Source: Oscillibacter valericigenes
GTDB lineage: Bacteria > Bacillota > Clostridia > Oscillospirales > Oscillospiraceae
Assembly (NCBI RefSeq): GCF_021531435.1
Contig: NZ_JAFBIS010000008.1
Location: 1 to 64,000 of the forward strand
DNA length: 64,000 nt
Direction: 5' to 3'
The notes under the pieces are model-generated. The model was not told where the DNA came from. It saw only the letters and a program-made list of their open reading frames with translations, and made no database searches. Within the stretch, counting starts at the first letter, position 1. Each line of letters begins with the position of its first letter. The position numbers and the translations under genes were made by a program. Shown here piece after piece: positions 1 through 64,000 of the stretch.

Positions 1-86
1 GTGTGTCCTGCTGACTGCACCCGTGCTCTCATTTTCTACGTTTTGACGATTCAAATTTTTACCCCTGCTGAACAGTTACCTTTTAT

Positions 87-506
87 TTAATATCCCACAA
101 TCCCAGTCACTACAACCGATTTGCTCGACTTGTTTCTGATCATCAACGTATAGCTGCCATTCTCCGGGACCTCAATTGTTTTGTCAATGCTGCCTGTTGT
201 CACATTGACATAGTGGTATACTCCATCTGAATCGACTAATCCAAGGTCTACACTGGCATTTTCCGGCGAATAGTTTGCTCGGATCCGGACAGTTTCCCCA
301 GCCGCCATCGAAAAAGCGGGTTTCACTGATACATTGCTGTTCGCCTTTACGGTACAGTCAAGAGTCCCTGTCGCCCGTGCGGTAATTGTCTCCGTTGCTT
401 CAAGTTCTCCTGTCTTCGCACCGAGTTCATCAGTTGCTCCGGCGCTGGTACACAAGCATCCGATTATCATCGCTCCGGTCAATACCATACACAAAAACTT
501 CCGCAT
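87..506 (-). CDS. small secreted protein, module copy B
   Basis: A 139-residue protein with a signal peptide (MRKFLC start, hydrophobic core, AGA-type cleavage near residue 24) and a Ser/Thr/Val-rich mature part that looks like one small beta-sandwich domain, containing GETVRIRANYSPE and ending TGIVGY. I chose the ATG at 506 because GGGAGGTG lies just upstream. It starts 16 bp after the membrane-bound XRE gene and is probably co-transcribed with it. A paralogue lies at 3279-3698; a hand alignment gives about 73% identity. No function recognised; an exported partner or ligand of the regulator is an inference from pairing alone. Confidence 0.75.
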   Translation of the reverse strand: MRKFLCMVLTGAMIIGCLCTSAGATDELGAKTGELEATETITARATGTLDCTVKANSNVSVKPAFSMAAGETVRIRANYSPENASVDLGLVDSDGVYHYVNVTTGSIDKTIEVPENGSYTLMIRNKSSKSVVVTGIVGY

Positions 507-522
507 CTGCTTCACCTCCCTC

Positions 523-987
523 TTAATCAGACTCGTCTAACTCTCCAAGTTCTACGGTATCGCCCTCGGTATCACTCAGAATTTCACTTTCCATTTCGCT
601 AAAATTGATTTTATCTGAATTTTCTTTCTCTGTTCCCGAGAGTATACGTACAACTGTAGCGGTCAGGACCACCAATAACAATAAAATTACAATGGCAAAC
701 AGCTTGCGCTGTTTACCCTTTCCAAGTTCTGGCTCTCGGTGTTCTTCTTCCAACCGATCTTTTAGAGGAACCTTCTCCGGCTCTTCTGTCGCCGTGTCAT
801 CCAGAAGAATTTCCAAAGGGATACTAAATAATTTGCTCAGGCTCTGCAAATTCTCTGTCGATGGTCTTGATGTCCCTGCCTCCCAGCTAGATATAGCCTG
901 TCTGGACACGCACAGCATTTCGGCCAGTTCCAATTGAGACAGTTCTTTTTCCTTTCTTAAGGTTTTTATTTTTTGATTCAATTCCAT
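523..987 (-). CDS. membrane-anchored XRE regulator, module copy B
   Basis: A 154-residue protein with an N-terminal XRE/Cro helix-turn-helix (residues about 5-60, SRQAISSWEAGTSRPS), a charged linker, one hydrophobic segment (about residues 96-118), and a short acidic tail with the motif EMESEI. The predicted topology puts the HTH in the cytoplasm and the tail outside. I start at MELNQ (987), which follows GGAG; an upstream in-frame codon at 1011 is less likely. The leader holds two palindromes that could be operators, so autoregulation is plausible. The paralogue is at 3715-4188. Such HTH-TM proteins occur widely in Bacillota, but the signal sensed here is unknown. Confidence 0.85.
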   Translation of the reverse strand: MELNQKIKTLRKEKELSQLELAEMLCVSRQAISSWEAGTSRPSTENLQSLSKLFSIPLEILLDDTATEEPEKVPLKDRLEEEHREPELGKGKQRKLFAIVILLLLVVLTATVVRILSGTEKENSDKINFSEMESEILSDTEGDTVELGELDESD

Positions 988-1019
988 TTTTTCATCTCCA
1001 AATTTAATCAAAATCCCAT

Positions 1020-1049
1020 TAAATGTAAACCGTGTGCGGTTTACATTTA
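1020..1049. promoter_or_regulatory. palindrome, candidate operator (copy B)
   Basis: Perfect 13-bp arms TAAATGTAAACCG / CGGTTTACATTTA around TGTG. It sits about 35-60 bp upstream of the XRE start codon, where an autoregulatory operator would be expected. The half-site CGGTTTAC recurs in the palindrome at 1273-1325. Confidence 0.6.
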
Positions 1050-1066
1050 GGCAAGTATTACTTGCC
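1050..1066. promoter_or_regulatory. second palindrome GGCAAGTA-T-TACTTGCC (copy B)
   Basis: An abutting 17-bp palindrome with 8-bp arms, immediately next to the 30-bp one. The same pair occurs at 4221-4267. It could be a second operator or, with the T-rich tract that follows on the plus strand, part of an attenuator. Confidence 0.45.
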
Positions 1067-1077
1067 TGCCGCCTTTT

Positions 1078-1182
1078 TTAGCATTTTTTTAGCTTTTCAT
1101 ACTCTGCTAAGGCATCCACATTTTCTTTTCTGAATCGATCCATTTGCTCAATTATCAGATTGCTGACACTCCGCCTCTTCAT
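1078..1182 (-). CDS. 34-codon small ORF in the repeat (copy B)
   Basis: The ORF starts MKRRSVSNLIIEQ and ends EYEKLKKC; it is charged and probably helical. An identical ORF lies at 4279-4383. No good ribosome binding site is visible, and identity between copies could simply reflect the repeat. It could be a real small protein, a sigma-factor-derived remnant read in another frame, or chance. Confidence 0.3.
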   Translation of the reverse strand: MKRRSVSNLIIEQMDRFRKENVDALAEYEKLKKC

Positions 1183-1272
1183 ATAAGCTATTATACCACG
1201 AATGGGCTTCTATGTCTTGAACCACAAGGCTTTTTCTATTATTCAGGATACATTATTTAGAAGACTAACCGT

Positions 1273-1325
1273 ATAACGGTTTACCCGTTCATGCCCTGTA
1301 TGGGCACAAACGGGTAAACCGTTAT
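1273..1325. repeat. long palindrome with CGGTTTAC half-sites
   Basis: Perfect 17-bp arms (ATAACGGTTTACCCGTT and its complement) enclose a smaller GCCC/GGGC stem. It shares the CGGTTTAC core with the leader palindromes at 1020-1049 and 4221-4250. It could be an additional operator, or a second stem behind the terminator at 1326-1374. Confidence 0.6.
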
Positions 1326-1374
1326 AAAAAGGACGGTGTAAGGTGATATCATATCACCCTACACCGCCCTTTTT
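1326..1374 (-). terminator. bidirectional-type terminator after the secreted protein gene
   Basis: A long stem (AAAAAGG-CGGTGTA with its complement) capped by a perfect GGTGATAT-C-ATATCACC hairpin. T-runs on both strands. It follows the stop at 1415 on the minus strand. Confidence 0.7.
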
Positions 1375-1414
1375 ATTCATCATTTTATGTGCTCTTATCG
1401 CAGACACTTAGTCC

Positions 1415-2404
1415 TTATGCTTCCTGATAAAACAGCATATTACGACCATAATCTGCAGGGCAGTTATACAACATATGAGAGTACAACCCCCAATTTCCCC
1501 ATTTAGATGTTACGGTGATAGGAGGATTAGACCCGCTACCAGAACCAACATTAGTTACAACTGCAGAATGCAGATACTCTGTGCTTGATGCGCTCATTCT
1601 ATACACAGCAATATTTCCAGATTTGATTATTCCCGTATTTTCCTCGTAGTAGTCGTCCTCCATAAAATCATCAGGCCAATCAATCCACCACAAGTTAGAA
1701 CTGGAGCGATTGTACCAAGCATACGAGTGACAATTATACTTTGTTGTAGGTTGTCTTAACGGCTCAAGGCCATACGCATCTCGAACATATTCATTTATTT
1801 CTGTACGATCACCTGCGGTCATTTCTGATCTGTCATAATGACACCAACTGCTTGTCACCTGATTTCCACTGGGAGTTCTTGGTAGCGAAACCCTTGTAAT
1901 TTCAATATTTTGCTGATTCTCCCATTCTTCGCTGTTTTCTTCCAGAGTTATTTCGATTGCTCTTCTGACTACATAGCTCATACCTGACGAACGAGTAGTT
2001 TGCTGCTCTTCATAGTATTCTGCTAAACAGAGCATTCCATCTGGTCTACTTTCAAGCTCCTGTAATCCATTAAAACCATTCCGAACAGTCTCGTATCCAA
2101 GTTCCTGTGTCGAGAAGGAATCCATATCTGGAAAATAAGGGTAATTGACAACGCTTTCCACGAGAGCTTCTGTTGTCATTTCATTTAGTACATCTTGAGG
2201 AATTTGCAGCATTTCGACCTTTTCTGCATGACTCTCTATTGCAAACCATTCATCGGTCCCAGGCTCGATAGGATACTCATACGGTTCGTCAATCGTATAT
2301 CCCTCATTATTGCTGGAACCTTCGTAAGCGGACGTCTGAAAACTGACCATTGAGGTCATCATTGCAAGTGCAAGGAAACAACTCAATAGACGCTTAAGTT
2401 TCAT
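1415..2404 (-). CDS. secreted protein, candidate papain/NlpC-like cysteine enzyme
   Basis: A 329-residue protein with a signal peptide (MKLKRLLSCFLALAMM, cleavage near SAY), an acidic Glu/Tyr-rich N-terminal half, and a compact C-terminal domain. That domain holds KYNCHSYAWY, then EYLHSAVV, then SKWGNWGLYSH. A buried Cys followed by a His about 70 residues later in a beta-strand context resembles papain-fold NlpC/P60/CHAP-type enzymes; this is my inference and I cannot name the family. I chose the start at 2404, preceded by AAAAGGAGG. It lies 60 bp after the 232-residue secreted protein gene and ends before a strong terminator, so the two probably form one transcript. Confidence 0.7.
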   Translation of the reverse strand: MKLKRLLSCFLALAMMTSMVSFQTSAYEGSSNNEGYTIDEPYEYPIEPGTDEWFAIESHAEKVEMLQIPQDVLNEMTTEALVESVVNYPYFPDMDSFSTQELGYETVRNGFNGLQELESRPDGMLCLAEYYEEQQTTRSSGMSYVVRRAIEITLEENSEEWENQQNIEITRVSLPRTPSGNQVTSSWCHYDRSEMTAGDRTEINEYVRDAYGLEPLRQPTTKYNCHSYAWYNRSSSNLWWIDWPDDFMEDDYYEENTGIIKSGNIAVYRMSASSTEYLHSAVVTNVGSGSGSNPPITVTSKWGNWGLYSHMLYNCPADYGRNMLFYQEA

Positions 2405-2464
2405 ATGCAAGTTCCTCCTTTTATCACTCAAAGGTTCTTCGATTACTTCTTAAACATAAGGGAC

Positions 2465-3163
2465 TTATCTAACATCAGAAACGCGATACCGTCCCTGAAT
2501 AACCATCGTTGCCCAACCTGGATCACTATATGTGCTTGCTCTACAGCTAAGCATCTCATCATACACACCATCCAGAATAGCTAAGATTCCTTCAGAAAGT
2601 CTTGTTTTCACAAGCAAGCTCTTACCTGTTGATGCGTTTGTTACCCCAACATTGTAGGTTTCACTTGAAGATAACGAAGTCGCACCTAAAGCAAGGCACG
2701 TTCCATATTCATAAGGGTCATTCTGAAAAGTCTCAAATGAATCTGCGTTCTGACTCTGTGACGCCTCTTCCAAATAAACTCGTTTGGAACAGAAGCGCAG
2801 CCAATCATCTGGGCCTACACCAATCTGTGGCAGTGCATCTACTTCATACTCTGTAATTTCTTCAGTAGGTACATCCCAATCAGGAAAAATCTCAGAGAAA
2901 TGCGGCAGGACCTCTATAATTTCCCCGGTCTCAGCATCCATAACCGCTCCATTGTAACCATCAGCAACCCAGTCTGTGTTATAGATAATCTGTTCTCTAG
3001 CCTTCAAAATTTTTTTCTGCATATCGGGCGAAGCTTCGTCAAGTTCAAGATATGCAATATCATTCCCTAACTGCTTTTCGTGATCCGCTTCAGCGGCAGA
3101 TGCCGTTACCGTTGTACCAATTAACATCATCCAAGCCAACACAACAGAAACAATCTTTTTCAC
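2465..3163 (-). CDS. secreted protein of unknown function, 232 residues
   Basis: Signal peptide (MKKIVSVVLAWMMLIG, cleavage near ASA) followed by about 205 residues rich in Asp, Glu and Tyr, with three scattered Cys. The start is a GTG preceded by GAGAGGAG. It sits between the two XRE/secreted-protein modules and directly upstream of the candidate cysteine enzyme. The N-terminal mature part (KILKAREQIIYNTDWVADGYNG) could be a propeptide-like or inhibitor-like segment, but nothing in the sequence proves it. I do not recognise the family. Confidence 0.7.
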   Translation of the reverse strand: MKKIVSVVLAWMMLIGTTVTASAAEADHEKQLGNDIAYLELDEASPDMQKKILKAREQIIYNTDWVADGYNGAVMDAETGEIIEVLPHFSEIFPDWDVPTEEITEYEVDALPQIGVGPDDWLRFCSKRVYLEEASQSQNADSFETFQNDPYEYGTCLALGATSLSSSETYNVGVTNASTGKSLLVKTRLSEGILAILDGVYDEMLSCRASTYSDPGWATMVIQGRYRVSDVR

Positions 3164-3278
3164 AATTTGCTCCTCTCTTTTTCAAAGTTAGCCTCTTACT
3201 TACATTCTGCGGTAACAAGTGGCTGATGGCCTATTAACTTTGAAAGGTGTTACCGATTCATCCGACGGTTCTCTTGTC

Positions 3279-3698
3279 TCAATATCTCACGATTCCAGTT
3301 ACTATGACCGATTTGCTCGAATTGTTTCTGATCATCAGCGTATAGCTTCCATTCTCCGGAACCTCAATCGTTTTATCAATACTGCCTGTCTTCACATTGA
3401 TATAATGGAATACTCCTTCTGAATCAATCAATCCGAAATCCAAGCTGGCATCTTCCGGCGAGTAGTTTGCGCGAATTCGAACAGTTTCCCCTGCTGCCAA
3501 CGAGAAAGCTGGATTCACTGATATGCTCCCATTCGCTTTTATAGTACAATTAAGAGTTCCTGTTGCCCGCATAATGGCGGTTTCCGCCGTTTCATATTTC
3601 CCCGAAATCACATTCACTTCTTCAACAGCTCCGGCGCTAGTACATAAGAATCCGAGCATCATCACCCCGGTCATTACCATACACAAAAACCTGCGCAT
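3279..3698 (-). CDS. small secreted protein, module copy A
   Basis: 139 residues, paralogue of 87-506. It has the same architecture: signal peptide ending CTSAGA, a variable 20-residue linker, then a conserved domain with GETVRIRANYSPE and NGSYTLMIRNNSSKS. Differences are concentrated in the linker just after the signal peptide, while the domain is nearly unchanged, as expected if the folded domain is under selection. The start at 3698 is preceded by GGGGGTG. It lies 16 bp downstream of the cognate XRE gene, the same spacing as in copy B. Confidence 0.75.
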   Translation of the reverse strand: MRRFLCMVMTGVMMLGFLCTSAGAVEEVNVISGKYETAETAIMRATGTLNCTIKANGSISVNPAFSLAAGETVRIRANYSPEDASLDFGLIDSEGVFHYINVKTGSIDKTIEVPENGSYTLMIRNNSSKSVIVTGIVRY

Positions 3699-3714
3699 CT
3701 TCTTCACCCCCTTC

Positions 3715-4188
3715 TTAATCAATTCCAACAAGTGATACTTCTGTTGTTTCCTCGGTAGTATCTATGATCTCGCTTTCCATCTCGTTAAAGGTTAGTGCTT
3801 CTGATTTATCTTGGTTTATCCCTCTGTATGACTGTGCGCTGACGGCGAGCAGAACCAGCAGAAAGCCAAAAATTATAATAACAGTAAGTAATTTATACCG
3901 TCTGCCATCTTTGCCCTTTTCCTGTTCCAATTCCCCGGTTTCTTCATGCAACTCCGCTACAGGTATCTTCTCCAGCTCTGGCTCCGCTGTTACTGTATCA
4001 TCCAGGAGCATTTCCAGCGGGACATTATATAGCCTACTCAGACTCTGCAGATTTTCTGTCGACGGTCTCGATGTTCCTGCTTCCCATCCTGTTATAGCCT
4101 GCCTGGACACACACAGCACTTCAGCAAGCTCAAACTGGGACAGTCCCTTTTTCTTCCTTAGGACTTTTAATTTCTGAGACAATTCCAT
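3715..4188 (-). CDS. membrane-anchored XRE regulator, module copy A
   Basis: 157 residues: XRE helix-turn-helix (residues about 5-60, SRQAITGWEAGTSRPS), a charged Glu/Lys linker, one transmembrane helix (about 101-121) and an acidic exterior tail again containing EMESEI. The HTH is very close to that of copy B, while linker and membrane segment differ, which suggests that both copies may bind the same operators but respond to different inputs. Start at MELSQ (4188) after GGAG. Upstream is the 191-bp repeat with its two palindromes. Confidence 0.85.
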   Translation of the reverse strand: MELSQKLKVLRKKKGLSQFELAEVLCVSRQAITGWEAGTSRPSTENLQSLSRLYNVPLEMLLDDTVTAEPELEKIPVAELHEETGELEQEKGKDGRRYKLLTVIIIFGFLLVLLAVSAQSYRGINQDKSEALTFNEMESEIIDTTEETTEVSLVGID

Positions 4189-4220
4189 TCTCTCATCTCC
4201 AAATTTAATCAAAATCCCAT

Positions 4221-4267
4221 TAAATGTAAACCGTGTGCGGTTTACATTTAGGCAAGTATTACTTGCC
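4221..4267. promoter_or_regulatory. paired palindromes, candidate operators (copy A)
   Basis: The 30-bp palindrome (13-bp arms, TGTG centre) at 4221-4250 abuts the 17-bp palindrome at 4251-4267. Position relative to the XRE start is the same as in copy B. Confidence 0.6.
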
Positions 4268-4278
4268 TGCCGCCTTTT

Positions 4279-4383
4279 TTAGCATTTTTTTAGCTTTTCA
4301 TACTCTGCTAAGGCATCCACATTTTCTTTTCTGAATCGATCCATTTGCTCAATTATCAGATTGCTGACACTCCGCCTCTTCAT
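4279..4383 (-). CDS. 34-codon small ORF in the repeat (copy A)
   Basis: Same sequence as the ORF at 1078-1182. Here its 5' part overlaps, in a different frame of the same strand, the 3' end of the truncated sigma-factor ORF. This raises the chance that it is a frame-shifted remnant rather than an independent gene. Confidence 0.3.
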   Translation of the reverse strand: MKRRSVSNLIIEQMDRFRKENVDALAEYEKLKKC

Positions 4384-4498
4384 AATATAAGCTATCTTTA
4401 GCTGTCCGCTCCATTCGGGCATGATACTGTTCAAAGGTTTCTATAAATTTCTGTCTGTCCTCGTCGCTCTCTAACGCAACCAACAGAACCGCCAGCAT
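4349..4498 (-). pseudogene. truncated sigma-70/ECF-like gene (49 codons)
   Basis: The ORF begins MLAVLLVALESDEDRQKF and continues IETFEQYHARMERTAKDSLYYEEAE before an early stop. This matches the usual N-terminus of clostridial ECF-like sigma factors (short hydrophobic start, DEDR-KFE--Y, region 2.1 AY-IL--EEDAED), but region 2 breaks off after EEAE and region 4 is missing. GGGTGG precedes the ATG. The simplest reading is an ancestral sigma-factor gene that lost its 3' part when the XRE module was placed there. A functional 49-residue fragment cannot be excluded. Confidence 0.5.
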
Positions 4499-4732
4499 AA
4501 TACCACCCACCCGTTATCTAAGTGCCTATAACTAACTAATTTATAAATGCAGTTGAACCGCAATTCCTCACACCATTTTTTCAAAAATCTTTCATCGTTT
4601 TTATTTGAAAGCAAGTTCTCTGATCTGTTATCAGTATAGCACGGCGCATCCCAAATCTCCACGGGGCACACCGTACTGCTATGTGTAGCCGCTACAAGAA
4701 GAATCTGGCCGCAAAAATTGCGCCGCATAAAC
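4499..4732. other. non-coding spacer
   Basis: AT-rich sequence between the sigma-factor remnant and the mobile element. A promoter for the minus-strand block should lie here, but no -35/-10 pair stands out. I see no gene. Confidence 0.5.
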
Positions 4733-4766
4733 AAAAAAGACAGGCTGAACTTCCAGCCTGTCTTTT
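4733..4766 (-). terminator. terminator of the DUF6076 gene
   Basis: Perfect stem AAAAGACAGGCTG / CAGCCTGTCTTTT with a 6-nt loop; T-run on the minus strand. It begins 4 bp after the stop at 4770. Confidence 0.85.
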
Positions 4767-4769
4767 CTT

Positions 4770-5846
4770 TCAAAACGCCTCGAAGCGCTTCCGCATCTCC
4801 TCGTCATCGAGCTTGCCATGCTCCGATTGCTCCAACACCTTCATCGCCTCCGCGACAGCGGCGTTCCACTCCTCCACACTGATCTTCTTCCGATTCTTCC
4901 TCTGCTTCAGCCGGTTATAGGCTCGGTCATACTCCACCTGAGCCGGGGTGCGGTTTGCCTTGCCCTGGGCCTCTTTCCGGTGTGCGCCCACCTTGCGGCA
5001 GGTGCGTTCCGTCTCACCGGGGGCAATGTTGTTGCAGTAGCAGGTGTTATATCCTGCTGTCAGCAGAAAATACTTTCCACAGTTATGGCAGCGGCGGGGT
5101 GCGTTGCCCACAGCTAATCCCCGGTAGAATTCCGTCCGCAGGAAGTCCGTCAGGCTGTTGAAGGTGGCCTTCTCCGCTATAAAGATCTCGCCCTCCTTCG
5201 TCTGGTGCATCATAGGAACGAAGCTCACCTCCATGGGGAAACTCTGGGTGAAATCCTCGCCAAAAAGATGCGCGGCTACGGAGAGCATCTGGGCGTAGAA
5301 GAAGGAGTACGCCTCGGCATAGGCCCCGCTGTTTCTCCGCTTCAGCGGCTCAAAATATTTCTCTGTCATAATGGCGATTTGCTGGCGAAGCCTCATAAGT
5401 TCGCTGGCGAAATCCGCCAGGGCAATGATCATTCCCTGGTAAAGCGCATGGCCCTCTGAAGCCGGGTCCTGCACCTGTGCCCACTTCTCTTCGTCCGCAA
5501 GGAGCCGCTCTAAGGTGTGGTAATTGCTCTCCTCATCCATCTTCAATTCCCGGTACACTGGTAATGTAAACACAACATCCCAGACAGCGTTCAGCTTCTC
5601 CTGTGCGGAGGCTGCGGCGCTGTCTGTTTTTTCTGCCAAGAGTGCCTGAGCGGCCGGGACAAACTCCCTCACTCTCCGATTAATTTCATGGAGAACTTGC
5701 TCATCCAAGTTCATGATATCCACGCAGCACTGTCCGATAGGAACATCCCTCTCTCCAACAAAAACATGGTCATCATGAAAGAACACTGTGAATTGGTCGT
5801 AGGTGTAGGTGAATGGTATCTCTATGCGCTCCATCTTTTCTTCCAT
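4770..5846 (-). CDS. DUF6076 family zinc-finger protein
   Basis: 358 residues. The C-terminal third contains a Cys-rich segment, CHNCGKYF followed by CYCN and a later Cys, then Arg/Lys-rich helices, a pattern I associate with the DUF6076 proteins common beside integrated elements in gut Bacillota. The N-terminal two thirds are helical and acidic with no clear motif. The start at 5846 follows AAGGGGG. It is transcribed away from the excisionase/relaxase/integrase genes and marks the left side of the mobile element. The molecular function is unknown; nucleic-acid binding is only suggested by the Zn-binding Cys and basic tail. Confidence 0.7.
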   Translation of the reverse strand: MEEKMERIEIPFTYTYDQFTVFFHDDHVFVGERDVPIGQCCVDIMNLDEQVLHEINRRVREFVPAAQALLAEKTDSAAASAQEKLNAVWDVVFTLPVYRELKMDEESNYHTLERLLADEEKWAQVQDPASEGHALYQGMIIALADFASELMRLRQQIAIMTEKYFEPLKRRNSGAYAEAYSFFYAQMLSVAAHLFGEDFTQSFPMEVSFVPMMHQTKEGEIFIAEKATFNSLTDFLRTEFYRGLAVGNAPRRCHNCGKYFLLTAGYNTCYCNNIAPGETERTCRKVGAHRKEAQGKANRTPAQVEYDRAYNRLKQRKNRKKISVEEWNAAVAEAMKVLEQSEHGKLDDEEMRKRFEAF

Positions 5847-5981
5847 AACATCCCCCTTGTACCCGATAGAGAATCGACATTTACCCGAACGCGCCCAAAT
5901 CCATTGAAGCGGCTTCCTGAGTATGTTACCCTCAGCGTACCAGATAAAAAGCTAAAAATCAATCACAGGGAGGTAACAGAC

Positions 5982-6191
5982 ATGAAGGAATCCTCGTACA
6001 AAAGTTATGACGAGCTGCCGCTGTTCCTGAATGCGGAAACAGTAGCAAAGGTGTTGGGTGTGTCACCAAGTAGTGGGTACGAGTTGATGCACGAAGATGG
6101 ATTCCCCACGCTAAAAATCGGGAACCGCATCGTGGTTCCCAAGGAACAGTTCATCCGATGGGTATCGGAGCATACGGGAGGCAGCGCATGA
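5982..6191 (+). CDS. excisionase-like helix-turn-helix protein
   Basis: 69 residues with the MerR/excisionase-type winged HTH seen in HTH_17 proteins: LFLNAETVAKVLGVS, then GFPTLKIGNRIVVPKEQFIRWV. Such proteins direct excision by bending DNA at the ends of integrative elements, or act as transcription factors. I start at the ATG at 5982 because GGGAGG precedes it, although the reading frame is open much further upstream. The stop overlaps the next start (ATGA), so the two genes are translationally coupled. A role as recombination directionality factor for the integrase at 9660 is inferred from context. Confidence 0.75.
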   Translation: MKESSYKSYDELPLFLNAETVAKVLGVSPSSGYELMHEDGFPTLKIGNRIVVPKEQFIRWVSEHTGGSA

Positions 6192-6628
6192 AGCATACTC
6201 GCAAAGGGAACTTTTTCTCTCTGCCTAACGAGGTGTTCCTCCTGGGACTGAGCCCCGGTGAGTTGGCGGTGTACAGTTACCTGCGGCGGTGCGAAAGCCG
6301 CAAAACGCACCAGTGCTGGCCCAGCTACAAAACCATCGGCGAGGCAGTTGGGATGAGTGAGAACACGGTACGCAAATACACGCTGCGGTTGGAAGAACGC
6401 GGTCTCATCACTACGGAACCGACTGAGGTCACCACCCGGAATGGACAAAAGCGCAATGGGAACCTGCTCTACACCATCCTGCCGATCCAGGAAGTCATCA
6501 ACCATTCCTACGAGCGGCAGATGGTGAAACTGGAGGAGGTCACGGAGCGTCAGCAGGTGGCGGAGGAACTGCGAAAACAAGGCCGTGTTCGCCCCTGTGA
6601 GCCGCTGTGTGCGCTTCCTCGGGGCTGA
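6188..6628 (+). CDS. helix-turn-helix protein of replication-initiator type
   Basis: 146 residues, starting at the ATG that overlaps the preceding stop. The N-terminal part (FFSLPNEVFLLGLSPGELAVYSYLRRCESRKTHQCWPSYKTIGEAVGMSENTVRKYTLRLEERGLI) is the winged HTH found at the N-terminus of RepA/DnaD-like plasmid and ICE proteins. The rest is charged and helical. Its place between the excisionase-like gene and mobC/relaxase fits a replication or control function of the element. Without the catalytic C-terminal part of a full initiator, a purely regulatory role is equally possible. Confidence 0.65.
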   Translation: MKHTRKGNFFSLPNEVFLLGLSPGELAVYSYLRRCESRKTHQCWPSYKTIGEAVGMSENTVRKYTLRLEERGLITTEPTEVTTRNGQKRNGNLLYTILPIQEVINHSYERQMVKLEEVTERQQVAEELRKQGRVRPCEPLCALPRG

Positions 6629-6904
6629 GTGGAGTCCCAGCCCCTGCAAGGGTTTTTGAGGCGGTTTTCGGGAGCCTTTCACGACTCTTCGGAGGACGAA
6701 AGGACAAGCGGGATAAAGAACAGGCGTCAAGTGTGGCGCTCTGTTCAGTCACTTCTGCCCGCAGTGCGGGCAGTTACGGGGGTTTTCGGGGAGTTCCAAA
6801 GTGGGGTCAAAATCGAAAGGGCGCTATCACTTCTGCGGTCGTCATCCCCGAAAGCCTACAACCACAAAGAAAAAATGGGGGTCATGCCCTGGAAAGGAAT
6901 CATT
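6629..6904 (+). other. candidate origin of transfer region
   Basis: 276 bp without a convincing gene, directly before mobC. It has a perfect CTGCCCGCA-G-TGCGGGCAG palindrome (6755-6773), a direct repeat TCACTTCTGC (6749 and 6827) and one GGGGTCAAAA (6803-6812). Location before mobC/relaxase is where oriT usually lies, but no known nick sequence is recognised. Confidence 0.4.
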
Positions 6905-7324
6905 TTGAGCAAGAAAGAAAAATTCGCTCTCTACCTGACGCCGGAGAAAAAGGCAATTTTGGAGAAGCGGTATCAGGAGGACGGCAGCCGCAGCATCACC
7001 GGATTCATTGAGCGGGCCATTGATTTCTACCTGGACTATCTCAGTGCCAACGACGCCGGGCTGTTCCTCCCAACCTCCATCCAGTCCTATCTGGACGGTC
7101 GGGTGGGTCAGTTGGAAAACAAAATGGCGTTGCTGGTCTACAAACAGGCGGTGGAGTTGGATATGCTCTCCGGGATCATCGCGGACAGCTTTCAGTTCAG
7201 CGAGGAAGAACTGCGCCGACGCCGTGCGGAGAGCGTCCGGAATGTGAAGCAGACCAATGGCCGCATCTCGTTCGAAAAACGGGTGCGGGAATCTGTGAAG
7301 GATGATGACGGATGGCAAGGCTGA
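6905..7324 (+). CDS. MobC-like relaxosome accessory protein
   Basis: 139 residues from a TTG start that follows GGAAAGGA; ATGs at 6875 and 6884 are alternatives. The N-terminal half (LYLTPEKKAILEKRYQEDGSRSITGFIERAIDFYLDYL) reads as a ribbon-helix-helix fold, as in plasmid mobilization accessory proteins that bind oriT. The C-terminal half is charged and coiled-coil-like. Its 3' end overlaps the relaxase start by 13 bp, so both are made from one transcript. Family assignment rests on this architecture and the relaxase next door, not on a diagnostic motif. Confidence 0.65.
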   Translation: MSKKEKFALYLTPEKKAILEKRYQEDGSRSITGFIERAIDFYLDYLSANDAGLFLPTSIQSYLDGRVGQLENKMALLVYKQAVELDMLSGIIADSFQFSEEELRRRRAESVRNVKQTNGRISFEKRVRESVKDDDGWQG

Positions 7325-9270
7325 TCGTCAAGAGTCCGTACATCAAGTGTGGAGGTGGACACTCAGCAGGCGGCTACATGCGATACATCGCCACCCGCGA
7401 ACGAGTAGAGTTGATTCAGGATGACCGCCCTCCCACTCGAAAACAGGAGCAGCTTATCGTAAAACTGGTGAAGGATTTTCCTGACGCAAGGAAGCTGGAT
7501 GAATATGCTGACTACCAGGAGCATCCCACCAAGGCCAACGCCTCGACGTTCATCTCTCAGGCGTTGGAGGAAAACTGGAGTGACGTTCAAAAATCAGATG
7601 GCTACATGAAGTACATCGCAACGCGGCCGAGAGCGGAACGGCTCGGCTCTCATGGGCTCTTCGGTGACAAAGATGGTGTGGAGCTGGACAAGGCCATGGC
7701 GGAACTGGAGAACTACACGGGAAACGTATGGACGCACATCATCTCCTTGAAACGGGAGGACGCAGAACGACTGGGCTATGACAATGCCGGGGCGTGGAGA
7801 AATCTTCTCCGCGCCCACCGCAACGACATCGCCGCCGCCATGAACATTCCGCCCCAGGACTTTCGTTGGTACGCGGCATTTCACGATGAAGGCGACCATC
7901 CCCATGTGCACATGATGGCGTGGTCCGTAAAACCCGGGCAGGCGTATCTGTCTCAGGACGGCATCCGGCAAATCAAATCCAAACTCACCAACGACATCTT
8001 TCAACAAGAGATGCTGCACCTCTATGAGCAGAAAACTGTTTCCCGTGACCAGCTGGTACGGGAAGCGCGGCAGGCCATGCGGGAGTTGGTTCGGCAGATG
8101 CGTAACAGGATCTGCGACCACCCGGAGGCGGAGCGTCTCATGCAGGAGCTGGCACTCCAACTGGAAACGGTCAAGGGGAAGAAGTCCTACGGCTATCTTC
8201 CCAAGAAGCAAAAGGCTCTGGTGGATGAAATCGTGGACCAGATGGAGCAGCTCCCTACCGTGGCCGAGTGCTACGAAAAGTGGTGGCAGCTACAAAGTCA
8301 GGTGGAAGATTTCTATTCTGAGAAGGAGCGGCACCGCCCGCCGCTGTCACGGCAGAAGGAATTCCGCCAAATCAAGAATGCGGTCATTCAGGAGGCGAAG
8401 ACTATCCGGCTGGGAGAGATCACCTTCGAGGATGATGCCCTGCGGCAGAGTGATGAGGTGGATGAAGATGAAAATGGGCCCTGGGACTTCTGGACGCTGC
8501 GCATGGATATACAGGATGAAGGCTCTTCACTGGCGGAGCGGGATGATGCCGTGGAGAGTATGCGGGAGCTGGCAGAGAACGGCAATGTTCGTGCTCAATA
8601 CTTCATGGGAAAGCTGTGCCGAGATGGTCCGTTGCTGCCGCCGGACTGGGTGATGGCCCGGTACTGGTTTGACAAAGCGGCGAAGCAGGGATACGCTCCC
8701 GCCCAGTATGCTCTGGGAAAGCTATATCTCTCTGATGATGCCAGCGTCCATGATTCCGAGCTTGGAATCCAGTGGTTGGAGCACGCCGCCTACAATGGAA
8801 ACCACTATGCATCCTACCGTCTGGGCAAAGAATATCTGAAAGGCGAATCGGTAAGAAGGGATATCCGCAAGGCCATGGATCACATCTACACATCCGCCCA
8901 GGCTGGAAATCCTCATGCGCAGTATCTGCTGGGGAAGCTACTGCTCCAAGGCAAGGTGATTGAGCAGGACAAGGATGCGGGTATCCAATGGCTAACCCAG
9001 GCGGCGGAGCAGGGACACAGCTATGCGCAGTGCCTTCTGGAAAGGCAAAGGGCTTCGATAGCGTCGGAGGTTTTCCTTGCGGTGACGAGGCTGCTCCACC
9101 ACATGGCGAACGTCTTTCAGGACAAGTCCCTGCCGCAGAGCGGCACAGGGCTCATCCATGCCGACCGCAAACTCCGTGAACAACTGCGAGAGAAGCGCCT
9201 CGCCCATGGTCACAAGGAGAATGACCATGAGGAACAGCAATATGGCGGTTGGAATATGACCATGAGGTAG
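7312..9270 (+). CDS. MobP3-type relaxase with C-terminal Sel1 repeats
   Basis: 652 residues. The N-terminus carries two YIATR motifs (about residues 24 and 101), and the HUH metal site is HPHVHM (residues 196-201), as in MobP-type relaxases that nick oriT through a tyrosine. A helical middle (about 240-400) is followed by about four Sel1-like repeats (about 425-590; EQGHSYAQ, GVRR/KG motifs). Sel1 tails usually mediate protein contacts and could dock to a transfer machine. No coupling protein or type IV secretion gene is visible, so transfer would rely on a helper element. It is overlapped by mobC upstream. Confidence 0.88.
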   Translation: MARLIVKSPYIKCGGGHSAGGYMRYIATRERVELIQDDRPPTRKQEQLIVKLVKDFPDARKLDEYADYQEHPTKANASTFISQALEENWSDVQKSDGYMKYIATRPRAERLGSHGLFGDKDGVELDKAMAELENYTGNVWTHIISLKREDAERLGYDNAGAWRNLLRAHRNDIAAAMNIPPQDFRWYAAFHDEGDHPHVHMMAWSVKPGQAYLSQDGIRQIKSKLTNDIFQQEMLHLYEQKTVSRDQLVREARQAMRELVRQMRNRICDHPEAERLMQELALQLETVKGKKSYGYLPKKQKALVDEIVDQMEQLPTVAECYEKWWQLQSQVEDFYSEKERHRPPLSRQKEFRQIKNAVIQEAKTIRLGEITFEDDALRQSDEVDEDENGPWDFWTLRMDIQDEGSSLAERDDAVESMRELAENGNVRAQYFMGKLCRDGPLLPPDWVMARYWFDKAAKQGYAPAQYALGKLYLSDDASVHDSELGIQWLEHAAYNGNHYASYRLGKEYLKGESVRRDIRKAMDHIYTSAQAGNPHAQYLLGKLLLQGKVIEQDKDAGIQWLTQAAEQGHSYAQCLLERQRASIASEVFLAVTRLLHHMANVFQDKSLPQSGTGLIHADRKLREQLREKRLAHGHKENDHEEQQYGGWNMTMR

Positions 9271-9659
9271 AGGTTATGCCTACGTTTTGATGCCGGGGTC
9301 AAAAGGGTATTTTGAAATTGACGGTTGTGCATGGTACACAAAATCAGGCCCAACTTCAGCCTGCTTTGGCCGGCATTTGAGGCTTAATTTCGAACCATTT
9401 TTGTGCATATCAACATTTCAAAATCTAAAAACGTCCTTTTGACCCCAACCTCACGTTTTATCACAGACCACGTTGTTGCTTTCGTAGAATATTCTCTGGC
9501 ATCCAATCTTTTGTTGGCTTTCTGTTTGCTCTTCCGCTATTGTGTGTTTGCAAAAATCAAAATGGAGGAGTGTGACAACTGATGGTCAGCGATGCCAACA
9601 TTGCGGTGCATGAAATGCGATGCAAATCAAAGAATAAAACCCCTGGGAGGTGAAAGCAA
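9271..9659. other. 389-bp gap between relaxase and integrase
   Basis: No gene seen. It contains the 152-bp inverted-repeat structure at 9295-9446, then AT-rich sequence and the integrase ribosome binding site (GGGAGGTG, about 9647). Confidence 0.6.
9295..9446. repeat. 152-bp structure with perfect 12-bp terminal inverted repeats
   Basis: Ends are GGGGTCAAAAGG (9295-9306) and its complement (9435-9446). A second inverted pair, TTTTGAAAT (9310-9318) and ATTTCAAAA (9415-9423), lies inside. It looks like a MITE-sized unit or a recombinase/regulator binding array. No target-site duplication is evident. Confidence 0.6.
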
Positions 9660-10814
9660 ATGGCAAAACGCAGAGCAAATGGAGAAGGTAGTATCCGCAA
9701 ACGGTCTGACGGAAGATGGGAAGGGCGGTATACGGCAGGCTATGATCCTGAGACTGGAAAACGTATCGTAAAAAGTGTTCTTGGTAAAACGCAGGCAGAG
9801 GTAAAGGAAAAACTCCGGAAAGCTCTGGAGGAAACCCGTGAATTGGATATTATCCGCTCAGATGACTACACCGTGGGAGAGTGGGTGCAGACATGGTTTG
9901 AACTATACTCCAAACCCAATGTCCGGCCTTCCACAGCAGCGTATTACCGGCGGTTCATCGACTGCCACGTCATTCCATACATCGGACACATCAAACTGAA
10001 CAAGTTGACTGCCAGGGACATTCAAAAACTCTATAACGACCTGAAAGACCATGGTCGGGTACGAGAGGTTCTGAAAGCGAAGAAACCTGGTCTGAGCAGT
10101 TCCTATGTGCGTGGACTTCACATGATGCTCCACAACTGTTTTGAACGTGCCAGAAAAGAACGGCTCATCATGCGCAATCCCACCGAAGACTGCATCATAC
10201 CCAAAATAGAGAAAAAGGAAATGAAAATTCTTCGGCAGGAAGATATCGGTGCGTACCTCAAGGCAGCCGATGCCCGTGGAATGCTTCCCATGTTCTTTCT
10301 GGAACTGACCAGCGGTCTACGAAAGGGGGAACTGGTGGCTCTGCTCTGGAGTGACCTGGATATTGAGCACAAAACGCTGTCAGTGTCCAAACAGGCGGTT
10401 CGTGCCGAGGGCGGTGCTATCAAGGTGTCACGGCCCAAGACAGCGACATCTGTCCGAAAAATCTCCATCCCCCAGGAAGCAGTGGACTTGCTGGTACAGG
10501 AGCATAAGAAGCATCCGGACAATCCCTATATGTTCCCTTCCCCCAAGACCGGAGAGATGTGGTTCCCCGATTCCGTGGTCAACCTTCATAGAAAGATCCT
10601 GAAAGACGCAGGTCTGGAACAACTTCGTTTCCACGATCTCAGACACACCTTCGCGACCATGGCGCTTCAAAACGGTGTCGATGTAAAAACAGTATCCAGT
10701 ATGCTGGGCCACTACGACGCAGGCTTCACCCTGAGCGTCTACGCCCATGCCACCGACAGAATGCAGGAAGAGGCCGCGGAAAAGATGGGCAGTTTCATGG
10801 TACAGTCCATGTAA
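9660..10814 (+). CDS. tyrosine integrase
   Basis: 384 residues of the phage/ICE integrase family. N-terminal AP2-like arm-binding segment (about 1-60, RRANGEGSIRKRSDGRWEGRY), a SAM-like core-binding domain (about 70-180), and the catalytic domain with Arg221, His325-x-x-Arg328 (HDLRHTF), His351 (LGH) and nucleophile Tyr361 (VYAHAT). All five catalytic residues are present, so it should be active. GGGAGGTG precedes the start. It is the last gene of the element; candidate attachment sequences follow at 10878-10962 and in the tRNA-Thr genes beyond. Confidence 0.95.
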   Translation: MAKRRANGEGSIRKRSDGRWEGRYTAGYDPETGKRIVKSVLGKTQAEVKEKLRKALEETRELDIIRSDDYTVGEWVQTWFELYSKPNVRPSTAAYYRRFIDCHVIPYIGHIKLNKLTARDIQKLYNDLKDHGRVREVLKAKKPGLSSSYVRGLHMMLHNCFERARKERLIMRNPTEDCIIPKIEKKEMKILRQEDIGAYLKAADARGMLPMFFLELTSGLRKGELVALLWSDLDIEHKTLSVSKQAVRAEGGAIKVSRPKTATSVRKISIPQEAVDLLVQEHKKHPDNPYMFPSPKTGEMWFPDSVVNLHRKILKDAGLEQLRFHDLRHTFATMALQNGVDVKTVSSMLGHYDAGFTLSVYAHATDRMQEEAAEKMGSFMVQSM

Positions 10815-10833
10815 ACCCTCCCCACAGAAGCAG

Positions 10834-10863
10834 AGAAAGCACCGGAAAACTCCGGTGCTTTCT
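10834..10863 (+). terminator. terminator of the integrase gene
   Basis: Perfect 13-bp stem AGAAAGCACCGGA / TCCGGTGCTTTCT with an AAAC loop, 20 bp after the integrase stop. Confidence 0.8.
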
Positions 10864-10877
10864 GCGTTTCGCTCCCG

Positions 10878-10962
10878 TGTGGGTCAAACGCGGGGCTTGC
10901 GCATGTGCTCAGACTATTTCAATTTCAAAAAATTGATTCGTAATCAGCGCATTGTGGGTCAA
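10878..10962. other. candidate attachment region with arm-like repeats
   Basis: Two copies of TGTGGGTCAA (10878-10887 and 10953-10962) flank TGATTCGTAATCAGC (10934-10948), which matches the anticodon arm of the nearby tRNA-Thr(CGT), but in the opposite orientation. The arrangement suggests integrase core and arm sites. It is inference from repeats and position. Confidence 0.4.
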
Positions 10963-11004
10963 GCACAGAAAATGAGGGGCAGAAAACAAGAACATTTTAG
11001 AACG

Positions 11005-11039
11005 AAAAGCACCCGAAAACCGCCGTTTTCGGGTGCTTT
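11005..11039 (-). terminator. terminator of tRNA-Thr
   Basis: Perfect 16-bp arms (AAAAGCACCCGAAAAC and complement) around CGCC; on the minus strand it directly follows the tRNA 3' end. Confidence 0.85.
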
Positions 11040-11115
11040 TGGAGCTGGAAATCAGACTCGAACTGACGACCTGCTGATTACGAATCAGCTGCTCTACCGA
11101 CTGAGCTATTCCAGC
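11040..11115 (-). tRNA. tRNA-Thr(CGT)
   Basis: A 76-nt cloverleaf read on the minus strand. The 7-bp acceptor GCTGGAA/TTCCAGC pairs fully. The D-arm is TAGCTCAGTCGGTAGAGCA, the anticodon arm CTGATTCGTAATCAG has anticodon CGT (reads ACG, Thr), and the T-arm contains GTTCGAG. Discriminator T with encoded CCA. It is followed by a strong terminator. Its D and anticodon region is repeated in the broken tRNA just upstream. It may be carried by the mobile element. Confidence 0.92.
11077..11108. repeat. 32-bp direct repeat inside intact tRNA-Thr
   Basis: Identical to 11146-11177. It spans the anticodon loop through the D-arm of the tRNA, the segment where many tyrosine integrases recombine. Confidence 0.9.
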
Positions 11116-11145
11116 TTATCAACTTGTACGCGGGGTGATATAGAA

Positions 11146-11184
11146 ATTACGAATCAGCTGCTCTACCGACTGAGCTACAGTAGC
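11146..11184 (-). pseudogene. 5' half of a second tRNA-Thr, broken after the anticodon
   Basis: On the minus strand this reads GCTACTG (acceptor 5' strand), then a D-arm and anticodon arm identical to the intact tRNA up to CGTAAT, after which similarity stops. The acceptor differs from the intact tRNA (GCTACTG against GCTGGAA), so it is not a simple duplication of it. It looks like the left-over 5' half of a chromosomal tRNA-Thr split by integration. The matching 3' half is not visible in this window. Confidence 0.7.
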
Positions 11185-11800
11185 ATAATATTCAAGCACG
11201 CTAGATGATACCACATTTTTTCCTCAGCGTCAACACCCATTTCGCGCGGAGAAATCCGGTCGATATACGCTCTTGTTTTGCATATTACTATTTGTATAGT
11301 TGCATGATCTCTTGCATTCTTTTGGTGTGTGGCTTTTCCCCGTTCGTAAATTTTTCGTTCGGTCCTGCAAAAAAACGACGATATTTCTCGATATTTTTCT
11401 ATATAATCCGAAAATTATTTTCCTGTTTATTCCATCTATCTCGATTCTTTTTTCATATATTCAATTTACATAAAACAATTTATAACATCCTTCTACAAGG
11501 AGTTATTCACATTTTCCACACAGTTTTCCACATCTGATTTTTCTTTTTATTTCAACATTTTAATTAATTTTATCCAGTTTTTTACATCCTCTGTAACAGG
11601 GATTTCACAGCCATCTTTTCTCTCGTTCAAAATTTACATAAAAATATATCCCGCAGTCCTTTATCCATTTTTCTACGTATTTTCCCTCCTCCAACAGCTT
11701 TTTACTGAAATCCCTCCGCATTTTCATCGAAAAAGGAAAGTTCCTTCCCAATATTATGCAAAGATAGTATCCAGCCATGCACAAAGGGCCGCATTTATAC
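11185..11800. other. AT-rich intergenic region
   Basis: About 600 bp, clearly richer in A+T than the genes that follow. Open frames here are low-complexity Phe/Ile/Tyr-rich and not credible as genes. It contains three same-strand DnaA-box-like 9-mers at 11503-11532. No tRNA, rRNA or known riboswitch seen. Confidence 0.6.
11503..11532 (+). other. cluster of three DnaA-box-like 9-mers
   Basis: TTATTCACA (11503), TTTTCCACA (11512) and TTTTCCACA (11524) in tandem. The first fits TTATNCACA exactly; the other two differ at the third base. They lie in a long AT-rich stretch but no dnaA, dnaN or other origin gene is near. Confidence 0.35.
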
Positions 11801-11855
11801 AGAGGGAGCAAGCCGATTCCGCGGCCTGCTCCCTCCCATTCTTTTATACATTCTG

Positions 11856-12863
11856 TCAATCGGCAATATCCCGCGTGGCGTAAGCATTCAGTTCCATCCC
11901 CGCCGTGTGGCCTGCCAGGTACTCGTAATACCCCTGTGCGCCAATCATGGCGCCGTTGTCGCCGCACAGCTTCAGCGGCGGCAGATACAGCTTGCAGCCC
12001 TGTTTTTCGCAGGCCCGCTCCAGGTCTCCCCGGATGACGGAGTTGGCCGCCACGCCGCCGGCGGCCGCCATGGTCTTGTAGCCGGTCTGCTTCAGGGCCT
12101 CCATGACCCGGGGCACCAGGGTATCGCTGACGGCCTGGGCAAAGTCCTTCGCCAGCGCCGCCCGGTCCAACTCCTCTCCCACCTGCTCCTCGTGGTGGGC
12201 CAGATTCACCACCGCCGTTTTCAGGCCGGAGAAGCTCATATCCAGCGGCGCGCCGTCTACATGAGCGTGGGGCAGCTTGTAAACGCCGCCCTCAGACCCC
12301 TTCGCCAGGTCGTCCAAAGGCTTGCCGCCGGGATAGGGCAGGCCCAGCACCCGGGCCGCCTTGTCGAAGCACTCCCCCGCCGCATCGTCCCGGGTGGCGC
12401 CCAAGATGACCATGTCCGTGTAGTCCCGCACATCCACGATGAGGGTGTTTCCGCCGGAGATGGCCAGCGCCAAGAAAGGCGGCTCCAGCTCCGGGAACGC
12501 CAGGTAATTTGCGGCGATGTGGCCCCGGACGTGGTGAACGGGGATGAGGGGCACGTTCAGGGCGTAGGCCACAGATTTTGCAAAGCTGAGCCCCACCAGC
12601 ACCGCGCCGATCAGTCCGGGGGCGTAGGTCACCGCCACGGCGTCAATGTCCGCCCGGGTACAGCCCGCGTCGGCCAGTGCCTTTTCCGTCAGGGCGGCAA
12701 TGGCCTCCACATGCTTCCGGGAGGCGATCTCCGGCACCACGCCGCCGTACAGTGCGTGCATATCCGCCTGAGACGCAATGGCATCGGACAGCACACGCCG
12801 CCCGTCCTCCACCACCGCCACGGCGGTCTCGTCACAGGAGGATTCAAAAGCCAGAATTTTCAA
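11856..12863 (-). CDS. tsaD: tRNA N6-adenosine threonylcarbamoyltransferase TsaD
   Basis: 335 residues, the usual length. TsaD transfers the threonylcarbamoyl group to A37 of ANN-decoding tRNAs, working with TsaB and TsaE. Visible motifs: N-terminal ESSCDETAVAV of the ASKHA fold, metal-binding HHVRGH (about residues 109-114), SGGNT, FSGLKTAV and GGVAANS. The start is TTG at 12863 (AAGTTGAAAATTC) after AAGAAGTG. It is the last gene of a minus-strand run (polA, membrane protein, rimI, GNAT, tsaD). A GAGGGAGCA-type hairpin at 11802-11835 could terminate it. Confidence 0.96.
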   Translation of the reverse strand: MKILAFESSCDETAVAVVEDGRRVLSDAIASQADMHALYGGVVPEIASRKHVEAIAALTEKALADAGCTRADIDAVAVTYAPGLIGAVLVGLSFAKSVAYALNVPLIPVHHVRGHIAANYLAFPELEPPFLALAISGGNTLIVDVRDYTDMVILGATRDDAAGECFDKAARVLGLPYPGGKPLDDLAKGSEGGVYKLPHAHVDGAPLDMSFSGLKTAVVNLAHHEEQVGEELDRAALAKDFAQAVSDTLVPRVMEALKQTGYKTMAAAGGVAANSVIRGDLERACEKQGCKLYLPPLKLCGDNGAMIGAQGYYEYLAGHTAGMELNAYATRDIAD

Positions 12864-12882
12864 CTTATGTCACTTCTTTCTC

Positions 12883-13476
12883 TCACTGCTGCCAGGGCAC
12901 CTTGGCCCCCGGCGCCGCGTCCGGGTCATAGGGAATGCGGACGTATTTGTGGAATTTATCCGCCGCAAAGGTGTTTTCGTACACGAAGCGGTGCTGGCGC
13001 ATCAGCTCCGCCTCGTCCACCTCACCGGCGGCCAGGTACAGCGTCTTGTAGTGGACGCCGAACATCTCGGTGTCATAGCCTGCCATCCGCAGGCCGTTGC
13101 GGGCGTAGAAGCCCAGCCGCCGCTCCGCCATCTCCGGGTCCGGGGCGTCCGCCGGGGCCTCGCTCTCGCCGAAAATGACCGTGTCCGCCTCCCGTTCCCG
13201 CAGCTTCTGCAGGATGACGGAGCCCAGGCCACCGTTGCGGCTATGCGCGGAGACGCACAGGTAGTCCAGCAGCGCCCAGCCGGGATGTCCCAGCCACAAA
13301 AACGCCTCGCCCACGATGTTGTCCCCGTCAAACAGACACCAAGGCCTGTACCAGCCCTCGGCCCACATCCGCTCCATGTTCCCCAGGGGCTTCAGCTCCG
13401 CCGCGGGAAACGCCTCTTTCAAATCCCGGTCATAGACGGTCCGCAGCTGCTCCGGGGACGGTATCCTCAGTTCCAT
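12883..13476 (-). CDS. GNAT-like acetyltransferase
   Basis: 197 residues. The segment DYLCVSAHSRNGGLGSVILQKLRER matches the acetyl-CoA binding motif A of GNAT enzymes (V-x-x-x-x-R/Q-x-G-x-G), and GEAFLWLGHPGWALLDYL forms the preceding strands. FYARNGLRMAGYDTEMFG is the typical late strand region. The substrate is unknown. The gene starts inside the end of rimI, overlapping it by 47 bp in another frame, so expression is coupled. ATG start after AAGGGAG. It lies between rimI and tsaD, a place often held by RimI-like proteins. Confidence 0.8.
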   Translation of the reverse strand: MELRIPSPEQLRTVYDRDLKEAFPAAELKPLGNMERMWAEGWYRPWCLFDGDNIVGEAFLWLGHPGWALLDYLCVSAHSRNGGLGSVILQKLREREADTVIFGESEAPADAPDPEMAERRLGFYARNGLRMAGYDTEMFGVHYKTLYLAAGEVDEAELMRQHRFVYENTFAADKFHKYVRIPYDPDAAPGAKVPWQQ

Positions 13477-13936
13477 CGGTGTTAAACTCCCTTGTCATAA
13501 TGATGGCATCCTCCTTGGGATGCTCATAGTAATTCTTCCGCCGGCCCACGCCCCGGAAGCCCCGGGCGCCGTAGAGGGCGATGGCGTCATAGTTGGAGGC
13601 CCGCACCTCCAGGGTCAAAAATGCCAGGTGGTTTCCCTCTGCAAAGTCCAGAAACACCTGCAGCAGCTTTCCCGCGATGCCCCGGCGTCGGCACTCCGGC
13701 CGCACGGCGATATTGGTGATATAGCCCTCGTCCAGCACCACCTGCAGCCCGGCGTAGCCCACCACCCGGTCGTTGTCATCCAGCGCCACCAGGAAAGCGG
13801 AGAGCAGGTTATCCAACTCCTCCGCCAGCATATTCCGGGACCAGGGGGTAGAGAAGCAGATGCGCTCCAGCTCCGCCACCTCGTCCAGATGGTCTCCGTT
13901 CATGGGTACGATACGCACATGCATCTGTTCACTCAT
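13430..13936 (-). CDS. rimI: ribosomal-protein-alanine N-acetyltransferase family (RimI)
   Basis: 168 residues of the RimI branch of GNAT: ERICFSTPWSRNMLAEELDN at the N-terminus (typical F-x-x-PW), then YITNIAVRPECRRRGIAGKLL (acetyl-CoA loop RRRGIA) and LEVRASNYDAIALYGARGFRGVGRRKNYY. It acetylates the alpha-amino group of S18 or other proteins; RimI beside TsaD is a widely conserved neighbourhood. The 5' end overlaps the preceding membrane-protein gene by 8 bp and the 3' end overlaps the next GNAT gene by 47 bp. The C-terminal 15 residues are probably only the read-through of that overlap. Confidence 0.92.
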   Translation of the reverse strand: MSEQMHVRIVPMNGDHLDEVAELERICFSTPWSRNMLAEELDNLLSAFLVALDDNDRVVGYAGLQVVLDEGYITNIAVRPECRRRGIAGKLLQVFLDFAEGNHLAFLTLEVRASNYDAIALYGARGFRGVGRRKNYYEHPKEDAIIMTREFNTDGTEDTVPGAAADRL

Positions 13937-14423
13937 TGTTCGTTCCTCCTTGCTTGATCGCGGCCTCCCGCCGGTGCTGCAAATGGATACCGATATGTCC
14001 GATGCCCAATATCACCACGCCCAACACCATCCAAATCACCTTTCCGTAAATCCCCAACAGAAAAAACGCAAGGACCGGCAATGTGGCTCCCGCTACCGGA
14101 ACGCCCAGCAGACCGGCGGTAAAATCCCGCATGGTCTTTTCGCTCCGGAAATACCGGAACCACCAGACCTCATACAGTACCAGCAGCGCCGCCGTGCCCA
14201 CCAGCCACCAGGACCAGGCCCTCCAGGGATGCCAGTTGAAATCCCGAAACACCAGCGCCGCGCAGGTGACCCATGCCTGCCCCACCCGCTCAAAGGCCAG
14301 CAGGACGCGGTTTTCTCCGGAGGGGTCGTAGTCTTTCGGCTTGTTTTTTGTCCAAAACAGGTTGGGGATAAACAGGGCCAGCAAACACACCAGCCCCACA
14401 TAGGAAAATCCAAAATGTCCCAT
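13929..14423 (-). CDS. conserved membrane protein, 164 residues
   Basis: Four probable transmembrane helices: residues about 5-24, 72-86, 102-122 and 125-146. Between the first two is a loop with FWTKNKPKDYDPSGEN and FNWHPWRAW. No catalytic motif. Placed 6 bp after polA and overlapping rimI, so it is part of the same transcript, but the context gives no function. Confidence 0.75.
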   Translation of the reverse strand: MGHFGFSYVGLVCLLALFIPNLFWTKNKPKDYDPSGENRVLLAFERVGQAWVTCAALVFRDFNWHPWRAWSWWLVGTAALLVLYEVWWFRYFRSEKTMRDFTAGLLGVPVAGATLPVLAFFLLGIYGKVIWMVLGVVILGIGHIGIHLQHRREAAIKQGGTNNE

Positions 14424-14429
14424 CGTGTA

Positions 14430-17081
14430 TCAGCCCTTGGCCTCCAGCCAGTTTTTGCCCCAGTGGGCCTCGGCGGTCAGGGGGACGGACAGGGACACCA
14501 CGTGCTCCATCTCCTCTTCCAGCAGCTTCGCCACCGTCTCTGCCTCTTCCTCCGGGCACTCCACGATGAGCTCATCGTGGACCTGGAGCACCAGCCGGGC
14601 CTGTAAATTCTCCGCTTTCAGCCGCTTGTGGACGGCAACCATGGCCAGCTTCATCACGTCCGCCGCCGTGCCCTGAACGGGCATATTCAGCGCCACCCGC
14701 TCGCCGAAGGACCGCAGGTTGAAATTGGAGGATTTCAGCTCCGGCAGGTCACGCCTGCGGTGGAGCAGAGTCTCCACATAGCCCATTTCCCTGGCCTTTT
14801 CCACCACTTCGTCCATATACTTCCGCACGCCGGGGAAGGTGGCAAAATACGCCTCCATATATGCCTTGGCCTCCGCAACGGACACGCCGATGTCCTGACT
14901 GAGGGAAAAGGCGGAGATGCCGTACACGATGCCGAAGTTCACCGCCTTGGCGCTGCGGCGCATCTCCGGTGTCACCGCCGCCCGGTCCACATGGAACACC
15001 TTGGCCGCCGTCTCAGCGTGGAAATCGCCGCCGGCGCGGAACGATTCCCGCATTCCCTCATCCCCGGCCATGTGGGCCAGCAGCCGCAGCTCGATCTGGG
15101 AGTAGTCCGCGTCCACCAGCACGCAGCCGTCGGCGGGCACGAACATGCGGCGAATCTCGCTGCCAAGGTCCGTACGGGTGGGGATATTCTGCAGATTCGG
15201 CTCCGTGGAGGAAAGCCGCCCGGTGGCGGTGACGGTCATCTGGAAGTTGGTCCGCACCCGCCCGTCCGGGTCCAGCGCCTTTAACAAACCGTCGGCGTAG
15301 GTGGATTTCAGCTTGGTAAGCTGGCGGTATTCCAGCACCGCCCCCACGATGGGTGCCTCATACCGCAGCTTTTCCAGTACATCCGCGTTGGTGGACCAGC
15401 CGGTCTTGGTCTTTTTCCCGTGGGGCAGGCCCAGCTTTCCAAAGAGGATTTCGCCCAACTGCTTAGGGGAGTTGATGTTGAAGCACTCTCCCGCCATATC
15501 GTAAATTTCCTGCTCCAGCTCCGCCGCCCGGCGGGACAGCATCTCGCCGAACTCCGCCAGGGCCCGGGCGTCCACCCGGCAGCCCGCCAGCTCCATCTCC
15601 GCCAGCACGTGGCACAGCGGCAGCTCAGCGGTCTCAAACAGCTCCCACATATCCAGTTCTTTCAGCCTGGGAGCCAGCGCGTCATACAGCGCATCCACTG
15701 CCGCGGCGTAGCTGTCAAAGGACGCTTCCGCCTGGGCGGTGTCCCCCAGCAGGGAGAACGCCTCCTTTTCCAGATACAAGGGCTTGGGCAATTCCTCGTT
15801 AAAATAAGCCACGAACAGCCGCGCCAAATCGTAGCTTCCCGCCGTGGCGTCCAGCAGATAGGCCGCCAGGGCAGTATCGAAGATGAACCCCTCGGCGGGC
15901 AGGCCGTTTTCCAGCAACGTCCGCATCAGGTCCTTCACGTTGTGGGACACCTTTTTGATGTCCCCGGCAAAAAGCGAGCGCAAAAGCCCGTTCCAGTCCC
16001 CGGAGAATTTCTCAAAGAATAGTTCCGCCGTCACAGCGGTATCCGCTCCGGTCTGGCACACCACTGTGATGCCCGTCAGGTCCGGCAGGGCCAGCAGGGA
16101 CACATGGTCCGCCCCGCGCCAGGCGGCCAGCAGCTCGTCCGCTTTCGCCTGGTCCGTCACCTGCTCCACCGTGACCGTGAAATCGGCCTTTTTCGGCTCC
16201 GCCGCCGTCTCTTCCGGCTTCAGGCCGAATTTTTCGATGAGCTTCGTAAATTCCAGCCGCAAAAACAGCGGGTACGCCGCCCCGCCCGGCTCTTTCACCA
16301 GATTGTCCTCCGGCTTGAACTCCAGGGGTGCATCGGTGACGATGGTGGCCAGCCAATAGGAGTGCCGCGCGCTCTCCTCCCCCTCCGTCAGCTTGCGGAT
16401 GGCGGCGGGCTTGGCCTCAATGTCCGGCAGCTTTCCATACAGCGTGTCGATGCTCTCATATTTTTGAATGAGGTCCATGGCGGTCTTTTCCCCGATGCCC
16501 GGCACGCCGGGGATATTGTCGGAGGAGTCCCCCATCAGGGCCTTCAGGTCGATCATGTGGATGGGCTCGAAGCCATACTGCTCCCGGAAGGTATCCGGCG
16601 TCATGTCCTTGGTGGTGGTCTGGCCCATACGGGTAGACACCAGCTTCACCTTGGTGCGGTCCGTGATGAGCTGCAGGCTGTCCTTGTCTCCCGTGACCAC
16701 CACGCACTCCCATCCGGCGGCCTCGCACTTGCGGGAGATGGTGCCGATGAGGTCGTCGGCCTCCCAGCCCTCCATCTCGTACCGGGGGATGTTCAGGGCG
16801 TCCAGCACCTCTTTCAGCACCGGCACCTGCATCCGCAGCTCCTCCGGCATGGGCTTCCGGGTGGCCTTGTAGTCCGCGTCGGCGGTGTGGCGGAAGGTGG
16901 GCGCATGGACGTCAAAGGTGACGCACACCGCGTCCGGCGTCTCCTCCCCCTCCAGCCGCAAAAGGGTCGTCAGGAAACCGAAGATGGCATGGGTGTACAG
17001 CCCATCCCGGGTAGAGAGGGGCCGAATGCCATAGTAGGCCCGGTTGATGATGGAATTGCCGTCGATGACCATGAGTTTCAT
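14430..17081 (-). CDS. polA: DNA polymerase I
   Basis: 883 residues with the three-domain layout. The N-terminal 5'-3' exonuclease (about 1-290) has DGNSIINRAYYG, GWEADDLIGT and GDKDSLQL. The middle 3'-5' exonuclease fold (about 300-490) has the DxE proofreading motif replaced (HVSLLALPDL in its place). The polymerase domain has DADYSQIELRLLAHMAGD, RRSAKAVNFGIVYG and QVHDELIVECP. It replaces RNA primers and fills repair gaps. Lack of proofreading is known in many Bacillota PolA proteins. A promoter with TTGCGA and TATACT lies at 17119-17147. First gene of the polA-to-tsaD run. Confidence 0.97.
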   Translation of the reverse strand: MKLMVIDGNSIINRAYYGIRPLSTRDGLYTHAIFGFLTTLLRLEGEETPDAVCVTFDVHAPTFRHTADADYKATRKPMPEELRMQVPVLKEVLDALNIPRYEMEGWEADDLIGTISRKCEAAGWECVVVTGDKDSLQLITDRTKVKLVSTRMGQTTTKDMTPDTFREQYGFEPIHMIDLKALMGDSSDNIPGVPGIGEKTAMDLIQKYESIDTLYGKLPDIEAKPAAIRKLTEGEESARHSYWLATIVTDAPLEFKPEDNLVKEPGGAAYPLFLRLEFTKLIEKFGLKPEETAAEPKKADFTVTVEQVTDQAKADELLAAWRGADHVSLLALPDLTGITVVCQTGADTAVTAELFFEKFSGDWNGLLRSLFAGDIKKVSHNVKDLMRTLLENGLPAEGFIFDTALAAYLLDATAGSYDLARLFVAYFNEELPKPLYLEKEAFSLLGDTAQAEASFDSYAAAVDALYDALAPRLKELDMWELFETAELPLCHVLAEMELAGCRVDARALAEFGEMLSRRAAELEQEIYDMAGECFNINSPKQLGEILFGKLGLPHGKKTKTGWSTNADVLEKLRYEAPIVGAVLEYRQLTKLKSTYADGLLKALDPDGRVRTNFQMTVTATGRLSSTEPNLQNIPTRTDLGSEIRRMFVPADGCVLVDADYSQIELRLLAHMAGDEGMRESFRAGGDFHAETAAKVFHVDRAAVTPEMRRSAKAVNFGIVYGISAFSLSQDIGVSVAEAKAYMEAYFATFPGVRKYMDEVVEKAREMGYVETLLHRRRDLPELKSSNFNLRSFGERVALNMPVQGTAADVMKLAMVAVHKRLKAENLQARLVLQVHDELIVECPEEEAETVAKLLEEEMEHVVSLSVPLTAEAHWGKNWLEAKG

Positions 17082-17118
17082 GGGTACGTCCTCCCGGAAA
17101 TCATTTCATAATTAAGAT

Positions 17119-17147
17119 AGTATACCCCATCCGCCGCGTTTTCGCAA
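17119..17147 (-). promoter_or_regulatory. promoter for polA
   Basis: TTGCGA (17142-17147) and TATACT (17119-17124) with a 17-bp spacer, about 40 bp before the polA start. Confidence 0.6.
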
Positions 17148-17158
17148 TGGATGGGATA

Positions 17159-17551
17159 TTACTCTTTCAGCAAACGTTCGATTTCTTTGTCGGGCCAATA
17201 CCCCCAGGATTCCACAATTTTCCCGTCAGCCACTTTGAAATTCTCAAGGGCTTCAAAGGAAATCCGCCGGCCCGTGGCGGCAATTCCCATCCATTCTCCG
17301 ATGTGGACGGCCTCGTAACGGACCCTCGTCCCCACCATCCCGTTTTCCGAAAAAATATCCTCCATGGTGACGTGCATATCCCCAAACGTCCCGGAAACAG
17401 ACTTCAAAATGCCAACCGCGTCCCGGTTGCTTCTGGCCCCCGCCGGGCTGTGGTCCAGGTAATCTTCCGCCAGGCATTCCAGGATAAAATCAAAGTTTTG
17501 ATGTTCATAGCCCTCCGTGAAAAAGCGGCTCACCAGTTCCTTGTCATCCAT
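17159..17551 (-). CDS. SnoaL-like (NTF2-fold) protein
   Basis: 130 residues with the pattern of SnoaL/ester-cyclase-like proteins: an N-terminal helix (ELVSRFFTEGYEHQNFDFILECLAEDYLDHSPAG), a central KSVSGTFGDMHVTMEDIF, and a closing strand GKIVESWGYWP. The His/Asp of YLDHSP is the usual pocket position. The natural substrate is unknown. I use the ATG at 17551, preceded by AAAGGAGGGG; a longer frame would run into the XRE gene. It follows that XRE gene by 13 bp, so the regulator probably controls it. Confidence 0.8.
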   Translation of the reverse strand: MDDKELVSRFFTEGYEHQNFDFILECLAEDYLDHSPAGARSNRDAVGILKSVSGTFGDMHVTMEDIFSENGMVGTRVRYEAVHIGEWMGIAATGRRISFEALENFKVADGKIVESWGYWPDKEIERLLKE

Positions 17552-17564
17552 GCTGCCCCCTCCT

Positions 17565-17780
17565 TTATCTGCGGTACGGTGCAAACTCGTCTGTCAGTCC
17601 CAGCAGATAGTCCACGCTGGTACCGTAAAACCGGGCCAGGGCAATGAGGGACGCGCTGGGGATGTCCAGGGTGCCGCTCTCATACCGGGAATAGGTGGTC
17701 TGGGAGACGTGCAGCACCGCCGCCACTTCCGTCTGGTTCAAATCCCGGTCCTCCCGCAGGTTCCGAAGCCGCTGATACAT
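17565..17780 (-). CDS. XRE family repressor, 71 residues
   Basis: A single Cro/CI-type HTH domain (LRNLREDRDLNQTEVAAVLHVSQTTYSRYESGTLDIPSASLIALARFYGTSVDYLLGL) with almost nothing else. It probably acts as a dimer. Two matching palindromes (TATGC-N7-GCATA) lie in the divergent intergenic region at 17821-17863 and are good candidates for its operators. Downstream is the SnoaL-like gene; on the other side of the operators is a 54-residue ORF. Confidence 0.88.
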   Translation of the reverse strand: MYQRLRNLREDRDLNQTEVAAVLHVSQTTYSRYESGTLDIPSASLIALARFYGTSVDYLLGLTDEFAPYRR

Positions 17781-17820
17781 AGGCGTTTCCCTCCCCGTCT
17801 GATTTCCTTTTCATTGTATG

Positions 17821-17863
17821 ATATGCAAAAATCGCATATTGATTTTTATGCGGTAATCGCATA
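17821..17863. promoter_or_regulatory. pair of palindromic operators between divergent genes
   Basis: ATATGC-N7-GCATAT (17821-17839) and TATGC-N7-GCATA (17847-17863). Both spacers end in AATC and their centres are about 25 bp apart. They lie between the XRE gene and the 54-residue ORF. Confidence 0.6.
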
Positions 17864-17895
17864 GAATGAAGAAAAAGTCGAAAAAGGAGGCTGCC

Positions 17896-18060
17896 ATGAA
17901 CGATCAAAATTCCCCGATCTGGCGCATATGGGTGGATACGGCCCAGCATATCGTATCCTTCCACCCGGTAGAGGGCTTTGAGCTGCTGGAATTTCACGAC
18001 CAGACGCTCTTTTTTCACTGTGTGGATGAATACACCCGCCAGCGTTACCGCTATCAATAA
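17896..18060 (+). CDS. small conserved-looking protein, 54 residues
   Basis: The ORF begins MNDQNSPIWRIWVDTAQHIVSF and is preceded by AAAAAGGAGG at the correct distance, which is the main reason to believe it. It is rich in aromatic residues and His, with no signal peptide or membrane segment. Divergent from the XRE repressor and close to the two palindromes, so it may be under the same control. Function unknown. Confidence 0.55.
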   Translation: MNDQNSPIWRIWVDTAQHIVSFHPVEGFELLEFHDQTLFFHCVDEYTRQRYRYQ

Positions 18061-18080
18061 AAATTTTCCCGTTTTTTCAG

Positions 18081-18109
18081 TAGACAAACCGCCGGTTTTA
18101 GCGTATACT
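18081..18109 (+). promoter_or_regulatory. promoter for adenine deaminase gene
   Basis: TAGACA (18081-18086) and TATACT (18104-18109), spacer 17 bp containing the dyad AACCG-C-CGGTT. No purine-riboswitch signature is visible between it and the gene. Confidence 0.5.
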
Positions 18110-18191
18110 CACTCTAACAAAGGCATTATTATCTTTTATGTCTATCATAATCAAATTTAATACCTAAAAAATGATCAGAAGGAGTGGTTCT

Positions 18192-19916
18192 ATGTCTGAA
18201 AGCTACGCTGGCAAGATCAACCGGAAGCTGCTGAAGAAGCGCCGCATCATCAACGCGGCGGCGGGCCGGGAACCGGCGGATCTGGTGCTGAAAAACGCCG
18301 CCTACGTCAACGTGTTCTCCAACGAACTGTGCCACGCGGACATCGCCGTGGCAGAGGGCCTCATCGTGGGCATGGGCACTTACTCCGGCAAGGTGGAGGC
18401 CGATATGACGGGCAAGATCGTCCTCCCCGGCTTTCTGGACGCCCACATCCACCTGGAAAGCTCTCTGGTCAGTCCCCGGGAGTTCGTGAAAGCGGTGTTG
18501 CCCCACGGCACCACCACGGTCATCACCGACCCCCACGAGATCGCTAACGTCATGGGCACCGACGGCATCGAGTACATGCTCCAGGCCACGGAGGACCTGC
18601 CGGTGGATGTGCGGTTCATGCTCCCCTCCTGCGTCCCGGCTACGCCGCTGGATGAGTCCGGCGCGGTGCTGGACTACCGGGCCATCGACAGCTTCTATGA
18701 CCACCCCCGTGTCCAGGGCCTTGCGGAGATGATGAACTTCGTGGGCACCATCGCCGGGGACGACCAGTGCGTGGAGAAGATCGTGGCGGCCCAGGCCCAC
18801 CACAAAAAGATCGACGGCCACGCCCCGGACCTGGTGGGCAACGATCTGAACGCCTACATCGCCGCCGGCGTGTATTCCGACCATGAGTGTCACGACCTGA
18901 ACGACGCCATCGCCAAGCTGGAGCGGGGCCAGTTCATTATGATCCGGGAGGGCACCGCCGCCCGGAACCTGGAAGCGCTGGTGCCTCTGCTGTGTGACAA
19001 ATACAGCGAGCGGTGCATGTTCTGCACCGACGACAAGCACCCCAACGACCTGCTGGAAAAGGGCCACATCGACTATATCGTGAAAAAGGCCATCGGCCTG
19101 GGCGTGGACCCCATCACCGCCGTGAAGGTGGCCTGCCACAACGCCGCCCGGTATTTCCTGCTGAACAACCGGGGCGCCATCGCCCCCGGCTATCTGGGCG
19201 ACTTCGTGGTCATCGACAACTTCCAGGACTTCAATATCGAAAAGGTCTACAAAAAAGGTGAGCTGCTGGTGGAAAACGGCGTGGTGAAGGACTTCCCCGT
19301 CCCGGAGATCGAGCAATACCTGGTGGACCGGGCCCACAGCACCTTCCATGTGGGCACCCTGACGGCGGAGGACTTCACGGAGCACCGCCCCCGGGGTATC
19401 ATCGGCATGGTGAACGGCGAGATCACCACCACCGACGCCGGGTACTCCGACCGCATCGACGTGGAGTACGATGTGCTGAAGATCGCCGTGGTGGAGCGCC
19501 ACAAGAACACCCACCACATCGGCATCGGCTTCCTCCAGGGCTACGGCCTGAAGTCCGGCGCTGTGGCGACCTCCATCTCCCACGACTCCCACAACATCAT
19601 CGTGGTGGGCACCAACGAGGCGGACATGGCCGCCGCTGTCAACCGGGTGGTGGAGCTGAACGGCGGCATCGTGGTCTGGGACGGCGGCGCCCCCGCAGCG
19701 GAGGTCCCCCTGGCCATTGCGGGCATCATGAGCGACGAGCCGCTGGTGACCGTCAACGAAAAGCTGGAAGACGCCAAGGAAAAGGCCTATGCCCTGGGCG
19801 TCAGCCGGGGCATCGACCCCTTCATGACCCTGAGCTTCATGGCCCTGCCGGTCATCCCCTCCCTGCGCATCACCACCCGCGGCGTGTTCGACGTGGGCAG
19901 CCAGAGCTACGTATAA
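18192..19916 (+). CDS. ade: adenine deaminase
   Basis: 574 residues. It converts adenine to hypoxanthine and ammonia (purine salvage). Amidohydrolase features: GFLDAHIHLESSLVSPREF (metal-binding HxH), DPHEIANVMG, GHAPDLVG, YSDHECHDL and TDDKHPNDLLEKGHIDYIV (catalytic Asp region). The C-terminal domain, with GGIVVWDGG and LSFMALPVIPSLR, is the part that separates Ade from other amidohydrolases. I start at MSESYAG, which is spaced correctly from AGAAGGAG; an in-frame ATG at 18171 overlaps that site. Monocistronic, with its own terminator. Confidence 0.95.
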   Translation: MSESYAGKINRKLLKKRRIINAAAGREPADLVLKNAAYVNVFSNELCHADIAVAEGLIVGMGTYSGKVEADMTGKIVLPGFLDAHIHLESSLVSPREFVKAVLPHGTTTVITDPHEIANVMGTDGIEYMLQATEDLPVDVRFMLPSCVPATPLDESGAVLDYRAIDSFYDHPRVQGLAEMMNFVGTIAGDDQCVEKIVAAQAHHKKIDGHAPDLVGNDLNAYIAAGVYSDHECHDLNDAIAKLERGQFIMIREGTAARNLEALVPLLCDKYSERCMFCTDDKHPNDLLEKGHIDYIVKKAIGLGVDPITAVKVACHNAARYFLLNNRGAIAPGYLGDFVVIDNFQDFNIEKVYKKGELLVENGVVKDFPVPEIEQYLVDRAHSTFHVGTLTAEDFTEHRPRGIIGMVNGEITTTDAGYSDRIDVEYDVLKIAVVERHKNTHHIGIGFLQGYGLKSGAVATSISHDSHNIIVVGTNEADMAAAVNRVVELNGGIVVWDGGAPAAEVPLAIAGIMSDEPLVTVNEKLEDAKEKAYALGVSRGIDPFMTLSFMALPVIPSLRITTRGVFDVGSQSYV

Positions 19917-19923
19917 GCATGAA

Positions 19924-19955
19924 GGAGCGGTCCCCATCGGGGGCCGCTCCTTTTT
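19924..19955 (+). terminator. terminator of ade
   Basis: Stem GGAGCGGTCCCC / GGGGGCCGCTCC with ATC loop, then TTTTT. Confidence 0.9.
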
Positions 19956-20053
19956 CCCGACACGGAAAGCCCTCCCTCTCCTCTATCATAACTTTTTCTT
20001 ATTTTAATATCGTATTTTAGTGGATACGCCGGAAGTTTTCCCGCGGAAACCCA

Positions 20054-20082
20054 TTGACTTTCCAATAGTAGTCCTTTACCAT
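20054..20082 (+). promoter_or_regulatory. promoter for the SNF transporter gene
   Basis: TTGACT (20054-20059), 17-bp spacer, TACCAT (20077-20082). Confidence 0.45.
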
Positions 20083-20129
20083 AAAAATCGTCCCTTTGGG
20101 ACTGTTTAAAAAGGAGTGAGGAGACCCCT

Positions 20130-21500
20130 ATGAATCGAGAAAGCTTCCAGTCCCGTCTGGGCTTCCTGCTGGTCAGCGCGGGCTGCGCCATCGGTATCGG
20201 AAATGTCTGGAAATTCCCCTATGTCACCGGCGCTAACGGCGGCGGTGTGTTCGTGCTGTTCTACCTGCTGTCCCTGGCTTTGATGGGCGTGCCCATTTTG
20301 TCTATGGAGCTGGCCGTGGGCCGCGCCAGCCGCAAGAGCGCCGTGCTGGGCTACAAGGCCCTGGAGCCGAAGGGCAGCAAGTGGCACATCCACGGCTGGT
20401 TCTGCGTGATCGGCTGCTACCTGCTGATGATGTACTACACCACCGTCTCCGGCTGGATGCTGGGCTACTTCTTCAAGTTCGCCGGCGGCACCTTTACCGG
20501 CCTGGAGGCCGGCGCCATTGACGGCGTGTTCGGTGCCATGCTGTCCAGCCCCACGGAGATGACCGTCTGGATGGTCCTGACGGTGCTGGCGGGCTTCCTG
20601 GTCTGCTCCTTTGGCCTGCAGAAGGGCCTGGAGCGCATCACAAAAGTGATGATGCTGGGCCTGCTGTGCCTGATTTTGGTGCTGGCGGTCCACAGCCTGC
20701 TGCTGCCCGGCGCCGCCGAGGGCGTAAAGTTCTATCTGCTGCCTGATTTCGGCCGGGCCATGGAAGCAGGCCTTGGCTCCGTCATCACCGCCGCCATGAA
20801 CCAGGCGTTCTTCACCCTGAGCCTCGGCATCGCCGCCATGGAGATCTTCGGCAGCTACATGAGCAAGGATCACACTCTCACCGGCGAATCCGTCCGCATC
20901 TGCTGCCTGGACACCTTTGTGGCTCTGATGAGCGGCCTCATCATCTTCCCCGCCTGTTTCTCCTTCGGCGTGGAGCCTAACGCCGGCCCCGCCCTGATTT
21001 TCATGACCCTGCCCAAGGTGTTCGTAAACATGGCCGGTGGCCGCCTGTGGGGCGCGCTGTTCTTCCTGTTCATGACCTTCGCCAGCTTCTCCACGGTCAT
21101 CGCCGTGTTCGAGAATCTGCTCTCCTCCTGCATCGACAACTTCGGCTGGTCCCGGAAAAAAGCGGTCCTGATCAACTGCGTGTTCATCCTTATTGCCAGT
21201 ATGCCCTGTGTTTTGGGCTACAACCTGTGGAGCGGCTTCCACCCCCTCCTGGGCAAGGACGTGCTGGACAGCGAGGACTTCATCGTCAGCAACCTGCTGC
21301 TGCCCATCGGCTCCCTGGTGTACCTGCTGTTCTGCGTCACCAAATGGGGCTGGGGCTTCGACAAGTATCTGGCGGAGGCCAACACCGGCTCCGGCCTGAA
21401 GCTCCCGGAAAAAGGCCCGGCCAGGACTGCCATGAAGTTCTATTTCTCCGTCGTTCTCCCCATTCTGATCCTGGTCATTCTCATTCAGGGGTTGATTTAA
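20130..21500 (+). CDS. sodium:neurotransmitter symporter family transporter
   Basis: 456 residues with about eleven or twelve transmembrane helices. The first helix carries the family signature SRLGFLLVSAGCAIGIGNVWKFPYVTGANGGG in pieces (GCAIGIGNVWKFPY), including the Na+/substrate site. Bacterial SNF members such as LeuT, MhsT and TnaT carry amino acids into the cell with Na+. The substrate cannot be read here; aromatic or branched amino acids are typical. AAAAAGGAGTGAGG precedes the ATG. Monocistronic with own promoter and terminator. Confidence 0.93.
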   Translation: MNRESFQSRLGFLLVSAGCAIGIGNVWKFPYVTGANGGGVFVLFYLLSLALMGVPILSMELAVGRASRKSAVLGYKALEPKGSKWHIHGWFCVIGCYLLMMYYTTVSGWMLGYFFKFAGGTFTGLEAGAIDGVFGAMLSSPTEMTVWMVLTVLAGFLVCSFGLQKGLERITKVMMLGLLCLILVLAVHSLLLPGAAEGVKFYLLPDFGRAMEAGLGSVITAAMNQAFFTLSLGIAAMEIFGSYMSKDHTLTGESVRICCLDTFVALMSGLIIFPACFSFGVEPNAGPALIFMTLPKVFVNMAGGRLWGALFFLFMTFASFSTVIAVFENLLSSCIDNFGWSRKKAVLINCVFILIASMPCVLGYNLWSGFHPLLGKDVLDSEDFIVSNLLLPIGSLVYLLFCVTKWGWGFDKYLAEANTGSGLKLPEKGPARTAMKFYFSVVLPILILVILIQGLI

Positions 21501-21503
21501 AAC

Positions 21504-21539
21504 AAACCGGTCTGCCGCACATGCGGCAGGCCGGTTTTT
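21504..21539 (+). terminator. terminator of the SNF transporter gene
   Basis: AACCGG-T-CTGCCGCA paired with TGCGGCAG-G-CCGGTT, then TTTTT. Confidence 0.9.
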
Positions 21540-21568
21540 GCGCTATACCCTCCTCAAAGGAGGCGCGT

Positions 21569-21847
21569 ATGGAACTACACGAAAAATTACAGGCTCTGCG
21601 CCGTCAGCGAGGCTGCACCCAGGAGGAGCTGTCCCGGCGGCTCTATGTCTCCCGCACCGCCGTCAGCAAATGGGAATCCGGCCGGGGCATTCCCGGCATC
21701 GACTCTCTGAAAGCCATCTCCCAGGTATTCGGCGTCTCCATCGACAGCCTGCTCTCCGGCGAGGAACTGCTGGGCGGTCTGCTCCTGGGCTTCGCTCTGG
21801 TCGCACTGTACCTTGCCGCTCTCCGTGCCCTCCGTCTCCCGGTATGA
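21569..21847 (+). CDS. XRE regulator with short membrane tail
   Basis: 92 residues: an XRE HTH (LQALRRQRGCTQEELSRRLYVSRTAVSKWESGRGIPGIDSLKAISQVFGVSIDSLLSGEELL) followed by a hydrophobic C-terminus (about 69-87). Related clostridial proteins usually carry a longer, four-helix membrane region after SGEEL, so this one appears shortened. It starts at the ATG at 21569, preceded by AAAGGAGG. It directly follows the SNF terminator. A regulatory link to a neighbour is not evident. Confidence 0.75.
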   Translation: MELHEKLQALRRQRGCTQEELSRRLYVSRTAVSKWESGRGIPGIDSLKAISQVFGVSIDSLLSGEELLGGLLLGFALVALYLAALRALRLPV

Positions 21848-21894
21848 AAAAACGGCCGCTTCCGCGGCCGTTCAGTGTCTGGAGGGGCGTTTTC

Positions 21895-22482
21895 TCATAT
21901 TTTCACTTCAAACAGCCCATCCCGGCTGCAGCAGAGGTACAGTTTCCCGCCGCCCCGCAGCTGGGGGATGCGGAACTCGCCGCCCTGCTCCGGGTACAGC
22001 CGCACCAGCAGCACCCGCTCTGTGGCTACATAAGCGGCAAAGCGGATAAAATGGCCCTTTTCCATGGGATGGGAGAAGGTGATGTACCAGTCCTCCTCCA
22101 CCTCCTGGACCGTGACAGCGTGTTCTTCGTCCACAGGCCGGGCCGCCAAAGGCTCCAGCTTCCGGCCGCAGCAGTGCAGCTCCCCGCCGCCGGTGGCGGT
22201 CAGAATATTACCGCAGTCCGGGCATACATAAAATTTCAGTCTCCTCATATTGCCTCCATCCAACTCATTGAGTCCCAAATCACCGGCCAAAAGCCGCTCC
22301 ACACTGACGCCGAACCGCTCCGCCAGCGCCGCCAGCAGGCTCACGTCCGGGCAGCCCGCGCCGGTCTCCCATTTGCTGACCGCCTGGGCGCTGACATGCA
22401 GCGTCTCCGCCAGCTCCCGCTGGGTCATGTTCGCCTCCTGCCGCAGATGCCGCAGCAGAACGCCCATCTCTCGTCCTTCCAT
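21895..22482 (-). CDS. XRE regulator fused to a zinc-ribbon/desulfoferrodoxin-like domain
   Basis: 195 residues. N-terminal XRE HTH (LLRHLRQEANMTQRELAETLHVSAQAVSKWETGAGCPDVSLLAALAERFGVSVERLLAGD), then YVCPDCGNILTATGGGELHCCGRKLEPL, a Cys-rich ribbon like the N-terminal desulforedoxin part of desulfoferrodoxins, and a C-terminal DEEHAVTVQEVEEDWYITFSHPMEKGHFIRF that resembles the superoxide-reductase (neelaredoxin) fold. The start at 22482 follows GAGGTGAG. This suggests a DNA-binding protein whose activity depends on metal or redox state. Family architecture is recalled from other clostridia; redox sensing is inference. Confidence 0.8.
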   Translation of the reverse strand: MEGREMGVLLRHLRQEANMTQRELAETLHVSAQAVSKWETGAGCPDVSLLAALAERFGVSVERLLAGDLGLNELDGGNMRRLKFYVCPDCGNILTATGGGELHCCGRKLEPLAARPVDEEHAVTVQEVEEDWYITFSHPMEKGHFIRFAAYVATERVLLVRLYPEQGGEFRIPQLRGGGKLYLCCSRDGLFEVKI

Positions 22483-22663
22483 ATTGCTCACCTCGCCCAC
22501 AGAATACCCGAATCCACGTAACTTTGCAAGCAACGCTCCGTTGACAAAACGAATTCCTCTGTCAATATGGCATCACGACGGAAAAATCCTGCGTTTTTCC
22601 CGCCTTTTTCTTGTTCAGTCCGCCGAATCTGCAAGTCGATCTGCTTTTTCCTGCAAAATATCT

Positions 22664-22691
22664 TTGCAATCGTTTTACAATATGGTATATT
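22664..22691 (+). promoter_or_regulatory. promoter for the hydratase gene
   Basis: TTGCAA (22664-22669), 16-bp spacer, TATATT (22686-22691), about 35 bp before the ATG. Confidence 0.55.
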
Positions 22692-22724
22692 AAGGGGCAA
22701 GATTCTGGACGGGAGGTCTTCTCC

Positions 22725-24962
22725 ATGATCACGTTACACGACCACGGCGTATTTTTCGCAAACGGCGTTCCCTGCGCGGACGCTCCCATCTCCCCGGCGG
22801 AGGGCCGCCGGCACACCATGGCCTGGAATATCCTGCAGGCTCACAATACCGGCGGCGACCCTGAAAATCTGAAAATCAAGTTTGACGCCATGCTGTCCCA
22901 CGACATCACCTACGTGGGCATCATCCAGCAGGCCAGGGCCTCCGGCATGAAGGAGTTCCCCATTCCCTATGCCCTGACCAACTGCCACAACAGCCTGTGC
23001 GCCGTGGGCGGCACCATCAACGAGGACGACCACGTGTTCGGCCTGTCCGCCGCCAAGAAGTACGGCGGCATCTACGTTCCCGCCAACCAGAGCGTCATCC
23101 ACTCCTACGCCCGGGAGCAGATGGCGAAGTGCGGCGCCATGATTTTGGGCTCCGACTCCCACACCCGGTACGGTGCCCTGGGCACTATGGCAGTGGGAGA
23201 GGGCGGCCCGGAGCTTGCCAAGCAGCTCTTGAAAAACACCTGGGACATTCAATATCCCAAAACGGTGCTGATATATCTGAAAAATACGCCGCCTCGGGGT
23301 ATCGGTCCCCACGACATCGCCATCGCCCTGGTGAAGGCAGTGTTCGCCAGCGGCTTTGTCAACAACTGCGTGCTGGAATTTGCCGGCCCCGGCATCGCGG
23401 GCCTGCCCATTGATTTCCGCAACGGCATCGACGTGATGACGACGGAGACCACCTGCCTCTCCTCCATCTGGGAGACCGATGAGGTAACGAAAGGCTTCTA
23501 CGAGGCCCACCAGCGGCCGGAGGATTTCAAGGAGCTGCATCCCGGCGAGTACGCCTGGTACGACAAGTACATTGAGCTCGACCTTGCCAAGGCCGAATCC
23601 ATGATTGCCCTGCCCTTCCACCCCTCCAACGCCTGGACCATTCACGAGTTCCAGGAGAACGCCGGGGAAATTCTGGCGAAGGTGGAGGCCGACGCCCAGG
23701 CCCGGTATCCCAAGGCTCACGTCAAGCTGACCGACAAGGTCCACGACGGCGGCGTCTGGGCCGACCAGGGCGTCATCGCGGGCTGCGCCGGCGGCCTGTT
23801 CGACAACATCCAGGAGGCGGCGGACATCCTGCGGGGCAGCAGCTGCGGCAGCGGCTACTTTACCCTGGACGTGTACCCCACCAGCGTGCCCGTCAGCCTG
23901 GAGCTGATGAAGACCGGCGCCACCGCCGAATTGCTGCAAAGCGGTGCCGTCATCAAGCCCAGCTTCTGCGGCCCCTGCTTCGGCGCGGGCGACGTGCCCT
24001 CCAACAACGGCCTCTCCCTGCGGCACACCACCCGGAACTTCCCCAACCGGGAGGGCTCCAAGCCCGCCGAGGGCCAGTTTGCCGGCGTGTGCCTGATGGA
24101 TGCCCGGTCCATCGCCGCCACTGCCGCAAACGGCGGCAAGATCACCGCCGCCACGGACATCGACTACACCCCCGTTCACCGGGAATACCACTTCGACAAG
24201 AGCGTCTACGACAAGCGGGTCTACTACGGCTTCGGCAAGGCGGACCCCACCGTGGAGCTGCGGATGGGCCCCAACATCACCGACTGGCCCAAAATGAATC
24301 CTCTGGCGGAGAACCTGCTGGTGGAGCTGGCGGCGGTGCTCCACGACCCCGTGACCACCACCGACGAGCTGATCCCCTCCGGCGAGACCTCCTCCTACCG
24401 CTCCAATCCCCTGCGGCTGGCGGAGTTCACCCTTTCCCGCCGGGAGCCCGCCTATGTGGGCCGGGCCAAGGCCGTGGGGGAACTGGAAGCGGCACGTCTG
24501 GCAGGCGAAAAGCCTTTACAGCTTAAATCCGTTTTGGAGAAAGTCGGTAACGCTGACGCGCTGATGGATTCCACCCAGTTCGGCTCCTGCGTGTTCGCAA
24601 ACAAGCCCGGCGACGGCTCCGCAAGAGAGCAGGCAGCCTCCTGCCAGAAGGTTTTGGGCGGCTTCGCCAACATCTGCTACGAATTCGCCACCAAGCGCTA
24701 CCGCTCCAACTGCATCAACTGGGGCATCCTGCCCTTTACCATCGACAAGGAAATCGCCTTTACATATGAGCCCGGCGACTGTGTGTTCGTTCCGGGTATC
24801 CGCAAGGCCATTGAGAACGGCGTGGAGGACATCCCCGCCAAGGTCATCAAGGCCGATGGCGGTGTGGAGGATATTCTGCTCCATGTCAAGGGCCTGACGG
24901 AGGACGAAAAACAGATCATCCTGGATGGGTGTCTGATGAATTTCTACGCCAAGCGTTCCTAA
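22725..24962 (+). CDS. aconitase-superfamily hydratase (YbhJ-like)
   Basis: 745 residues of the 4Fe-4S aconitase/dehydratase superfamily. Cluster and active-site features: NCHNSLC, GSDSHTRYGALGTMAVGEGG, SCGSGYF and FCGPCFGAGDVPSNNGLSLRHTTRNFPNREGS (the CxxC of the cluster). The C-terminal swivel domain contains SCQKVLGGFANICYEFATKRYRSNCINWGILPF. E. coli YbhJ is the nearest relative I can name; its reaction is not established. An isocitrate dehydrogenase gene follows, so conversion of citrate to isocitrate is a reasonable hypothesis. Start at 22725 after GGGAGG. Confidence 0.85.
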   Translation: MITLHDHGVFFANGVPCADAPISPAEGRRHTMAWNILQAHNTGGDPENLKIKFDAMLSHDITYVGIIQQARASGMKEFPIPYALTNCHNSLCAVGGTINEDDHVFGLSAAKKYGGIYVPANQSVIHSYAREQMAKCGAMILGSDSHTRYGALGTMAVGEGGPELAKQLLKNTWDIQYPKTVLIYLKNTPPRGIGPHDIAIALVKAVFASGFVNNCVLEFAGPGIAGLPIDFRNGIDVMTTETTCLSSIWETDEVTKGFYEAHQRPEDFKELHPGEYAWYDKYIELDLAKAESMIALPFHPSNAWTIHEFQENAGEILAKVEADAQARYPKAHVKLTDKVHDGGVWADQGVIAGCAGGLFDNIQEAADILRGSSCGSGYFTLDVYPTSVPVSLELMKTGATAELLQSGAVIKPSFCGPCFGAGDVPSNNGLSLRHTTRNFPNREGSKPAEGQFAGVCLMDARSIAATAANGGKITAATDIDYTPVHREYHFDKSVYDKRVYYGFGKADPTVELRMGPNITDWPKMNPLAENLLVELAAVLHDPVTTTDELIPSGETSSYRSNPLRLAEFTLSRREPAYVGRAKAVGELEAARLAGEKPLQLKSVLEKVGNADALMDSTQFGSCVFANKPGDGSAREQAASCQKVLGGFANICYEFATKRYRSNCINWGILPFTIDKEIAFTYEPGDCVFVPGIRKAIENGVEDIPAKVIKADGGVEDILLHVKGLTEDEKQIILDGCLMNFYAKRS

Positions 24963-24985
24963 AGAGGGGACTTCGTCCCCCCTTT
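24961..24985 (+). terminator. shared-type terminator palindrome after the hydratase
   Basis: AAAGAGGGGACTTCGTCCCCCCTTT in parts: AGGGGAC / GTCCCC stem around TTC. It is nearly the same as palindromes after cls (45105-45130) and efp (50876-50901), and starts within the stop codon. Confidence 0.65.
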
Positions 24986-25350
24986 CCCCGCAAGGGGGAC
25001 GCCGCATCCGTAAAGCAGCAAAGCTGCTAACGGCTGCGCAGTAGATTCCCCAACACCGTCGCGGCATTACGATTCCCGGTCCCTTTGGGGCCGCCAATCG
25101 TGCCGCTTCCTCGAAACAGCCTCGCTTTATCCGCCGCTAGCGGCGCTTCGGCTGTTTCCACCAGTGACATTGGTCACTGGTGACCGCCGCCCTTGGATAG
25201 CCGTTGGCGCTTCAGCGCCTTACGGATATCGCATACCCCTTGCGGGTAAAGGCGGCTGAGTCAATGTATTTTCGCCACGTACAGAAGGTGAATTGCCCCA
25301 AAGGGGCAAGAGAGGCCCCTCTGGAGGGTGCCGCGGCGAAAATAATTGAA
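24986..25350. repeat. palindrome mosaic 1
   Basis: About 360 bp made of consecutive short hairpins, e.g. GCAGCAAAGCTGC, GGCGCTTCAGCGCC, GCCCCAAAGGGGC and the 24-bp CACCAGTGAC-ATTG-GTCACTGGTG at 25159-25182. No credible gene. A sister of the CACCAGTGA palindrome lies at 45069-45093. It resembles REP/BIME-type intergenic repeats and could form a structured leader for IDH. Confidence 0.7.
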
Positions 25351-25370
25351 ATTCCGGAGGTTACTCTATT

Positions 25371-26588
25371 ATGGAAAAAATCAAAATGACTACGCCCCTG
25401 GTGGAGATGGACGGTGACGAGATGACCCGCGTACTGTGGGCCATGATCAAGGAAAAACTCATTCTCCCCTTTGTGGATTTGAAAACCGAATACTACGATC
25501 TGGGCCTGCTCCACCGCAACGAGACAAAAGACCAGGTGACCATCGACGCCGCCTATGCCACGAAGCGGCTGGGCGTAGCTGTAAAGTGTGCAACCATTAC
25601 ACCTAACCGGCAGCGGATGGAGGAATATCCCCAGCTCACCGAGATGTGGAAGTCCCCCAACGGCACCATCCGGGCCATTCTGGACGGCACCGCGTTTCGC
25701 GCCCCCATCGTACTGCCCTGCATCAAGCCTGTGGTGAAGAACTGGGAGGCTCCCATCACCATCGCCCGCCACGCCTACGGCGATATGTACAAGGCTGTGG
25801 ATCTGGAGACTGACGAGCCGGGCACCGCGACCCTGACCTTCAAGGGCGAGAGCGGCGCGGAAAAGACGCTGACCGTCCAGACCGTGGACGGCCCCGCCGT
25901 CTGGCAGGCCCAGCACAACAAGGAGGGCAGCATCCGGGCCTTTGCCCGCTCCTGCTTCCAGTACGCCATCAACCAGCGCCAGGACCTGTGGTTCTCCACC
26001 AAGGATACCATTGCCAAGGGTTATGACGGCGCGTTCAAGCGCATTTTTGAGGAGGAGTACGAGTCCACCTACAAGGCAGAGTTCGAAAAGCTGGGCCTGA
26101 CCTATTTCTACACCCTCATTGATGACGCGGTAGCCCGTGTCATCCGCTCCAAGGGCGGCTTTATCTGGGCGCTGAAAAACTACGACGGCGATGTGATGAG
26201 CGACATGGTGGCCACCGCCTTCGGCAGCCTCGCCATGATGACCTCCGTGCTGGTGTCCCCCGACGGCACCATGGAGTTCGAGGCCAGCCACGGCACCGTC
26301 ACCCGCCACTATTACCGCTATTTGAAGGGGGAAAAGACCTCCACCAACCCCATCGCCACCATCTTCGCCTGGAGCGGCGCCCTCAAGCGCCGGGGTGAGC
26401 TGGACGGTCTGGAAGACCTGGTGAAATTCGGCCAGGCCATGGAGGACGCCTCTCTGGAGACGCTGATGGACGGCGTGATGACGAAAGATCTGCTGGGTCT
26501 GGTGGAGCCCGGATTCCGGGCCACCGGCGTAGACAGCGAGACATTCCTGGATGCCATTGCGGATAGATTGCACAGTAAATTGGCATAA
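25371..26588 (+). CDS. icd: NADP-dependent isocitrate dehydrogenase, eukaryotic-type
   Basis: 405 residues, of the homodimeric type II class (about 400 residues, shared with eukaryotes) rather than the E. coli type. Features: TPLVEMDGDEMTRVLW, KCATITPNRQRMEEY, SPNGTIRAILDGTAFRAPI (substrate Ser/Asn), YESTYKAEFEKLGLTYFYTLIDDAVARVIRSKGGFIWALKNYDGDVMSDMVA (catalytic Lys and metal Asp) and EASHGTVTRHY with the NADP loop. It makes 2-oxoglutarate, CO2 and NADPH from isocitrate. GGAGG precedes the ATG. It follows the hydratase after a hairpin mosaic and feeds glutamate dehydrogenase at 31395. Confidence 0.95.
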   Translation: MEKIKMTTPLVEMDGDEMTRVLWAMIKEKLILPFVDLKTEYYDLGLLHRNETKDQVTIDAAYATKRLGVAVKCATITPNRQRMEEYPQLTEMWKSPNGTIRAILDGTAFRAPIVLPCIKPVVKNWEAPITIARHAYGDMYKAVDLETDEPGTATLTFKGESGAEKTLTVQTVDGPAVWQAQHNKEGSIRAFARSCFQYAINQRQDLWFSTKDTIAKGYDGAFKRIFEEEYESTYKAEFEKLGLTYFYTLIDDAVARVIRSKGGFIWALKNYDGDVMSDMVATAFGSLAMMTSVLVSPDGTMEFEASHGTVTRHYYRYLKGEKTSTNPIATIFAWSGALKRRGELDGLEDLVKFGQAMEDASLETLMDGVMTKDLLGLVEPGFRATGVDSETFLDAIADRLHSKLA

Positions 26589-26597
26589 ATAACCGAT

Positions 26598-26634
26598 AAA
26601 ATACCCGCGTGCTATTCAGCACGCGGGTATTTTT
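26598..26634 (+). terminator. bidirectional terminator after icd
   Basis: Perfect ATACCCGCGTGCT / AGCACGCGGGTAT stem, ATTC loop, A-run before and T-run after; also serves the minus-strand genes ending at 26752. Confidence 0.9.
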
Positions 26635-26638
26635 GTGT

Positions 26639-26737
26639 TCACAAGGCTGACAGGTCGGCGGCGGCCGCATCATAGGCGGACGCAGGGCGGACCTCTTTGT
26701 AATCAGCATTCCTGACCAGGTCCTCGTTCCGTTTCAC
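26639..26737 (-). CDS. possible 32-residue ORF or operon tail remnant
   Basis: GTG start with AAAAGGAG upstream, encoding a short charged peptide (MKRNEDLVRNADYKEVRPASAY) and ending at the bidirectional terminator. It is the last potential gene of the PadR/DUF2812 operon. It may be a small protein, or the stub of a lost gene. Confidence 0.3.
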   Translation of the reverse strand: MKRNEDLVRNADYKEVRPASAYDAAAADLSAL

Positions 26738-26751
26738 GACGGCGCTCCTTT

Positions 26752-27876
26752 TCAGCAGAAATCCGTCAGAAGGTCGGCATAGTCATCCAGGTGGGCGGAG
26801 AGGTCGGCGCCTGTGTTGGTCCAGACGGTCAGCACTGCTTTTCCCCGGCGGGCCAGCAGAACGGAGACTTCGCCGCTCTCCAGCAGGACGGCCTGGTCGA
26901 AGCCCGCCCGGTCCGGCACCGTCAATGCCGCGTCCGGCCACTGTTCCCGATATTTCTCCAGCTTTTCCCGGTACAGCGGACCCGCCAGGGCGGAGAAGAT
27001 GAGGCGGTCGTAAGTGGTCGTTACTTGTTTCTGTTCGGGGAAGAACTCTCTGACGCTATAACGCGCGGGGGCCAGGGGAGCCCGCTCCAGGGTGCCAAAG
27101 CTGGAATCCTCCCGGATGGAGGACGTCAGCGCGGGGTCCAGAACCTCCGCAGCCACATAGGGCAATTCCGGATTGTCCAGTGACCTGTAAGCGGCATTGC
27201 CCGTCATTCCCAAGCCCACCAGATGCACGGTCCAGAAAAGCAGCAGCAGGAAGGATGTCACTGCCATCAGGCGGCGGCTGTTCCGCCAGTTGCCCGTGTG
27301 GGGCGGGGCGACGCCCGCGTCCAGCAGGTCCCGGGTCCGCCAAACGCCCAGGAGCTTCCGAACGCCGCCGAATACCCCCACGGCGCAGAGAAGACCTACC
27401 AGCACCAGCTCCGGCCCCATTTTCAGGAACCACTCCACCTTGTTCCCTGCCGACAGCCACAAGTACAGAATAAGCACCGCCAGCGCCGCGAACAGGAAAA
27501 GCTCCAGCCAGCCCTGCCGCAAGGCGCTTTTCAAACTCTTGTCCCAGGCCCATTTCTGGGCTACGGGGTCGGATTCCAGCTCCGCCGCGGCGGGGTCGTC
27601 ACAGTAGTACGCCTCGTAGTCTCCCATTTGGGCGGCGTAGGTCCAGCCCAGGTCCCGGTAAACCTCCAGGCGGGCCTCCCAGTTCTCCCTGGCCTCCGGC
27701 TCCCGGGGCTGGATGCGGACGCGGCATGGGGCAGGCTCCGCCCGTTCCAGAACGGCAAACCAGCTCACCCAAGCCGTCAGCCGCCAGCCCTTGGCGGCCT
27801 CCTGCTCCAGCCATGCCTCCAGGGCGCCGGTCTCCCAGTCCCCGGCGGGCTTTAAACTGTATTTTTTCTTTCTCAT
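26752..27876 (-). CDS. DUF2812-type membrane protein (second of pair)
   Basis: 374 residues. An N-terminal cytoplasmic part (KYSLKPAGDWETGALEAWLEQEAAKGWRLTAW, with RDLGWTYAAQMGDYEAYYC) fits the DUF2812 fold found with PadR regulators. Then come about three to four transmembrane helices (about 121-139, 153-169, 203-223) and a large C-terminal exterior or cytoplasmic domain ending HLDDYADLLTDFC. The same order is present in the gene 11 bp upstream, so the two are old paralogues. Function is unknown; in many clostridia such proteins lie under PadR control and are thought to deal with membrane stress or drugs. Confidence 0.75.
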   Translation of the reverse strand: MRKKKYSLKPAGDWETGALEAWLEQEAAKGWRLTAWVSWFAVLERAEPAPCRVRIQPREPEARENWEARLEVYRDLGWTYAAQMGDYEAYYCDDPAAAELESDPVAQKWAWDKSLKSALRQGWLELFLFAALAVLILYLWLSAGNKVEWFLKMGPELVLVGLLCAVGVFGGVRKLLGVWRTRDLLDAGVAPPHTGNWRNSRRLMAVTSFLLLLFWTVHLVGLGMTGNAAYRSLDNPELPYVAAEVLDPALTSSIREDSSFGTLERAPLAPARYSVREFFPEQKQVTTTYDRLIFSALAGPLYREKLEKYREQWPDAALTVPDRAGFDQAVLLESGEVSVLLARRGKAVLTVWTNTGADLSAHLDDYADLLTDFC

Positions 27877-27887
27877 AGTCCTCCCCC

Positions 27888-29018
27888 TCAGTCCGTCAAA
27901 AGGGCGGTGAAGTCATTCAGGTGAGCCCGCAGGTCCGCCGGGGCATTGGTGCGAATGCAGAACACCTGCCCGTCTTTTCGGAAGGTCAAATGCTGAATCC
28001 CGTTTTCATCCAGCAGGTAATAGGTATTCTCCCCTATGGGCTGAGGCGGCTCCCCCGCTTCCTCCTCGATGCGGACAGTGAACTCCCGCAGCAGCGGCCC
28101 CGCCAGAGCCGGGAGCCGGAGAGTGACCGTCTCCTGCTGGGTGTCGCAGACGATCCGCAGGATGTCCGTGCCGGGGAGGTTGCTGGGCTGGGGGTCCCGC
28201 TTCCACACCACGTCCGGCTCACCCTGGCAGACCGTAACACTCTCCCCCAGCAAGTCCTCCCGCCGTTCCACCGTCACATTGCCGCCCCGACCGCCCAGGG
28301 TCTCCGCCTCGATGTAGGGCACCGGGTCCTCTGACAGCGGCACGCCGGCGCTGCCTGTCACAATCTTTGCCAGACTGACCAGGTTCAGCAGGACCAGGGC
28401 AAGGGGAACGCACAGCAGCAGGGCCCTGCGGCGGGGCCGGATACGCCGGCGGGGCATGGGAAAGCCGCAGCGCAGGCTGTCCAGCAGCTGGCGGAAGCAG
28501 CGCAGGTCCAGCAGCAGGTGCGCGGCCGTCACCGCTTCCACCGCCAGAAAGAGCAGAAATTTCCACGTACCTCCCGCCCGGATGGTGCTCAGGAAGAAGC
28601 AGTTTCCTCCCTGTCGGATCCAAAAGATGAGGACGCCCAGCAGCGCCAGGATTGCCCACAGGGTACTGTTCCTGACCCGCTCCCACAGCCGTCCGTAGGC
28701 CCAGCTGTCGGCGGTGGGGTCCGTGCGGAGGGGCATGGCGTCAGGCCGGGTGGACCGCCACACCAGAAACAGGCTGCTGGAACAGACGAACTCCCAGCCC
28801 GCCTCGCCGTAGGCCTCCCTCTGCTCTTCCGTGGGCTTGTACTGCCCCTTCTCCGCCGGTTCCAGCGCGAACCGGCAGTCCCGGGACGGCGCGTTACGGA
28901 AATTGCACCAGTCTGTCAGCTCCCGGCCCCGGGCGGCCTGCCGGGACAGCCACTCCTCCATGCCGGGAATGTCGTACGTACTGCAGGGCGGGACGTCCCG
29001 CCAGCGGTTCCACTTCAT
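27888..29018 (-). CDS. DUF2812-type membrane protein (first of pair)
   Basis: 376 residues: N-terminal DUF2812-like domain (YDIPGMEEWLSRQAARGRELTDWCNFR, then EAYGEAGWEFVCSSSLFLVWRS), about four membrane helices (about 117-133, 147-168, 199-217) and a C-terminal domain ending AHLNDFTALLTD, which matches the end of the downstream paralogue. It begins 4 bp after padR stops and belongs to the same operon. No enzymatic motif is visible. Its role is probably the effector arm of the PadR switch, which is inference from operon structure. Confidence 0.75.
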   Translation of the reverse strand: MKWNRWRDVPPCSTYDIPGMEEWLSRQAARGRELTDWCNFRNAPSRDCRFALEPAEKGQYKPTEEQREAYGEAGWEFVCSSSLFLVWRSTRPDAMPLRTDPTADSWAYGRLWERVRNSTLWAILALLGVLIFWIRQGGNCFFLSTIRAGGTWKFLLFLAVEAVTAAHLLLDLRCFRQLLDSLRCGFPMPRRRIRPRRRALLLCVPLALVLLNLVSLAKIVTGSAGVPLSEDPVPYIEAETLGGRGGNVTVERREDLLGESVTVCQGEPDVVWKRDPQPSNLPGTDILRIVCDTQQETVTLRLPALAGPLLREFTVRIEEEAGEPPQPIGENTYYLLDENGIQHLTFRKDGQVFCIRTNAPADLRAHLNDFTALLTD

Positions 29019-29021
29019 CGG

Positions 29022-29333
29022 TCATCCTCCCTCCCTGTCGCCGTCGGCGACGCAGAGCTTCAGGCGGCTCAGCTCCTGGCGATACAGGGCCCGTCCCCGG
29101 TCTGTGATGGCATAGGTCCGCTTGCGGCCCTCCACCGCCGTCTCCCGGATGAGCCCCTCCTCCTGGAACTTCGCCAAAATGGTGTACAGCGTTCCCGGGC
29201 CCAGGGGCACCCGGCCCGCCGTGGTGTCATCCACAAACCGCACGATCTCCGTGCCGCACCGCTCCTGCCGCAGCAGGCTCAGCAGGACGTAAAACATGCT
29301 CTCCGTCAGAACTTTCAGGGGTTCCTTCGCCAT
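29022..29333 (-). CDS. PadR family transcriptional regulator
   Basis: 103 residues from MAKEPLKVL, 5 bp after GGAGGAG. It is a PadR winged helix: TESMFYVLLSLLRQERCGTEIVRFVDDTTAGRVPLGPGTLYTILAKFQEEGLIRE, then the wing EGRKRTYAITDRGRALYRQEL. PadR proteins repress by binding palindromes and are released by small ligands. Two perfect palindromes overlap its own promoter (29347-29365 and 29381-29399), which indicates autorepression of the padR-DUF2812-DUF2812 operon. Confidence 0.92.
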   Translation of the reverse strand: MAKEPLKVLTESMFYVLLSLLRQERCGTEIVRFVDDTTAGRVPLGPGTLYTILAKFQEEGLIRETAVEGRKRTYAITDRGRALYRQELSRLKLCVADGDREGG

Positions 29334-29346
29334 GGGCGTCTCCTCC

Positions 29347-29365
29347 AATATCGAAACACGATATT
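29347..29365. promoter_or_regulatory. PadR operator 2
   Basis: AATATCG-AAACA-CGATATT, perfect 7-bp arms, overlapping the ribosome-binding region and 5' leader of padR. Same arms and spacing as operator 1. Confidence 0.75.
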
Positions 29366-29375
29366 CTATGTTTTG

Positions 29376-29404
29376 ATTGTAATATCGTTTTACGATATTG
29401 TCAA
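29376..29404 (-). promoter_or_regulatory. padR operon promoter with operator 1 in its spacer
   Basis: On the minus strand TTGACA (29399-29404) and TACAAT (29376-29381) are 17 bp apart. The palindrome AATATCG-TTTTA-CGATATT (29381-29399) fills the spacer, so a bound dimer would block RNA polymerase. Confidence 0.8.
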
Positions 29405-29511
29405 CAGCATTGGAGGATCCTGGGATGGATACCAGGTTTTGAGGGTTGCTTCCAGCAGGGAGATTCCTGTACCATGGATTGCGGAAAAAACCACAGAAAG
29501 GAAAAAACGCA

Positions 29512-30294
29512 ATGAAGCGACAAGTTCTGTGCGGCCTGCTGGCCGCCGCGTCCCTCTCCCTCCCCGTCCAGGCGGCCAGGGCCGTGCCCGTTCAGGCGGA
29601 TGGCACGGTGCTGAAAAGCGGCTCCTACGTGGAACAGGGCGTTACATATGTCCCCCTGCGGTATCTGCTGGACGCTCTTGGCGGCTGGACGGTCTCCTGG
29701 GACAGCGCGGAACAGGAGGCCGTGGCAGTGTCCGGCTCCCTACGGCTGGCGGCGGACCCGGCGGCGGACACCATCACCATCGGCGGCCGGGAATATGCCG
29801 GACGGGTCACGGTGGAAAACGGCCGGACCTACGTCCCCCTGCGGCTGGTGACAGAGGCCCTGGGCGGCAGCGCCGAGTGGGACCCGTACCTGGGCGGCGC
29901 GGCGGTGACCTCCGCCGGGGCGGCCCACGACGCGGCGGACTTTTACTGGCTCAGCCGCATCATCAGCGCCGAAAGCGGCGGCGAGTGTCTGGAGGGCCAG
30001 ATCGCCGTGGGCAACGTGGTGCTGAACCGGGTGGCCAGCCGGGAGTTCCCCGACACCATCCCCGGCGTCATCTTCGACCGGGTGGACGGCGTGCAGTTCG
30101 AGCCGGTCTCCAACGGCACCGTCTACAAGGCCCCCACCGCCCAGGCTATGGAGGCCGCCCGGCGGGTGCTGGCCGGGGAAAACGTCATCGGAGACGCGCT
30201 GTACTTTTACGCGCCGGCTTTGTCCCAGGGACTGTGGATCAACGCCAACCGGACATATTGCAAAACCATCGGCTGCCACCGGTTTTATCTGTAA
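29512..30294 (+). CDS. spore-cortex-lytic-type cell wall hydrolase
   Basis: 260 residues: signal peptide (LLAAASLSLPVQAARA), two copper-amine-oxidase-N-like beta motifs (YVPLRYLLDALGGWTVSWD and YVPLRLVTEALGGSAEWDPY, about 40-125) that often act as wall anchors, and a C-terminal SleB/CwlJ hydrolase domain (about 140-260) with ISAESGGECLEGQIAVGNVVLNRVASREFPDTIPGVIF, the catalytic Glu region. It cleaves cortex or vegetative peptidoglycan. Start at 29512 after AAAGGA. Divergent from padR. Supports a spore-forming host. Confidence 0.9.
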   Translation: MKRQVLCGLLAAASLSLPVQAARAVPVQADGTVLKSGSYVEQGVTYVPLRYLLDALGGWTVSWDSAEQEAVAVSGSLRLAADPAADTITIGGREYAGRVTVENGRTYVPLRLVTEALGGSAEWDPYLGGAAVTSAGAAHDAADFYWLSRIISAESGGECLEGQIAVGNVVLNRVASREFPDTIPGVIFDRVDGVQFEPVSNGTVYKAPTAQAMEAARRVLAGENVIGDALYFYAPALSQGLWINANRTYCKTIGCHRFYL

Positions 30295-30365
30295 GGCATC
30301 TATTTGACTTTTGCGGGCACGGGGCATAGAATAAGGGTATCAAGAACGCAAAGGAGCATACGACT

Positions 30366-31160
30366 ATGCTGTTTTCCGACCGGCCCAGGAGCCATTACCC
30401 CAATTCTCCCGCCCATGAGGTCATCTGCCAGCTCCGCTTCCCCACCATCCTCACCATCAACACCGTGGAGCCCGCCGACTTTCAGGAGGCTATCCGGGAG
30501 GATTTCCCCCAGTATGCCCGCCGGCAGGACGCGACGCCGCCCAAGGTCTCCGGGCTGGGCGGCCCAAATCCCCGAGTGGAACAGCAGCCGCCGGTGACGA
30601 ATTACCACTTCCTCTCCGCCGACGGCAAATGGAAGCTGAACCTCACCAAGGATTTCATTGCCCTGTCCACCCTGCGCTACACCGGCTGGGAGGAGTTTGC
30701 CCGCCATCTGGACAAGCCGCTGGCGGCGTTTATCAAGCTGTACAAGCCCGCCTATTTCCAGCGGGTGGGCATCCGCTATATCAACCTCTTTTCCCGCCAG
30801 AAGCTGGGGCTGGAGGACGTCCCCTGGGCGGAGCTGTTCGCTCCCGCCTACACCGGCGCCCTGCGGGAGCCGGACATCCGGGAGGATCAGGTGGTGAACT
30901 GCTCCAGCGACCTGCTTTTGAAGCTGGACTCCTCCTGCCAGGCCAAAATTCACGCCGGTCCGGGCCGCATCCAGAACAACGCCCCCGGCGCCCAGCAGGA
31001 CCCGGAGGTGAAGTTCATCTTCGACATGGACCTGTCCATGAACGGCCAGACCCCTTGCACCCTGGCCGCCGCCGCGCTGGAGACCCTCCACGGCCACGGC
31101 ACCCGGGTCTTTGAGGGGGCCGTTACAGACCGGACGCGGGACGCCATGAGCACGCTTTAA
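30366..31160 (+). CDS. TIGR04255 family protein
   Basis: 264 residues. The N-terminus (YPNSPAHEVICQLRFPTI) and the later RVGIRYINLF are what I associate with the TIGR04255 family, a group of uncharacterised proteins often near accessory or defence genes. No membrane segment or catalytic motif is seen. AAAGGAG precedes the ATG. It is 70 bp after the hydrolase gene and may be co-transcribed with it; a terminator follows at 31201. Confidence 0.65.
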   Translation: MLFSDRPRSHYPNSPAHEVICQLRFPTILTINTVEPADFQEAIREDFPQYARRQDATPPKVSGLGGPNPRVEQQPPVTNYHFLSADGKWKLNLTKDFIALSTLRYTGWEEFARHLDKPLAAFIKLYKPAYFQRVGIRYINLFSRQKLGLEDVPWAELFAPAYTGALREPDIREDQVVNCSSDLLLKLDSSCQAKIHAGPGRIQNNAPGAQQDPEVKFIFDMDLSMNGQTPCTLAAAALETLHGHGTRVFEGAVTDRTRDAMSTL

Positions 31161-31200
31161 AACACATATGGCTTTATAAGGTAGTACCTCTCTCGGAAAC

Positions 31201-31247
31201 AAAAATCAGTGCCTTTGTCCACTGTTGGAAAAGGTGCTGATTTTTTT
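31201..31247 (+). terminator. terminator after TIGR04255 gene
   Basis: ATCAGTGCCTTT paired with AAAGGTGCTGAT (two wobble pairs), then TTTTTTT. Confidence 0.8.
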
Positions 31248-31304
31248 GTAAAATTTGCAGAAATCGGCTCGTATAATCGTTTTACATTTTAGGAATTTTA
31301 AGTC

Positions 31305-31334
31305 TTGTACAAAATCCATGTTTTCCGATATTCT
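31305..31334 (+). promoter_or_regulatory. promoter for gdhA
   Basis: TTGTAC (31305-31310), 18-bp spacer, TATTCT (31329-31334). Confidence 0.4.
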
Positions 31335-31361
31335 ATTGAGTGGGAAAATTCAATGCGCTAA

Positions 31362-32744
<1,383 letters not shown>

Positions 32745-32766
32745 GTTTACCCTCCCCTCTCTATAT

Positions 32767-32808
32767 ATACAAAAGGACCCGAACCGGATGGTTCGGGTCC
32801 TTTTGTAT
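32767..32808. terminator. bidirectional terminator between gdhA and the anti-sigma gene
   Basis: Nineteen-bp stem (ATACAAAAGGACCCGAACC and complement) with GGAT loop. Serves convergent genes ending at 32744 and 32813. Confidence 0.9.
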
Positions 32809-32812
32809 CATA

Positions 32813-33640
32813 TTACCGGCTGATCTCAAATTCCACATACCCCATGACACCGGGGGCTACCGCATAGGGCGGGAACACCACCACGGGGTTTCCGGCCTGG
32901 GCGATATAAAAGCTGGTGGTCTCATCCACGGTGGTGAAGCCGCCCATGCTTTCATCAAAGTACACGGAGGGGTCCGCGGCCATCTGGGTCCGGATGCTGT
33001 CGTTGCAGATGGTCACCCAGTCCTCGCCCAGCAGGTCCCGGAGAGTCAGATCCTTGTCCGCCGCCAGGTCCAGGTTATAATAGGTCCGCTCCCAATAGGC
33101 GTTGGAAAACGACACATTGGACTCCACCAGGAAAGAGACCACGGTATCGGTCTGGGACTTGATGTCATAAGAGACGCTGACGGTGATATCGTGCTGCTCC
33201 CATTCCTCCTGGGAACCGCCGGTGGCCAGGAACGCGTCCTTGTACTCTGCCACAAGCTGCTCGCCTTCGGCGGTCTTGGCGTCCACCCGCTCCTGGATTT
33301 CCGCGCTGACGGCGTCGGCGAAATCCGAGCCAGTCACGGCGGGCTGCTCCACCTCCAGCGTGCGGTCCGCGTTTTCATCCGTATAGCTGCGGACGGTGAG
33401 GATCTGGAACAGTCCGCCCAGCACCGGAATGTCGGCGGCGGCGGACGCCATGGTGGGCGACAGGTTCAGCGCACCCACGACCACCGCAAAGCAGGCGGCC
33501 ACGGTGCCCAGCCGCCGTCCCCAGGCCCGGCGGGCACGCTTGGCCTTTCCCTGCCGGATGCCCGCCCGGACCCGCTGGTCCAGCTCGGCGGGAATAGGCG
33601 TCTCCTCATATACCTGTTTCGCTTCCTTGAATTCGTTCAT
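32813..33640 (-). CDS. RsiV-like anti-sigma factor (DUF3298)
   Basis: 275 residues. Short cytoplasmic N-terminus (about 1-45), one transmembrane helix (VAACFAVVVGALNLSPTMA, about 46-65), and an exterior domain with the DUF3298 features of RsiV: SVSYDIKSQTDTVVSFLVESNVSFSNAYWERTYYNLDLAADKDLTLRDLLG and TSFYIAQAGNPVVVFPPYAVAPG near the end. In RsiV this domain binds lysozyme, which triggers release of the sigma factor. It overlaps the sigma gene by 4 bp. Binding of lysozyme here is an extrapolation. Confidence 0.88.
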   Translation of the reverse strand: MNEFKEAKQVYEETPIPAELDQRVRAGIRQGKAKRARRAWGRRLGTVAACFAVVVGALNLSPTMASAAADIPVLGGLFQILTVRSYTDENADRTLEVEQPAVTGSDFADAVSAEIQERVDAKTAEGEQLVAEYKDAFLATGGSQEEWEQHDITVSVSYDIKSQTDTVVSFLVESNVSFSNAYWERTYYNLDLAADKDLTLRDLLGEDWVTICNDSIRTQMAADPSVYFDESMGGFTTVDETTSFYIAQAGNPVVVFPPYAVAPGVMGYVEFEISR

Positions 33641-34125
33641 ACCTCTTCTCCTTCCAGTGAGACACGTAGTTTTTTCAATCCGGTGTACAGCCGCGTCTTG
33701 ACCGTGCTGAGAGGACAGCCCAGAACCGCGCTGATCTCTTTCAGCGGCAGCTCCTCGTAAAACCGCAGCTCGATGACCGTCCGCAGTTCCGGCGGCAGGG
33801 CTTCCACCCTGCGGGCCAGGGCATCATCCCCCGGAAGCGGGTCCTCGTAGCTGCCGGGGTCCAAATCCTCCGGCGCCGCCAGAGCCTCCCGCTTCCGGCC
33901 GCGGAGCTGGTCTGTACACACGTTGACCAAAATGCGGTAAAACCAGGTGCGCATGGCGTCCGCATCCTTCAAGCTGTCCTGTTTCTCCAGTGCTTTGCAG
34001 ACAGCGGCCTGTACCGCGTCCAAAGCGTCTTCCCTGTTATGCAGATAGCTGTATGCCAGACGGTAAAACCGCGCCTGATTTTCCACAAGATACGTTGTCA
34101 GTTGTGTTTCCCGGATATGTGACAC
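33637..34125 (-). CDS. ECF sigma factor, partner of the RsiV-like protein
   Basis: 162 residues starting at the GTG at 34125, preceded by AAAGGA. Region 2 is LVENQARFYRLAYSYLHNREDALDAVQAAVCKALEKQDSLKDADAMRTWFYRILVNVCTDQLRGRKR; region 4 is ALPPELRTVIELRFYEELPLKEISAVLGCPLSTVKTRLYTGLKKLR. A candidate ECF promoter lies at 34161-34187, which suggests positive autoregulation. Controlled by the downstream anti-sigma gene (4-bp overlap). The MacAB-like operon further downstream may be a target or merely a neighbour. Confidence 0.93.
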   Translation of the reverse strand: MSHIRETQLTTYLVENQARFYRLAYSYLHNREDALDAVQAAVCKALEKQDSLKDADAMRTWFYRILVNVCTDQLRGRKREALAAPEDLDPGSYEDPLPGDDALARRVEALPPELRTVIELRFYEELPLKEISAVLGCPLSTVKTRLYTGLKKLRVSLEGEEV

Positions 34126-34160
34126 GTTGGCATGGTCCTTTCTGTTCGTTCTGTCTGTTA

Positions 34161-34187
34161 GACGGAGAACCGGGGAAAAAAGTTTGC
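34161..34187 (-). promoter_or_regulatory. ECF-type promoter for the sigma factor gene
   Basis: GCAAAC (34182-34187) and CGTC (34161-34164) with 17 bp between, followed by TAAC. This fits the general AAC/CGTC pattern of Bacillota ECF promoters. Confidence 0.55.
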
Positions 34188-34206
34188 GCGGAAAGGGGAA
34201 AATTTC

Positions 34207-34240
34207 AGCAGGGGATGCCGTTGAAACGGTATCCCCTGCT
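34207..34240 (-). terminator. terminator of the exporter operon
   Basis: AGCAGGGGAT-CCGTT pairs with AACGG-ATCCCCTGCT; 7 bp after the permease stop at 34247. Confidence 0.7.
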
Positions 34241-34246
34241 TGCATC

Positions 34247-35491
34247 TTATTCGTACCGCAGAGCGTCAATGGGATTCAGCTTGGCCGCTTTGTTGGCGGG
34301 GAGGTAGCCGAACAGCATCCCGATGCCCACGCTGACGCCGAAACTGACCAGAATGGCCCCCAGAGTGGGCGTGGCGTTGAAGGTGACGCCGCTGGCCGCT
34401 CCCAGGGACTCCACCAGCATCCCGCCGAAGAGGGAGCCCACAGCCACCGCCATCAGATAGCCGAAGAGAATACCCACCAGGCCGCCGAGGGCGGAGGTGG
34501 TGCCGGCCTCGATGATGAACTGGCGGCGGATGTCCCGGCGTTTGGCGCCCAGGGACTTGCGGATGCCGATCTCCCGGGTGCGCTCCGTGACGGACACCAG
34601 CATGATGTTCATGATGCCGATGCCGCCCACCAGCAGGGAAATGGCGGCGATGGCAATGAGAACCGCCATGGCGACGCCCATCATGGCGTTGATCAGGTTC
34701 ACCTGGTCCAGCATCGTCTCGATGTAATAGGCGTCTTCATCCTGATAGAAATTCCACAGCATATCGTTCAGCAGGGCCTTGGCCTGGCCCACCGTGTCCC
34801 GGGAGACCGCCGTGGCCTGATACAGGGTCACGGTGCGGCTGCCGGAGAGTGCCATGGCGTTTTCATAGGGGATGTAGACCCGGTCATCAGAGCTGCCTTC
34901 GGTCATCGTGGTCTGCTGCCGCTGCATTACGCCGATGACGGTATAGGGCACGCCGCCGATATAGAGCGTGTTTCCCAGGGCGTCCCCCCGGAAAGCCTCC
35001 TGCTCCAGGTAAGCCCCGATGACACAGACGTTCTTTCGCTGGGTCACATCCACGTATTGCAGATACCGTCCCTTTGCCAGTGGCTCTCCATCCAGGGTAG
35101 TTCCGTTCTCCGGCCGGTACATAGCCTCGCTGACACCGTAGATGCCGGTCTTTTTGAACTCGTTGCTCCCCTGCCGCACACCCTGGCCGCCGCTGACCCA
35201 GGGGGTCACGCCGCTGAATGTCTCCGGGTGACTGTCAATGAAGTCCATGACTTCCTGGCTGTCCAGCTCCATGGTGCTGCCGTCGCCCCGGCCCCAGGTG
35301 TAAAACATCACCTGGGTGACGCCCAGCTTCTGCACCTGCTGCTCCACCATACCCGTCAGGCCGTTGCCCAGGGAGATGATGATAATGACCGACGCCACGC
35401 CGATGACAATACCCAGCATGGTGAGAAATGCCCGCATTTTACTGGTCCGCAGGGACTTCAGCGCCAGCTTGAAGGATTGGGTGACATTCAT
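34247..35491 (-). CDS. MacB-type ABC transporter permease
   Basis: 414 residues with the MacB/FtsX layout: N-terminal helix (LTMLGIVIGVASVIIIISLGNG), a large extracytoplasmic domain (about 45-275), then three helices (MGVAMAVLIAIAAISLLVGGIGIMNIMLVSVTERTREIGIRKSLGAKR and the last two). The ERTREIGIRKSLGA coupling sequence is diagnostic. MacB-like pumps work as mechanotransmitters with an adaptor and ATPase, exporting peptides or antibiotics. Start overlaps the ATPase stop by 4 bp (ATGA). Confidence 0.93.
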   Translation of the reverse strand: MNVTQSFKLALKSLRTSKMRAFLTMLGIVIGVASVIIIISLGNGLTGMVEQQVQKLGVTQVMFYTWGRGDGSTMELDSQEVMDFIDSHPETFSGVTPWVSGGQGVRQGSNEFKKTGIYGVSEAMYRPENGTTLDGEPLAKGRYLQYVDVTQRKNVCVIGAYLEQEAFRGDALGNTLYIGGVPYTVIGVMQRQQTTMTEGSSDDRVYIPYENAMALSGSRTVTLYQATAVSRDTVGQAKALLNDMLWNFYQDEDAYYIETMLDQVNLINAMMGVAMAVLIAIAAISLLVGGIGIMNIMLVSVTERTREIGIRKSLGAKRRDIRRQFIIEAGTTSALGGLVGILFGYLMAVAVGSLFGGMLVESLGAASGVTFNATPTLGAILVSFGVSVGIGMLFGYLPANKAAKLNPIDALRYE

Positions 35492-36213
35492 ACCTGCTCC
35501 TCCTCGGCCCGCACCACCGCCTGGGGAGCGGCGGCGTCGCCGTCATAGATGATGCGGCCGTCCTGAAGGCGGACGATGCGCCTGGCCTTTCGGGCGATGG
35601 CATTGTCATGGGTGATGAGGACCACGGTATCCCCCTCCTCGTTGAGCTTCTGCAGAAACTCCAGCACCTCCCGGCCCGTCCGGGAGTCCAGAGCGCCAGT
35701 GGGTTCGTCCGCCAGGATGACCGAGGGCTTCCCCGCCAGCGCCCGGGCAATGGACACCCGCTGCTGCTGGCCGCCGGAGAGCTGGTTGGGCAGGTGCTTC
35801 TGTTTATCCGCCAGGCCCACCCGGTCCAGGGCCTGCACAGCCCGCTCCCGGCGCTCCTGGCCGGAAATACCGGCGTACAGCAGGGGCAGTTCCACATTTT
35901 CCAGGACTGTCAGCTTGGGAATGAGGTTATACTGCTGGAACACGAAGCCAAGCATTTTGTTGCGAATTTCCGCCTGCCGGTCGTCATCCATGGTGGACAC
36001 GTCCACACCGCCCAGGCGGTAGGTGCCGGAGGTGGGCACATCCAGACAACCGATGATGTTCATGGCAGTGGATTTGCCGGAGCCGGACTGACCCACGATG
36101 GCCACGAACTCGCCCCGGTCAATGGTCAGGCTGACGCCGTCCAGGGCGTGGACGGCCTCGCCGCCCATGGGATAAATCTTGTATACGTCTTTCAGTTCAA
36201 TGAGATGCGCCAT
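35488..36213 (-). CDS. ABC transporter ATPase, MacB/LolD type
   Basis: 241 residues: Walker [10 protein letters not shown]-loop in [26 protein letters not shown], signature [16 protein letters not shown], Walker [17 protein letters not shown], and His switch LITHD. Highly typical of the FtsE/LolD/MacB branch. It energises the permease downstream (4-bp overlap) and follows the adaptor gene by 2 bp. The three form one operon with the promoter at 37907-37934. Confidence 0.96.
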
Positions 36214-36215
36214 GG

Positions 36216-37790
36216 TCAGCCCTCCGGGACGGGAGCGGCCTGGTACGCCACCCGGTCTTCCTCCGTCAGGCCGGAGGTGATCTCAATGTAGGCGTCATCG
36301 CTGCGGCCCAAAATGACGGCGCGTTCTTCCAGTCTGGAGGGGTCTGCCAAAGAACCGTCCTCTCCCAGGGCTTCCGCGGGAGCAACCAGCACCGTGCCGC
36401 CCCGGTCCACAGCGGCCACGGGCACGGTGAGGACGTCCTCCGCCGTGTCACACCGGATGGAGGCGGAGACGTTCATCCCCGGCATCAGGCCGCCGAACTC
36501 CGGAATGGCAATGGTGACGGGATAGGTCGTGAAGCCGTCCTTGGTGGTGCCGTTGACGCTGACCCGCTCCACGGTGCCGGTGTAGGCCTCACCGGGCAGA
36601 GCGGCGGCGGTGATGTCCACCGTCTGGCCCGCCTTCACCTTGCCGATGTCCAGCTCGTTGACGTTCATCTGCATTTTCAGGCAGCTCAGGTCGTAGATAA
36701 CAGCCAGGGTGCCGCTGGCGGAGCCGTCCACCTTGTCCCCGGCCTTGAAGTTCTTCTCAATGACCGTGCCGGAGATGGGAGAGGTGATCTTGTAGTCATC
36801 CAGGCTGCCGCTGGCGGAGGAGGCGGACAGATTGGCGCTCTCCAGTGTCAGCCGGGCGGTTTCGATCTGGTCCCGGATGGCAGCGGAGTCCACCGTGCAG
36901 AGGACCTCGCCCTTGGTGACGGTGCTGCCCATCAGCTTGTCAAAGCCGCTGACGGAACCGCTGCCGGCGGCGTAGACCGTGGCGGCGGCGGGCATATTGA
37001 TGGCGGCGCTGCCATAGCTGGTGTAGCTGCCGATGACAGCGGAGGCGGTATAGGCGTCGGACAGGACGCCGGGGTTCTCCACCTTCACCCGGACGCTGCT
37101 GCCCTCCATGCCGTTGCTGGTGACGGCGGTACTGTTGGACACCGCTGTGACGGTGCCGCTCACCGGTTCCACGAAGCTGCCCACGAACACCGTGGCCTTC
37201 TGGCCCACGTAAAACTCGGACGGGGCCACATAGGGGAACAAAAAGTCAATGGACAGGTCCATGCTGGCGACGATCTTCGCAAGGGCGGCGCCGGCGGTGA
37301 CGTCGTCGCCGTTGTGGACATAGACCTCGCTGATGGTGCCGCTGATGGGGGCCGTGGGGCGCCGGGTCTCTTTGGCCTGGTCATAGCTCAACTGGGCCTG
37401 CTGCACGGAGAGTCCCGCCCGGCTGACGGAATTCCGGGCGTCGCCGCTGTCCAGCTCGTAAAGCAGCGCGCCCTCCTCCACCAGATCGTCCTCCTCAAAG
37501 GGGGCGCTGAGAATGGCCCCGGAGATCAGGGTATTCACCTGGTAGGAGTCCGCGGGCTCCAGCGTGGCGGAACCGCTGACCGATACCGACAGGTCCCGGC
37601 GGACCACCTGCTCCACCGTGTAGGACGTCTCCGCCGCTTCGGTGCCGCCCCCCAGCCGGGGCAGCACCGAAGTAGCCAAAACCACCACGGCCAGCAGCAC
37701 CACAAAGACCCGGCCCTTCTTGCCGAGATGGAATCTTCTTTGCTTCTTCTCCGGGAGGAACTGCTCCTCCTGATCCATGATCTCATTCAT
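36216..37790 (-). CDS. HlyD/MacA-like periplasmic-adaptor-type subunit
   Basis: 524 residues. N-terminal cytoplasmic stretch, one anchor helix (GRVFVVLLAVVVLATSVLP, about 28-46), lipoyl-like halves (DSYQVNTLISGAILSAPFEEDDLVEEGALLYELD and the second APISGTISEVYVHNGDDVTAG), a helical hairpin region and beta-barrel (GQTVDITAAALPGEAYTGTVERVSVNGTTKDG). It contains two successive hairpin/lipoyl-type segments, longer than the usual 370-400 residues. In Gram-positive bacteria it joins the MacB permease on the outside of the membrane. First gene of the operon, AAGGAG before the ATG. Confidence 0.9.
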   Translation of the reverse strand: MNEIMDQEEQFLPEKKQRRFHLGKKGRVFVVLLAVVVLATSVLPRLGGGTEAAETSYTVEQVVRRDLSVSVSGSATLEPADSYQVNTLISGAILSAPFEEDDLVEEGALLYELDSGDARNSVSRAGLSVQQAQLSYDQAKETRRPTAPISGTISEVYVHNGDDVTAGAALAKIVASMDLSIDFLFPYVAPSEFYVGQKATVFVGSFVEPVSGTVTAVSNSTAVTSNGMEGSSVRVKVENPGVLSDAYTASAVIGSYTSYGSAAINMPAAATVYAAGSGSVSGFDKLMGSTVTKGEVLCTVDSAAIRDQIETARLTLESANLSASSASGSLDDYKITSPISGTVIEKNFKAGDKVDGSASGTLAVIYDLSCLKMQMNVNELDIGKVKAGQTVDITAAALPGEAYTGTVERVSVNGTTKDGFTTYPVTIAIPEFGGLMPGMNVSASIRCDTAEDVLTVPVAAVDRGGTVLVAPAEALGEDGSLADPSRLEERAVILGRSDDAYIEITSGLTEEDRVAYQAAPVPEG

Positions 37791-37888
37791 ACAAGTTCTC
37801 CTTATTCCGGCCTGACGGCTGTTCTTCCGCTTTCTATAACGGTACGGCGCAGCCGTTTTCTTCAGGCCCTATCATTTTTCTTTGCCCA

Positions 37889-37910
37889 TTGTCTTAGTCA
37901 ATTAGTACAA
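37889..37910. promoter_or_regulatory. dyad overlapping the -10 of the exporter operon
   Basis: TTGT-CTTAGTCAATTAGT-ACAA, an imperfect inverted repeat that overlaps the -10 (37907-37912). A repressor site (GntR/MarR-like) is possible; no cognate regulator gene is adjacent. Confidence 0.35.
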
Positions 37911-37934
37911 TAGCACAATTTTGCCGTTTGTCAA
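37907..37934 (-). promoter_or_regulatory. promoter for the exporter operon
   Basis: On the minus strand TTGACA (37929-37934), 16-bp spacer, TATTGT (37907-37912), about 115 bp before the adaptor start. The leader contains no recognised riboswitch. Confidence 0.55.
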
Positions 37935-38017
37935 GGTGAAAGCTGGAAATTTTTTTGGTACGGGCTGAGGATACACCTTCCACCCAATGGAAGGTCAAGA
38001 GAAATCTTGTGATATAT

Positions 38018-38055
38018 GAAAAAACACGGGCGGCAAATGCCGTCCATGTTTTTTC
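38018..38055 (-). terminator. terminator after the exonuclease gene
   Basis: GAAAAAACACGGGCGGCA pairs with TGCCGTCCATGTTTTTTC (one mismatch and one wobble) around AA; T-run on the minus strand. Confidence 0.8.
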
Positions 38056-38059
38056 AGCA

Positions 38060-38734
38060 TTATTTTAATTCATAAAGGGGAACTGTCCGCTGATAGGGCT
38101 GGGAACGGTAGGTCACAGAGGAGATCTTCCGGCCGGAGACGCCGTATTTGGGGTGGGTGCCGAAAAGGTCGATGTACTGTGCCAGGTCGTCCCGCTCCGC
38201 CGCCATAGCCTCCAGCAGTTGGACCGTGGCCCGGGCGTCGTCCACCGCCCGGTGGCTGTTGACCGCGTCCGTCAGGCCATAGGTCTCGATGGCGTTGCAG
38301 AGCTTGTGGGGATAGTCCCGGCGGTCCCGGTAGACTGTCAGGGCGTCCAGAAACCGGGGCTTTTTCAGCACCTCCACCAGGCCGAAGGGCCGGAGAAACC
38401 AAAAGAGAAAATTCAAATCGAACTGGGCGTTATAGGCCACCAGCAGGGGCCGCTCCGCCCCCTCCAGAAGGGCGCAGAAATCCCCGGCGGCCTCCCGCGG
38501 TGCCACGCCCTCGCTTTGAAGCTGTTCATCCGTGATGCCTGTCAGGTCCGTGATGAAGGGCGGCAGGGATTTCCCTTCCGGCAGGCGGATGAGCCGGTCC
38601 ATGCTGCCGGTCTCCCCGCCTTCCTCCAGAGACACGGCCCCCAGCTCGATGATGGCGTCCCTGCCAAACTCGATGCCGGTGGTCTCCGTGTCGAACACCA
38701 CCAGACGGTCAAACTGTTTCCAAAGGCTTTCCAT
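38060..38734 (-). CDS. DEDDh 3'-5' exonuclease (DnaQ-like)
   Basis: 224 residues. Exo I FDTETTGIEFGRDAIIELGAV (catalytic Asp and Glu), Exo II VAYNAQFDLNFL, and Exo III SHRAVDDARATVQLL (His and Asp) are all present, so it should be catalytic. This is the epsilon/PolC-exonuclease family; its C-terminus is free of the polymerase-binding region of epsilon. It probably acts in repair or RNA/DNA trimming. Overlaps the upstream nuclease gene by 1 bp, making a two-nuclease operon. Confidence 0.9.
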   Translation of the reverse strand: MESLWKQFDRLVVFDTETTGIEFGRDAIIELGAVSLEEGGETGSMDRLIRLPEGKSLPPFITDLTGITDEQLQSEGVAPREAAGDFCALLEGAERPLLVAYNAQFDLNFLFWFLRPFGLVEVLKKPRFLDALTVYRDRRDYPHKLCNAIETYGLTDAVNSHRAVDDARATVQLLEAMAAERDDLAQYIDLFGTHPKYGVSGRKISSVTYRSQPYQRTVPLYELK

Positions 38735-39453
38735 CAGGCAGCAGCCTCCTCCGCCAGCCAGTTGTCGCCGGTGGCGTAGTCGATCTCCACACCGGGCTGA
38801 ACGTTGTAACAGAACACGTTGAAGCAGACGCCGTCGCCGCTGTCCTCCACGGAGTACGCCTCCATCTGAACGCCCCGGGCCACCAGCTCCGTGCCCTGGA
38901 AGGCCGGGGTCACCCGGTAGAGAACGTGGTTGTCCGTTTCTTTCACATAGTCCGCCACCAGGTTCTCAAAGGGCAGCATCCCCTCCACGTTCAGGTAGCG
39001 GGTGCCGGTGATGAGGTTGCACTCGTTGGCGTTCTCTCCCGCCAGCTGGAAGCCGATCAGGTGGCAGCGATTCCACAGGGACTTGCCGTCCACAAAGTCG
39101 TACTGGTTCTGCACCCAGCCGGTGGGCTTCACGGAGCTGATGTCCCCCCGCTTCTCCGTGGGCATCAGGTCCCGGCCGATGCAGGCCTCCGTCACACCGC
39201 AGCGGCCCAGCTCGTCCAGGTCGCTGTAAAACTCGTAGGAGACATCCGTCATGTCCTCTTCGGTGAAGGAGGGCTGGTTGTCGTTGAGGACCACGTAGGG
39301 CGTACCGTCATAGGGCGGGATATTCTCCATGGAATAGGTCTCCGCCGGGGGCGTCAGATACCAGCGTACCGCACTCACCACGATGAGCAGCACGACCACC
39401 AGCAGCGCCTGCTTCACGGTCAAATGGATGGTTTTCGTCTGTTGCTTTGCCAT
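38734..39453 (-). CDS. membrane-anchored DNA/RNA non-specific endonuclease (EndA-like)
   Basis: 239 residues: N-terminal anchor (VKQALLVVVLLIVVSAVRWYL) and an extracytoplasmic beta-beta-alpha-Me nuclease domain with NRCHLIGFQLAGENANECNLITGTRYLNVEGMLPFEN. The His of NRCH corresponds to the catalytic His of DRGH in NucA/EndA, and the Asn of NLITGTRYLN binds the metal. Such enzymes degrade extracellular DNA or process incoming DNA in competence. It lies between a small unknown gene and the DEDDh exonuclease, 1 bp overlap with the latter. Confidence 0.88.
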   Translation of the reverse strand: MAKQQTKTIHLTVKQALLVVVLLIVVSAVRWYLTPPAETYSMENIPPYDGTPYVVLNDNQPSFTEEDMTDVSYEFYSDLDELGRCGVTEACIGRDLMPTEKRGDISSVKPTGWVQNQYDFVDGKSLWNRCHLIGFQLAGENANECNLITGTRYLNVEGMLPFENLVADYVKETDNHVLYRVTPAFQGTELVARGVQMEAYSVEDSGDGVCFNVFCYNVQPGVEIDYATGDNWLAEEAAA

Positions 39454-39455
39454 GG

Positions 39456-39863
39456 TCAGTCCTCTTTTCTCGTATACCGTTCCCGGGTGATGGTCTCATG
39501 GGAGGTGCCGGAAAACTCTGCCCGCTCCGTCAGCGCAAACCGGGACAGGTCCAGCTCCAATCGCACGTCCGACGGATAGGCCCGGTTCCAGCGGTAGAGG
39601 ATGAGGCCCTCCAGCTTCTCCGCCGGGAGCTGGCGGTCCTCCACAAAGCAGATGTCTCCGGGGGCGGCCTGTTCCAGAAACTTCTCTTCCACCCGCACCC
39701 GCTCCGGTGCCCAGTCGAACAGGGGCGCGGAATAAGGCGCCAACCACAGCGGCTTTTTACCGCACAGGGCCAGCAGGTCCTCCTGCTGGGCACGGTCCCG
39801 GCTGAGCCGCCGGCGGTTGAACAACAGGCCGTTCCGGTCATCAATACAGACAGCGGCGATCAT
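39456..39863 (-). CDS. conserved hypothetical protein, 135 residues
   Basis: Start at MIAAVCIDDRNGLLFNRRRLSRD (39863), after GGAG. Predicted soluble alpha/beta protein. Segments: CIDDRNGLLFN, WLAPYSAPLF, PGDICFVED and LILYRWNRAYPSD. I do not recognise the family; it is placed 2 bp before the endonuclease and shares its transcript. A product modifying or folding the secreted nuclease would be possible, but nothing shows it. Confidence 0.65.
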   Translation of the reverse strand: MIAAVCIDDRNGLLFNRRRLSRDRAQQEDLLALCGKKPLWLAPYSAPLFDWAPERVRVEEKFLEQAAPGDICFVEDRQLPAEKLEGLILYRWNRAYPSDVRLELDLSRFALTERAEFSGTSHETITRERYTRKED

Positions 39864-40005
39864 CGCGTCATCTCCTCTCGGTCTTGTGTCACGTCCGGCG
39901 TTTATCATACCAGATTTCGACAGCCTTTGCAAGGTTTACATAACAATAATAATTCCTGGATTTTCGGGCAAACTGGTGGCATCACTGCTGACAGGAGGTC
40001 TTTTC

Positions 40006-40824
40006 ATGCGCCGTTTGCTCCGCAATTCCCTGATGCTGCTTCTTCCCTGCCTGTTTCTGGCGGGGGCGCTGTACGTCCAGCGCCGGGTGACGTCCCGGTC
40101 CGAGGCCGCGTCCGCCTCCGCCGCCATCCCCGCATCCGCCGCCAATTGGGGACTGTCCTTCCCCAACGAGGGGCAGTCCCCGGTGGGCAATGCCACGGTG
40201 GAGGATCTGGCCCAGTACGACGCCTACTACCTGGGGGACACCTCCCAAAAGGTCATCTATCTCACCTTTGACTGCGGGTATGAGAACGGATACACGGAAT
40301 CCATTCTGGACACGCTGAAAAAGCACAACGCCCCCGCCGCCTTCTTCGTGGTGGGAAATATGATTGAGACCGCGCCGGACATCATTCGCCGGATGGCGGC
40401 GGAGGGGCACATCGTGGGCAACCACACCTACCACCACCCGGATATGTCGGCCATTAGTGATCAGGCGGCTTTCCAGAAAGAGCTGGAATCTCTGGCGGCG
40501 CTATACAAGGAGACGGTGGGCGAGGACCTGCCGATGTACTACCGTCCGCCCCAGGGAAAATACAGCGTGGAGAACCTGAAGCAGGCCCAGGCGCTGGGGT
40601 ACAAGACCATCTTCTGGAGCCTGGCCTATGTGGACTGGTATGTGGACAACCAGCCCACGGCGGAACAGGCCTACGCCAAACTGCTGCCCCGCATCCACGG
40701 CGGCGCCATCGTCCTGCTCCACTCCACCTCCAAAACCAACGCGGAAATCCTGGACGACTTGCTGACCAAGTGGGAGGGCATGGGGTTCACCTTTGCCTCC
40801 CTGGACGAGCTGCCGGAGGTTTGA
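40006..40824 (+). CDS. PdaA-like polysaccharide deacetylase (spore cortex)
   Basis: 272 residues: signal anchor (SLMLLLPCLFLAGALYV), Ala/Ser-rich linker, and a NodB-type deacetylase domain (about 80-272): LTFDCGYENGYTESILDTLKKHNAPAAFFVVG, GHIVGNHTYHHPDM (metal His), YYRPPQGKYS, FWSLAYVDW and GGAIVLLHSTSKTNAEILDDLL. The TFD-x-GYENG variant is the hallmark of PdaA, which makes muramic-delta-lactam in spore cortex. Start at 40006 after ACAGGAGG. Divergent from the nuclease operon. Consistent with sporulation. Confidence 0.9.
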   Translation: MRRLLRNSLMLLLPCLFLAGALYVQRRVTSRSEAASASAAIPASAANWGLSFPNEGQSPVGNATVEDLAQYDAYYLGDTSQKVIYLTFDCGYENGYTESILDTLKKHNAPAAFFVVGNMIETAPDIIRRMAAEGHIVGNHTYHHPDMSAISDQAAFQKELESLAALYKETVGEDLPMYYRPPQGKYSVENLKQAQALGYKTIFWSLAYVDWYVDNQPTAEQAYAKLLPRIHGGAIVLLHSTSKTNAEILDDLLTKWEGMGFTFASLDELPEV

Positions 40825-40887
40825 CAGCGCCGTGACCCAGGGCTATAATGTCTCCATCGTGAAAACTTTTCCGACTGGAGAGATCGT

Positions 40888-41715
40888 ATGCCGAACATCA
40901 TCAAAATCACGGACATCGCGGCGCCGGAGCTGGACGTTTTTGCCCGCCTGACGGAGGCTCAGCTGCGAAACCGGCTGGAGCCTGAAAAGGGCGTTTTCAT
41001 CGCGGAGAGCCCCAAGGTCATCGGACGGGCTCTGGACGCAGGGTATGAGCCGGTGTCGCTGCTGATGGAGCCCAGGCATATCGACGGGCAGGGCCGGGAC
41101 ATTATCGCCCGCTGCGAAGGAATCCCCGTCTACACCGCCAGCCGGGAAATTCTGGAGGGTCTCACCGGCTACGCCCTGACCCGGGGTGTGCTGTGCGCTA
41201 TGCGCCGCCCGCCCCTGCCCTCCGTGGAAGACGTCTGCGCAAACGCCCGCCGGGTGGCGGTGCTGGAGGGGATCGTGGACTCCACCAACGTTGGCGCTAT
41301 CTTCCGCTCCGCCGCCGCGCTGAACATCGACGCCGTGCTGGTCACGCCCACCTGCGGCGACCCGCTGTACCGCCGGGCGGTCCGGGTCAGCATGGGCACC
41401 GTGTTCCAGGTGCCCTGGACCCGCATCGGCAGCGAACCGTCGGAATGGCCGGAGCCGGGACTGGAACGGCTGCGGAAGCTGGGGTTCCAGACCGCCGCCA
41501 TGGCTTTGAGTGACGACTCCGTCAGCATCGACGATCCCCACCTGGCGGCGGAAGAGAAGCTGGCTATCGTACTGGGCACCGAGGGCGACGGCCTGGCGGA
41601 GCGCACCATCGCCGAATGCGATTACACCGTCCGTATCCCCATGGCCCACCAGGTGGACTCTCTGAATGTGGCGGCGGCCAGCGCCGTCGCTTTCTGGGAG
41701 CTGCGGGCGTGGTAG
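40888..41715 (+). CDS. TrmH/SpoU family RNA 2'-O-methyltransferase
   Basis: 275 residues. N-terminal substrate-binding region (LRNRLEPEKGVFIAESPKVIGRALDAGYEPVSLL) and the C-terminal SPOUT fold with the three family motifs: DSTNVGAIFRSAAALNIDAVL, LAIVLGTEGDGLAERTI and IPMAHQVDSLNVAAASAVAFWE (trefoil knot, SAM binding). Target RNA, rRNA or tRNA, cannot be told. It follows the PdaA-like gene by 63 bp and may be in the same transcript. Confidence 0.92.
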   Translation: MPNIIKITDIAAPELDVFARLTEAQLRNRLEPEKGVFIAESPKVIGRALDAGYEPVSLLMEPRHIDGQGRDIIARCEGIPVYTASREILEGLTGYALTRGVLCAMRRPPLPSVEDVCANARRVAVLEGIVDSTNVGAIFRSAAALNIDAVLVTPTCGDPLYRRAVRVSMGTVFQVPWTRIGSEPSEWPEPGLERLRKLGFQTAAMALSDDSVSIDDPHLAAEEKLAIVLGTEGDGLAERTIAECDYTVRIPMAHQVDSLNVAAASAVAFWELRAW

Positions 41716-41783
41716 CGAGGTTTTCTGATATTATTTATGAAAAAAGGGCCCTCAGAAAACCGCCAATCCATTGAAATGCAAGA

Positions 41784-41818
41784 AAAAACCTCGGAACCAT
41801 TGTGGTTCCGAGGTTTTT
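41784..41818 (-). terminator. terminator of tRNA-Gln
   Basis: Perfect 16-bp stem (AAAAACCTCGGAACCA and complement) with T-runs on both strands; also ends the methyltransferase gene on the plus strand. Confidence 0.88.
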
Positions 41819-41822
41819 CATC

Positions 41823-41896
41823 TGGCAGCGGGTGAAGGATTCGAACCCTCACATACAGAGTCAGAGTCTGCTGTGCTACCTTTACACAAACCCGCT
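41823..41896 (-). tRNA. tRNA-Gln(CTG)
   Basis: 74-nt cloverleaf: acceptor AGCGGGT/ACCCGCT, anticodon arm GCAGA-CTCTGAC-TCTGT with anticodon CTG (CAG codon), T-arm GAGGG-TTCGAAT-CCTTC, discriminator G and encoded CCA. A single tRNA gene with its own terminator. Confidence 0.92.
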
Positions 41897-41983
41897 ATAC
41901 CTGTCCGCCGCAGCGAACAGATATTATTATACAGAAATTCGTTTTTTTGTCAAGGGGATTTCTGAAATTCTTTTTGACTTTTT

Positions 41984-44020
41984 TTACCCCTTTCGGCCAC
42001 CGAAAAATCCTTTGAAGAATCCGCTTTTTTTCTCCCGGCCGCTGCAGGACAGTCGGGCCAACGCTTTTTGAGCGTCCGCATAGTCCTGTTCCGCCGCTTT
42101 GCGGTACAGCTCCAGCGCCCGGTCTCTGTCCTTCTCCACGCCACGGCCATTTTCATAGCACCAGGCCAAATTGTACTGGGCGCGGGGCAGTTCGTGCTCC
42201 GCCGCCTTCCGGTACCAAAGCACAGCCTCCTTCCAGCTCTTGGTCACGCCCACGCCGGTCTCGTACAGGTAGCCCAGGTTGCACTGGCCCGTCCGGTCGC
42301 CCTGCTCCGCCGCCTGGCGGTATAGTTCCGCGGCCTTTTTCACGTTTTTTTCCACGCCGTGGCCAAATTCACAGCACACGCCCAAGTTGCACCGGGCACG
42401 GGCGTAGCCGGCATCGGCGGACACTTTGTACCACTTGGCGGCTTCCTCCCAGCTCTGGGGCACGCCTTTCCCGCTCTCATACAGGTAGCCTAAGTTGCAC
42501 TGGCCCGCCGGGTCGCCCTGCTCCGCCGCCGCACGGTACAGCTCCGCCGCTTTGCAGAGGTCTTCTTCCACGCCCTCGCCGTGCTCATAGCACACACCCA
42601 GGTTGCACTGGGCGGCGGCATAGCCAGCGTCCGCCGCTTTCTCATACCAGCGGACGGCCTCCGCCCAATCCTGCTCCACGCCGCGGCCACGCTTGCAGCA
42701 GACCCCCATGCAGTACATGCCCCGGGGGTCCTCCTGGTCCGCCGCCTGGCGATACCAATGGGCAGCCCGCTTCAGATTCCGCTCCACGCCTTTGCCGTGC
42801 TCATAGCACCAGGCCAGGTTGCACTGCGCCCGGGCGAATCCCTTCACCGCGGCGGCACGGTACCACTTCGCCGCCTCTTCCCAGCTCTGTTCCACGCCCC
42901 GGCCGCACTCGTACAGGTAGCCCAGGTTGCACTGGCCCGCCAGATTACCGGCGTCGGCCGCACGGCGGTACAATTTCGCCGCCTTCTCATAGTCCCGGGG
43001 GACGCCCTCTCCCCGCTCGTAGCAGACGCCCAAATCGCACATGGCCGCGGCGGAACCGGCGTCCACCGCCTTTTGATACCAGCGGCAGGCCTCCGCCTGG
43101 TCCTGCTCCACGCCATTGCCATAGTCATAAGCCCGGGCAACGGCAAACAGCCCCCGGGGATAGCCCTGGTCTGCCGCTGCGCGGTACCAGGAGAGAGCGG
43201 ACTTTAGATCCTTCTCCACACCTTTTCCGTGTTCATAGCACCAGGCCAGATTGCACTGCGCCCGGGGATAGCCCTGCTCCGCAGCCGCGCGGTACCAGCG
43301 GACCGCATCCGCCCAGCTCTGCTCCACGCCCTGGCCGATCTCATACAAAAATCCCAGACAGCACTGGCCGGGAGCGTGGCCCTGCTCCGCGGCGGCACGG
43401 TACCATCGCACCGCCTGCTCCAGGTCCTTCGGAGTGCCCGCGCCGAATTCCATGCACCGGCCCAGCTCCGTCTGCGCTGGCGGATACCCCAGCCAGGCGG
43501 CGGAGCGGTACCACTTCACTGCCTCAGCGTCATCCAGCTCCACACCCGCGCCCCGGCTGTGTGCCTCGCCCAGCAGGAACTGGGCCCGGGGAAAGCCCTG
43601 CGCCGCGCCCTTTTGGAAGCACTCCGCGGCTTTGGCGTCATCCTGTTCCACGCCGATGCCGTTGGCATAGCAGTAGCCCAGATTCGTCAGAGCCGGTATG
43701 TAATCCCGGGCCGCGGCCTGGGCGTACAGCAGCACCGCCTGCCGGGGATCCGCCGGAACGCCCACCCCCGCCTCAAAGCACCAGGCCAGATTCGTCAGGC
43801 CCAGGGGGTCATCCATGGCGACGGCCCGCTGGTAGCAGGCCAGGGCGTCGGTCCCGCGCGCATCATCCACGGCATCATTGCCCAGGGACACCCAGTTGGC
43901 CGCGGTCAGTTCCTCCTCCGTCACGGCGTTGAAGAACGTTCCGCCGCAGCGGGGGCAAAAATCCGGCTCCGCTTCGGCCACAAAGCCGCAGTCCGGATTT
44001 TCACAACGGTAATACTCCAT
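41984..44020 (-). CDS. zinc-ribbon protein with 16 Sel1 repeats
   Basis: 678 residues. The N-terminus has a two-CxxC-type ribbon (CENPDCG and CPRCGG within the first 26 residues). From about residue 55 to the end are sixteen Sel1-like repeats of about 36 residues, each with a G-x-G-V turn (EHGKGVEKD, ECGRGVEQS), forming a right-handed superhelix for protein binding. Repeats alternate between two closely similar subtypes (AWCYEHGKGVE.. and LGYLYE.G.GV.QSW), a sign of repeated internal duplication. No enzyme domain. It ends in a basic tail (SGREKKSGFFKGFFGGRKG). 11 bp downstream of ttcA; same transcript. Confidence 0.9.
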   Translation of the reverse strand: MEYYRCENPDCGFVAEAEPDFCPRCGGTFFNAVTEEELTAANWVSLGNDAVDDARGTDALACYQRAVAMDDPLGLTNLAWCFEAGVGVPADPRQAVLLYAQAAARDYIPALTNLGYCYANGIGVEQDDAKAAECFQKGAAQGFPRAQFLLGEAHSRGAGVELDDAEAVKWYRSAAWLGYPPAQTELGRCMEFGAGTPKDLEQAVRWYRAAAEQGHAPGQCCLGFLYEIGQGVEQSWADAVRWYRAAAEQGYPRAQCNLAWCYEHGKGVEKDLKSALSWYRAAADQGYPRGLFAVARAYDYGNGVEQDQAEACRWYQKAVDAGSAAAMCDLGVCYERGEGVPRDYEKAAKLYRRAADAGNLAGQCNLGYLYECGRGVEQSWEEAAKWYRAAAVKGFARAQCNLAWCYEHGKGVERNLKRAAHWYRQAADQEDPRGMYCMGVCCKRGRGVEQDWAEAVRWYEKAADAGYAAAQCNLGVCYEHGEGVEEDLCKAAELYRAAAEQGDPAGQCNLGYLYESGKGVPQSWEEAAKWYKVSADAGYARARCNLGVCCEFGHGVEKNVKKAAELYRQAAEQGDRTGQCNLGYLYETGVGVTKSWKEAVLWYRKAAEHELPRAQYNLAWCYENGRGVEKDRDRALELYRKAAEQDYADAQKALARLSCSGREKKSGFFKGFFGGRKG

Positions 44021-44031
44021 ATTTTCTCCTG

Positions 44032-44901
44032 TCAGGCGTCATCCTCCCCCAGTGGGTCGGGGTCATCGTAGAAGTCCAGGAAGGAATGGGCTTTGCCCCG
44101 GTATTTAAAGCCGGGAAACGTATCCAGCTGGACGCCGTGGATGGCCCGGAAGATGCTCTTTTCAATGTTGGGATTGGTCTTTTTCAGCTCCCGCAGCAGC
44201 AGCTTCATCTCCTGCCGCTTGCTCTCCCCCACGCCGTCCTCCGCCGCGTCCCGCTCCTCCGTGAACCGGCAGGCGCACTGGAGGAACCGCAGATGATTGT
44301 AGTTTTTCCAGGCGATGATGGCGTCCTCATGGACGCAGTACAGGGGCCGTATCAGCTCCATGCCCGGGAAGTTTTTGCTGTGGAGCTTGGGAGGCATGGC
44401 CTGGAGCTGGGCGCCGTAAAACAGGCCCAGAAGGGTCGTCTCCACCACATCAGAAAAGTGGTGACCCAGGGCGATCTTGTTGCAGCCCAGCTCCCGGGCC
44501 TTGGCGTACAGAAAGCCCCGGCGCATCCGGGCGCAGAGGTAGCAGGGGTTTTTGTCCACCTGGACCGTGACGTCGAAAATATCGCTGTCAAATATGGTGA
44601 TGGGGATGCCCAGTGTCCGGGCGTTCTCCTCGATCAGCGCCCGGTTCTCCGGGTTATAGCCAGGGTCCATCACCAGAAAGGTCAGCTCAAAGGGCTGGTC
44701 CGTGTGCTTTTGCAGCTCCTGCATCAGCTTTGCCAGCACCACGGAGTCCTTGCCGCCGGAGATACACACGGCAATGCGGTCCCCAGGGGACACCAGCTCA
44801 TACCGCTTCACGGCGGCGATGAACGGATTCCAGAGCTGTTTGCGGTAGGTTTTGATGAGACTGCGCTCGGCAATCTCCTGGGGCGTCAGTTCACGGGACA
44901 T
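44032..44901 (-). CDS. ttcA: TtcA-like tRNA sulfurtransferase (PP-loop ATPase)
   Basis: 289 residues of the TtcA/CTU1 family that places 2-thiocytidine at C32 of tRNA. PP-loop CISGGKDSVVLAKLM (adenylation), CYLCARMRRGFLYAKARELGCNKIALGHHFSDVVETTLL (CxxC of the Fe-S cluster) and CACRFTEERDAAE later with the third Cys; IHGVQLDTFPGF near the end. All three cluster cysteines appear present. Upstream of the Sel1 protein by 11 bp. TtcA rather than TilS, because of the Cys pattern and length. Confidence 0.88.
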   Translation of the reverse strand: MSRELTPQEIAERSLIKTYRKQLWNPFIAAVKRYELVSPGDRIAVCISGGKDSVVLAKLMQELQKHTDQPFELTFLVMDPGYNPENRALIEENARTLGIPITIFDSDIFDVTVQVDKNPCYLCARMRRGFLYAKARELGCNKIALGHHFSDVVETTLLGLFYGAQLQAMPPKLHSKNFPGMELIRPLYCVHEDAIIAWKNYNHLRFLQCACRFTEERDAAEDGVGESKRQEMKLLLRELKKTNPNIEKSIFRAIHGVQLDTFPGFKYRGKAHSFLDFYDDPDPLGEDDA

Positions 44902-44924
44902 GGGAACCTCCGGTGCATTCAGAA

Positions 44925-45104
44925 ATGATGGGCGGCCGATGGCCGCCCCCTGGGGTCCAGGGGCACGCCCCTGGTTCTTTTGCCTCCGGCAAAAGAATCA
45001 ATTTCAATCATTTTTGTCAGGACATGCGCCTGACAAAAATACTTTGACCTAAGCGCCTTGGGCGCGTTCACCAGTGAATCGTATTCACTGGTGGGGGGAA
45101 TCTT
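44925..45104. repeat. palindrome mosaic 2
   Basis: About 180 bp of consecutive perfect hairpins: GGCGGCC-GAT-GGCCGCC, TTCTTTTGCC-TCC-GGCAAAAGAA (44975-44997), a TTTTTGTCAGG stem, GCGCCTTGGGCGC and CACCAGTGAAT / ATTCACTGGTG (45069-45093). Shares modules with mosaics 1 and 3. No gene. Confidence 0.7.
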
Positions 45105-45130
45105 AAAGGGGGGACGCCAGTCCCCTCTTT
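45105..45130 (-). terminator. shared-type terminator palindrome after cls
   Basis: AAAGGGGGGAC-GCCA-GTCCCCTCTTT, same design as those after the hydratase (24961) and efp (50876). It precedes the cls stop by 2 bp on the plus strand. Confidence 0.7.
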
Positions 45131-45131
45131 A

Positions 45132-46694
45132 TTATAGGAATATGGCCCCCAGCCGCAAAATGGAGGAAAACATCTTCCGCATCCAGGAGCGGCTGTTCCA
45201 CTCCTCCAGCGTGTACTGCTTGCTCTTGGACATCATATCGTCCATGTCCTCCAGCAGTTCCTCCACCACCGGCATGTGGTACATCAGCACGGCGCATTCG
45301 TAGTGGAGCTGGAAGGTCCGGTAGTCCATGTTGGTGCTGCCCACCAGGGCCACCTCCCGGTCCACCATCACGCTCTTGGCGTGGACGAAGCCGGGGGCAT
45401 ACTTGTAAATCTTCACGCCGTGGGCCAGCAGCTCGCCCCAGTAGGTCTCCGCCACCATGTAGGCGTACTTCTTATCCGGGATGGCGGGCACCAGCAGCCG
45501 CACATCCGCCCCGGCGTCCGCCGCGATACACAGCGCCTGCTGCATGGACTCCTCCACCGCGTAATAGGGCGTGGTGATATACAGCATTTTCTGGGCGGAG
45601 GAAATGAGCTGGAGGTACGTCTCCTCCACCGGGTTGTCCGGGTTGTTCAGGGGGCCGTCGGTGAAGGGCTGGCACCAGCCGGGACACTCCGGCATCTCAT
45701 GCCGGGGACGGTAGTAGTCATCCTCGTTGGAAAAGGTCCGGCCCATCATCTTCCACATCTGCATAAACTGGGCGGCAAACCCCCAGGCGCCTTCGCCGTC
45801 GATGCGGACGCCGCTGTCCTTCCAGTGGCCGAACCGCTCCACGATGTTAGCGTACTCATCCGCGATGTTGATGCCGCCGGTATAGGCCGTCTGGCCGTCG
45901 ATGACGGCGATCTTCCGGTGGTCCCGGTAATTGAAATAAATGCGGTTTACATAACGGTGAACGGGGTTGAACACCTCCACCTCAATGCCCGCGTCCTGGA
46001 TCGTCTGGAGCGTCGCGTCAGACAACCGGGTGAGGTTGCCGAAATCGTCAAAAATGATGTGGATCTCCACGCCGGCGGCGGCCCGCTCTTTCAGCACCGC
46101 AAAAATGCGGTCCCAGATCTGGCCCTCCGCCAGAATGTAGTATTCCAGGAAAATGTAGACCTCCGCCTGCCGGAGATGGGCAATGAGGTCATCGAAAAAG
46201 GCGGCGCCGTCCCCGAAATACCGGGCGGCGGTATTTCGGTGCAGCAGAAAGCCCCGTTTTTGCAGATAGGCCGCCAGCCGACCCCAGGCCGGGGATTTCC
46301 GGGTAAGCCGGGAGAGGTTCGCCTCGCTGGCCATCCGCTGGCTCTCCCGCTGGGGGATGGGCGGGACCTTCCGCAGGCTGAGCTGCTTGGCCTGATGGGT
46401 GCCGCCCCACAGGCAGAACAGGATCATACCGGCCACCGGCACCGCCAGCAGCAGGCACATCCACACCAGCTTATAGCTGGGGCTGCCGGGACGCTGGTAG
46501 ACCCGGATGGCAATGATGGCGCCGATAAATTCCAGCACGCTGTACACATAGCTGGCTTTCTCCCGCAGGAAATAGGTCAGCAGCAATGTGGTGGCGATCT
46601 GCGCCAACACCGTCAGGACGCACATCCCGATGCTGGCCGCGGCGGAGATCCGCCGCTCTGTCCGCTCCTGCGGATGGGGGAGCTTTTTATGCAC
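45132..46694 (-). CDS. cls: cardiolipin synthase (PLD family)
   Basis: 520 residues: two N-terminal transmembrane helices (about 20-40 and 48-85) and two PLD halves, each with HxK(x)4D: HRKIAVIDGQTAYTGGINIADEY and HAKSVMVDREVALVGSTNMDYRTF. It joins two phosphatidylglycerols into cardiolipin at the membrane. It starts at GTG (46694) after GGGAGGTG. Own terminator of the shared palindrome type. Confidence 0.95.
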   Translation of the reverse strand: MHKKLPHPQERTERRISAAASIGMCVLTVLAQIATTLLLTYFLREKASYVYSVLEFIGAIIAIRVYQRPGSPSYKLVWMCLLLAVPVAGMILFCLWGGTHQAKQLSLRKVPPIPQRESQRMASEANLSRLTRKSPAWGRLAAYLQKRGFLLHRNTAARYFGDGAAFFDDLIAHLRQAEVYIFLEYYILAEGQIWDRIFAVLKERAAAGVEIHIIFDDFGNLTRLSDATLQTIQDAGIEVEVFNPVHRYVNRIYFNYRDHRKIAVIDGQTAYTGGINIADEYANIVERFGHWKDSGVRIDGEGAWGFAAQFMQMWKMMGRTFSNEDDYYRPRHEMPECPGWCQPFTDGPLNNPDNPVEETYLQLISSAQKMLYITTPYYAVEESMQQALCIAADAGADVRLLVPAIPDKKYAYMVAETYWGELLAHGVKIYKYAPGFVHAKSVMVDREVALVGSTNMDYRTFQLHYECAVLMYHMPVVEELLEDMDDMMSKSKQYTLEEWNSRSWMRKMFSSILRLGAIFL

Positions 46695-46787
46695 AGCTCT
46701 TCACCTCCCGGTCTTTCTCTCTTTCCGGTATCATTATAACCAAAACGGGCGAATGCTTCAACTATGATTCTGTAAATTCGTTGAGAG

Positions 46788-46821
46788 GAAAAACAGCGCC
46801 GCCGCAAACGCGGCGGCGCTG
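46788..46821 (-). terminator. terminator of pncB
   Basis: Perfect 12-bp GC stem CAGCGCCGCCGC / GCGGCGGCGCTG, AAAC loop, then TTTTT on the minus strand. Confidence 0.9.
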
Positions 46822-46825
46822 GGCC

Positions 46826-48274
46826 TTATCTGCGCTGGCGCAGGAGCTCCTGCTTGATGTCCCACAGCTTCTGGCTAAGGTCGACATAATACTTATGGGG
46901 GTTCTCGAACCGCTTCACCTCGTCCCACAGGGTATCCACCTGCTCCGCGCAGTATTTCTGAATTTCCTGGAGGGAGGGCTGCTGGTAGACCAGCTGGCCG
47001 CCCTTGAACACCTGTACCTGAAGGGGCCGGGCCTCGAAATTCGTGTAGGTCTTGCGCTTCCAGGTAGCGCGGGGGTCGAACAGCTCCAGCGGCTGCGTCT
47101 CATCCACCGTCTCGTCCCAGACGGCGATATAATCCGCTTCGGCCTTGCCGGTAGCCTTATCGAAAATGCGGTAGGTCTTTTTGAAGTGGGGATTCGTGAT
47201 CTTGTCCACGTTCTCGCTGACCTTGATCTTGGGAATGATGTTGCCCTGGGCATCCTCCACGGCGGCCAGCTTGTACACGCCGCCGAACACCGGCTGGCTG
47301 CTGGCGGTGATCATCCGCTCGCCGACGCCGAACATGTCGATCTTGGCGCCCTGCTGCAGCAGGTCCCGGATGATGTACTCGTCCAGCGAGTTAGACGCGG
47401 AAATCTGGCACTCGGTCCAACCCGCGTCGTCCAGCATCTTCCGGGCCTCCCGGGAGAGGTAGGCGATGTCACCGGAGTCCAGACGGATGCCGCACTTGGT
47501 GATACCCAGGGGCTTCAGCACCTCGTTGAAGGCCCGGATGGCGTCGGGCACGCCGGATTTCAGGACGTTATAAGTATCCACCAGGAGCGTTGCGTTGGTG
47601 GGATAGATCTGGCAGTAGGTCTTAAAGGCCTCGTACTGGCTGTCAAACATCTGGACCCAGGAGTGGGCCATGGTGCCGCCGGCGGGGACGCCGTAGAGCT
47701 GGTCGGAGATGGTGCAGGCCGTGCCCTTGCAGCCGCCGATATAGGCCGCCCGGGCGCCGGAGATGGCGCCGTCGGTGCCCTGGGCCCGGCGGGATCCGAA
47801 TTCCAGCACCGTCCGCCCCTGAGCCGCCCGGCAGATGCGGTTGGCTTTGGTGGCGATCAGGCTCTGGTGGTTCACCGTCAGCAGTGTGAACGTCTCAATG
47901 AGCTGGGCCTCGATAGCCTTGGCCCGGACCGTTACCACCGGCTCCCGGGGGAAAATGGGTGTGCCCTCCGGGATAGCCCAAATATCGCCGGAAAAATGGA
48001 AATTCCGGAGATAGTTCAAAAACTCCTCAGAAAACAGATTCTTACTCCGCAGGTACGCAATATCCTCCTCATCAAAATGGAGGTTTTCTATGTAATCAAT
48101 GAGCTGGCTGAGGCCCGCGCAGACGGCAAAGCCGCCCTTGTCCGGGACGTCCCGGAAGAATACATCAAAATATGTGATCCGGTCCTGATAGCCCGCCTGA
48201 AAATACCCATTGCCCATGGTCAGCTCGTAAAAGTCGCAGAGCATGGTCATATTCAGTTTCTTTTCCGTATCCAT
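46826..48274 (-). CDS. pncB: nicotinate phosphoribosyltransferase
   Basis: 482 residues, the NAPRTase family that converts nicotinate and PRPP to nicotinate mononucleotide, first step of the Preiss-Handler route. Motifs: FYELTMGNGYFQAGYQDRITYFDVFFR, ILEFGSRRAQGTDGAISGARAAYIGG (PRPP and substrate loop), GTMAHSWVQMFDSQYEAF (catalytic His) and LDSGDIAYLSREARKMLDDAG with SNSLDEYIIRDLLQQGAKIDMFGVGERM. The NadD-YqeK protein at 59084 would use its product. Promoter at 48332-48360. Confidence 0.95.
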   Translation of the reverse strand: MDTEKKLNMTMLCDFYELTMGNGYFQAGYQDRITYFDVFFRDVPDKGGFAVCAGLSQLIDYIENLHFDEEDIAYLRSKNLFSEEFLNYLRNFHFSGDIWAIPEGTPIFPREPVVTVRAKAIEAQLIETFTLLTVNHQSLIATKANRICRAAQGRTVLEFGSRRAQGTDGAISGARAAYIGGCKGTACTISDQLYGVPAGGTMAHSWVQMFDSQYEAFKTYCQIYPTNATLLVDTYNVLKSGVPDAIRAFNEVLKPLGITKCGIRLDSGDIAYLSREARKMLDDAGWTECQISASNSLDEYIIRDLLQQGAKIDMFGVGERMITASSQPVFGGVYKLAAVEDAQGNIIPKIKVSENVDKITNPHFKKTYRIFDKATGKAEADYIAVWDETVDETQPLELFDPRATWKRKTYTNFEARPLQVQVFKGGQLVYQQPSLQEIQKYCAEQVDTLWDEVKRFENPHKYYVDLSQKLWDIKQELLRQRR

Positions 48275-48331
48275 AACTACACCTCGGTATCATGTTGGGC
48301 AAGTGTCTTGTCACCTGGCTTGATTATAAGC

Positions 48332-48360
48332 ATTATAAGCGGCTTTGCCCGGAAAAGCAA
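48332..48360 (-). promoter_or_regulatory. promoter for pncB
   Basis: On the minus strand TTGCTT (48355-48360), 17-bp spacer, TATAAT (48332-48337). A second TATAAT lies 9 bp further down. Confidence 0.6.
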
Positions 48361-48400
48361 TCGTTTTTCAAAAAACGCGTCAAATATTTGTCAATTCTGA

Positions 48401-48429
48401 TTGACAAGGCGGCTCCCCTCCCCTATGAT
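48401..48429 (+). promoter_or_regulatory. promoter for coaW
   Basis: TTGACA (48401-48406), 17-bp spacer, TATGAT (48424-48429), 50 bp before the ATG. Confidence 0.7.
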
Positions 48430-48478
48430 GAGGGAGAATCAAAGCGCCCCGGCGCTTTTCAAAGTGAGGGATCATCAC

Positions 48479-49318
48479 ATGGATGTGATTTTGGGTATTG
48501 ACATCGGCGGCTCCACCACGAAAATCGTGGGGCTCCGGACCGACGGGAGCATCGTCTCTATGCTGCGGGTGCGGGCGGATGACCAGGTGACCAGCCTGTA
48601 CGGTGCCCTGGGCAACTATCTCACCAGCAACGGACTGACCCTGACAGATGTGCGGCGGATCGTCCTCACCGGCGTCGGCGCGAGCTACGTGGAGGGCGAC
48701 ATTTACGGCCTGCCCACCTGCAAGGTGGACGAGTTCTCCGCCAGCGGCACCGGGGCGCTGGCGCTCTCCGGCCAGGACAAGGCCGTGGTGGTCACTATGG
48801 GCACCGGCACCGCTTTCATGTGGGCGGAAAAGGACGGCACCGTGCGGCACCTGTGCGGCAGCGGCATCGGCGGCGGCACCTTGGGCGGCCTGTGCCGCAA
48901 GCTGGTGGGCATGGAGCGGTTCGGCCAGATCAAAAAGCTGGCCGCCGGCGGCGATTTGGGCCAGGTGGACCTGACCATTGCCGACATTACCTGCCACCCC
49001 GCTCCCACGCTGGACCCCACCCTCACCGCCGCCAACTTCGGCAATCTGGCGGAGGACGCCTCCCCCGCTGACCTGGCCGCCGGGGCGGTGAATCTGGTGC
49101 TCCAGGCCATCGGCACCATGACGGTGCTGGCCTGCCAGTGCTGCGATACCCGGACTGTGGTGCTGACCGGGTCCATGACCACCCTGGACCAGGTGCAGCC
49201 CAACTTTGAGAATTTTGAAAAGCTCTACGGCATCCACTACATCGTACCCGAAAACGCCACCTTCGCCACCGCCATCGGCGCGGGGCTGTGCAGCCTGAAG
49301 AAAAAGGCGGTGGAGTGA
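48479..49318 (+). CDS. coaW: type II pantothenate kinase
   Basis: 279 residues of the ASKHA fold: ILGIDIGGSTTKIVGL (phosphate 1), VVVTMGTGTAFMWAEKDGTVRHLCGSGIGGGTLGGLCRKLVG (phosphate 2 and catalytic region) and RTVVLTGSMTTLDQ. It phosphorylates pantothenate at the start of coenzyme A synthesis; type II enzymes resist CoA feedback. Good promoter. Start at 48479 after GAGGG. The stop overlaps the HD-domain gene start by 1 bp, so they form one operon. Confidence 0.92.
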   Translation: MDVILGIDIGGSTTKIVGLRTDGSIVSMLRVRADDQVTSLYGALGNYLTSNGLTLTDVRRIVLTGVGASYVEGDIYGLPTCKVDEFSASGTGALALSGQDKAVVVTMGTGTAFMWAEKDGTVRHLCGSGIGGGTLGGLCRKLVGMERFGQIKKLAAGGDLGQVDLTIADITCHPAPTLDPTLTAANFGNLAEDASPADLAAGAVNLVLQAIGTMTVLACQCCDTRTVVLTGSMTTLDQVQPNFENFEKLYGIHYIVPENATFATAIGAGLCSLKKKAVE

Positions 49319-50331
49319 TGGAAAACCGGGCGGGCGCCATGCAGGCCCTGTGGCCGGTCTACCATCCCGATCTTCCTGCCTTTCTGCGGGAGCTGGCCGA
49401 AACGCCGGAAATGCGGCGGCTGCGAAACGTGGGCATGAACTGCGGCTGCGAATACACGGACTTCCCCCGGTTCCGAAAGCTGGCGCCCTATTCCCGCTTC
49501 GACCACAGCGTGGGCGTAGGGCTCATCGTGTGGCACTTTACCAAAAGCCCCGCCCAGGCAGCGGCGGGGCTGCTCCATGACATCGCCACCCCGGTCTTTG
49601 CCCATGTGGTGGATTTCCTCAACGGGGACCACCTGCGGCAGGAGTCCACGGAGGCTCGGACAGCGGAGCTGATCGACCGCTCCCCTGAAATCCGGCGTAT
49701 TTTACAGCGGGAGGGGTTGACGGTCTCTCAAGTAGCGGACTACCACGACTACCCCATCGCCGACAACGACACGCCCTGGCTGTCGGCGGACCGGTTGGAA
49801 TACTCTCTTGGGAACCTGTGGAACTACGGTCTGATCTCTTTTGAGAAGGCCCGGTCTTATTACGCGGACCTGACCGTCGCGGAAAATGAGGATGGCCAGC
49901 CGGAGCTGGCTTTCCGCACGCCGGAGACAGCGGCCGGTTTCGCCATGGACGCCCTGGGCACCGCCCGCATCTATGTGGCGGACGAGGACCGCTTCTCCAT
50001 GGAGGTGCTGGCCCGGCTGCTGCGGCTGGCGCTGGAGCGGAACGTCATCGGCCCGGAGGACCTGTACGGCACGGAGCCCCAGGTCATCCGCAGGCTGGAA
50101 GCGGACGCGGTCTGCGGTCCGCTGTGGCGGCGTTACCGGGGATACACAAACATCGAATCCCGGCCCAGCCGCCCCGCGGAAGGCCAGTGGCTCCAGATAC
50201 CTGCCAAGCTGCGCTGCATCGACCCGCTGGCGGTGGGAATGGGGCGGGTTTCCCAGTGGGCGCCCCAATTCCGGCAGTCTCTGGAGGAATTTCGTGAGAC
50301 CAGCTTTGACAGCTGGCTGGGGCCTGTATGA
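49318..50331 (+). CDS. HD-domain phosphohydrolase
   Basis: 337 residues. The HD metal site is visible: FRKLAPYSRFDHSVGVGLIVWHFTKSPAQAAAGLLHDIATPVFAHVVDFLNGDHLRQES (His, HD and later His), and Asp in LSADRLEYSLGNL. The order is like deoxynucleotide triphosphohydrolases and related nucleotidases, but the N-terminal and C-terminal parts are not diagnostic. Overlaps coaW by 1 bp (TGATG), so co-translation is likely. Substrate unknown. Confidence 0.85.
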   Translation: MENRAGAMQALWPVYHPDLPAFLRELAETPEMRRLRNVGMNCGCEYTDFPRFRKLAPYSRFDHSVGVGLIVWHFTKSPAQAAAGLLHDIATPVFAHVVDFLNGDHLRQESTEARTAELIDRSPEIRRILQREGLTVSQVADYHDYPIADNDTPWLSADRLEYSLGNLWNYGLISFEKARSYYADLTVAENEDGQPELAFRTPETAAGFAMDALGTARIYVADEDRFSMEVLARLLRLALERNVIGPEDLYGTEPQVIRRLEADAVCGPLWRRYRGYTNIESRPSRPAEGQWLQIPAKLRCIDPLAVGMGRVSQWAPQFRQSLEEFRETSFDSWLGPV

Positions 50332-50346
50332 TACCAACTCATATAA

Positions 50347-50376
50347 AAACGCCCGGTGCGCAGGCACCGGGCGTTT
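50347..50376 (+). terminator. terminator of coaW/HD operon
   Basis: Perfect AAACGCCCGGTGC / GCACCGGGCGTTT with GCAG loop; bidirectional, also serving the gene ending at 50392. Confidence 0.9.
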
Positions 50377-50391
50377 CCTATTCTCGGGGAA

Positions 50392-50820
50392 TTATTCCTC
50401 GCCGTCCTCGGGTTCCTCGTCCAGGCTGGTCAGGTCGAACTCCAGCTTCTCGCCGCAGTTGGGGCAGATGACCTCGCCGTCTTCTAGGATGGACTCGTCA
50501 AAGTAGATGGTCTCCTCGCAGGTGGGGCAGGTGGTGGCGTAGCACTCCTCATCCTCGTCCAGCTCGTCTTCCTCGTACTCGTCGTCCTCGTCGTCCCAGT
50601 CCTCGAACACGATGTCTTCCACATCCTCCAGGTCATCGCTGACGGCGTCCAGGCCGTCGGCCAGCTCCGCCTGCTCGTCCTGGATGTCCTCCAGCTCCAG
50701 AGCAATGTCCTCCAGCACATCGATGATAGCGGCGAGCAGCTTGCCCTCCTTCTTCTCGGTGTCCAGCTCCATGCCCTCGGCCAGGCCCTTCAGATAGGCG
50801 ACCTTCTCAGAGATTTCCAT
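50392..50820 (-). CDS. CD1247-type acidic zinc-ribbon protein
   Basis: 142 residues: N-terminal helices MEISEKVAYLKGLAEGMELDTEKKEGKLLAAIIDVLEDIALELEDI, a very acidic middle (DDEDDEYEEDELDEDEE), and CPTCEETIYF with CPNCGEKLEF, a four-Cys zinc ribbon. The pattern is that of the CD1247 N-terminal domain family of clostridia, unknown function but conserved. AAAGGAG start. Followed on the same strand by efp upstream, and by a bidirectional terminator. Confidence 0.85.
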   Translation of the reverse strand: MEISEKVAYLKGLAEGMELDTEKKEGKLLAAIIDVLEDIALELEDIQDEQAELADGLDAVSDDLEDVEDIVFEDWDDEDDEYEEDELDEDEECYATTCPTCEETIYFDESILEDGEVICPNCGEKLEFDLTSLDEEPEDGEE

Positions 50821-50875
50821 AGCGGTTGCTCCTTTCTTGATAAAAAATGTTGTAGTTCCCTTTCCAAGGGGGAAG

Positions 50876-50901
50876 AAAGGGGGGACGGAAGTCCCCCCTT
50901 T
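50876..50901 (-). terminator. shared-type terminator palindrome after efp
   Basis: AAAGGGGGGAC-GGAA-GTCCCCCCTTT, 6 bp after the efp stop; third copy of the AAAG(A/G)GGGGAC design. Confidence 0.85.
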
Positions 50902-50906
50902 ATGTC

Positions 50907-51476
50907 TTACTCCTTCACGCGGCCCAGGTACTCGCCGGTACGGGTGTCGATCTGGATCTTCTCGCCCTCGTTGATGAACAGGGGCACCTTGATCTGCGCG
51001 CCGGTCTCCAGGACGGCGTTCTTGGTGACGTTAGTGGCGGTATCGCCCTTCACGCCGGGCTCGGTCTCAGTGACCTCCAGCTCTACGAAGTTGGGGACTT
51101 CCACGGTGAACACGCTGCCCTTGTAGCTGACCAGGGTGCACATGGTGTTCTCCTTGACGAACTGGAAGGCGTCGCCCAGCACGTCCTTGTTCAGCGGGGT
51201 CATGTCGAAGGTCTCCGGGTCCATGAAATAGTACAGGTCGCCGTCGTTGTAGCTGTACTCGGCGTTCTTGCGCTCCACAGCGCCCTGCTCGAACTTGGCG
51301 GTGGGGTTGAAGGACTCCTCACGGATGGTTCCGGTGATGACGTTCTTGTACTTGGTGCGGACGAACGCGGCGCCCTTGCCGGGCTTCACGTGCTGGAAGT
51401 CCACGACCACCATGGGCTTCCCTTCCATCTCGAAAATCATACCCTTCCGGAAATCGCCGGCAGTAATGGTAGGCAT
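50907..51476 (-). CDS. efp: elongation factor P
   Basis: 189 residues, three OB-like domains. Domain I has the loop [10 protein letters not shown] whose Lys (about residue 34) is at the modified position in other EF-P proteins. Then [25 protein letters not shown] and [46 protein letters not shown]. It relieves ribosome stalling at polyproline. GAGGAGG before the ATG. The presence of LCP proline-rich tail downstream (57.6 kb) may use it, which is only a remark. Confidence 0.97.
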
Positions 51477-51620
51477 AGTTTTTCCTCCTCACAAATCTAC
51501 GAGAAAACGACCTGCGGGAGGGCATTTTCTCTGTATTCTATATCTAGTAAAATTACCGATGATATTTTACCGTATGTTGCCCATGATTGCAAGTATTTTT
51601 CCACGACTTCCCCGTTTTTT

Positions 51621-52133
51621 TCATCCAATTTTCTCCGCATGGCGGCGGCTGGCCGCTTTGAACGGCGCTTGCAGGGCGTGGAGCACTTTCTGCCAGGCGG
51701 TGACCGGGCCTCCCACCGGCTCCACCATCAGCGCCAGGACCCCGGCCCGGTTGGCGGCCAGCATATCCGTCAGCAGCTTGTCGCCCAGCATGGCGGTGTG
51801 GGCCGCGTCCACCCCCGCCCGCTCCATGGCGGCGTACAGGCCCCGGGGACTGGGTTTCCGGGCGTGGCCCTGATACGGTACGCCCAGGTCCGCGCAGAAC
51901 TCCGTCACCCGCCTGCCGGAGCGGTTATTAGACACGATCATAAAGCCGATGCCGTGAGCCGCCAGATCCGCGATCCAGTCCCGGAGGGGCTGATCCGGCC
52001 GGGGCGTCTTTTTCGCGGCCAGAGTGAAATCCAGGTCGCTGAGCAGCAAGGTGATCCCCTGCTCCGTGAGGTAATCCGGGGTGATGTCGGCGTAACAGCC
52101 GAACACGCGGTGGGGTACGAGAGAAAACGGCAT
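51621..52133 (-). CDS. YqeG-family HAD phosphatase
   Basis: 170 residues, start at MPFSLVPHRVFG after AGAAGGAG. HAD IIIA features: LLLSDLDFTLAAKKT (nucleophile Asp), FMIVSNNRSGRRVTEFCADLG (motif II) and MLGDKLLTDMLAANRAG (Asp motif III). YqeG in Bacillus belongs to a cluster with YqeH and AroE; in others it acts on phosphatidylglycerophosphate-like or protein phosphates. Substrate here unknown. Isolated gene. Confidence 0.88.
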   Translation of the reverse strand: MPFSLVPHRVFGCYADITPDYLTEQGITLLLSDLDFTLAAKKTPRPDQPLRDWIADLAAHGIGFMIVSNNRSGRRVTEFCADLGVPYQGHARKPSPRGLYAAMERAGVDAAHTAMLGDKLLTDMLAANRAGVLALMVEPVGGPVTAWQKVLHALQAPFKAASRRHAEKIG

Positions 52134-52209
52134 AGGCGGCTCCTTCTGTGCATAATGTATTGTGTCCATCATAACAGATTTCGTGGGGCAATACAAGGGG
52201 GCGTGAGAT

Positions 52210-52980
52210 GTGCAGCTCTATCTGGCCGTAACGCCGGGCGAGGCCCGGGAGGCTGCCCAATACGGCCGGACACTGGCCCATGTGGCCTACCGCATCGGCC
52301 CCGGCTCCACCCTGCTGCGGCAAAGCCTGCCGCTCCAGACCCGGGGCGGGCTGCTGTCCGTCAGTGACCGGGAGGCGCCGATGATCGGCGACCCGGACGC
52401 CCTGTGCGCGGCGGTGCAGCGGGAGTGCGGGCGGTGGGGCTACACCGGCGCGGTGCTGGACTTCGAGGAGCCCATCCGCCGGGACCGGCTGGCCTTTGCC
52501 CAGCGGCTGGGGCCGGCGCTGGCCTCCGCGCGGCGAACGCTGTATCTGCCGGAGCGTTACGCCCAGAACGCGGGTGACGGCACCGTCATCCTGATCTGCA
52601 CCGCCATTTCAGGCGGAAGCCTGAACCAGCGGCTGCAGGATGCCGCCGAAGCCCACGGCGGCGCGGGACGTCTGGCGCTGGACGTCCAGCGGCTGCGAAT
52701 GGATTTCCGCCTGCCCGCCCGCTCCGGCGAGGGGGAACCGCTGGACGAAGAACGGTTCCGCAAGCTGATGGAGCGGGAGTCGCCGTCGGTGTTCTTCTCC
52801 CAGGAGCTGTGCGCCCGGTATTTCACCTACACCCGGGGCGGCGAGTTCCACTTTGTGCTGTTCGACGACGCGGAGACGCTGAACCAAAAGCTGAAGCTGG
52901 GCGCGTCCATGGGATTTTCCGCAGCGTTTCTCATGTGGCCGGAGGTCAGGGACATCATGGGCAAGCTGGGGAAGCAATAA
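52210..52980 (+). CDS. GH18-like (possibly degenerate) TIM-barrel protein
   Basis: 256 residues starting at GTG. GYTGAVLDFEEP at the fourth strand resembles the glycoside hydrolase 18 DxxDxDxE motif but has only LDFEEP, and the closing strand is MGFSAAFLMWPEV. I infer a barrel fold with lost or changed catalysis; without a signal peptide it would be cytosolic. Weak family assignment. It has a bidirectional terminator with rpsU. Confidence 0.45.
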   Translation: MQLYLAVTPGEAREAAQYGRTLAHVAYRIGPGSTLLRQSLPLQTRGGLLSVSDREAPMIGDPDALCAAVQRECGRWGYTGAVLDFEEPIRRDRLAFAQRLGPALASARRTLYLPERYAQNAGDGTVILICTAISGGSLNQRLQDAAEAHGGAGRLALDVQRLRMDFRLPARSGEGEPLDEERFRKLMERESPSVFFSQELCARYFTYTRGGEFHFVLFDDAETLNQKLKLGASMGFSAAFLMWPEVRDIMGKLGKQ

Positions 52981-53013
52981 AAAAGTGCTGTGCCTGTCGG
53001 CACAGCACTTTTT
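52980..53013. terminator. bidirectional terminator between the GH18-like gene and rpsU
   Basis: Perfect AAAAAGTGCTGTGCC / GGCACAGCACTTTTT, TGTC loop. Confidence 0.9.
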
Positions 53014-53018
53014 CAGCA

Positions 53019-53201
53019 TCAATAATAACGCTTCTTGTTCTTGCGAGCGGCCTCAGACTTCTTGCGGCGCTTCACGCTGGGGCTCTCATAATGCTCTCTC
53101 TTACGGACCTCGGCGATGACGCCCGCCTTGGCGCAGGAACGCTTAAAACGCTTCAGTGCGCTGTCGATGGACTCGCCGTCCTTCACATGAATTTCAGACA
53201 T
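53019..53201 (-). CDS. rpsU: 30S ribosomal protein S21
   Basis: 60 residues, typical length and sequence: [54 protein letters not shown] basic protein near the 3' end of 16S rRNA that helps mRNA base pairing. Small own transcript. Confidence 0.97.
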
Positions 53202-53351
53202 CTATATTTCCCTCCCTCCGAGGTATCCGGCTCAATCCAGGATACTTTAAGGGCCATAATCTATGGCGTTAACAAAGCTATTATACGGACCTTCGGAGGA
53301 ATTGTCAAGGATTTTTCCACAAAATTTGTTTGAGATGCCTTTTTCCGCGAT

Positions 53352-53420
53352 TTACTGGGGCTTTACGATCAGGTTGACCAGACGGTTCTTCACCAGAATG
53401 GTCTTGACGATCTTCATACC
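53352..53420. repeat. duplicated 3' end of leuS (outer copy)
   Basis: Matches 53545-53613, the last 69 bp of leuS, with two mismatches. The copy keeps the terminal coding sequence (minus-strand [11 protein letters not shown]) but has no gene before it. Confidence 0.92.
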
Positions 53421-53544
53421 GCCCCACAAAATCTACCGATTTTGCGGGAACCCCGCATTTGACTCAAATGGGCGGGCAAAGCCCGCCCATTTCAAGGTTT
53501 TTGCCAACGGCAAAAACACTTGCACGCGCCACTCGGCGCGGATA
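53421..53544. repeat. palindrome mosaic 3
   Basis: 124 bp composed of AAAATC-TACC-GATTTT, GCGGG-AA-CCCCGC, AAATGGGCGGGC-AAA-GCCCGCCCATTT (53466-53492), GTTTTTGCC-AAC-GGCAAAAAC (53497-53517) and CGCGCC-ACTC-GGCGCG. GC-rich and AT-rich hairpins alternate. The TTTTGCC/GGCAAAA unit also occurs in mosaic 2. Confidence 0.8.
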
Positions 53545-55971
53545 TTACTGAGGCTTTACGATCAGATTGACCAGACGGTTCTTCACCAGAATGGTCTTGA
53601 CGATCTTCATACCCTCGGTGGCCTTCTGGACCTTGTCAACAGACATGGCGGCATCCACAACAGCCTTTTCCTCGCTGTCGGCGGGCATGGTGATGGTGCC
53701 CTTCAGCTTGCCGTTGACCTGGACGGCCATGTTCACGGTGCTGGCCACGGTCTTGCTCTCGTCGTACGCGGGCCACTCCGCCTGGCAGCACATCTTGCCG
53801 GTCTGGGCGGCAAAGGCCAGCATCTCCCACAGCTCCTCGGTGATGTGGGGAGCGAAGGGATTCAGCAGCAGGATCAGATACTTCATGTCGCCGCGGGTGA
53901 CGCCGTTGGCGCTCATCTCGTTCACCATGGTCATCATGGCGGCGATGGCGGTGTTCATCTTCAGGTTGTCGATGTCATCGGTGACCTTCTTGATGGTCTT
54001 GTGGATGATGGGCTCGTTGGCAGGGGTCACGTCATAGCTCTCAGCAGCGCCCTCCGCCAGGTTCCACACGCGGTCCAGGAACCGCTTGGAGCCCTTGACC
54101 GCCTCGGTGGACCAGGTGGCAGCCTGCTCGAAGTCGCCCACGAACATGATATACAGGCGCATGGTGTCCGCGCCGTACTGCTCCACGATGTCGTTGGGGT
54201 TCACCACGTTGCCACGGGACTTGGACATCTTTTCGCCGCCCTCGCCCAGGATCATGCCGTGGCTGGTGCGCTTGGCGTAGGGCTCCTTGGTGGGCACCAC
54301 GCCGATGTCATACAGGAACTTGTGCCAGAACCGGCTGTACAGCAGGTGCAGGGTGGTGTGCTCCATGCCGCCGTTGTACCAGTCCACGGGAGACCAGTAA
54401 TCCAGCGCCTCCTTGCTGGCCAGGGCCTTGTCGTTGTGGGGGTCCATATACCGCAGGAAATACCAGGAGGAACCGGCCCACTGGGGCATGGTGTCCGTCT
54501 CACGCTGGGCAGGGCCGCCGCACTGGGGGCAGGTGGTGTTGACCCAGTCGGTCATCTTGGCAAGGGGAGATTCGCCGGTATCGGTGACTTCGTAGCTCTC
54601 CACCTCGGGCAGCAACAGGGGCAGCTGGTCCTCAGGCAGGGGCACCCAGCCGCACTTGGGGCAGTTCACCAGGGGGATAGGCTCGCCCCAGTAGCGCTGG
54701 CGGCTGAACACCCAGTCCCGGAGCTTGAAGTTGGTCTTGGGATGGCCAATGCCCTGCTCCGTGACCCACTTCTTCATGGTGGGGATGGCCTCCTTCACGG
54801 TCAGGCCGTCCAGGAAGCCGGAGTTCACCATGATGCCGGTGTCGTCCTTCAGGGTGAAGGCTTCCTTGGTGATGTCGCCGCCCTTGACCACCTCGATGAT
54901 GGGCAGGCCGAACTTGGTGGCGAACTCCCAGTCGCGCTGGTCGTGACCGGGCACGCCCATGACGATGCCGGTTCCGTAGCCCATCAGGACGTAGTCGGAG
55001 ACGAACAGGGGCACCTGCTTGCCGCTGGCGGGGTTGATGGCCTCGATGCCGTCCAGCCGGACGCCGGTCTTTTCCTTGTTCAGCTCGCCGCGCTCAAAGT
55101 CGGACTTGTGGGCGGCCTCGTCCCGGTAAGCGGCGACCTCATCCCAGTTCTTGATCTGGTCCTTCCACTTGTCCAGGAAGGGATGCTCAGGGGAGATGAC
55201 CATGTAGGTCACGCCGAACAGGGTGTCGCAGCGGGTGGTGTAGACCGTCAGCTTGTCGCCGTTGGTGGCGGTGAAGTCCACCTCGGTACCCTCGCTGCGG
55301 CCGATCCAGTTCTTCTGCTGGATCTTGACGCGGTTGATGAAGTCCACGTCGTCCAGGTCGTCGATCAGGCGGTCGGCGTACTTGGTGATGGCCAGCATCC
55401 ACTGGCTCTTCTCCTTGCGGATGACCTCGCCGCCGCAGCGCTCGCAGACGCCGTCCACGACCTCCTCGTTGGCCAGGACGATCTTGCAGCTGGTGCACCA
55501 GTTCACGGGCATGGAGGCTTTGTAGGCCAGGCCCTTCTTGAACATCTGCAGGAAGATCCACTGGGTCCACTTGTAGTAGCTGGGATCGGTGGTGTTGACT
55601 TCCCGGTCCCAGTCAAAGGAGTAGCCCAGCATGTGGAGCTGCTTGCGGAAGTTCTCGATGTTGTCGTGAGTCACCTTGGCGGGATGGATATGGTGCTGCA
55701 CGGCGTAGTTCTCCGTAGGCAGGCCGAAGGCGTCATAGCCGATGGGGAACAGGACGTTGTAGCCCTGCATCCGCTTCTTGCGGCAGATGATGTCCATGGC
55801 GGTAAAAGGCCGGGCATGGCCCACATGGAGGCCCTGGCCGGAGGGATAGGGGAACTCGATCAGGCCGAAGAACTTCTCCCGGGTGGTGTCCCCGGTGACG
55901 GCGGTGAAGGGCTTTTCCTCCAGCCACTTCTGCTGCCACTTTTTCTCAATGGCGGTAAAATCGTACTTCAT
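53545..55971 (-). CDS. leuS: leucyl-tRNA synthetase
   Basis: 808 residues from [12 protein letters not shown], the start after GAAAGGGAG. Class I motifs: [15 protein letters not shown] (HIGH-type) and KMSKSRGN (KMSKS). The editing domain inserted in the catalytic core has [15 protein letters not shown] and [40 protein letters not shown] (CP1). The C-terminal zinc-binding and anticodon domains are present; it ends [11 protein letters not shown]. Upstream T-box controls it through uncharged tRNA-Leu. The last 69 bp are duplicated outside the gene. Confidence 0.98.
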
Positions 55972-55996
55972 ATTTTTCTCCCTTTCGGATGTGATT

Positions 55997-56240
55997 TGCA
56001 AATTTGAAACGCCCCTGACCATCTTCGGTCAGGGGCGTTGAAAACGCGGTACCACCCTGCTTCAGCCGTCCACTGGACAGCCCTTGGGGGCCTGTAACGG
56101 GGCCAGCCGTTCCGCCCTACTCACGGTTCAGGCGAAAGACTCCGGGACCAGTATACCGCAGGCTCCCCCACCGGCTCACACCAGCCGCCGGCTCTCTTTG
56201 GGCGGGACGCTCGGGCTTTCTTCCCTTCAAAGTCGCTAAC
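55997..56240 (-). ncRNA. T-box leader of leuS
   Basis: On the minus strand a 5' leader with stem I (AGAGAGCCGG...GTGAGCCGG), the T-box AGGGTGGTACCGCG (plus strand 56045-56058), and a terminator AACGCCCCTGACC / GGTCAGGGGCGTT (56008-56039). Candidate specifier CTG (Leu) at 56149-56151. Uncharged tRNA-Leu should stabilise the antiterminator and allow leuS transcription. Confidence 0.9.
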
Positions 56241-56246
56241 GCGTCT

Positions 56247-56275
56247 ATTTTATGAGGGTTTCGGGTGTTTGTCAA
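56247..56275 (-). promoter_or_regulatory. promoter of T-box/leuS
   Basis: Perfect TTGACA (56270-56275), 17-bp spacer, TAAAAT (56247-56252). Confidence 0.8.
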
Positions 56276-56312
56276 GAAAAATGCGGAAAATCTTCTTTCT
56301 TTTTGCCGGGTA

Positions 56313-57104
56313 TCACATATTCTCCGGGATAACGGTGCCGTCAGGGGCGTACCAGGTAACGCTGTCCGCCAAGGTCTCCGCCAGCCAGGTGTCAAAAGCC
56401 TCCTTGGTCACTTCTTCACCGCCCAGCTCATACTCGCCGCCGGTGGCCCATTCCTCCCGGTGGCTCAGCTCCTGCTGTTCAAACACGCCGCCCCGGAAAG
56501 ACATCCGGTAATACCAACTGCTGCCGGCCCCGCCGGAGCCGAGATAAACGCCGTTTTGCCGGAGATCCTCAAACCACCGGATGGGAAACTCGACAGCATA
56601 AAAAGTCTCACCCTCCTGGTGGAAGATCAGGTAATACCACCCCAACTCATCGAAAAGCATCACCAGCTCCGGGACGCCGTCCCCGTCCGTGTCCCGGACA
56701 GCCAGTCTGTTCAGGACCAACTCCTCCGGCGCTTCGCCGTTCCACGCCCATCTCGCTTTGTGGAACTCCGCCAGGGTCACAGTCCCCAGCTCCCGAACAC
56801 CTTCGCTGGTCTTGTGGTAAGGTGCGTCCTCCGCCAGCTCCACGCCGTTGATCCAATGAAACACAGCGTCCTCCTCCAGCACCGGGAGATAGCGGGAGAG
56901 TCCCTCCCATTCCTCCGGGGTCATGGTGTCCCGAAGGGCGGAAAAGTCCACGGAAGCCAGGAGTCCCGCACCGCTCTCCTCAGAGGTCGTGGGGGCCTCC
57001 TCTCCCTTTCCGTCCGCCGGAGCGGGCGCTTGTTCCGTACGGGCGCCGCAGGCCGTCAGGAAAAGAGCCGCCAGAAGCACGGCGGTCCAAATTCGTTTTC
57101 CCAT
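56313..57104 (-). CDS. lipoprotein of unknown function
   Basis: 263 residues. Lipobox LTAC after a short hydrophobic start (WTAVLLAALFLTACG), then an Ala/Pro/Glu linker (about 20-45). The folded part has KARWAWNGEAPEELVLNRLAVRDTDGDGVPELVMLFDELGWYYLIFHQ, where DTDGDGVPE is a typical calcium-binding beta-loop motif, and a later GSSWYYRMSFRGGVFEQQEL. It should be anchored on the outer face of the membrane. A strong hairpin hides its ribosome binding site. Confidence 0.8.
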   Translation of the reverse strand: MGKRIWTAVLLAALFLTACGARTEQAPAPADGKGEEAPTTSEESGAGLLASVDFSALRDTMTPEEWEGLSRYLPVLEEDAVFHWINGVELAEDAPYHKTSEGVRELGTVTLAEFHKARWAWNGEAPEELVLNRLAVRDTDGDGVPELVMLFDELGWYYLIFHQEGETFYAVEFPIRWFEDLRQNGVYLGSGGAGSSWYYRMSFRGGVFEQQELSHREEWATGGEYELGGEEVTKEAFDTWLAETLADSVTWYAPDGTVIPENM

Positions 57105-57113
57105 AAAAATCCA

Positions 57114-57144
57114 CCCCTATACTGTTTTGCCAACAGTATAGGGG
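57114..57144 (-). promoter_or_regulatory. hairpin covering the ribosome binding site of the lipoprotein gene
   Basis: CCCCTATACTGTT / AACAGTATAGGGG with a 5-nt loop. The 3' arm includes AGGGG, which together with TGG forms the Shine-Dalgarno 8 bp before the ATG; a T-run (GGATTTTT) follows at once. It could be either a translation switch or a terminator that spills into the start codon. Confidence 0.5.
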
Positions 57145-57209
57145 CCGGAAAATGTTATGTCTACTGCTTTTCAGTTGCAAACCGATGACAAAAAGTTACA
57201 GGCAGTCCC

Positions 57210-57572
57210 TCAGTCCTTGGTCAGCACTTCGCTCAGATCCATAGGCTTGCCGTCGTGCCATAACCGCTCCAGGGAGTAGAATTCCCGGGCCTCGGCGGAG
57301 AACACGTGGACCACTACGCAGCCGTAGTCCAGCAGGACCCAGGTGCCGTCCCGGTAGCCCTCCCGGCGGAGGGGATTCTCCCCGGCCTGCTCCTCCATAG
57401 CCTTTTCCACGGCGCCGCACAGGGCGTTGATCTGGGTGTTGGAGGTACCGGTGGCGATGACGAAGTAGTCCGCCAGCGTGGTCTGCTCCGTCACCTCGAT
57501 GGCGGCGATCTCCTTGCCCTTCTTCTCATCAAGGGCTTTGGCGGCAATGATGGCTAATTCTTTCGGTGTCAT
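57210..57572 (-). CDS. rsfS: ribosomal silencing factor RsfS
   Basis: 120 residues, typical size. Contains the family core AIEVTEQTTLADYFVIATGTSNTQINALCGAVEKAMEEQAG and GTWVLLDYGCVVVHVFSAEAREFYSLERLW. It binds L14 on the large subunit and stops subunit joining in starvation. Last of the rdgB...rsfS run; 24 bp after the LCP gene. Confidence 0.96.
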   Translation of the reverse strand: MTPKELAIIAAKALDEKKGKEIAAIEVTEQTTLADYFVIATGTSNTQINALCGAVEKAMEEQAGENPLRREGYRDGTWVLLDYGCVVVHVFSAEAREFYSLERLWHDGKPMDLSEVLTKD

Positions 57573-57596
57573 ATATTACGTCCTTTCTTCGTTGCT

Positions 57597-59075
57597 TCAC
57601 GCCGCCGGAGGCGGCTCGATGATGGAAAATCCGGGGTCCTGGGGCTCGGAAGGCTGGGGGGCCTCAGGGTCTGTCTGCTCCGCGGGAGGCTGAACCGGCT
57701 CCGCGGGGTCCGGGTCAGGAGTCGGGTCGGTGGTCTCCGCAGGAGGCTGTTCCGGCTCCACGACAACGATACCGCCGCTGTTGGGGCTGTCAGGGTCCGT
57801 GGAAGCGGCAGGGTCCTCGCCGTCGATCACAGGTTCATCGGTGGTGGGCTCCTCCGGCTGCGTCGATGTGCTGTACAGGAGCTGAGGCGGCTGCGCCGCC
57901 CGGCTGTCCTCCACGTGGCCCGTAGTGGAGCTGATGGAGCCGTCCTTATTGATGGACATGATGTCCAGGTCGCTGATGGTAAACACTTCCTTGAAGGGGC
58001 TGAGATGGGTGTTCACCAGCTCCAGCAGCTCGTCGGCGTAGGGGGTCACATAGGACTGCCAGTTGTTTCTGCCGATCTCCTTGCTGACCGAATAGCTGTA
58101 CGCGGAGGCGCTGTAATTGCCGGGCATGGTGACGAAGTTCACATTCTCCGCATTCAAACCGCCGAGAATGGCCTTCTGCGCGAACCAGAGGATGTTGCTG
58201 AAGGACATATCCGTCTCCACGTTGTCCTGGAACACCTTGACGAACTGGTTGATCTTGGTGACGTTTTTCACCTGGAGCAGCTGCTCCACCACCGCTTTCA
58301 AAAAGGCCTGCTGGGTGGCGATGCGGCCGATGTCGCCGTCGGGATAGCCCAGGGTCTTGCCGTTTACCGTATTGTCGTGCCGGTAACGGATGACGCCCAT
58401 GGCCTGTTCACCGTTCAAAAGCTGATAGCCCTTGTTGATGTGGATGTGGAGGTCCTGGGTGGGGTCATCGTAGTTCATGTTCCGGGGCACGTCAAAGTAC
58501 ACGCCGCCCATGGCGTCCACGATCTCGCCCACGGCGTCCCATTCCACCACCACCTGGTAGTCCGGCTCAAAGCCCACCAGCTGGGCGACCTCCTTGTAGA
58601 CCGCCTGGATGCCCTTCTCGCCTCCGCCATACATATTGTATACGGAGTTGATCTTCTTGATGTCCCAGGAGACGTTCACCATGGTGTCCCGGGGAATGGA
58701 CATGACCGTGGCCTTCTGATTGGTCACATCATAGCTTGCCAGGAGCATAGTGTCCGTATTCCCGCCGCCGCCGGTATCCCGGCCCAGGATGAGGACGGTG
58801 TAGTAGTCCTCGCTCTTGCGCTCGCCGTCGGCCCGGGGAGGCGTGCCCTCGCCGTAGTCGATCTGTTCCTGCTCCTCTGCCTTGGAGGGTTTCTTCTCCA
58901 GGTCCGGGCGGACGAACAAACTCTGGCAGGCCACCACAGCCACCAGTGCCACAGCCAGCACAATGGCCACCGCCAGCAGTACCTTCTGCTGCCGGGTCAG
59001 CCGGCTGGGCTTTTTCGGTTTCTTCTCCTTTTGATGCGTCCCGCCCGCAAGACGCTTTCCAGTCTCTTTCTGCAT
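57597..59075 (-). CDS. LytR-CpsA-Psr (LCP) family protein
   Basis: 492 residues: cytoplasmic basic start, one transmembrane helix (VLLAVAIVLAVALVAVVACQ, about 30-49), LCP domain (about 95-330) with LGRDTGGGGNTDTMLLASYDVTNQKATVMSIPRDTMVN and YQLLNGEQAMGVIRYRHDNT and GDIGRIATQQAFLKA, then a long Pro/Glu/Thr-rich tail (about 385-492). LCP enzymes attach teichoic-acid or polysaccharide precursors to peptidoglycan. Located between nadD and rsfS as in other Bacillota. Confidence 0.93.
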   Translation of the reverse strand: MQKETGKRLAGGTHQKEKKPKKPSRLTRQQKVLLAVAIVLAVALVAVVACQSLFVRPDLEKKPSKAEEQEQIDYGEGTPPRADGERKSEDYYTVLILGRDTGGGGNTDTMLLASYDVTNQKATVMSIPRDTMVNVSWDIKKINSVYNMYGGGEKGIQAVYKEVAQLVGFEPDYQVVVEWDAVGEIVDAMGGVYFDVPRNMNYDDPTQDLHIHINKGYQLLNGEQAMGVIRYRHDNTVNGKTLGYPDGDIGRIATQQAFLKAVVEQLLQVKNVTKINQFVKVFQDNVETDMSFSNILWFAQKAILGGLNAENVNFVTMPGNYSASAYSYSVSKEIGRNNWQSYVTPYADELLELVNTHLSPFKEVFTISDLDIMSINKDGSISSTTGHVEDSRAAQPPQLLYSTSTQPEEPTTDEPVIDGEDPAASTDPDSPNSGGIVVVEPEQPPAETTDPTPDPDPAEPVQPPAEQTDPEAPQPSEPQDPGFSIIEPPPAA

Positions 59076-59083
59076 GGTTCTTT

Positions 59084-60274
59084 TTATCCTTTCAGCCAGT
59101 CCCGCGCCTCAACGGTGGCGCGGTGCACGGGGTTCCCCATCGCTGTCATTTCCTCAATGGTCATTTCCAGGCCCAGCAGCAGGCCCTTGTCCAGATCCTC
59201 ATAACACACTTTGCGCAGAGTATCCACACCGGGGAAATCCCGGGAGGGTTCGATGTAATCCGCCAGATAGATGATCTTCTCCAGCTTCGTCATATGGGCG
59301 TGTCCGGTGGTGTGGTACCAGATGGCGGAATAGATGTCATCATCCACGCCGAACACATCTCTTGCAATGGCGGCGCCGGTCTTGGAGTGGAGCAGCTTTA
59401 ACGCTTTTTGCTCCAATTCATCCAATTCGATGCCGTACTGTTCACACAGGGCAAGCTGGGCCGGCATGTCCAGCTTCTTCGTGCAGTCGTGGAGCAGCGC
59501 CGCCGCGCGGGCCTTCTCCACATCCGCGCCGTACCGCTCCGCCAGGCGGATGGCCTCCTGCTCCGTACCCAGCACATGGGGAATGCGCTTGTGCTTGAGA
59601 TAGCTCAGTGCCACCGGGCGGAGCTGGGACAACGGCAGGTGCTTCAGGTCGGCATTCGTATTGTACAGGCCCTCCCGCAGGATGTAGCCGTACACCGCCG
59701 GAGCCAGCAGGTTCGCCCCCTGACCCTTCGCCAGTTTTTCCCGCAGCTCCGTGGACGAGACGTCGATGACCCCGGGAAGCGTCAGGGTGAAAATGCGGGC
59801 CTGGGGATAAGTCCTGTAAAGATAGTCCCGCTGGGCGGAAAACAGCTCCTCGGTGTCCTCCTCCGTGCGGCCGAAGGCGGCCACGCCCGCCAGGGAGAGA
59901 ATTTTCTCCGGCTCATGCCACGTCTGGAGGGTCAGAAACATATCGGTGCCCATCAGGAGCCACAGCTCGCTGTCCGGGTACTGCTCCCTGAGCTGGGCCA
60001 GGGTGTCGGAGGTAAAACTCCTGCCGCCCCGCTCCAGCTCGATGTCCAGGGTGCGGACCTTGTCGCCCAGCCCCAGCTGCTCCCCCGCCAGACGGGTCAT
60101 CTCCAGCCGCTGAACGGCAGTGGGAGAGCCTGCGGGCAGTTCCTTGTGGGGCGGCAATCCCGCGGGGATCAGCAGCAATAAGTCCAGGTTCAGCAGCTCA
60201 AACACGGACCGGGCCGCCGTCAGGTGGCCCAGGTGGGGCGGGTTGAACGTGCCGCCGTAAACGCCGATCTTCAT
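59084..60274 (-). CDS. nadD: fused NadD nicotinate-nucleotide adenylyltransferase and YqeK HD domain
   Basis: 396 residues. The N-terminal about 200 residues are NadD: KIGVYGGTFNPPHLGHLTAA (GTFNPxHxGH), and further the ISSTELREKLAKG type ending. The C-terminal about 190 residues are an HD phosphohydrolase: KHKRIPHVLGTEQEAIRLAERYGADVEKARAAALLHDCTKKL, with later His. NadD makes nicotinic-acid adenine dinucleotide; YqeK hydrolyses Ap4A to ADP. They are usually two neighbouring genes and here are one reading frame. Overlaps yhbY by 4 bp. Confidence 0.94.
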   Translation of the reverse strand: MKIGVYGGTFNPPHLGHLTAARSVFELLNLDLLLLIPAGLPPHKELPAGSPTAVQRLEMTRLAGEQLGLGDKVRTLDIELERGGRSFTSDTLAQLREQYPDSELWLLMGTDMFLTLQTWHEPEKILSLAGVAAFGRTEEDTEELFSAQRDYLYRTYPQARIFTLTLPGVIDVSSTELREKLAKGQGANLLAPAVYGYILREGLYNTNADLKHLPLSQLRPVALSYLKHKRIPHVLGTEQEAIRLAERYGADVEKARAAALLHDCTKKLDMPAQLALCEQYGIELDELEQKALKLLHSKTGAAIARDVFGVDDDIYSAIWYHTTGHAHMTKLEKIIYLADYIEPSRDFPGVDTLRKVCYEDLDKGLLLGLEMTIEEMTAMGNPVHRATVEARDWLKG

Positions 60275-60603
60275 GGGTTCGCCTTCTTTTTGGAGGGCTT
60301 CACCAGCTGGATGCGCTTCTCCTTCGGCTTGCTGTGGCTCTCCCGGTACAGGACGAATTTCGTGCCGATGACCTGCACCACCTCGCTGCGGGTGGCCTTC
60401 GCCAGTTCCTCCGCCGCGATACGGGCGTCATATTCAATGTTGTTGTCCAAAACGCGGCCCTTGATGAGTTCCCGGGCCTCCAGAGCGTCGTCGGCCTGCT
60501 TGATGAGGTTCTCACCGATGCCGTCCTTGCCGATCTGCAAAATGGTGTCGATGCTGTTGGCCAAGGCCCGCAGCTGGGCGCGCTGTTTGCTTGTCAGTTC
60601 CAT
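60271..60603 (-). CDS. yhbY: YhbY/CRM-domain RNA-binding protein
   Basis: 110 residues from MELTSKQRAQLRAL, placed after TTGGAG; a TTG 12 bp upstream is unlikely. A CRS1/YhbY (CRM) domain: LRALANSIDTILQIGKDGIGENLIKQADDALEARELIKGRVL, with the GxxG-like loop, and RSEVVQVIGTKFVLYRESHSKPKEKR at the end. It binds pre-50S rRNA. Coupled with nadD by ATGA overlap. Confidence 0.92.
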   Translation of the reverse strand: MELTSKQRAQLRALANSIDTILQIGKDGIGENLIKQADDALEARELIKGRVLDNNIEYDARIAAEELAKATRSEVVQVIGTKFVLYRESHSKPKEKRIQLVKPSKKKANP

Positions 60604-60632
60604 ATTGTTCTCCAATCTATGATGATAGACGC

Positions 60633-61229
60633 TTATTTTCCCAAATAAGTTTCCAGCTTTTCCGCAAAACTTTTCAGGGCCTTGCCCCGGTGGGAGATGG
60701 TGCTCTTCTCCTCCGCTGTCAGCTGACCGAAGGTCTTGGCCTTCTCCGGCACAAAGAACACCGGGTCGTAGCCAAAGCCGCCCTTCCCCATGGGGGCAAA
60801 GGCGATGGAGCCGTCGCAGCGGCCCTCGGCGGTCAGGGTGTCTCCATTGGGGAAGGCGCAGGCAATGGAGCAGGTGAAGTGGGCCGCCCGTGTGGTCTGG
60901 CCCCGCATGTTGTTCAGCAGAAGCGTGTAGCGGCCTTTATCGTCCAGGCCCTCGCCGCCGTAGCGGGCGGAGTACACGCCGGGGCCGCCGTTCAGAGCGT
61001 CCACGCACAGGCCGGAATCGTCGGCGATGGCGGGGAGCTTCGCCGCGGCGCAGATGGCCTTCGCTTTCAGCATGGCGTTCTCCGCGAAGGTCGTGCCGGT
61101 CTCCTCCACATCCACGGTGATCCCCAGGTCCCCGGGGCTGACGACCTCCACGCCGAAGCGGGCTAGGATGTCGCTCATCTCTTTCAGTTTGCCCGGATTA
61201 TGGGTGGCAAGCACAAATTTTTCGCTCAT
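60633..61229 (-). CDS. rdgB: dITP/XTP pyrophosphatase (RdgB/HAM1 family)
   Basis: 198 residues from MSEKFVLATHNPGKLKEM. Motifs: ATHNPGKLKE at the start, ETGTTFAENAMLKAKAICAAAKLPAIADDSGLCVDALNGGPGVYSARYGGEG and FGYDPVFFVPEKAKTFGQLTAEEKSTISHRGKAL. It hydrolyses dITP and XTP to monophosphates, keeping inosine out of DNA. Overlaps rph by 1 bp. Confidence 0.97.
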   Translation of the reverse strand: MSEKFVLATHNPGKLKEMSDILARFGVEVVSPGDLGITVDVEETGTTFAENAMLKAKAICAAAKLPAIADDSGLCVDALNGGPGVYSARYGGEGLDDKGRYTLLLNNMRGQTTRAAHFTCSIACAFPNGDTLTAEGRCDGSIAFAPMGKGGFGYDPVFFVPEKAKTFGQLTAEEKSTISHRGKALKSFAEKLETYLGK

Positions 61230-61951
61230 CAGAATTTTCCTCCCAGCACTTGCTTTTGGATGGCCAGCAGTTCGCGGTTTCCCTTGGCGCACAGGCGGAC
61301 CAGCTCCTGCTGCTCCGCCAGGGTGAAAGCCCGGCCCTCGCCGGTGCCCTGAAGTTCGATGATCTCTCCCTGCTCATTCATCACGCAGTTCAGATCCACC
61401 TGAGCATGGCTGTCCTCGCTGTACTGCAAATCCAGCATGGCCTGCTCCCCCACGATGCCGGCGGAGACGCCGGTGACATAGTGGCGGATGGGGCTGGAGC
61501 CCAGCACGCCTCCCTCCACCAGCTTCCGGCAGGCCAGCGTCAGGGCAATGAATCCGCCGGTGACGGAGGCCGTCCGGGTGCCGCCGTCGCCCTGGAGCAC
61601 GTCACAGTCGATGGTGATGGTGTGCTCACCCAGCTTCGTCATGTCCACGGCGGCCCGGAGGGAGCGGCCCACCAGCCGCTGAATTTCGGCGCTGCGGGGG
61701 GACAGCTTCAATTTGGAGACGTCCCGCTTGCTCCGCTCCCGGTTGGCCCGGGGCAGCATGGAGTACTCGGCGGTGACCCAGCCCTCCCCCTCGGGGACGT
61801 GGGGCGGGGTGCGGTCCTCCACGCTGGCACAGCAGAGGACCTTGGTGTCGCCGCACTCGATGAGGCAGCTGCCCTCCGCGAATTTCACGAAATCGGTGGT
61901 GATCTTAATGGGGCGCAGCTCGTCCAGCGCCCGGCCGTCTTGTCTGGTCAT
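61229..61951 (-). CDS. rph: ribonuclease PH
   Basis: 240 residues of the PNPase-like phosphorolytic 3'-exonuclease: FAEGSCLIECGDTKVLCCASVEDRTPPHVPEGEGWVTAEYSMLPRANRERSKRDVSKLKLSPRSAEIQRLVGRSLRAAVD, then TITIDCDVLQGDGGTRTASVTGGFIAL (active site Asp). It trims tRNA 3' tails. rph-rdgB neighbourhood is conserved in Bacillota. First gene of the run after the gap to ftsY. Confidence 0.97.
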   Translation of the reverse strand: MTRQDGRALDELRPIKITTDFVKFAEGSCLIECGDTKVLCCASVEDRTPPHVPEGEGWVTAEYSMLPRANRERSKRDVSKLKLSPRSAEIQRLVGRSLRAAVDMTKLGEHTITIDCDVLQGDGGTRTASVTGGFIALTLACRKLVEGGVLGSSPIRHYVTGVSAGIVGEQAMLDLQYSEDSHAQVDLNCVMNEQGEIIELQGTGEGRAFTLAEQQELVRLCAKGNRELLAIQKQVLGGKF

Positions 61952-62044
61952 GGTATGTTCCTCTTTTCAATTTCCCCGCGGGGCGGGCTGGTGGCCGCGG
62001 CATCGGGGCTGTTTATGGCGGGGAGCCCGCTCCCCTCCCAGGGT

Positions 62045-62917
62045 TCAGATGATAGCCTCCACGTAGGAGCGGGCGTCAAAGGGGCGCAGGTCGTCGATGC
62101 CCTCGCCCACGCCGGCAAACTTCACGGGTACGCCCAGCTCCCGGGCGATGGCGATGACGATGCCGCCCTTGGCGGTGCCGTCCAGCTTCGTCAGAACGAT
62201 GCCGGTGAGACCCGCCGTCTCCTTGAACGTCCGGGCCTGGATAAGGCCGTTCTGTCCGGTGGTGGCGTCCAGCACCAGCAGCGTCTCCCGGGCCGCGCCG
62301 GGGCACTCCCGGTCGATGATCTTGGAGAGCTTCGCCAGCTCCGCCATCAGGTTAGCCTTGTTGTGGAGCCGTCCGGCGGTGTCGCACAGCACCACGTCCA
62401 CGCCCCGCGCCTTGGCGGCCTGAAGGGCGTCGAACAGCACCGCGCCGGGGTCGGCGCCCTCATGCTGGCGGACGATCTCGCAGCCCGCCCGCTCCGACCA
62501 GATCTGGAGCTGGTCGGCAGCGGCGGCACGGAAGGTATCCGCCGCGCAGAACAGGACCCGCTTGCCCTCGTTTTTCAGCTGATTGCCCAGCTTGCCGATG
62601 GAGGTGGTCTTGCCCACGCCGTTGACGCCGATGAACAGCACCACACTGGGCTGGGTAGACGTATCCAGGGCGGTGTCGCCCACATTCATCATCTCCACCA
62701 GGATGTCCCGCAGGGCGGCCTTGACCTCCTCCTGGTCGCGGAGTTTCTCCTTGCGGACGCGTTGGCGCAGCTTCTCCACCGCCTCCAGGGCGGTGTCCAT
62801 GCCCAGGTCCGCCAGGATCAGGGTCTCCTCCAGCTCCTCAAAGAACGCCTCGTCCGCCTCGGTGAAGCCGGAGAACAGGTTGGTGGTGATTTTTTTCAGT
62901 TTGTCAAAAAAGCCCAT
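62045..62917 (-). CDS. ftsY: signal recognition particle receptor FtsY
   Basis: 290 residues: N domain (about 1-90) and SRP GTPase G domain: [22 protein letters not shown] (G1), [14 protein letters not shown] (G2), [18 protein letters not shown] (G3), [11 protein letters not shown] (G4) and [13 protein letters not shown] (G5). It lacks the long acidic A domain of E. coli FtsY, as normal in Bacillota. It docks the ribosome-SRP complex to SecYEG. 13 bp after smc, same transcript. Confidence 0.97.
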
Positions 62918-62930
62918 AACGTTCGTCCTT

Positions 62931-64000
62931 TTACTTGATTTTTAGCTCTTTCGCCATGTCGTTCAGATTGATGGTCAAAATCTTACTGACCCCCTGCTCC
63001 TGCATGGTGACGCCGTAGAGGACGTCGGCCTCCTCCATGGTGCCCCGGCGGTGGGTGATGACGATGAACTGCGTCTTCCCCGCCAGCGTCCGCATGTACC
63101 GGGCCACCCGGATGACGTTGGGCTCGTCCAGAGCGGCCTCGATCTCGTCCATGACGCAGAAGGGCGTGGGATGGACCTTCAAAATGGCGAAGTACAGTGC
63201 GATAGCTACGAACGCCTTCTCACCGCCGGACAGCAGAGAGATGGTCTTGAGGGTCTTTCCCGGCGGCTGGGCCTTGATCTCGATGCCGCAGCCCAGAATG
63301 TCGTTCTCGTCCTCCAGCTCCAGACGGGCGGTACCGCCGCCGAAGAGGTCGGTGAAAGTGGTCTGGAAACTCTCGTTGATGAGCTTGAACTGTTCCGCGA
63401 AGATGACCGTCATCTGGCTGGTGATGTCCTCGATGATGCCGCCCAGCTCCTCCTTGGCTTTCTCCACGTCGTTGCGCTGGTCGGTCAGGTAGGTATAGCG
63501 GCCGTTGACCCGGTCGAACTCCTCGATGGCGCCAATGTTGATGGCGCCCAGAGAATTGATCTCCCGCTTCAGCTCACCGATGCGGCGGCTGGCCTTGGGG
63601 ATGCTCTCCAGCTCGATGCGCTGTGCCTGGGCGTCGGTGTGGCTGAGCTCGTAGGTCTCCCACAGGCGGTCCAGGATCTGCTTTTCCTCCATGGCACCGG
63701 TGGCCTTCTTCTGCTCCAGCTTGCTGACTACCCGCTCCAGGTCCAGCAGGTTTTCGTTCATCTCCTGGCTCTGTTTGTTCTTGGCGGTGCGCTCCGCCTC
63801 CAGGGCGATTTTTTCATCATTCAGGGCCTTCAAACGGTCCCGGAAGGTCTGGCCTTGGCCCGCCAGCCGCTCCAGTGCCTCCCGGCACTGGGCAATTTCA
63901 CGCTGGGCTTCATCAATGTTCTTCTGGTAACCGCGGACAGCCTCCTCTTTCTGGCTCCGGTCTCCCGCCAGCTCCCGCGCCAGCTGGCGCAGGTCGGCGG
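62931..64000 (-). CDS. smc: chromosome segregation protein SMC, C-terminal part (5' end beyond window)
   Basis: About 356 codons visible, no stop up to the window edge. Coiled coil (about first 200 visible residues, EAERTAKNKQSQEMNENLLDLERVV), then the C-terminal half of the ATPase head: LLSGGEKAFVAIALYFAILKVHPTPFCVMDEIEAALDEPNVIRVARYMRTLAGKTQFIVITHRRGTMEEADVLYG, with signature LSGGEK, Walker B and His. It condenses the chromosome as a dimer with ScpA/ScpB. Upstream part lies outside, so the gene is partial by window only. Confidence 0.97.
   Translation of the reverse strand, partial: ADLRQLARELAGDRSQKEEAVRGYQKNIDEAQREIAQCREALERLAGQGQTFRDRLKALNDEKIALEAERTAKNKQSQEMNENLLDLERVVSKLEQKKATGAMEEKQILDRLWETYELSHTDAQAQRIELESIPKASRRIGELKREINSLGAINIGAIEEFDRVNGRYTYLTDQRNDVEKAKEELGGIIEDITSQMTVIFAEQFKLINESFQTTFTDLFGGGTARLELEDENDILGCGIEIKAQPPGKTLKTISLLSGGEKAFVAIALYFAILKVHPTPFCVMDEIEAALDEPNVIRVARYMRTLAGKTQFIVITHRRGTMEEADVLYGVTMQEQGVSKILTINLNDMAKELKIK

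Follow-up and report, generated by a model that had tools for sequence, protein, structure and literature searches.

A membrane-anchored XRE regulator and its secreted neighbour as a putative split regulator of exchangeable cargo on mobile elements

Introduction

ToxR/TcpP/CadC-type regulators are generally described as proteins in which a cytoplasmic DNA-binding domain, one transmembrane (TM) segment and an outside sensing part are joined, sometimes with a partner gene next to them. Their DNA-binding domain is a winged helix, not an XRE domain. In the cI-cro/mtz-tim locus of Listeria, as presented in the available passages, XRE regulators adjoin a secreted metzincin and a partner linked to the membrane, and the locus is tied to mobile elements (PMC8235301). 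In the XRE-DUF397 pairs of Streptomyces, according to the passages available, an XRE gene precedes a small partner gene with paralogues, and a genome has several such pairs (PMC10364602).

The locus described here lies at the beginning of a 64,000-nucleotide stretch (the window) from Oscillibacter valericigenes (GCF_021531435.1, contig NZ_JAFBIS010000008.1). It carries two modules, each with a membrane-anchored XRE regulator (X) and a small secreted protein (S). X and S probably constitute a split membrane one-component regulator of their own operon of exchangeable secreted cargo.

Results

Organization of the locus

The features are listed in Table 1. The first-pass annotation was right in recognizing two modules, but not in placing two further secreted genes simply between them as flanked genes: M2 and M1 are cargo downstream of module 2. 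The cargo of module 1 is beyond the contig end. The order on the related contig L119 is X1-S1-S3-M3. In the genome of the window, S3 and M3 stand at the start of another contig, C34, with an insertion-sequence-like piece apparently between.

X1 and X2 each hold a DNA-binding domain and a TM segment in one protein, as membrane one-component regulators do. The X family profile also matches the X proteins of other modules (matches below 60 bits and duplicate sequences were dropped). One TM segment and a net-negative tail are present in all 30 X proteins, which favours a split receptor; in the identical copy of X2 in locus L080 the TM segment begins at about residue 100 and the tail has a net charge of -8. 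A C-terminal Trp within the last four residues, found in 22 of the 30, is absent from both X proteins of the window, and this counts against it.

Table 1. Positions of the features in the window
Feature	Position	Strand	Evidence or remark
S1, secreted GOLD/PPC-like β-sandwich protein (predicted)	87..506	-	in alignment A1; 72.7% to S2
X1, HTH_3 (XRE), one TM, acidic outside tail	523..987	-	HTH_3 E 5.6e-17; tail net -12
Leader copy 1, 192 bp	992..1183	-	identical to 4193-4384
Predicted promoter copy 1	1001..1029	-	-35 TTTACA 1024-1029, 17 bp, -10 TAAATT 1001-1006
Composite operator copy 1 (predicted)	1025..1065	-	one mismatch to GCAA-N7-TTGC-N6-GTAAACCG-N3-GCGGTTTAC
34-codon ORF copy 1, C-terminal remnant of a gene presumed ribbon-helix-helix (RHH)-like	1078..1182	-	score 74 to ORF upstream of L140 module (maximum of 5000 shuffles, 42)
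Palindrome, found again beyond the cargo in other modules and, on plasmids, close to a recombinase-like gene	1263..1330	.	sequence comparison
Inverted repeat downstream of M1, terminator-like	1324..1376	-	26-nt arms, 92% complementary
M1, tentatively a CHAP-like Cys/His hydrolase; secreted cargo, module 2	1415..2404	-	invariant residues, structure model
M2, secreted cargo of module 2	2465..3163	-	GTG start; no Pfam family above cut-off
S2, secreted GOLD/PPC-like protein (predicted)	3279..3698	-	structure model
X2, HTH_3 (XRE), one TM, acidic outside tail	3715..4188	-	HTH_3 E 3.1e-16
Leader copy 2, 192 bp	4193..4384	-	identical to 992-1183
Predicted promoter copy 2	4202..4230	-	-10 enriched at 17-bp spacing in a set of 29 leaders
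Composite operator copy 2 (predicted)	4226..4266	-	same sequence as copy 1
Presumed RHH-like remnant copy 2	4279..4383	-	identical to copy 1
MobL relaxase	7312..9270	+	E 2e-73
Tyrosine integrase of the mobilizable element bearing the array	9660..10814	+	Phage_integrase 2.5e-22
41-bp repeat flanking the element, right copy	11146..11186	.	100% identical to L080 3260-3300

The twin leaders

The leaders located 5' of the two XRE-TM genes are 100% identical over 192 bp, one more than had been counted by eye. The genes behind them are much less alike, as the first-pass annotation had also stated. X1 and X2 are 56.6% identical over 152 aligned residues (77% in the first 62 residues, 42% in the remainder), and S1 and S2 are 72.7% identical at the amino acid level, in agreement with a hand estimate of about 73%. 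The dS values between the paralogous genes are 0.7 to 1.6 (X and S), and four-fold sites differ at 16 of 32 positions in X and 21 of 54 in S. This means that 0 differences in 192 bp is far from the expectation for an even rate.

When 191 leader bases were searched against the host genome, two copies were returned, both in the window, so that a dispersed repeat was rejected; the O2 palindrome of the operator, with up to two mismatches allowed, occurs at the same two places only.

The identity might be explained by very strong functional constraint on the whole leader, as an RNA element or an essential small protein, and the 0/192 differences, the long palindromes and the 34-codon ORF would fit such a leader. 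Other leaders, however, have changed. In the operator half, four of them match the window leader at 73/85, 71/85, 70/84 and 71/83 positions (14-17% differing). In the ORF half, about one third differs where alignment is possible (matches of 65/98 in L081b and 67/105 in L140), and elsewhere only about 30 bases align. The outer 105 bp correspond to the ORF remnant, which is not seen upstream of 26 of the 30 modules; a match above every shuffle is confined to the window, its G073 twin, L081b and L140. In addition, L098 retains the right arm of O2 without a matching left arm, a pattern easier to square with an operator than with an RNA hairpin, and Rfam found only tRNAs in L080 and L096. Constraint on the whole leader is thus considered very improbable. 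Since the other leaders have diverged and the outer half is a gene remnant, the 192-bp identity is best read as a sign that the operator end was copied or converted recently, a supported conclusion that the first-pass annotation had anticipated. The strong leader function that it offered as another choice seems to hold for the 41-bp operator and the promoter, and not for the rest.

Pfam gave no family for the plasmid protein related to the RHH-like remnant. A candidate sigma-factor remnant upstream of copy 2 (ORF 4349-4510) had no Pfam match and none to one ECF factor. Ribosomal RNA beside the G073 module, guessed from odd ORFs, was not borne out; Rfam gave tRNAs only.

Operator and promoter

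The functional part of the leader appears to be a 41-bp double palindrome that overlaps the predicted -35 element. In 149 genomes, all 19 operator sites precede an X start, and the reversed control gave none; the leader is not a widespread repeat untied to these genes. The operator score lies above those of 200 shuffles in 27 of 30 modules, and no operator scoring better than shuffles was found in L093, L094 and L146. With a spacing of 17, 22 of the 29 leaders show a -10 match, whereas each other spacing between 4 and 27 gives 0-5. Modules with operator scores under 14 did not enter this analysis, which removed L146. For the operator sites at L104, L107, L112 and L113, the X starts were taken from separate scans of these loci. 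The site association, the scores and the spacing support a regulator acting at its own operon; the three modules lacking a scoring site count against it. So does the position of the -10, which abuts the Shine-Dalgarno sequence in many leaders: a transcript from that -10 would lose the Shine-Dalgarno sequence. Activation is slightly favoured as the sign of control, given an O2 centre close to -40.5 and a -35 that is imperfect.

The secreted partner

The N-terminus of S is predicted to be signal-peptide-like, and its modelled β-sandwich matches solved GOLD/PPC domains. A search of PDB sequences with the A1 profile gave no match, and PHROGs gave none for S, M1 or M2. The family comprises 833 protein clusters at E 0.001, and a Pfam domain was present in none of the 120 clusters listed.

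X and S are closely associated. Of 36 distinct S genes, 32 have X immediately upstream, partial X in L126 and L133 included; counted were distinct S with at least 600 bp of upstream DNA, after S matches below 100 bits and duplicates had been dropped. In an order-wide search, X was upstream of S or in the same frame in 10 of the 11 S loci run. Two of the 11 repeat known modules (the X sequences of L165 and L167 are those in L128 and L143), and the set excludes L164 and L175, the latter being the window itself. Both counts favour a joint function, as do two fusions. HTH, TM and S are in one reading frame in L173, from one genome, and in L147 S is fused to a BlaR1-type sensor (Peptidase_M56) beside a BlaI-type repressor (Penicillinase_R). 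A point on the other side is the weakness of the operator-like site that precedes this L173 fusion, with a score of 16 out of 25. It should be mentioned that each type of S fusion is known from one genome.

A toxin-antitoxin or toxin-immunity pair, with S as toxin or immunity protein, would likewise have a short XRE gene ahead of a second short gene on a mobile element, and antitoxin models did match X, only in the HTH and all below their cut-offs. PADLOC likewise matched X in the HTH only, and neither S nor six other proteins tested. The partner in a type II pair is cytoplasmic, whereas S is predicted to be exported and lies beyond the TM segment in the fusions. In L083, moreover, X and nearly all of S are identical before different cargo, which means that S is not cargo-specific. 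With S joined to a sensor in one case and to X in another, such a pair seems very improbable.

It is somewhat less improbable, though still unlikely, that X regulates the operon and S is one more secreted cargo protein with no contact to X. S is translated beside other secreted cargo, second S genes occur within the operons of L084 and L119, and in L174 an S-like domain is part of a metalloprotease-like protein without X, which also weakens the case for a split receptor. The HTH-TM-S frame of L173 speaks against S as mere cargo, and so do the following correlations.

Co-variation and mosaic modules

The operator co-varies with the HTH, and the outside tail of X with S. In partial Mantel tests, leader and HTH correlated given S (0.42, 0/2000 permutations), and tail and S correlated given HTH (0.29, 0/2000), both in favour of a split receptor. 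The values for leader and S given HTH (0.05, 582 of 2000) and for HTH and tail given S (0.05, 499 of 2000) were low. A weak correlation of HTH and S given tail persists (0.22, 23/2000) and counts against it. The sequences are related, so the permutation counts are not clean probabilities.

Individual modules show the same division. The two modules of L081 have leaders 96% and HTHs 92% alike, yet their tails are 19% and their S proteins 42% identical; the suggestion that operators are shared while sensor tails differ is well supported by this pair. Between L083 and L081, tail and S are each 91% identical at an HTH identity of only 66%, in other words a domain swap. This swap and the tail-S co-variation given HTH are hard to reconcile with S as mere cargo.

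Cargo genes

The first gene downstream of S is secreted-like in 31 of 33 S entries (38 entries, five of which have no called downstream gene), as expected of a cargo slot behind a split receptor. Among 20 cargo proteins scanned, 17 had no Pfam family above cut-off; the families seen in cargo are Zn-PLC, Amidase_6 and matrixin, and no domain is common to the cargo. The M2 family has 16 proteins, M2 included. In M1, C224, H225 and H278 are invariant in 52 sequences. Its model (pLDDT 90.4) found CHAP-type domains in Foldseek at E 0.08-0.2 only, none under E 0.001. Its homologue P0132 carries PF05257, which we take to be CHAP. M1 is tentatively a candidate CHAP-like Cys/His hydrolase.

The cargo might be antibacterial effectors with membrane-bound immunity genes, the module then serving a mobile element as a regulated cassette of secreted toxins. 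The enzyme families just named and M1 would suit this, and many modules have a gene for a lipoprotein or membrane protein behind the cargo. The passages on Listeria describe a comparable secreted metzincin with a TIMP-like lipoprotein beside XRE regulators (PMC8235301). On the other hand, most scanned cargo has no family, a small membrane gene is missing from module 2 of the window, and envelope, host or niche functions are equally possible. We place the toxin cassette somewhat short of an even chance. It is compatible with a split receptor formed by X and S and does not exclude it.

Mobile carriage

The modules appear to be carried by small plasmids and, in the window, by a mobilizable element. 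The L080 copy of its flanking repeat overlaps a tRNA gene. The plasmid protein near the module-end palindrome is Phage_integrase-like, with a match below cut-off. Five viral stretches fitted the pattern of phage carriage and none was confirmed, and tblastn of PLSDB plasmids with S2 gave no match. Modules recur in other genomes, and pairs are not peculiar to the window: three contigs, the window's included, bear at least two. Such contigs were seen only in G000, G049 and G012 of 12 relatives with S, which is unfavourable to a split receptor.

Discussion

Architecture, X-S association, operator, promoter spacing, mosaics and fusions can be read directly from the sequences; binding of X to the operator, contact of S with the tail and sensing are what we infer from them. 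The cytoplasmic HTH of X would bind the 41-bp double palindrome over the -35 of its own operon, and the single TM segment would place the short acidic tail outside the cell. There, secreted S may work with the tail as the sensing part, and the X-S pair would control whichever secreted proteins occupy the exchangeable cargo slot downstream. Carried by small plasmids and mobilizable elements, the modules would duplicate and recombine, and operator with HTH and tail with S might move as separate specificity units. The chances seem evenly balanced that this amounts to a mobile family of split receptors, in which recombination re-pairs the two units into insulated outside-to-DNA channels on plasmids, each with a payload slot. 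The first-pass annotation thus stood in part; it did not include the variable cargo, S as the likely partner of the X tail, the fusions, plasmid or IME carriage, and the RHH-like remnant.

If correct, this explanation would define a signalling family and give many of the hypothetical secreted proteins in gut Bacillota a possible role. Operator, HTH, tail and secreted sensor would be natural modules with which to build control from outside to inside. Direct tests are possible with the HTH-TM-S fusion and with a contig, probably circular, of the named culture Agathobaculum desmolans ATCC 43058.

Comparison with known systems

No description of the X-S-cargo make-up was found in the open-licence papers searched. 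X-S resembles ToxR/TcpP/CadC-type regulators in its layout. Unlike them, it has an outside part made of a short tail and a separately secreted β-sandwich, together with variable cargo and a conserved double operator. XRE-DUF397 pairs share the gene order and are proposed to be type II toxin-antitoxin pairs or regulators; TM segments, secretion and a cargo slot are not mentioned in the passages available (PMC10364602). The Listeria locus shares the XRE regulator, the secreted protein and the mobile-element link, but has two CI/Cro-type regulators as a switch and one cargo type; the word 'transmembrane' is absent from its main text, and the available passages describe no S gene (PMC8235301). The BlaR1-BlaI system differs in that X itself bears the HTH and the X-S pair of the window has no protease: no family of M56 peptidases or BlaI-type repressors was found by Pfam in the eight window proteins scanned, whereas both are present in L147. 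The fusion in that locus is the likeness to BlaR1-BlaI, and it suggests that S can serve as the outside part of a BlaR1-type sensor.

Association of X and S

The sequences indicate that X, the XRE (HTH_3) regulator with one transmembrane (TM) segment and an outside tail, and S, the small secreted GOLD/PPC-like protein, belong together. The S set comprised 38 distinct matches of at least 100 bits, and X lay immediately upstream in 32 of the 36 that had 600 bp of upstream sequence. X was partial in two of these 32 (L126, where the HTH continues straight into S, and L133). Three of the other four stood behind another S match in the same operon (L135 being an interrupted S), and one was inside another protein (L147). 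A wider search covered 295 genomes of the order and detected S at E 1e-8 in 11, its own genome counted; X was upstream or in the same frame at 10 of the 11 further S loci. All 30 X proteins have a TM segment with preceding positive charges, followed by a tail of 28-46 residues whose net charge is negative. Trp is among the last four residues in 22 of the 30; X1 and X2 of the window are without it.

S also occurs in fusions, one case each. In L173 (G274), HTH, TM and S are in a single reading frame, which is preceded by a weak operator-like site (16 of 25); the gene that follows has a signal-like start. In L147, a Peptidase_M56 (BlaR1) protein (E 1.4e-40) has S as its C-terminal part and adjoins a Penicillinase_R repressor (E 4.2e-20); the S part is 48% identical to the S family over 88 columns. 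In L174, an S-like domain precedes a metalloprotease-like part with a metzincin-like HExxH motif in one secreted protein. These fusions appear to place S outside the membrane and within signalling proteins, and it is mainly for this reason that S is named a sensor part.

Coordinates of the features discussed
Locus	Position	Strand	Feature
Window	992-1183	minus	Leader copy 1
Window	4193-4384	minus	Leader copy 2
Window	1190-1195		TATAAT with upstream TG just ahead of leader copy 1, absent from copy 2; possible second promoter
Window	1263-1330		Palindrome
Window	4349-4510		53-aa ORF overlapping leader copy 2; looks like a sigma-factor start, which neither Pfam nor comparison with one ECF factor supported
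L126	4038-4583		About 40 first HTH residues joined directly to S in one frame, without TM; would reflect either fusion by deletion or decay of a module
L174	886-1884		S-metalloprotease-like fusion
L080 (G073)	4607-5173		M2 cut after about 161 codons, continuing into sequence common to C34; as if the second module were deleted
L160	8483-8880		Empty cargo slot on a 9.3-kb plasmid, probably circular, that has ParA, an RHH-like gene and the palindrome
L161	1965-6333		X-S replaced in the same plasmid slot by ECF sigma factor, DUF4367 protein, and different secreted and membrane proteins
L140/L141 (JAETTD010000026.1, JAETNT010000084.1)			Equal 12,747-bp contigs in two differently named MAGs, as expected of a shared plasmid
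C88 and C34 contig ends	Window 1; L096 1-100		Ends GTAACTGTTCAG... / ...CTGAATAGTTAC, with AATAAAAG on either side; look like two sides of an insertion-sequence-like element

Identity of the leaders

The leader consists of two parts, an outer 105-bp ORF (34 codons) and an inner part with the operator. The two window leaders are without any difference over 192 bp, and a search of the 2.8-Mb genome with 191 leader bases found copies at these two sites only. The genes themselves have diverged: amino acid identity is 56.6% between X1 and X2 and 72.7% between S1 and S2, dS is 1.6 and 0.8, respectively, by NG86 (1.2 and 0.7 by YN00), and four-fold sites differ at 16/32 and 21/54. In 50-base bins, the two modules are 94-100% identical as far as the start codon, 76-84% from +1 to +150, 44-70% between +150 and +450, where the linker, the TM and much of the tail lie, and 58-90% beyond this to the end of S. 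Alignment thus bore out the first-pass annotation, which had described identical leaders (191 bp) before diverged genes and an S pair about 73% identical.

That annotation attributed the identity either to copying or conversion, or to strong function of the leader. Constraint on the whole leader is disfavoured by four leaders from other genomes, which have diverged. The operator half of the window leader matches them at 73/85 (L081b), 71/85 (L081a), 70/84 (L082) and 71/83 (L140) positions; the ORF half matches at 65/98 in L081b and 67/105 in L140, and only about 30 bases of it can be aligned to L081a and L082. Other arrays seem to show the same copying process over other lengths. In L083, the two modules are 100% identical between -200 and about +850, a span that takes in X and almost the whole of S, after which the cargo differs. 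In L081, identity between the two modules is 88-100% over -100 to +150, which covers the leader and the greater part of the HTH, and then drops to about half. Because the other leaders diverge and these arrays show the same process, the 192-bp identity is read as copying, not constraint.

The 34-codon ORF aligns, with a score of 74 (maximum 42 in 5000 shuffles), to the end of the ORF that precedes the L140 module. Such a match exceeded every shuffle in only 4 of 30 modules (window, its G073 twin, L081b and L140). The product of the L140 ORF is tentatively taken to be RHH-like by resemblance; Pfam assigned no family to a related plasmid protein. ParA and RHH-like genes, partly broken, are found upstream of modules at several loci.

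Operator and predicted promoter

The inner leader contains a 41-bp double palindrome (O1 and O2), GCAA-N7-TTGC-N6-GTAAACCG-N3-GCGGTTTAC. The 30 distinct modules were scored without gaps against 200 dinucleotide shuffles each; the motif was above every shuffle in 27 modules and not in L093, L094 and L146. Allowing up to 3 mismatches, 149 genomes gave 19 sites in 10 genomes of one genus, Dysosmobacter by named records, and 0 sites for the reversed pattern. An X start is downstream of all 19. X is open in frame at 17 (L117 having 96 codons only, and L100 reaching the contig end), stops early at L101 and is truncated within a few codons at L118.

The 3' end of the motif is TTTAC, and 22 of 29 leaders have a well-matching -10, with a weighted score of 3.2 or more, exactly 17 bp past TTTACN; each other spacing from 4 to 27 gave 0 to 5 leaders. 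If the predicted -10 occupies -12 to -7, the centre of O2 falls near -40.5 and that of O1 near -64. Activators are centred at -41.5 and -61.5 (CRP) and at -42 (lambda CI), and the predicted placement of O2 and O1 would be close to the class II and class I positions. A repressor acting at -35 is a possible alternative. The predicted promoter meets one difficulty: many leaders have just 0 to 2 bases between the end of the -10 and the Shine-Dalgarno sequence, so that an mRNA starting 6 to 7 bases past the -10 would lack this sequence.

Two proposed specificity units

Partial correlations were calculated on distances among 30 modules, with 2000 permutations. Leader and HTH were correlated given S (partial r 0.42; 0/2000), as were tail and S given HTH (0.29; 0/2000). 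The values were 0.05 both for leader and S given HTH (582/2000) and for HTH and tail given S (499/2000); for HTH and S given the tail, 0.22 remained (23/2000). The clearest apparent swap involves L081 and L083. The L081 pair has 96% of the leader and 92% of the HTH in common, with 19% of the tail and 42% of S, as had been anticipated in the proposal of shared operators with different sensor tails. The first L081 module and L083 have 91% of both tail and S in common, with 66% of the HTH and 61% of the leader.

Carriers and cargo

In the window, the array occupies one end of an element that encodes a tyrosine integrase, a MobL relaxase and an HTH_17 protein. The element is flanked by a 41-bp repeat, of which one copy overlaps a tRNA gene in G073, which is another species of the genus. 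A G073 contig is 99.965% identical to the window over 8,500 bp; beyond this, two short stretches have 97% and 91% identity to C34, another contig from the genome of the window. The G073 stretch examined is without X1, S1, M1 (cargo of module 2), S3 and M3 (cargo of module 1), and M2 of module 2 is shortened. L119 is the uninterrupted state of the junction between C34 and the window contig, C88.

At other loci, the neighbours of modules are ParA/RHH-like genes, or a recombinase-like protein of 340 aa whose Phage_integrase match (E 1.5e-4) is below cut-off. L160, L161 and L143 have ends that overlap exactly (123, 95 and 34 bp) and are probably circular. The first two are contigs of this kind without X or S, and L143 is an A. 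desmolans contig carrying a module. A palindrome of about 50-60 bp (1263-1330 in the window) marks the downstream side of 10 module ends from 9 loci, one end following a short X without S, and was not found at the other module loci searched; where a recombinase gene is near, it lies about 0.5-0.75 kb ahead of it. L160 and L161, compared via pieces L155 and L158, differ upstream and are 96% identical from the palindrome on. The slot is empty in one and holds a sigma factor, a DUF4367 protein and its own secreted genes in the other. The palindrome may mark a cargo exchange point.

Of 38 S entries, some with common cargo, 33 had at least one gene called downstream, and the first such gene was secreted-like by a crude rule in 31. 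Among 20 cargo proteins compared with Pfam, Zn_dep_PLPC, Amidase_6 and Peptidase_M10 were above cut-off, one each, and 17 had no family above it. In M1, Cys224-His225 and His278 are invariant over 52 sequences; the predicted structure is confident, and CHAP matches are only weak. In many modules the cargo is followed by a lipoprotein or small membrane protein. That the cargo is antibacterial is a guess.

Comparison with known systems

The X-S modules form a real, coherent mobile regulatory family, of which no published description was found in the open-licence literature. The nearest parallel found to the arrangement of cargo and lipoprotein is in Listeria, where a secreted metzincin and a TIMP-like lipoprotein adjoin XRE regulators (PMC8235301). 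The family would fall within a broad class already known, that of membrane one-component regulators; its unusual features are the proposed split sensor, the double operator, the two exchangeable specificity units and the payload slot.
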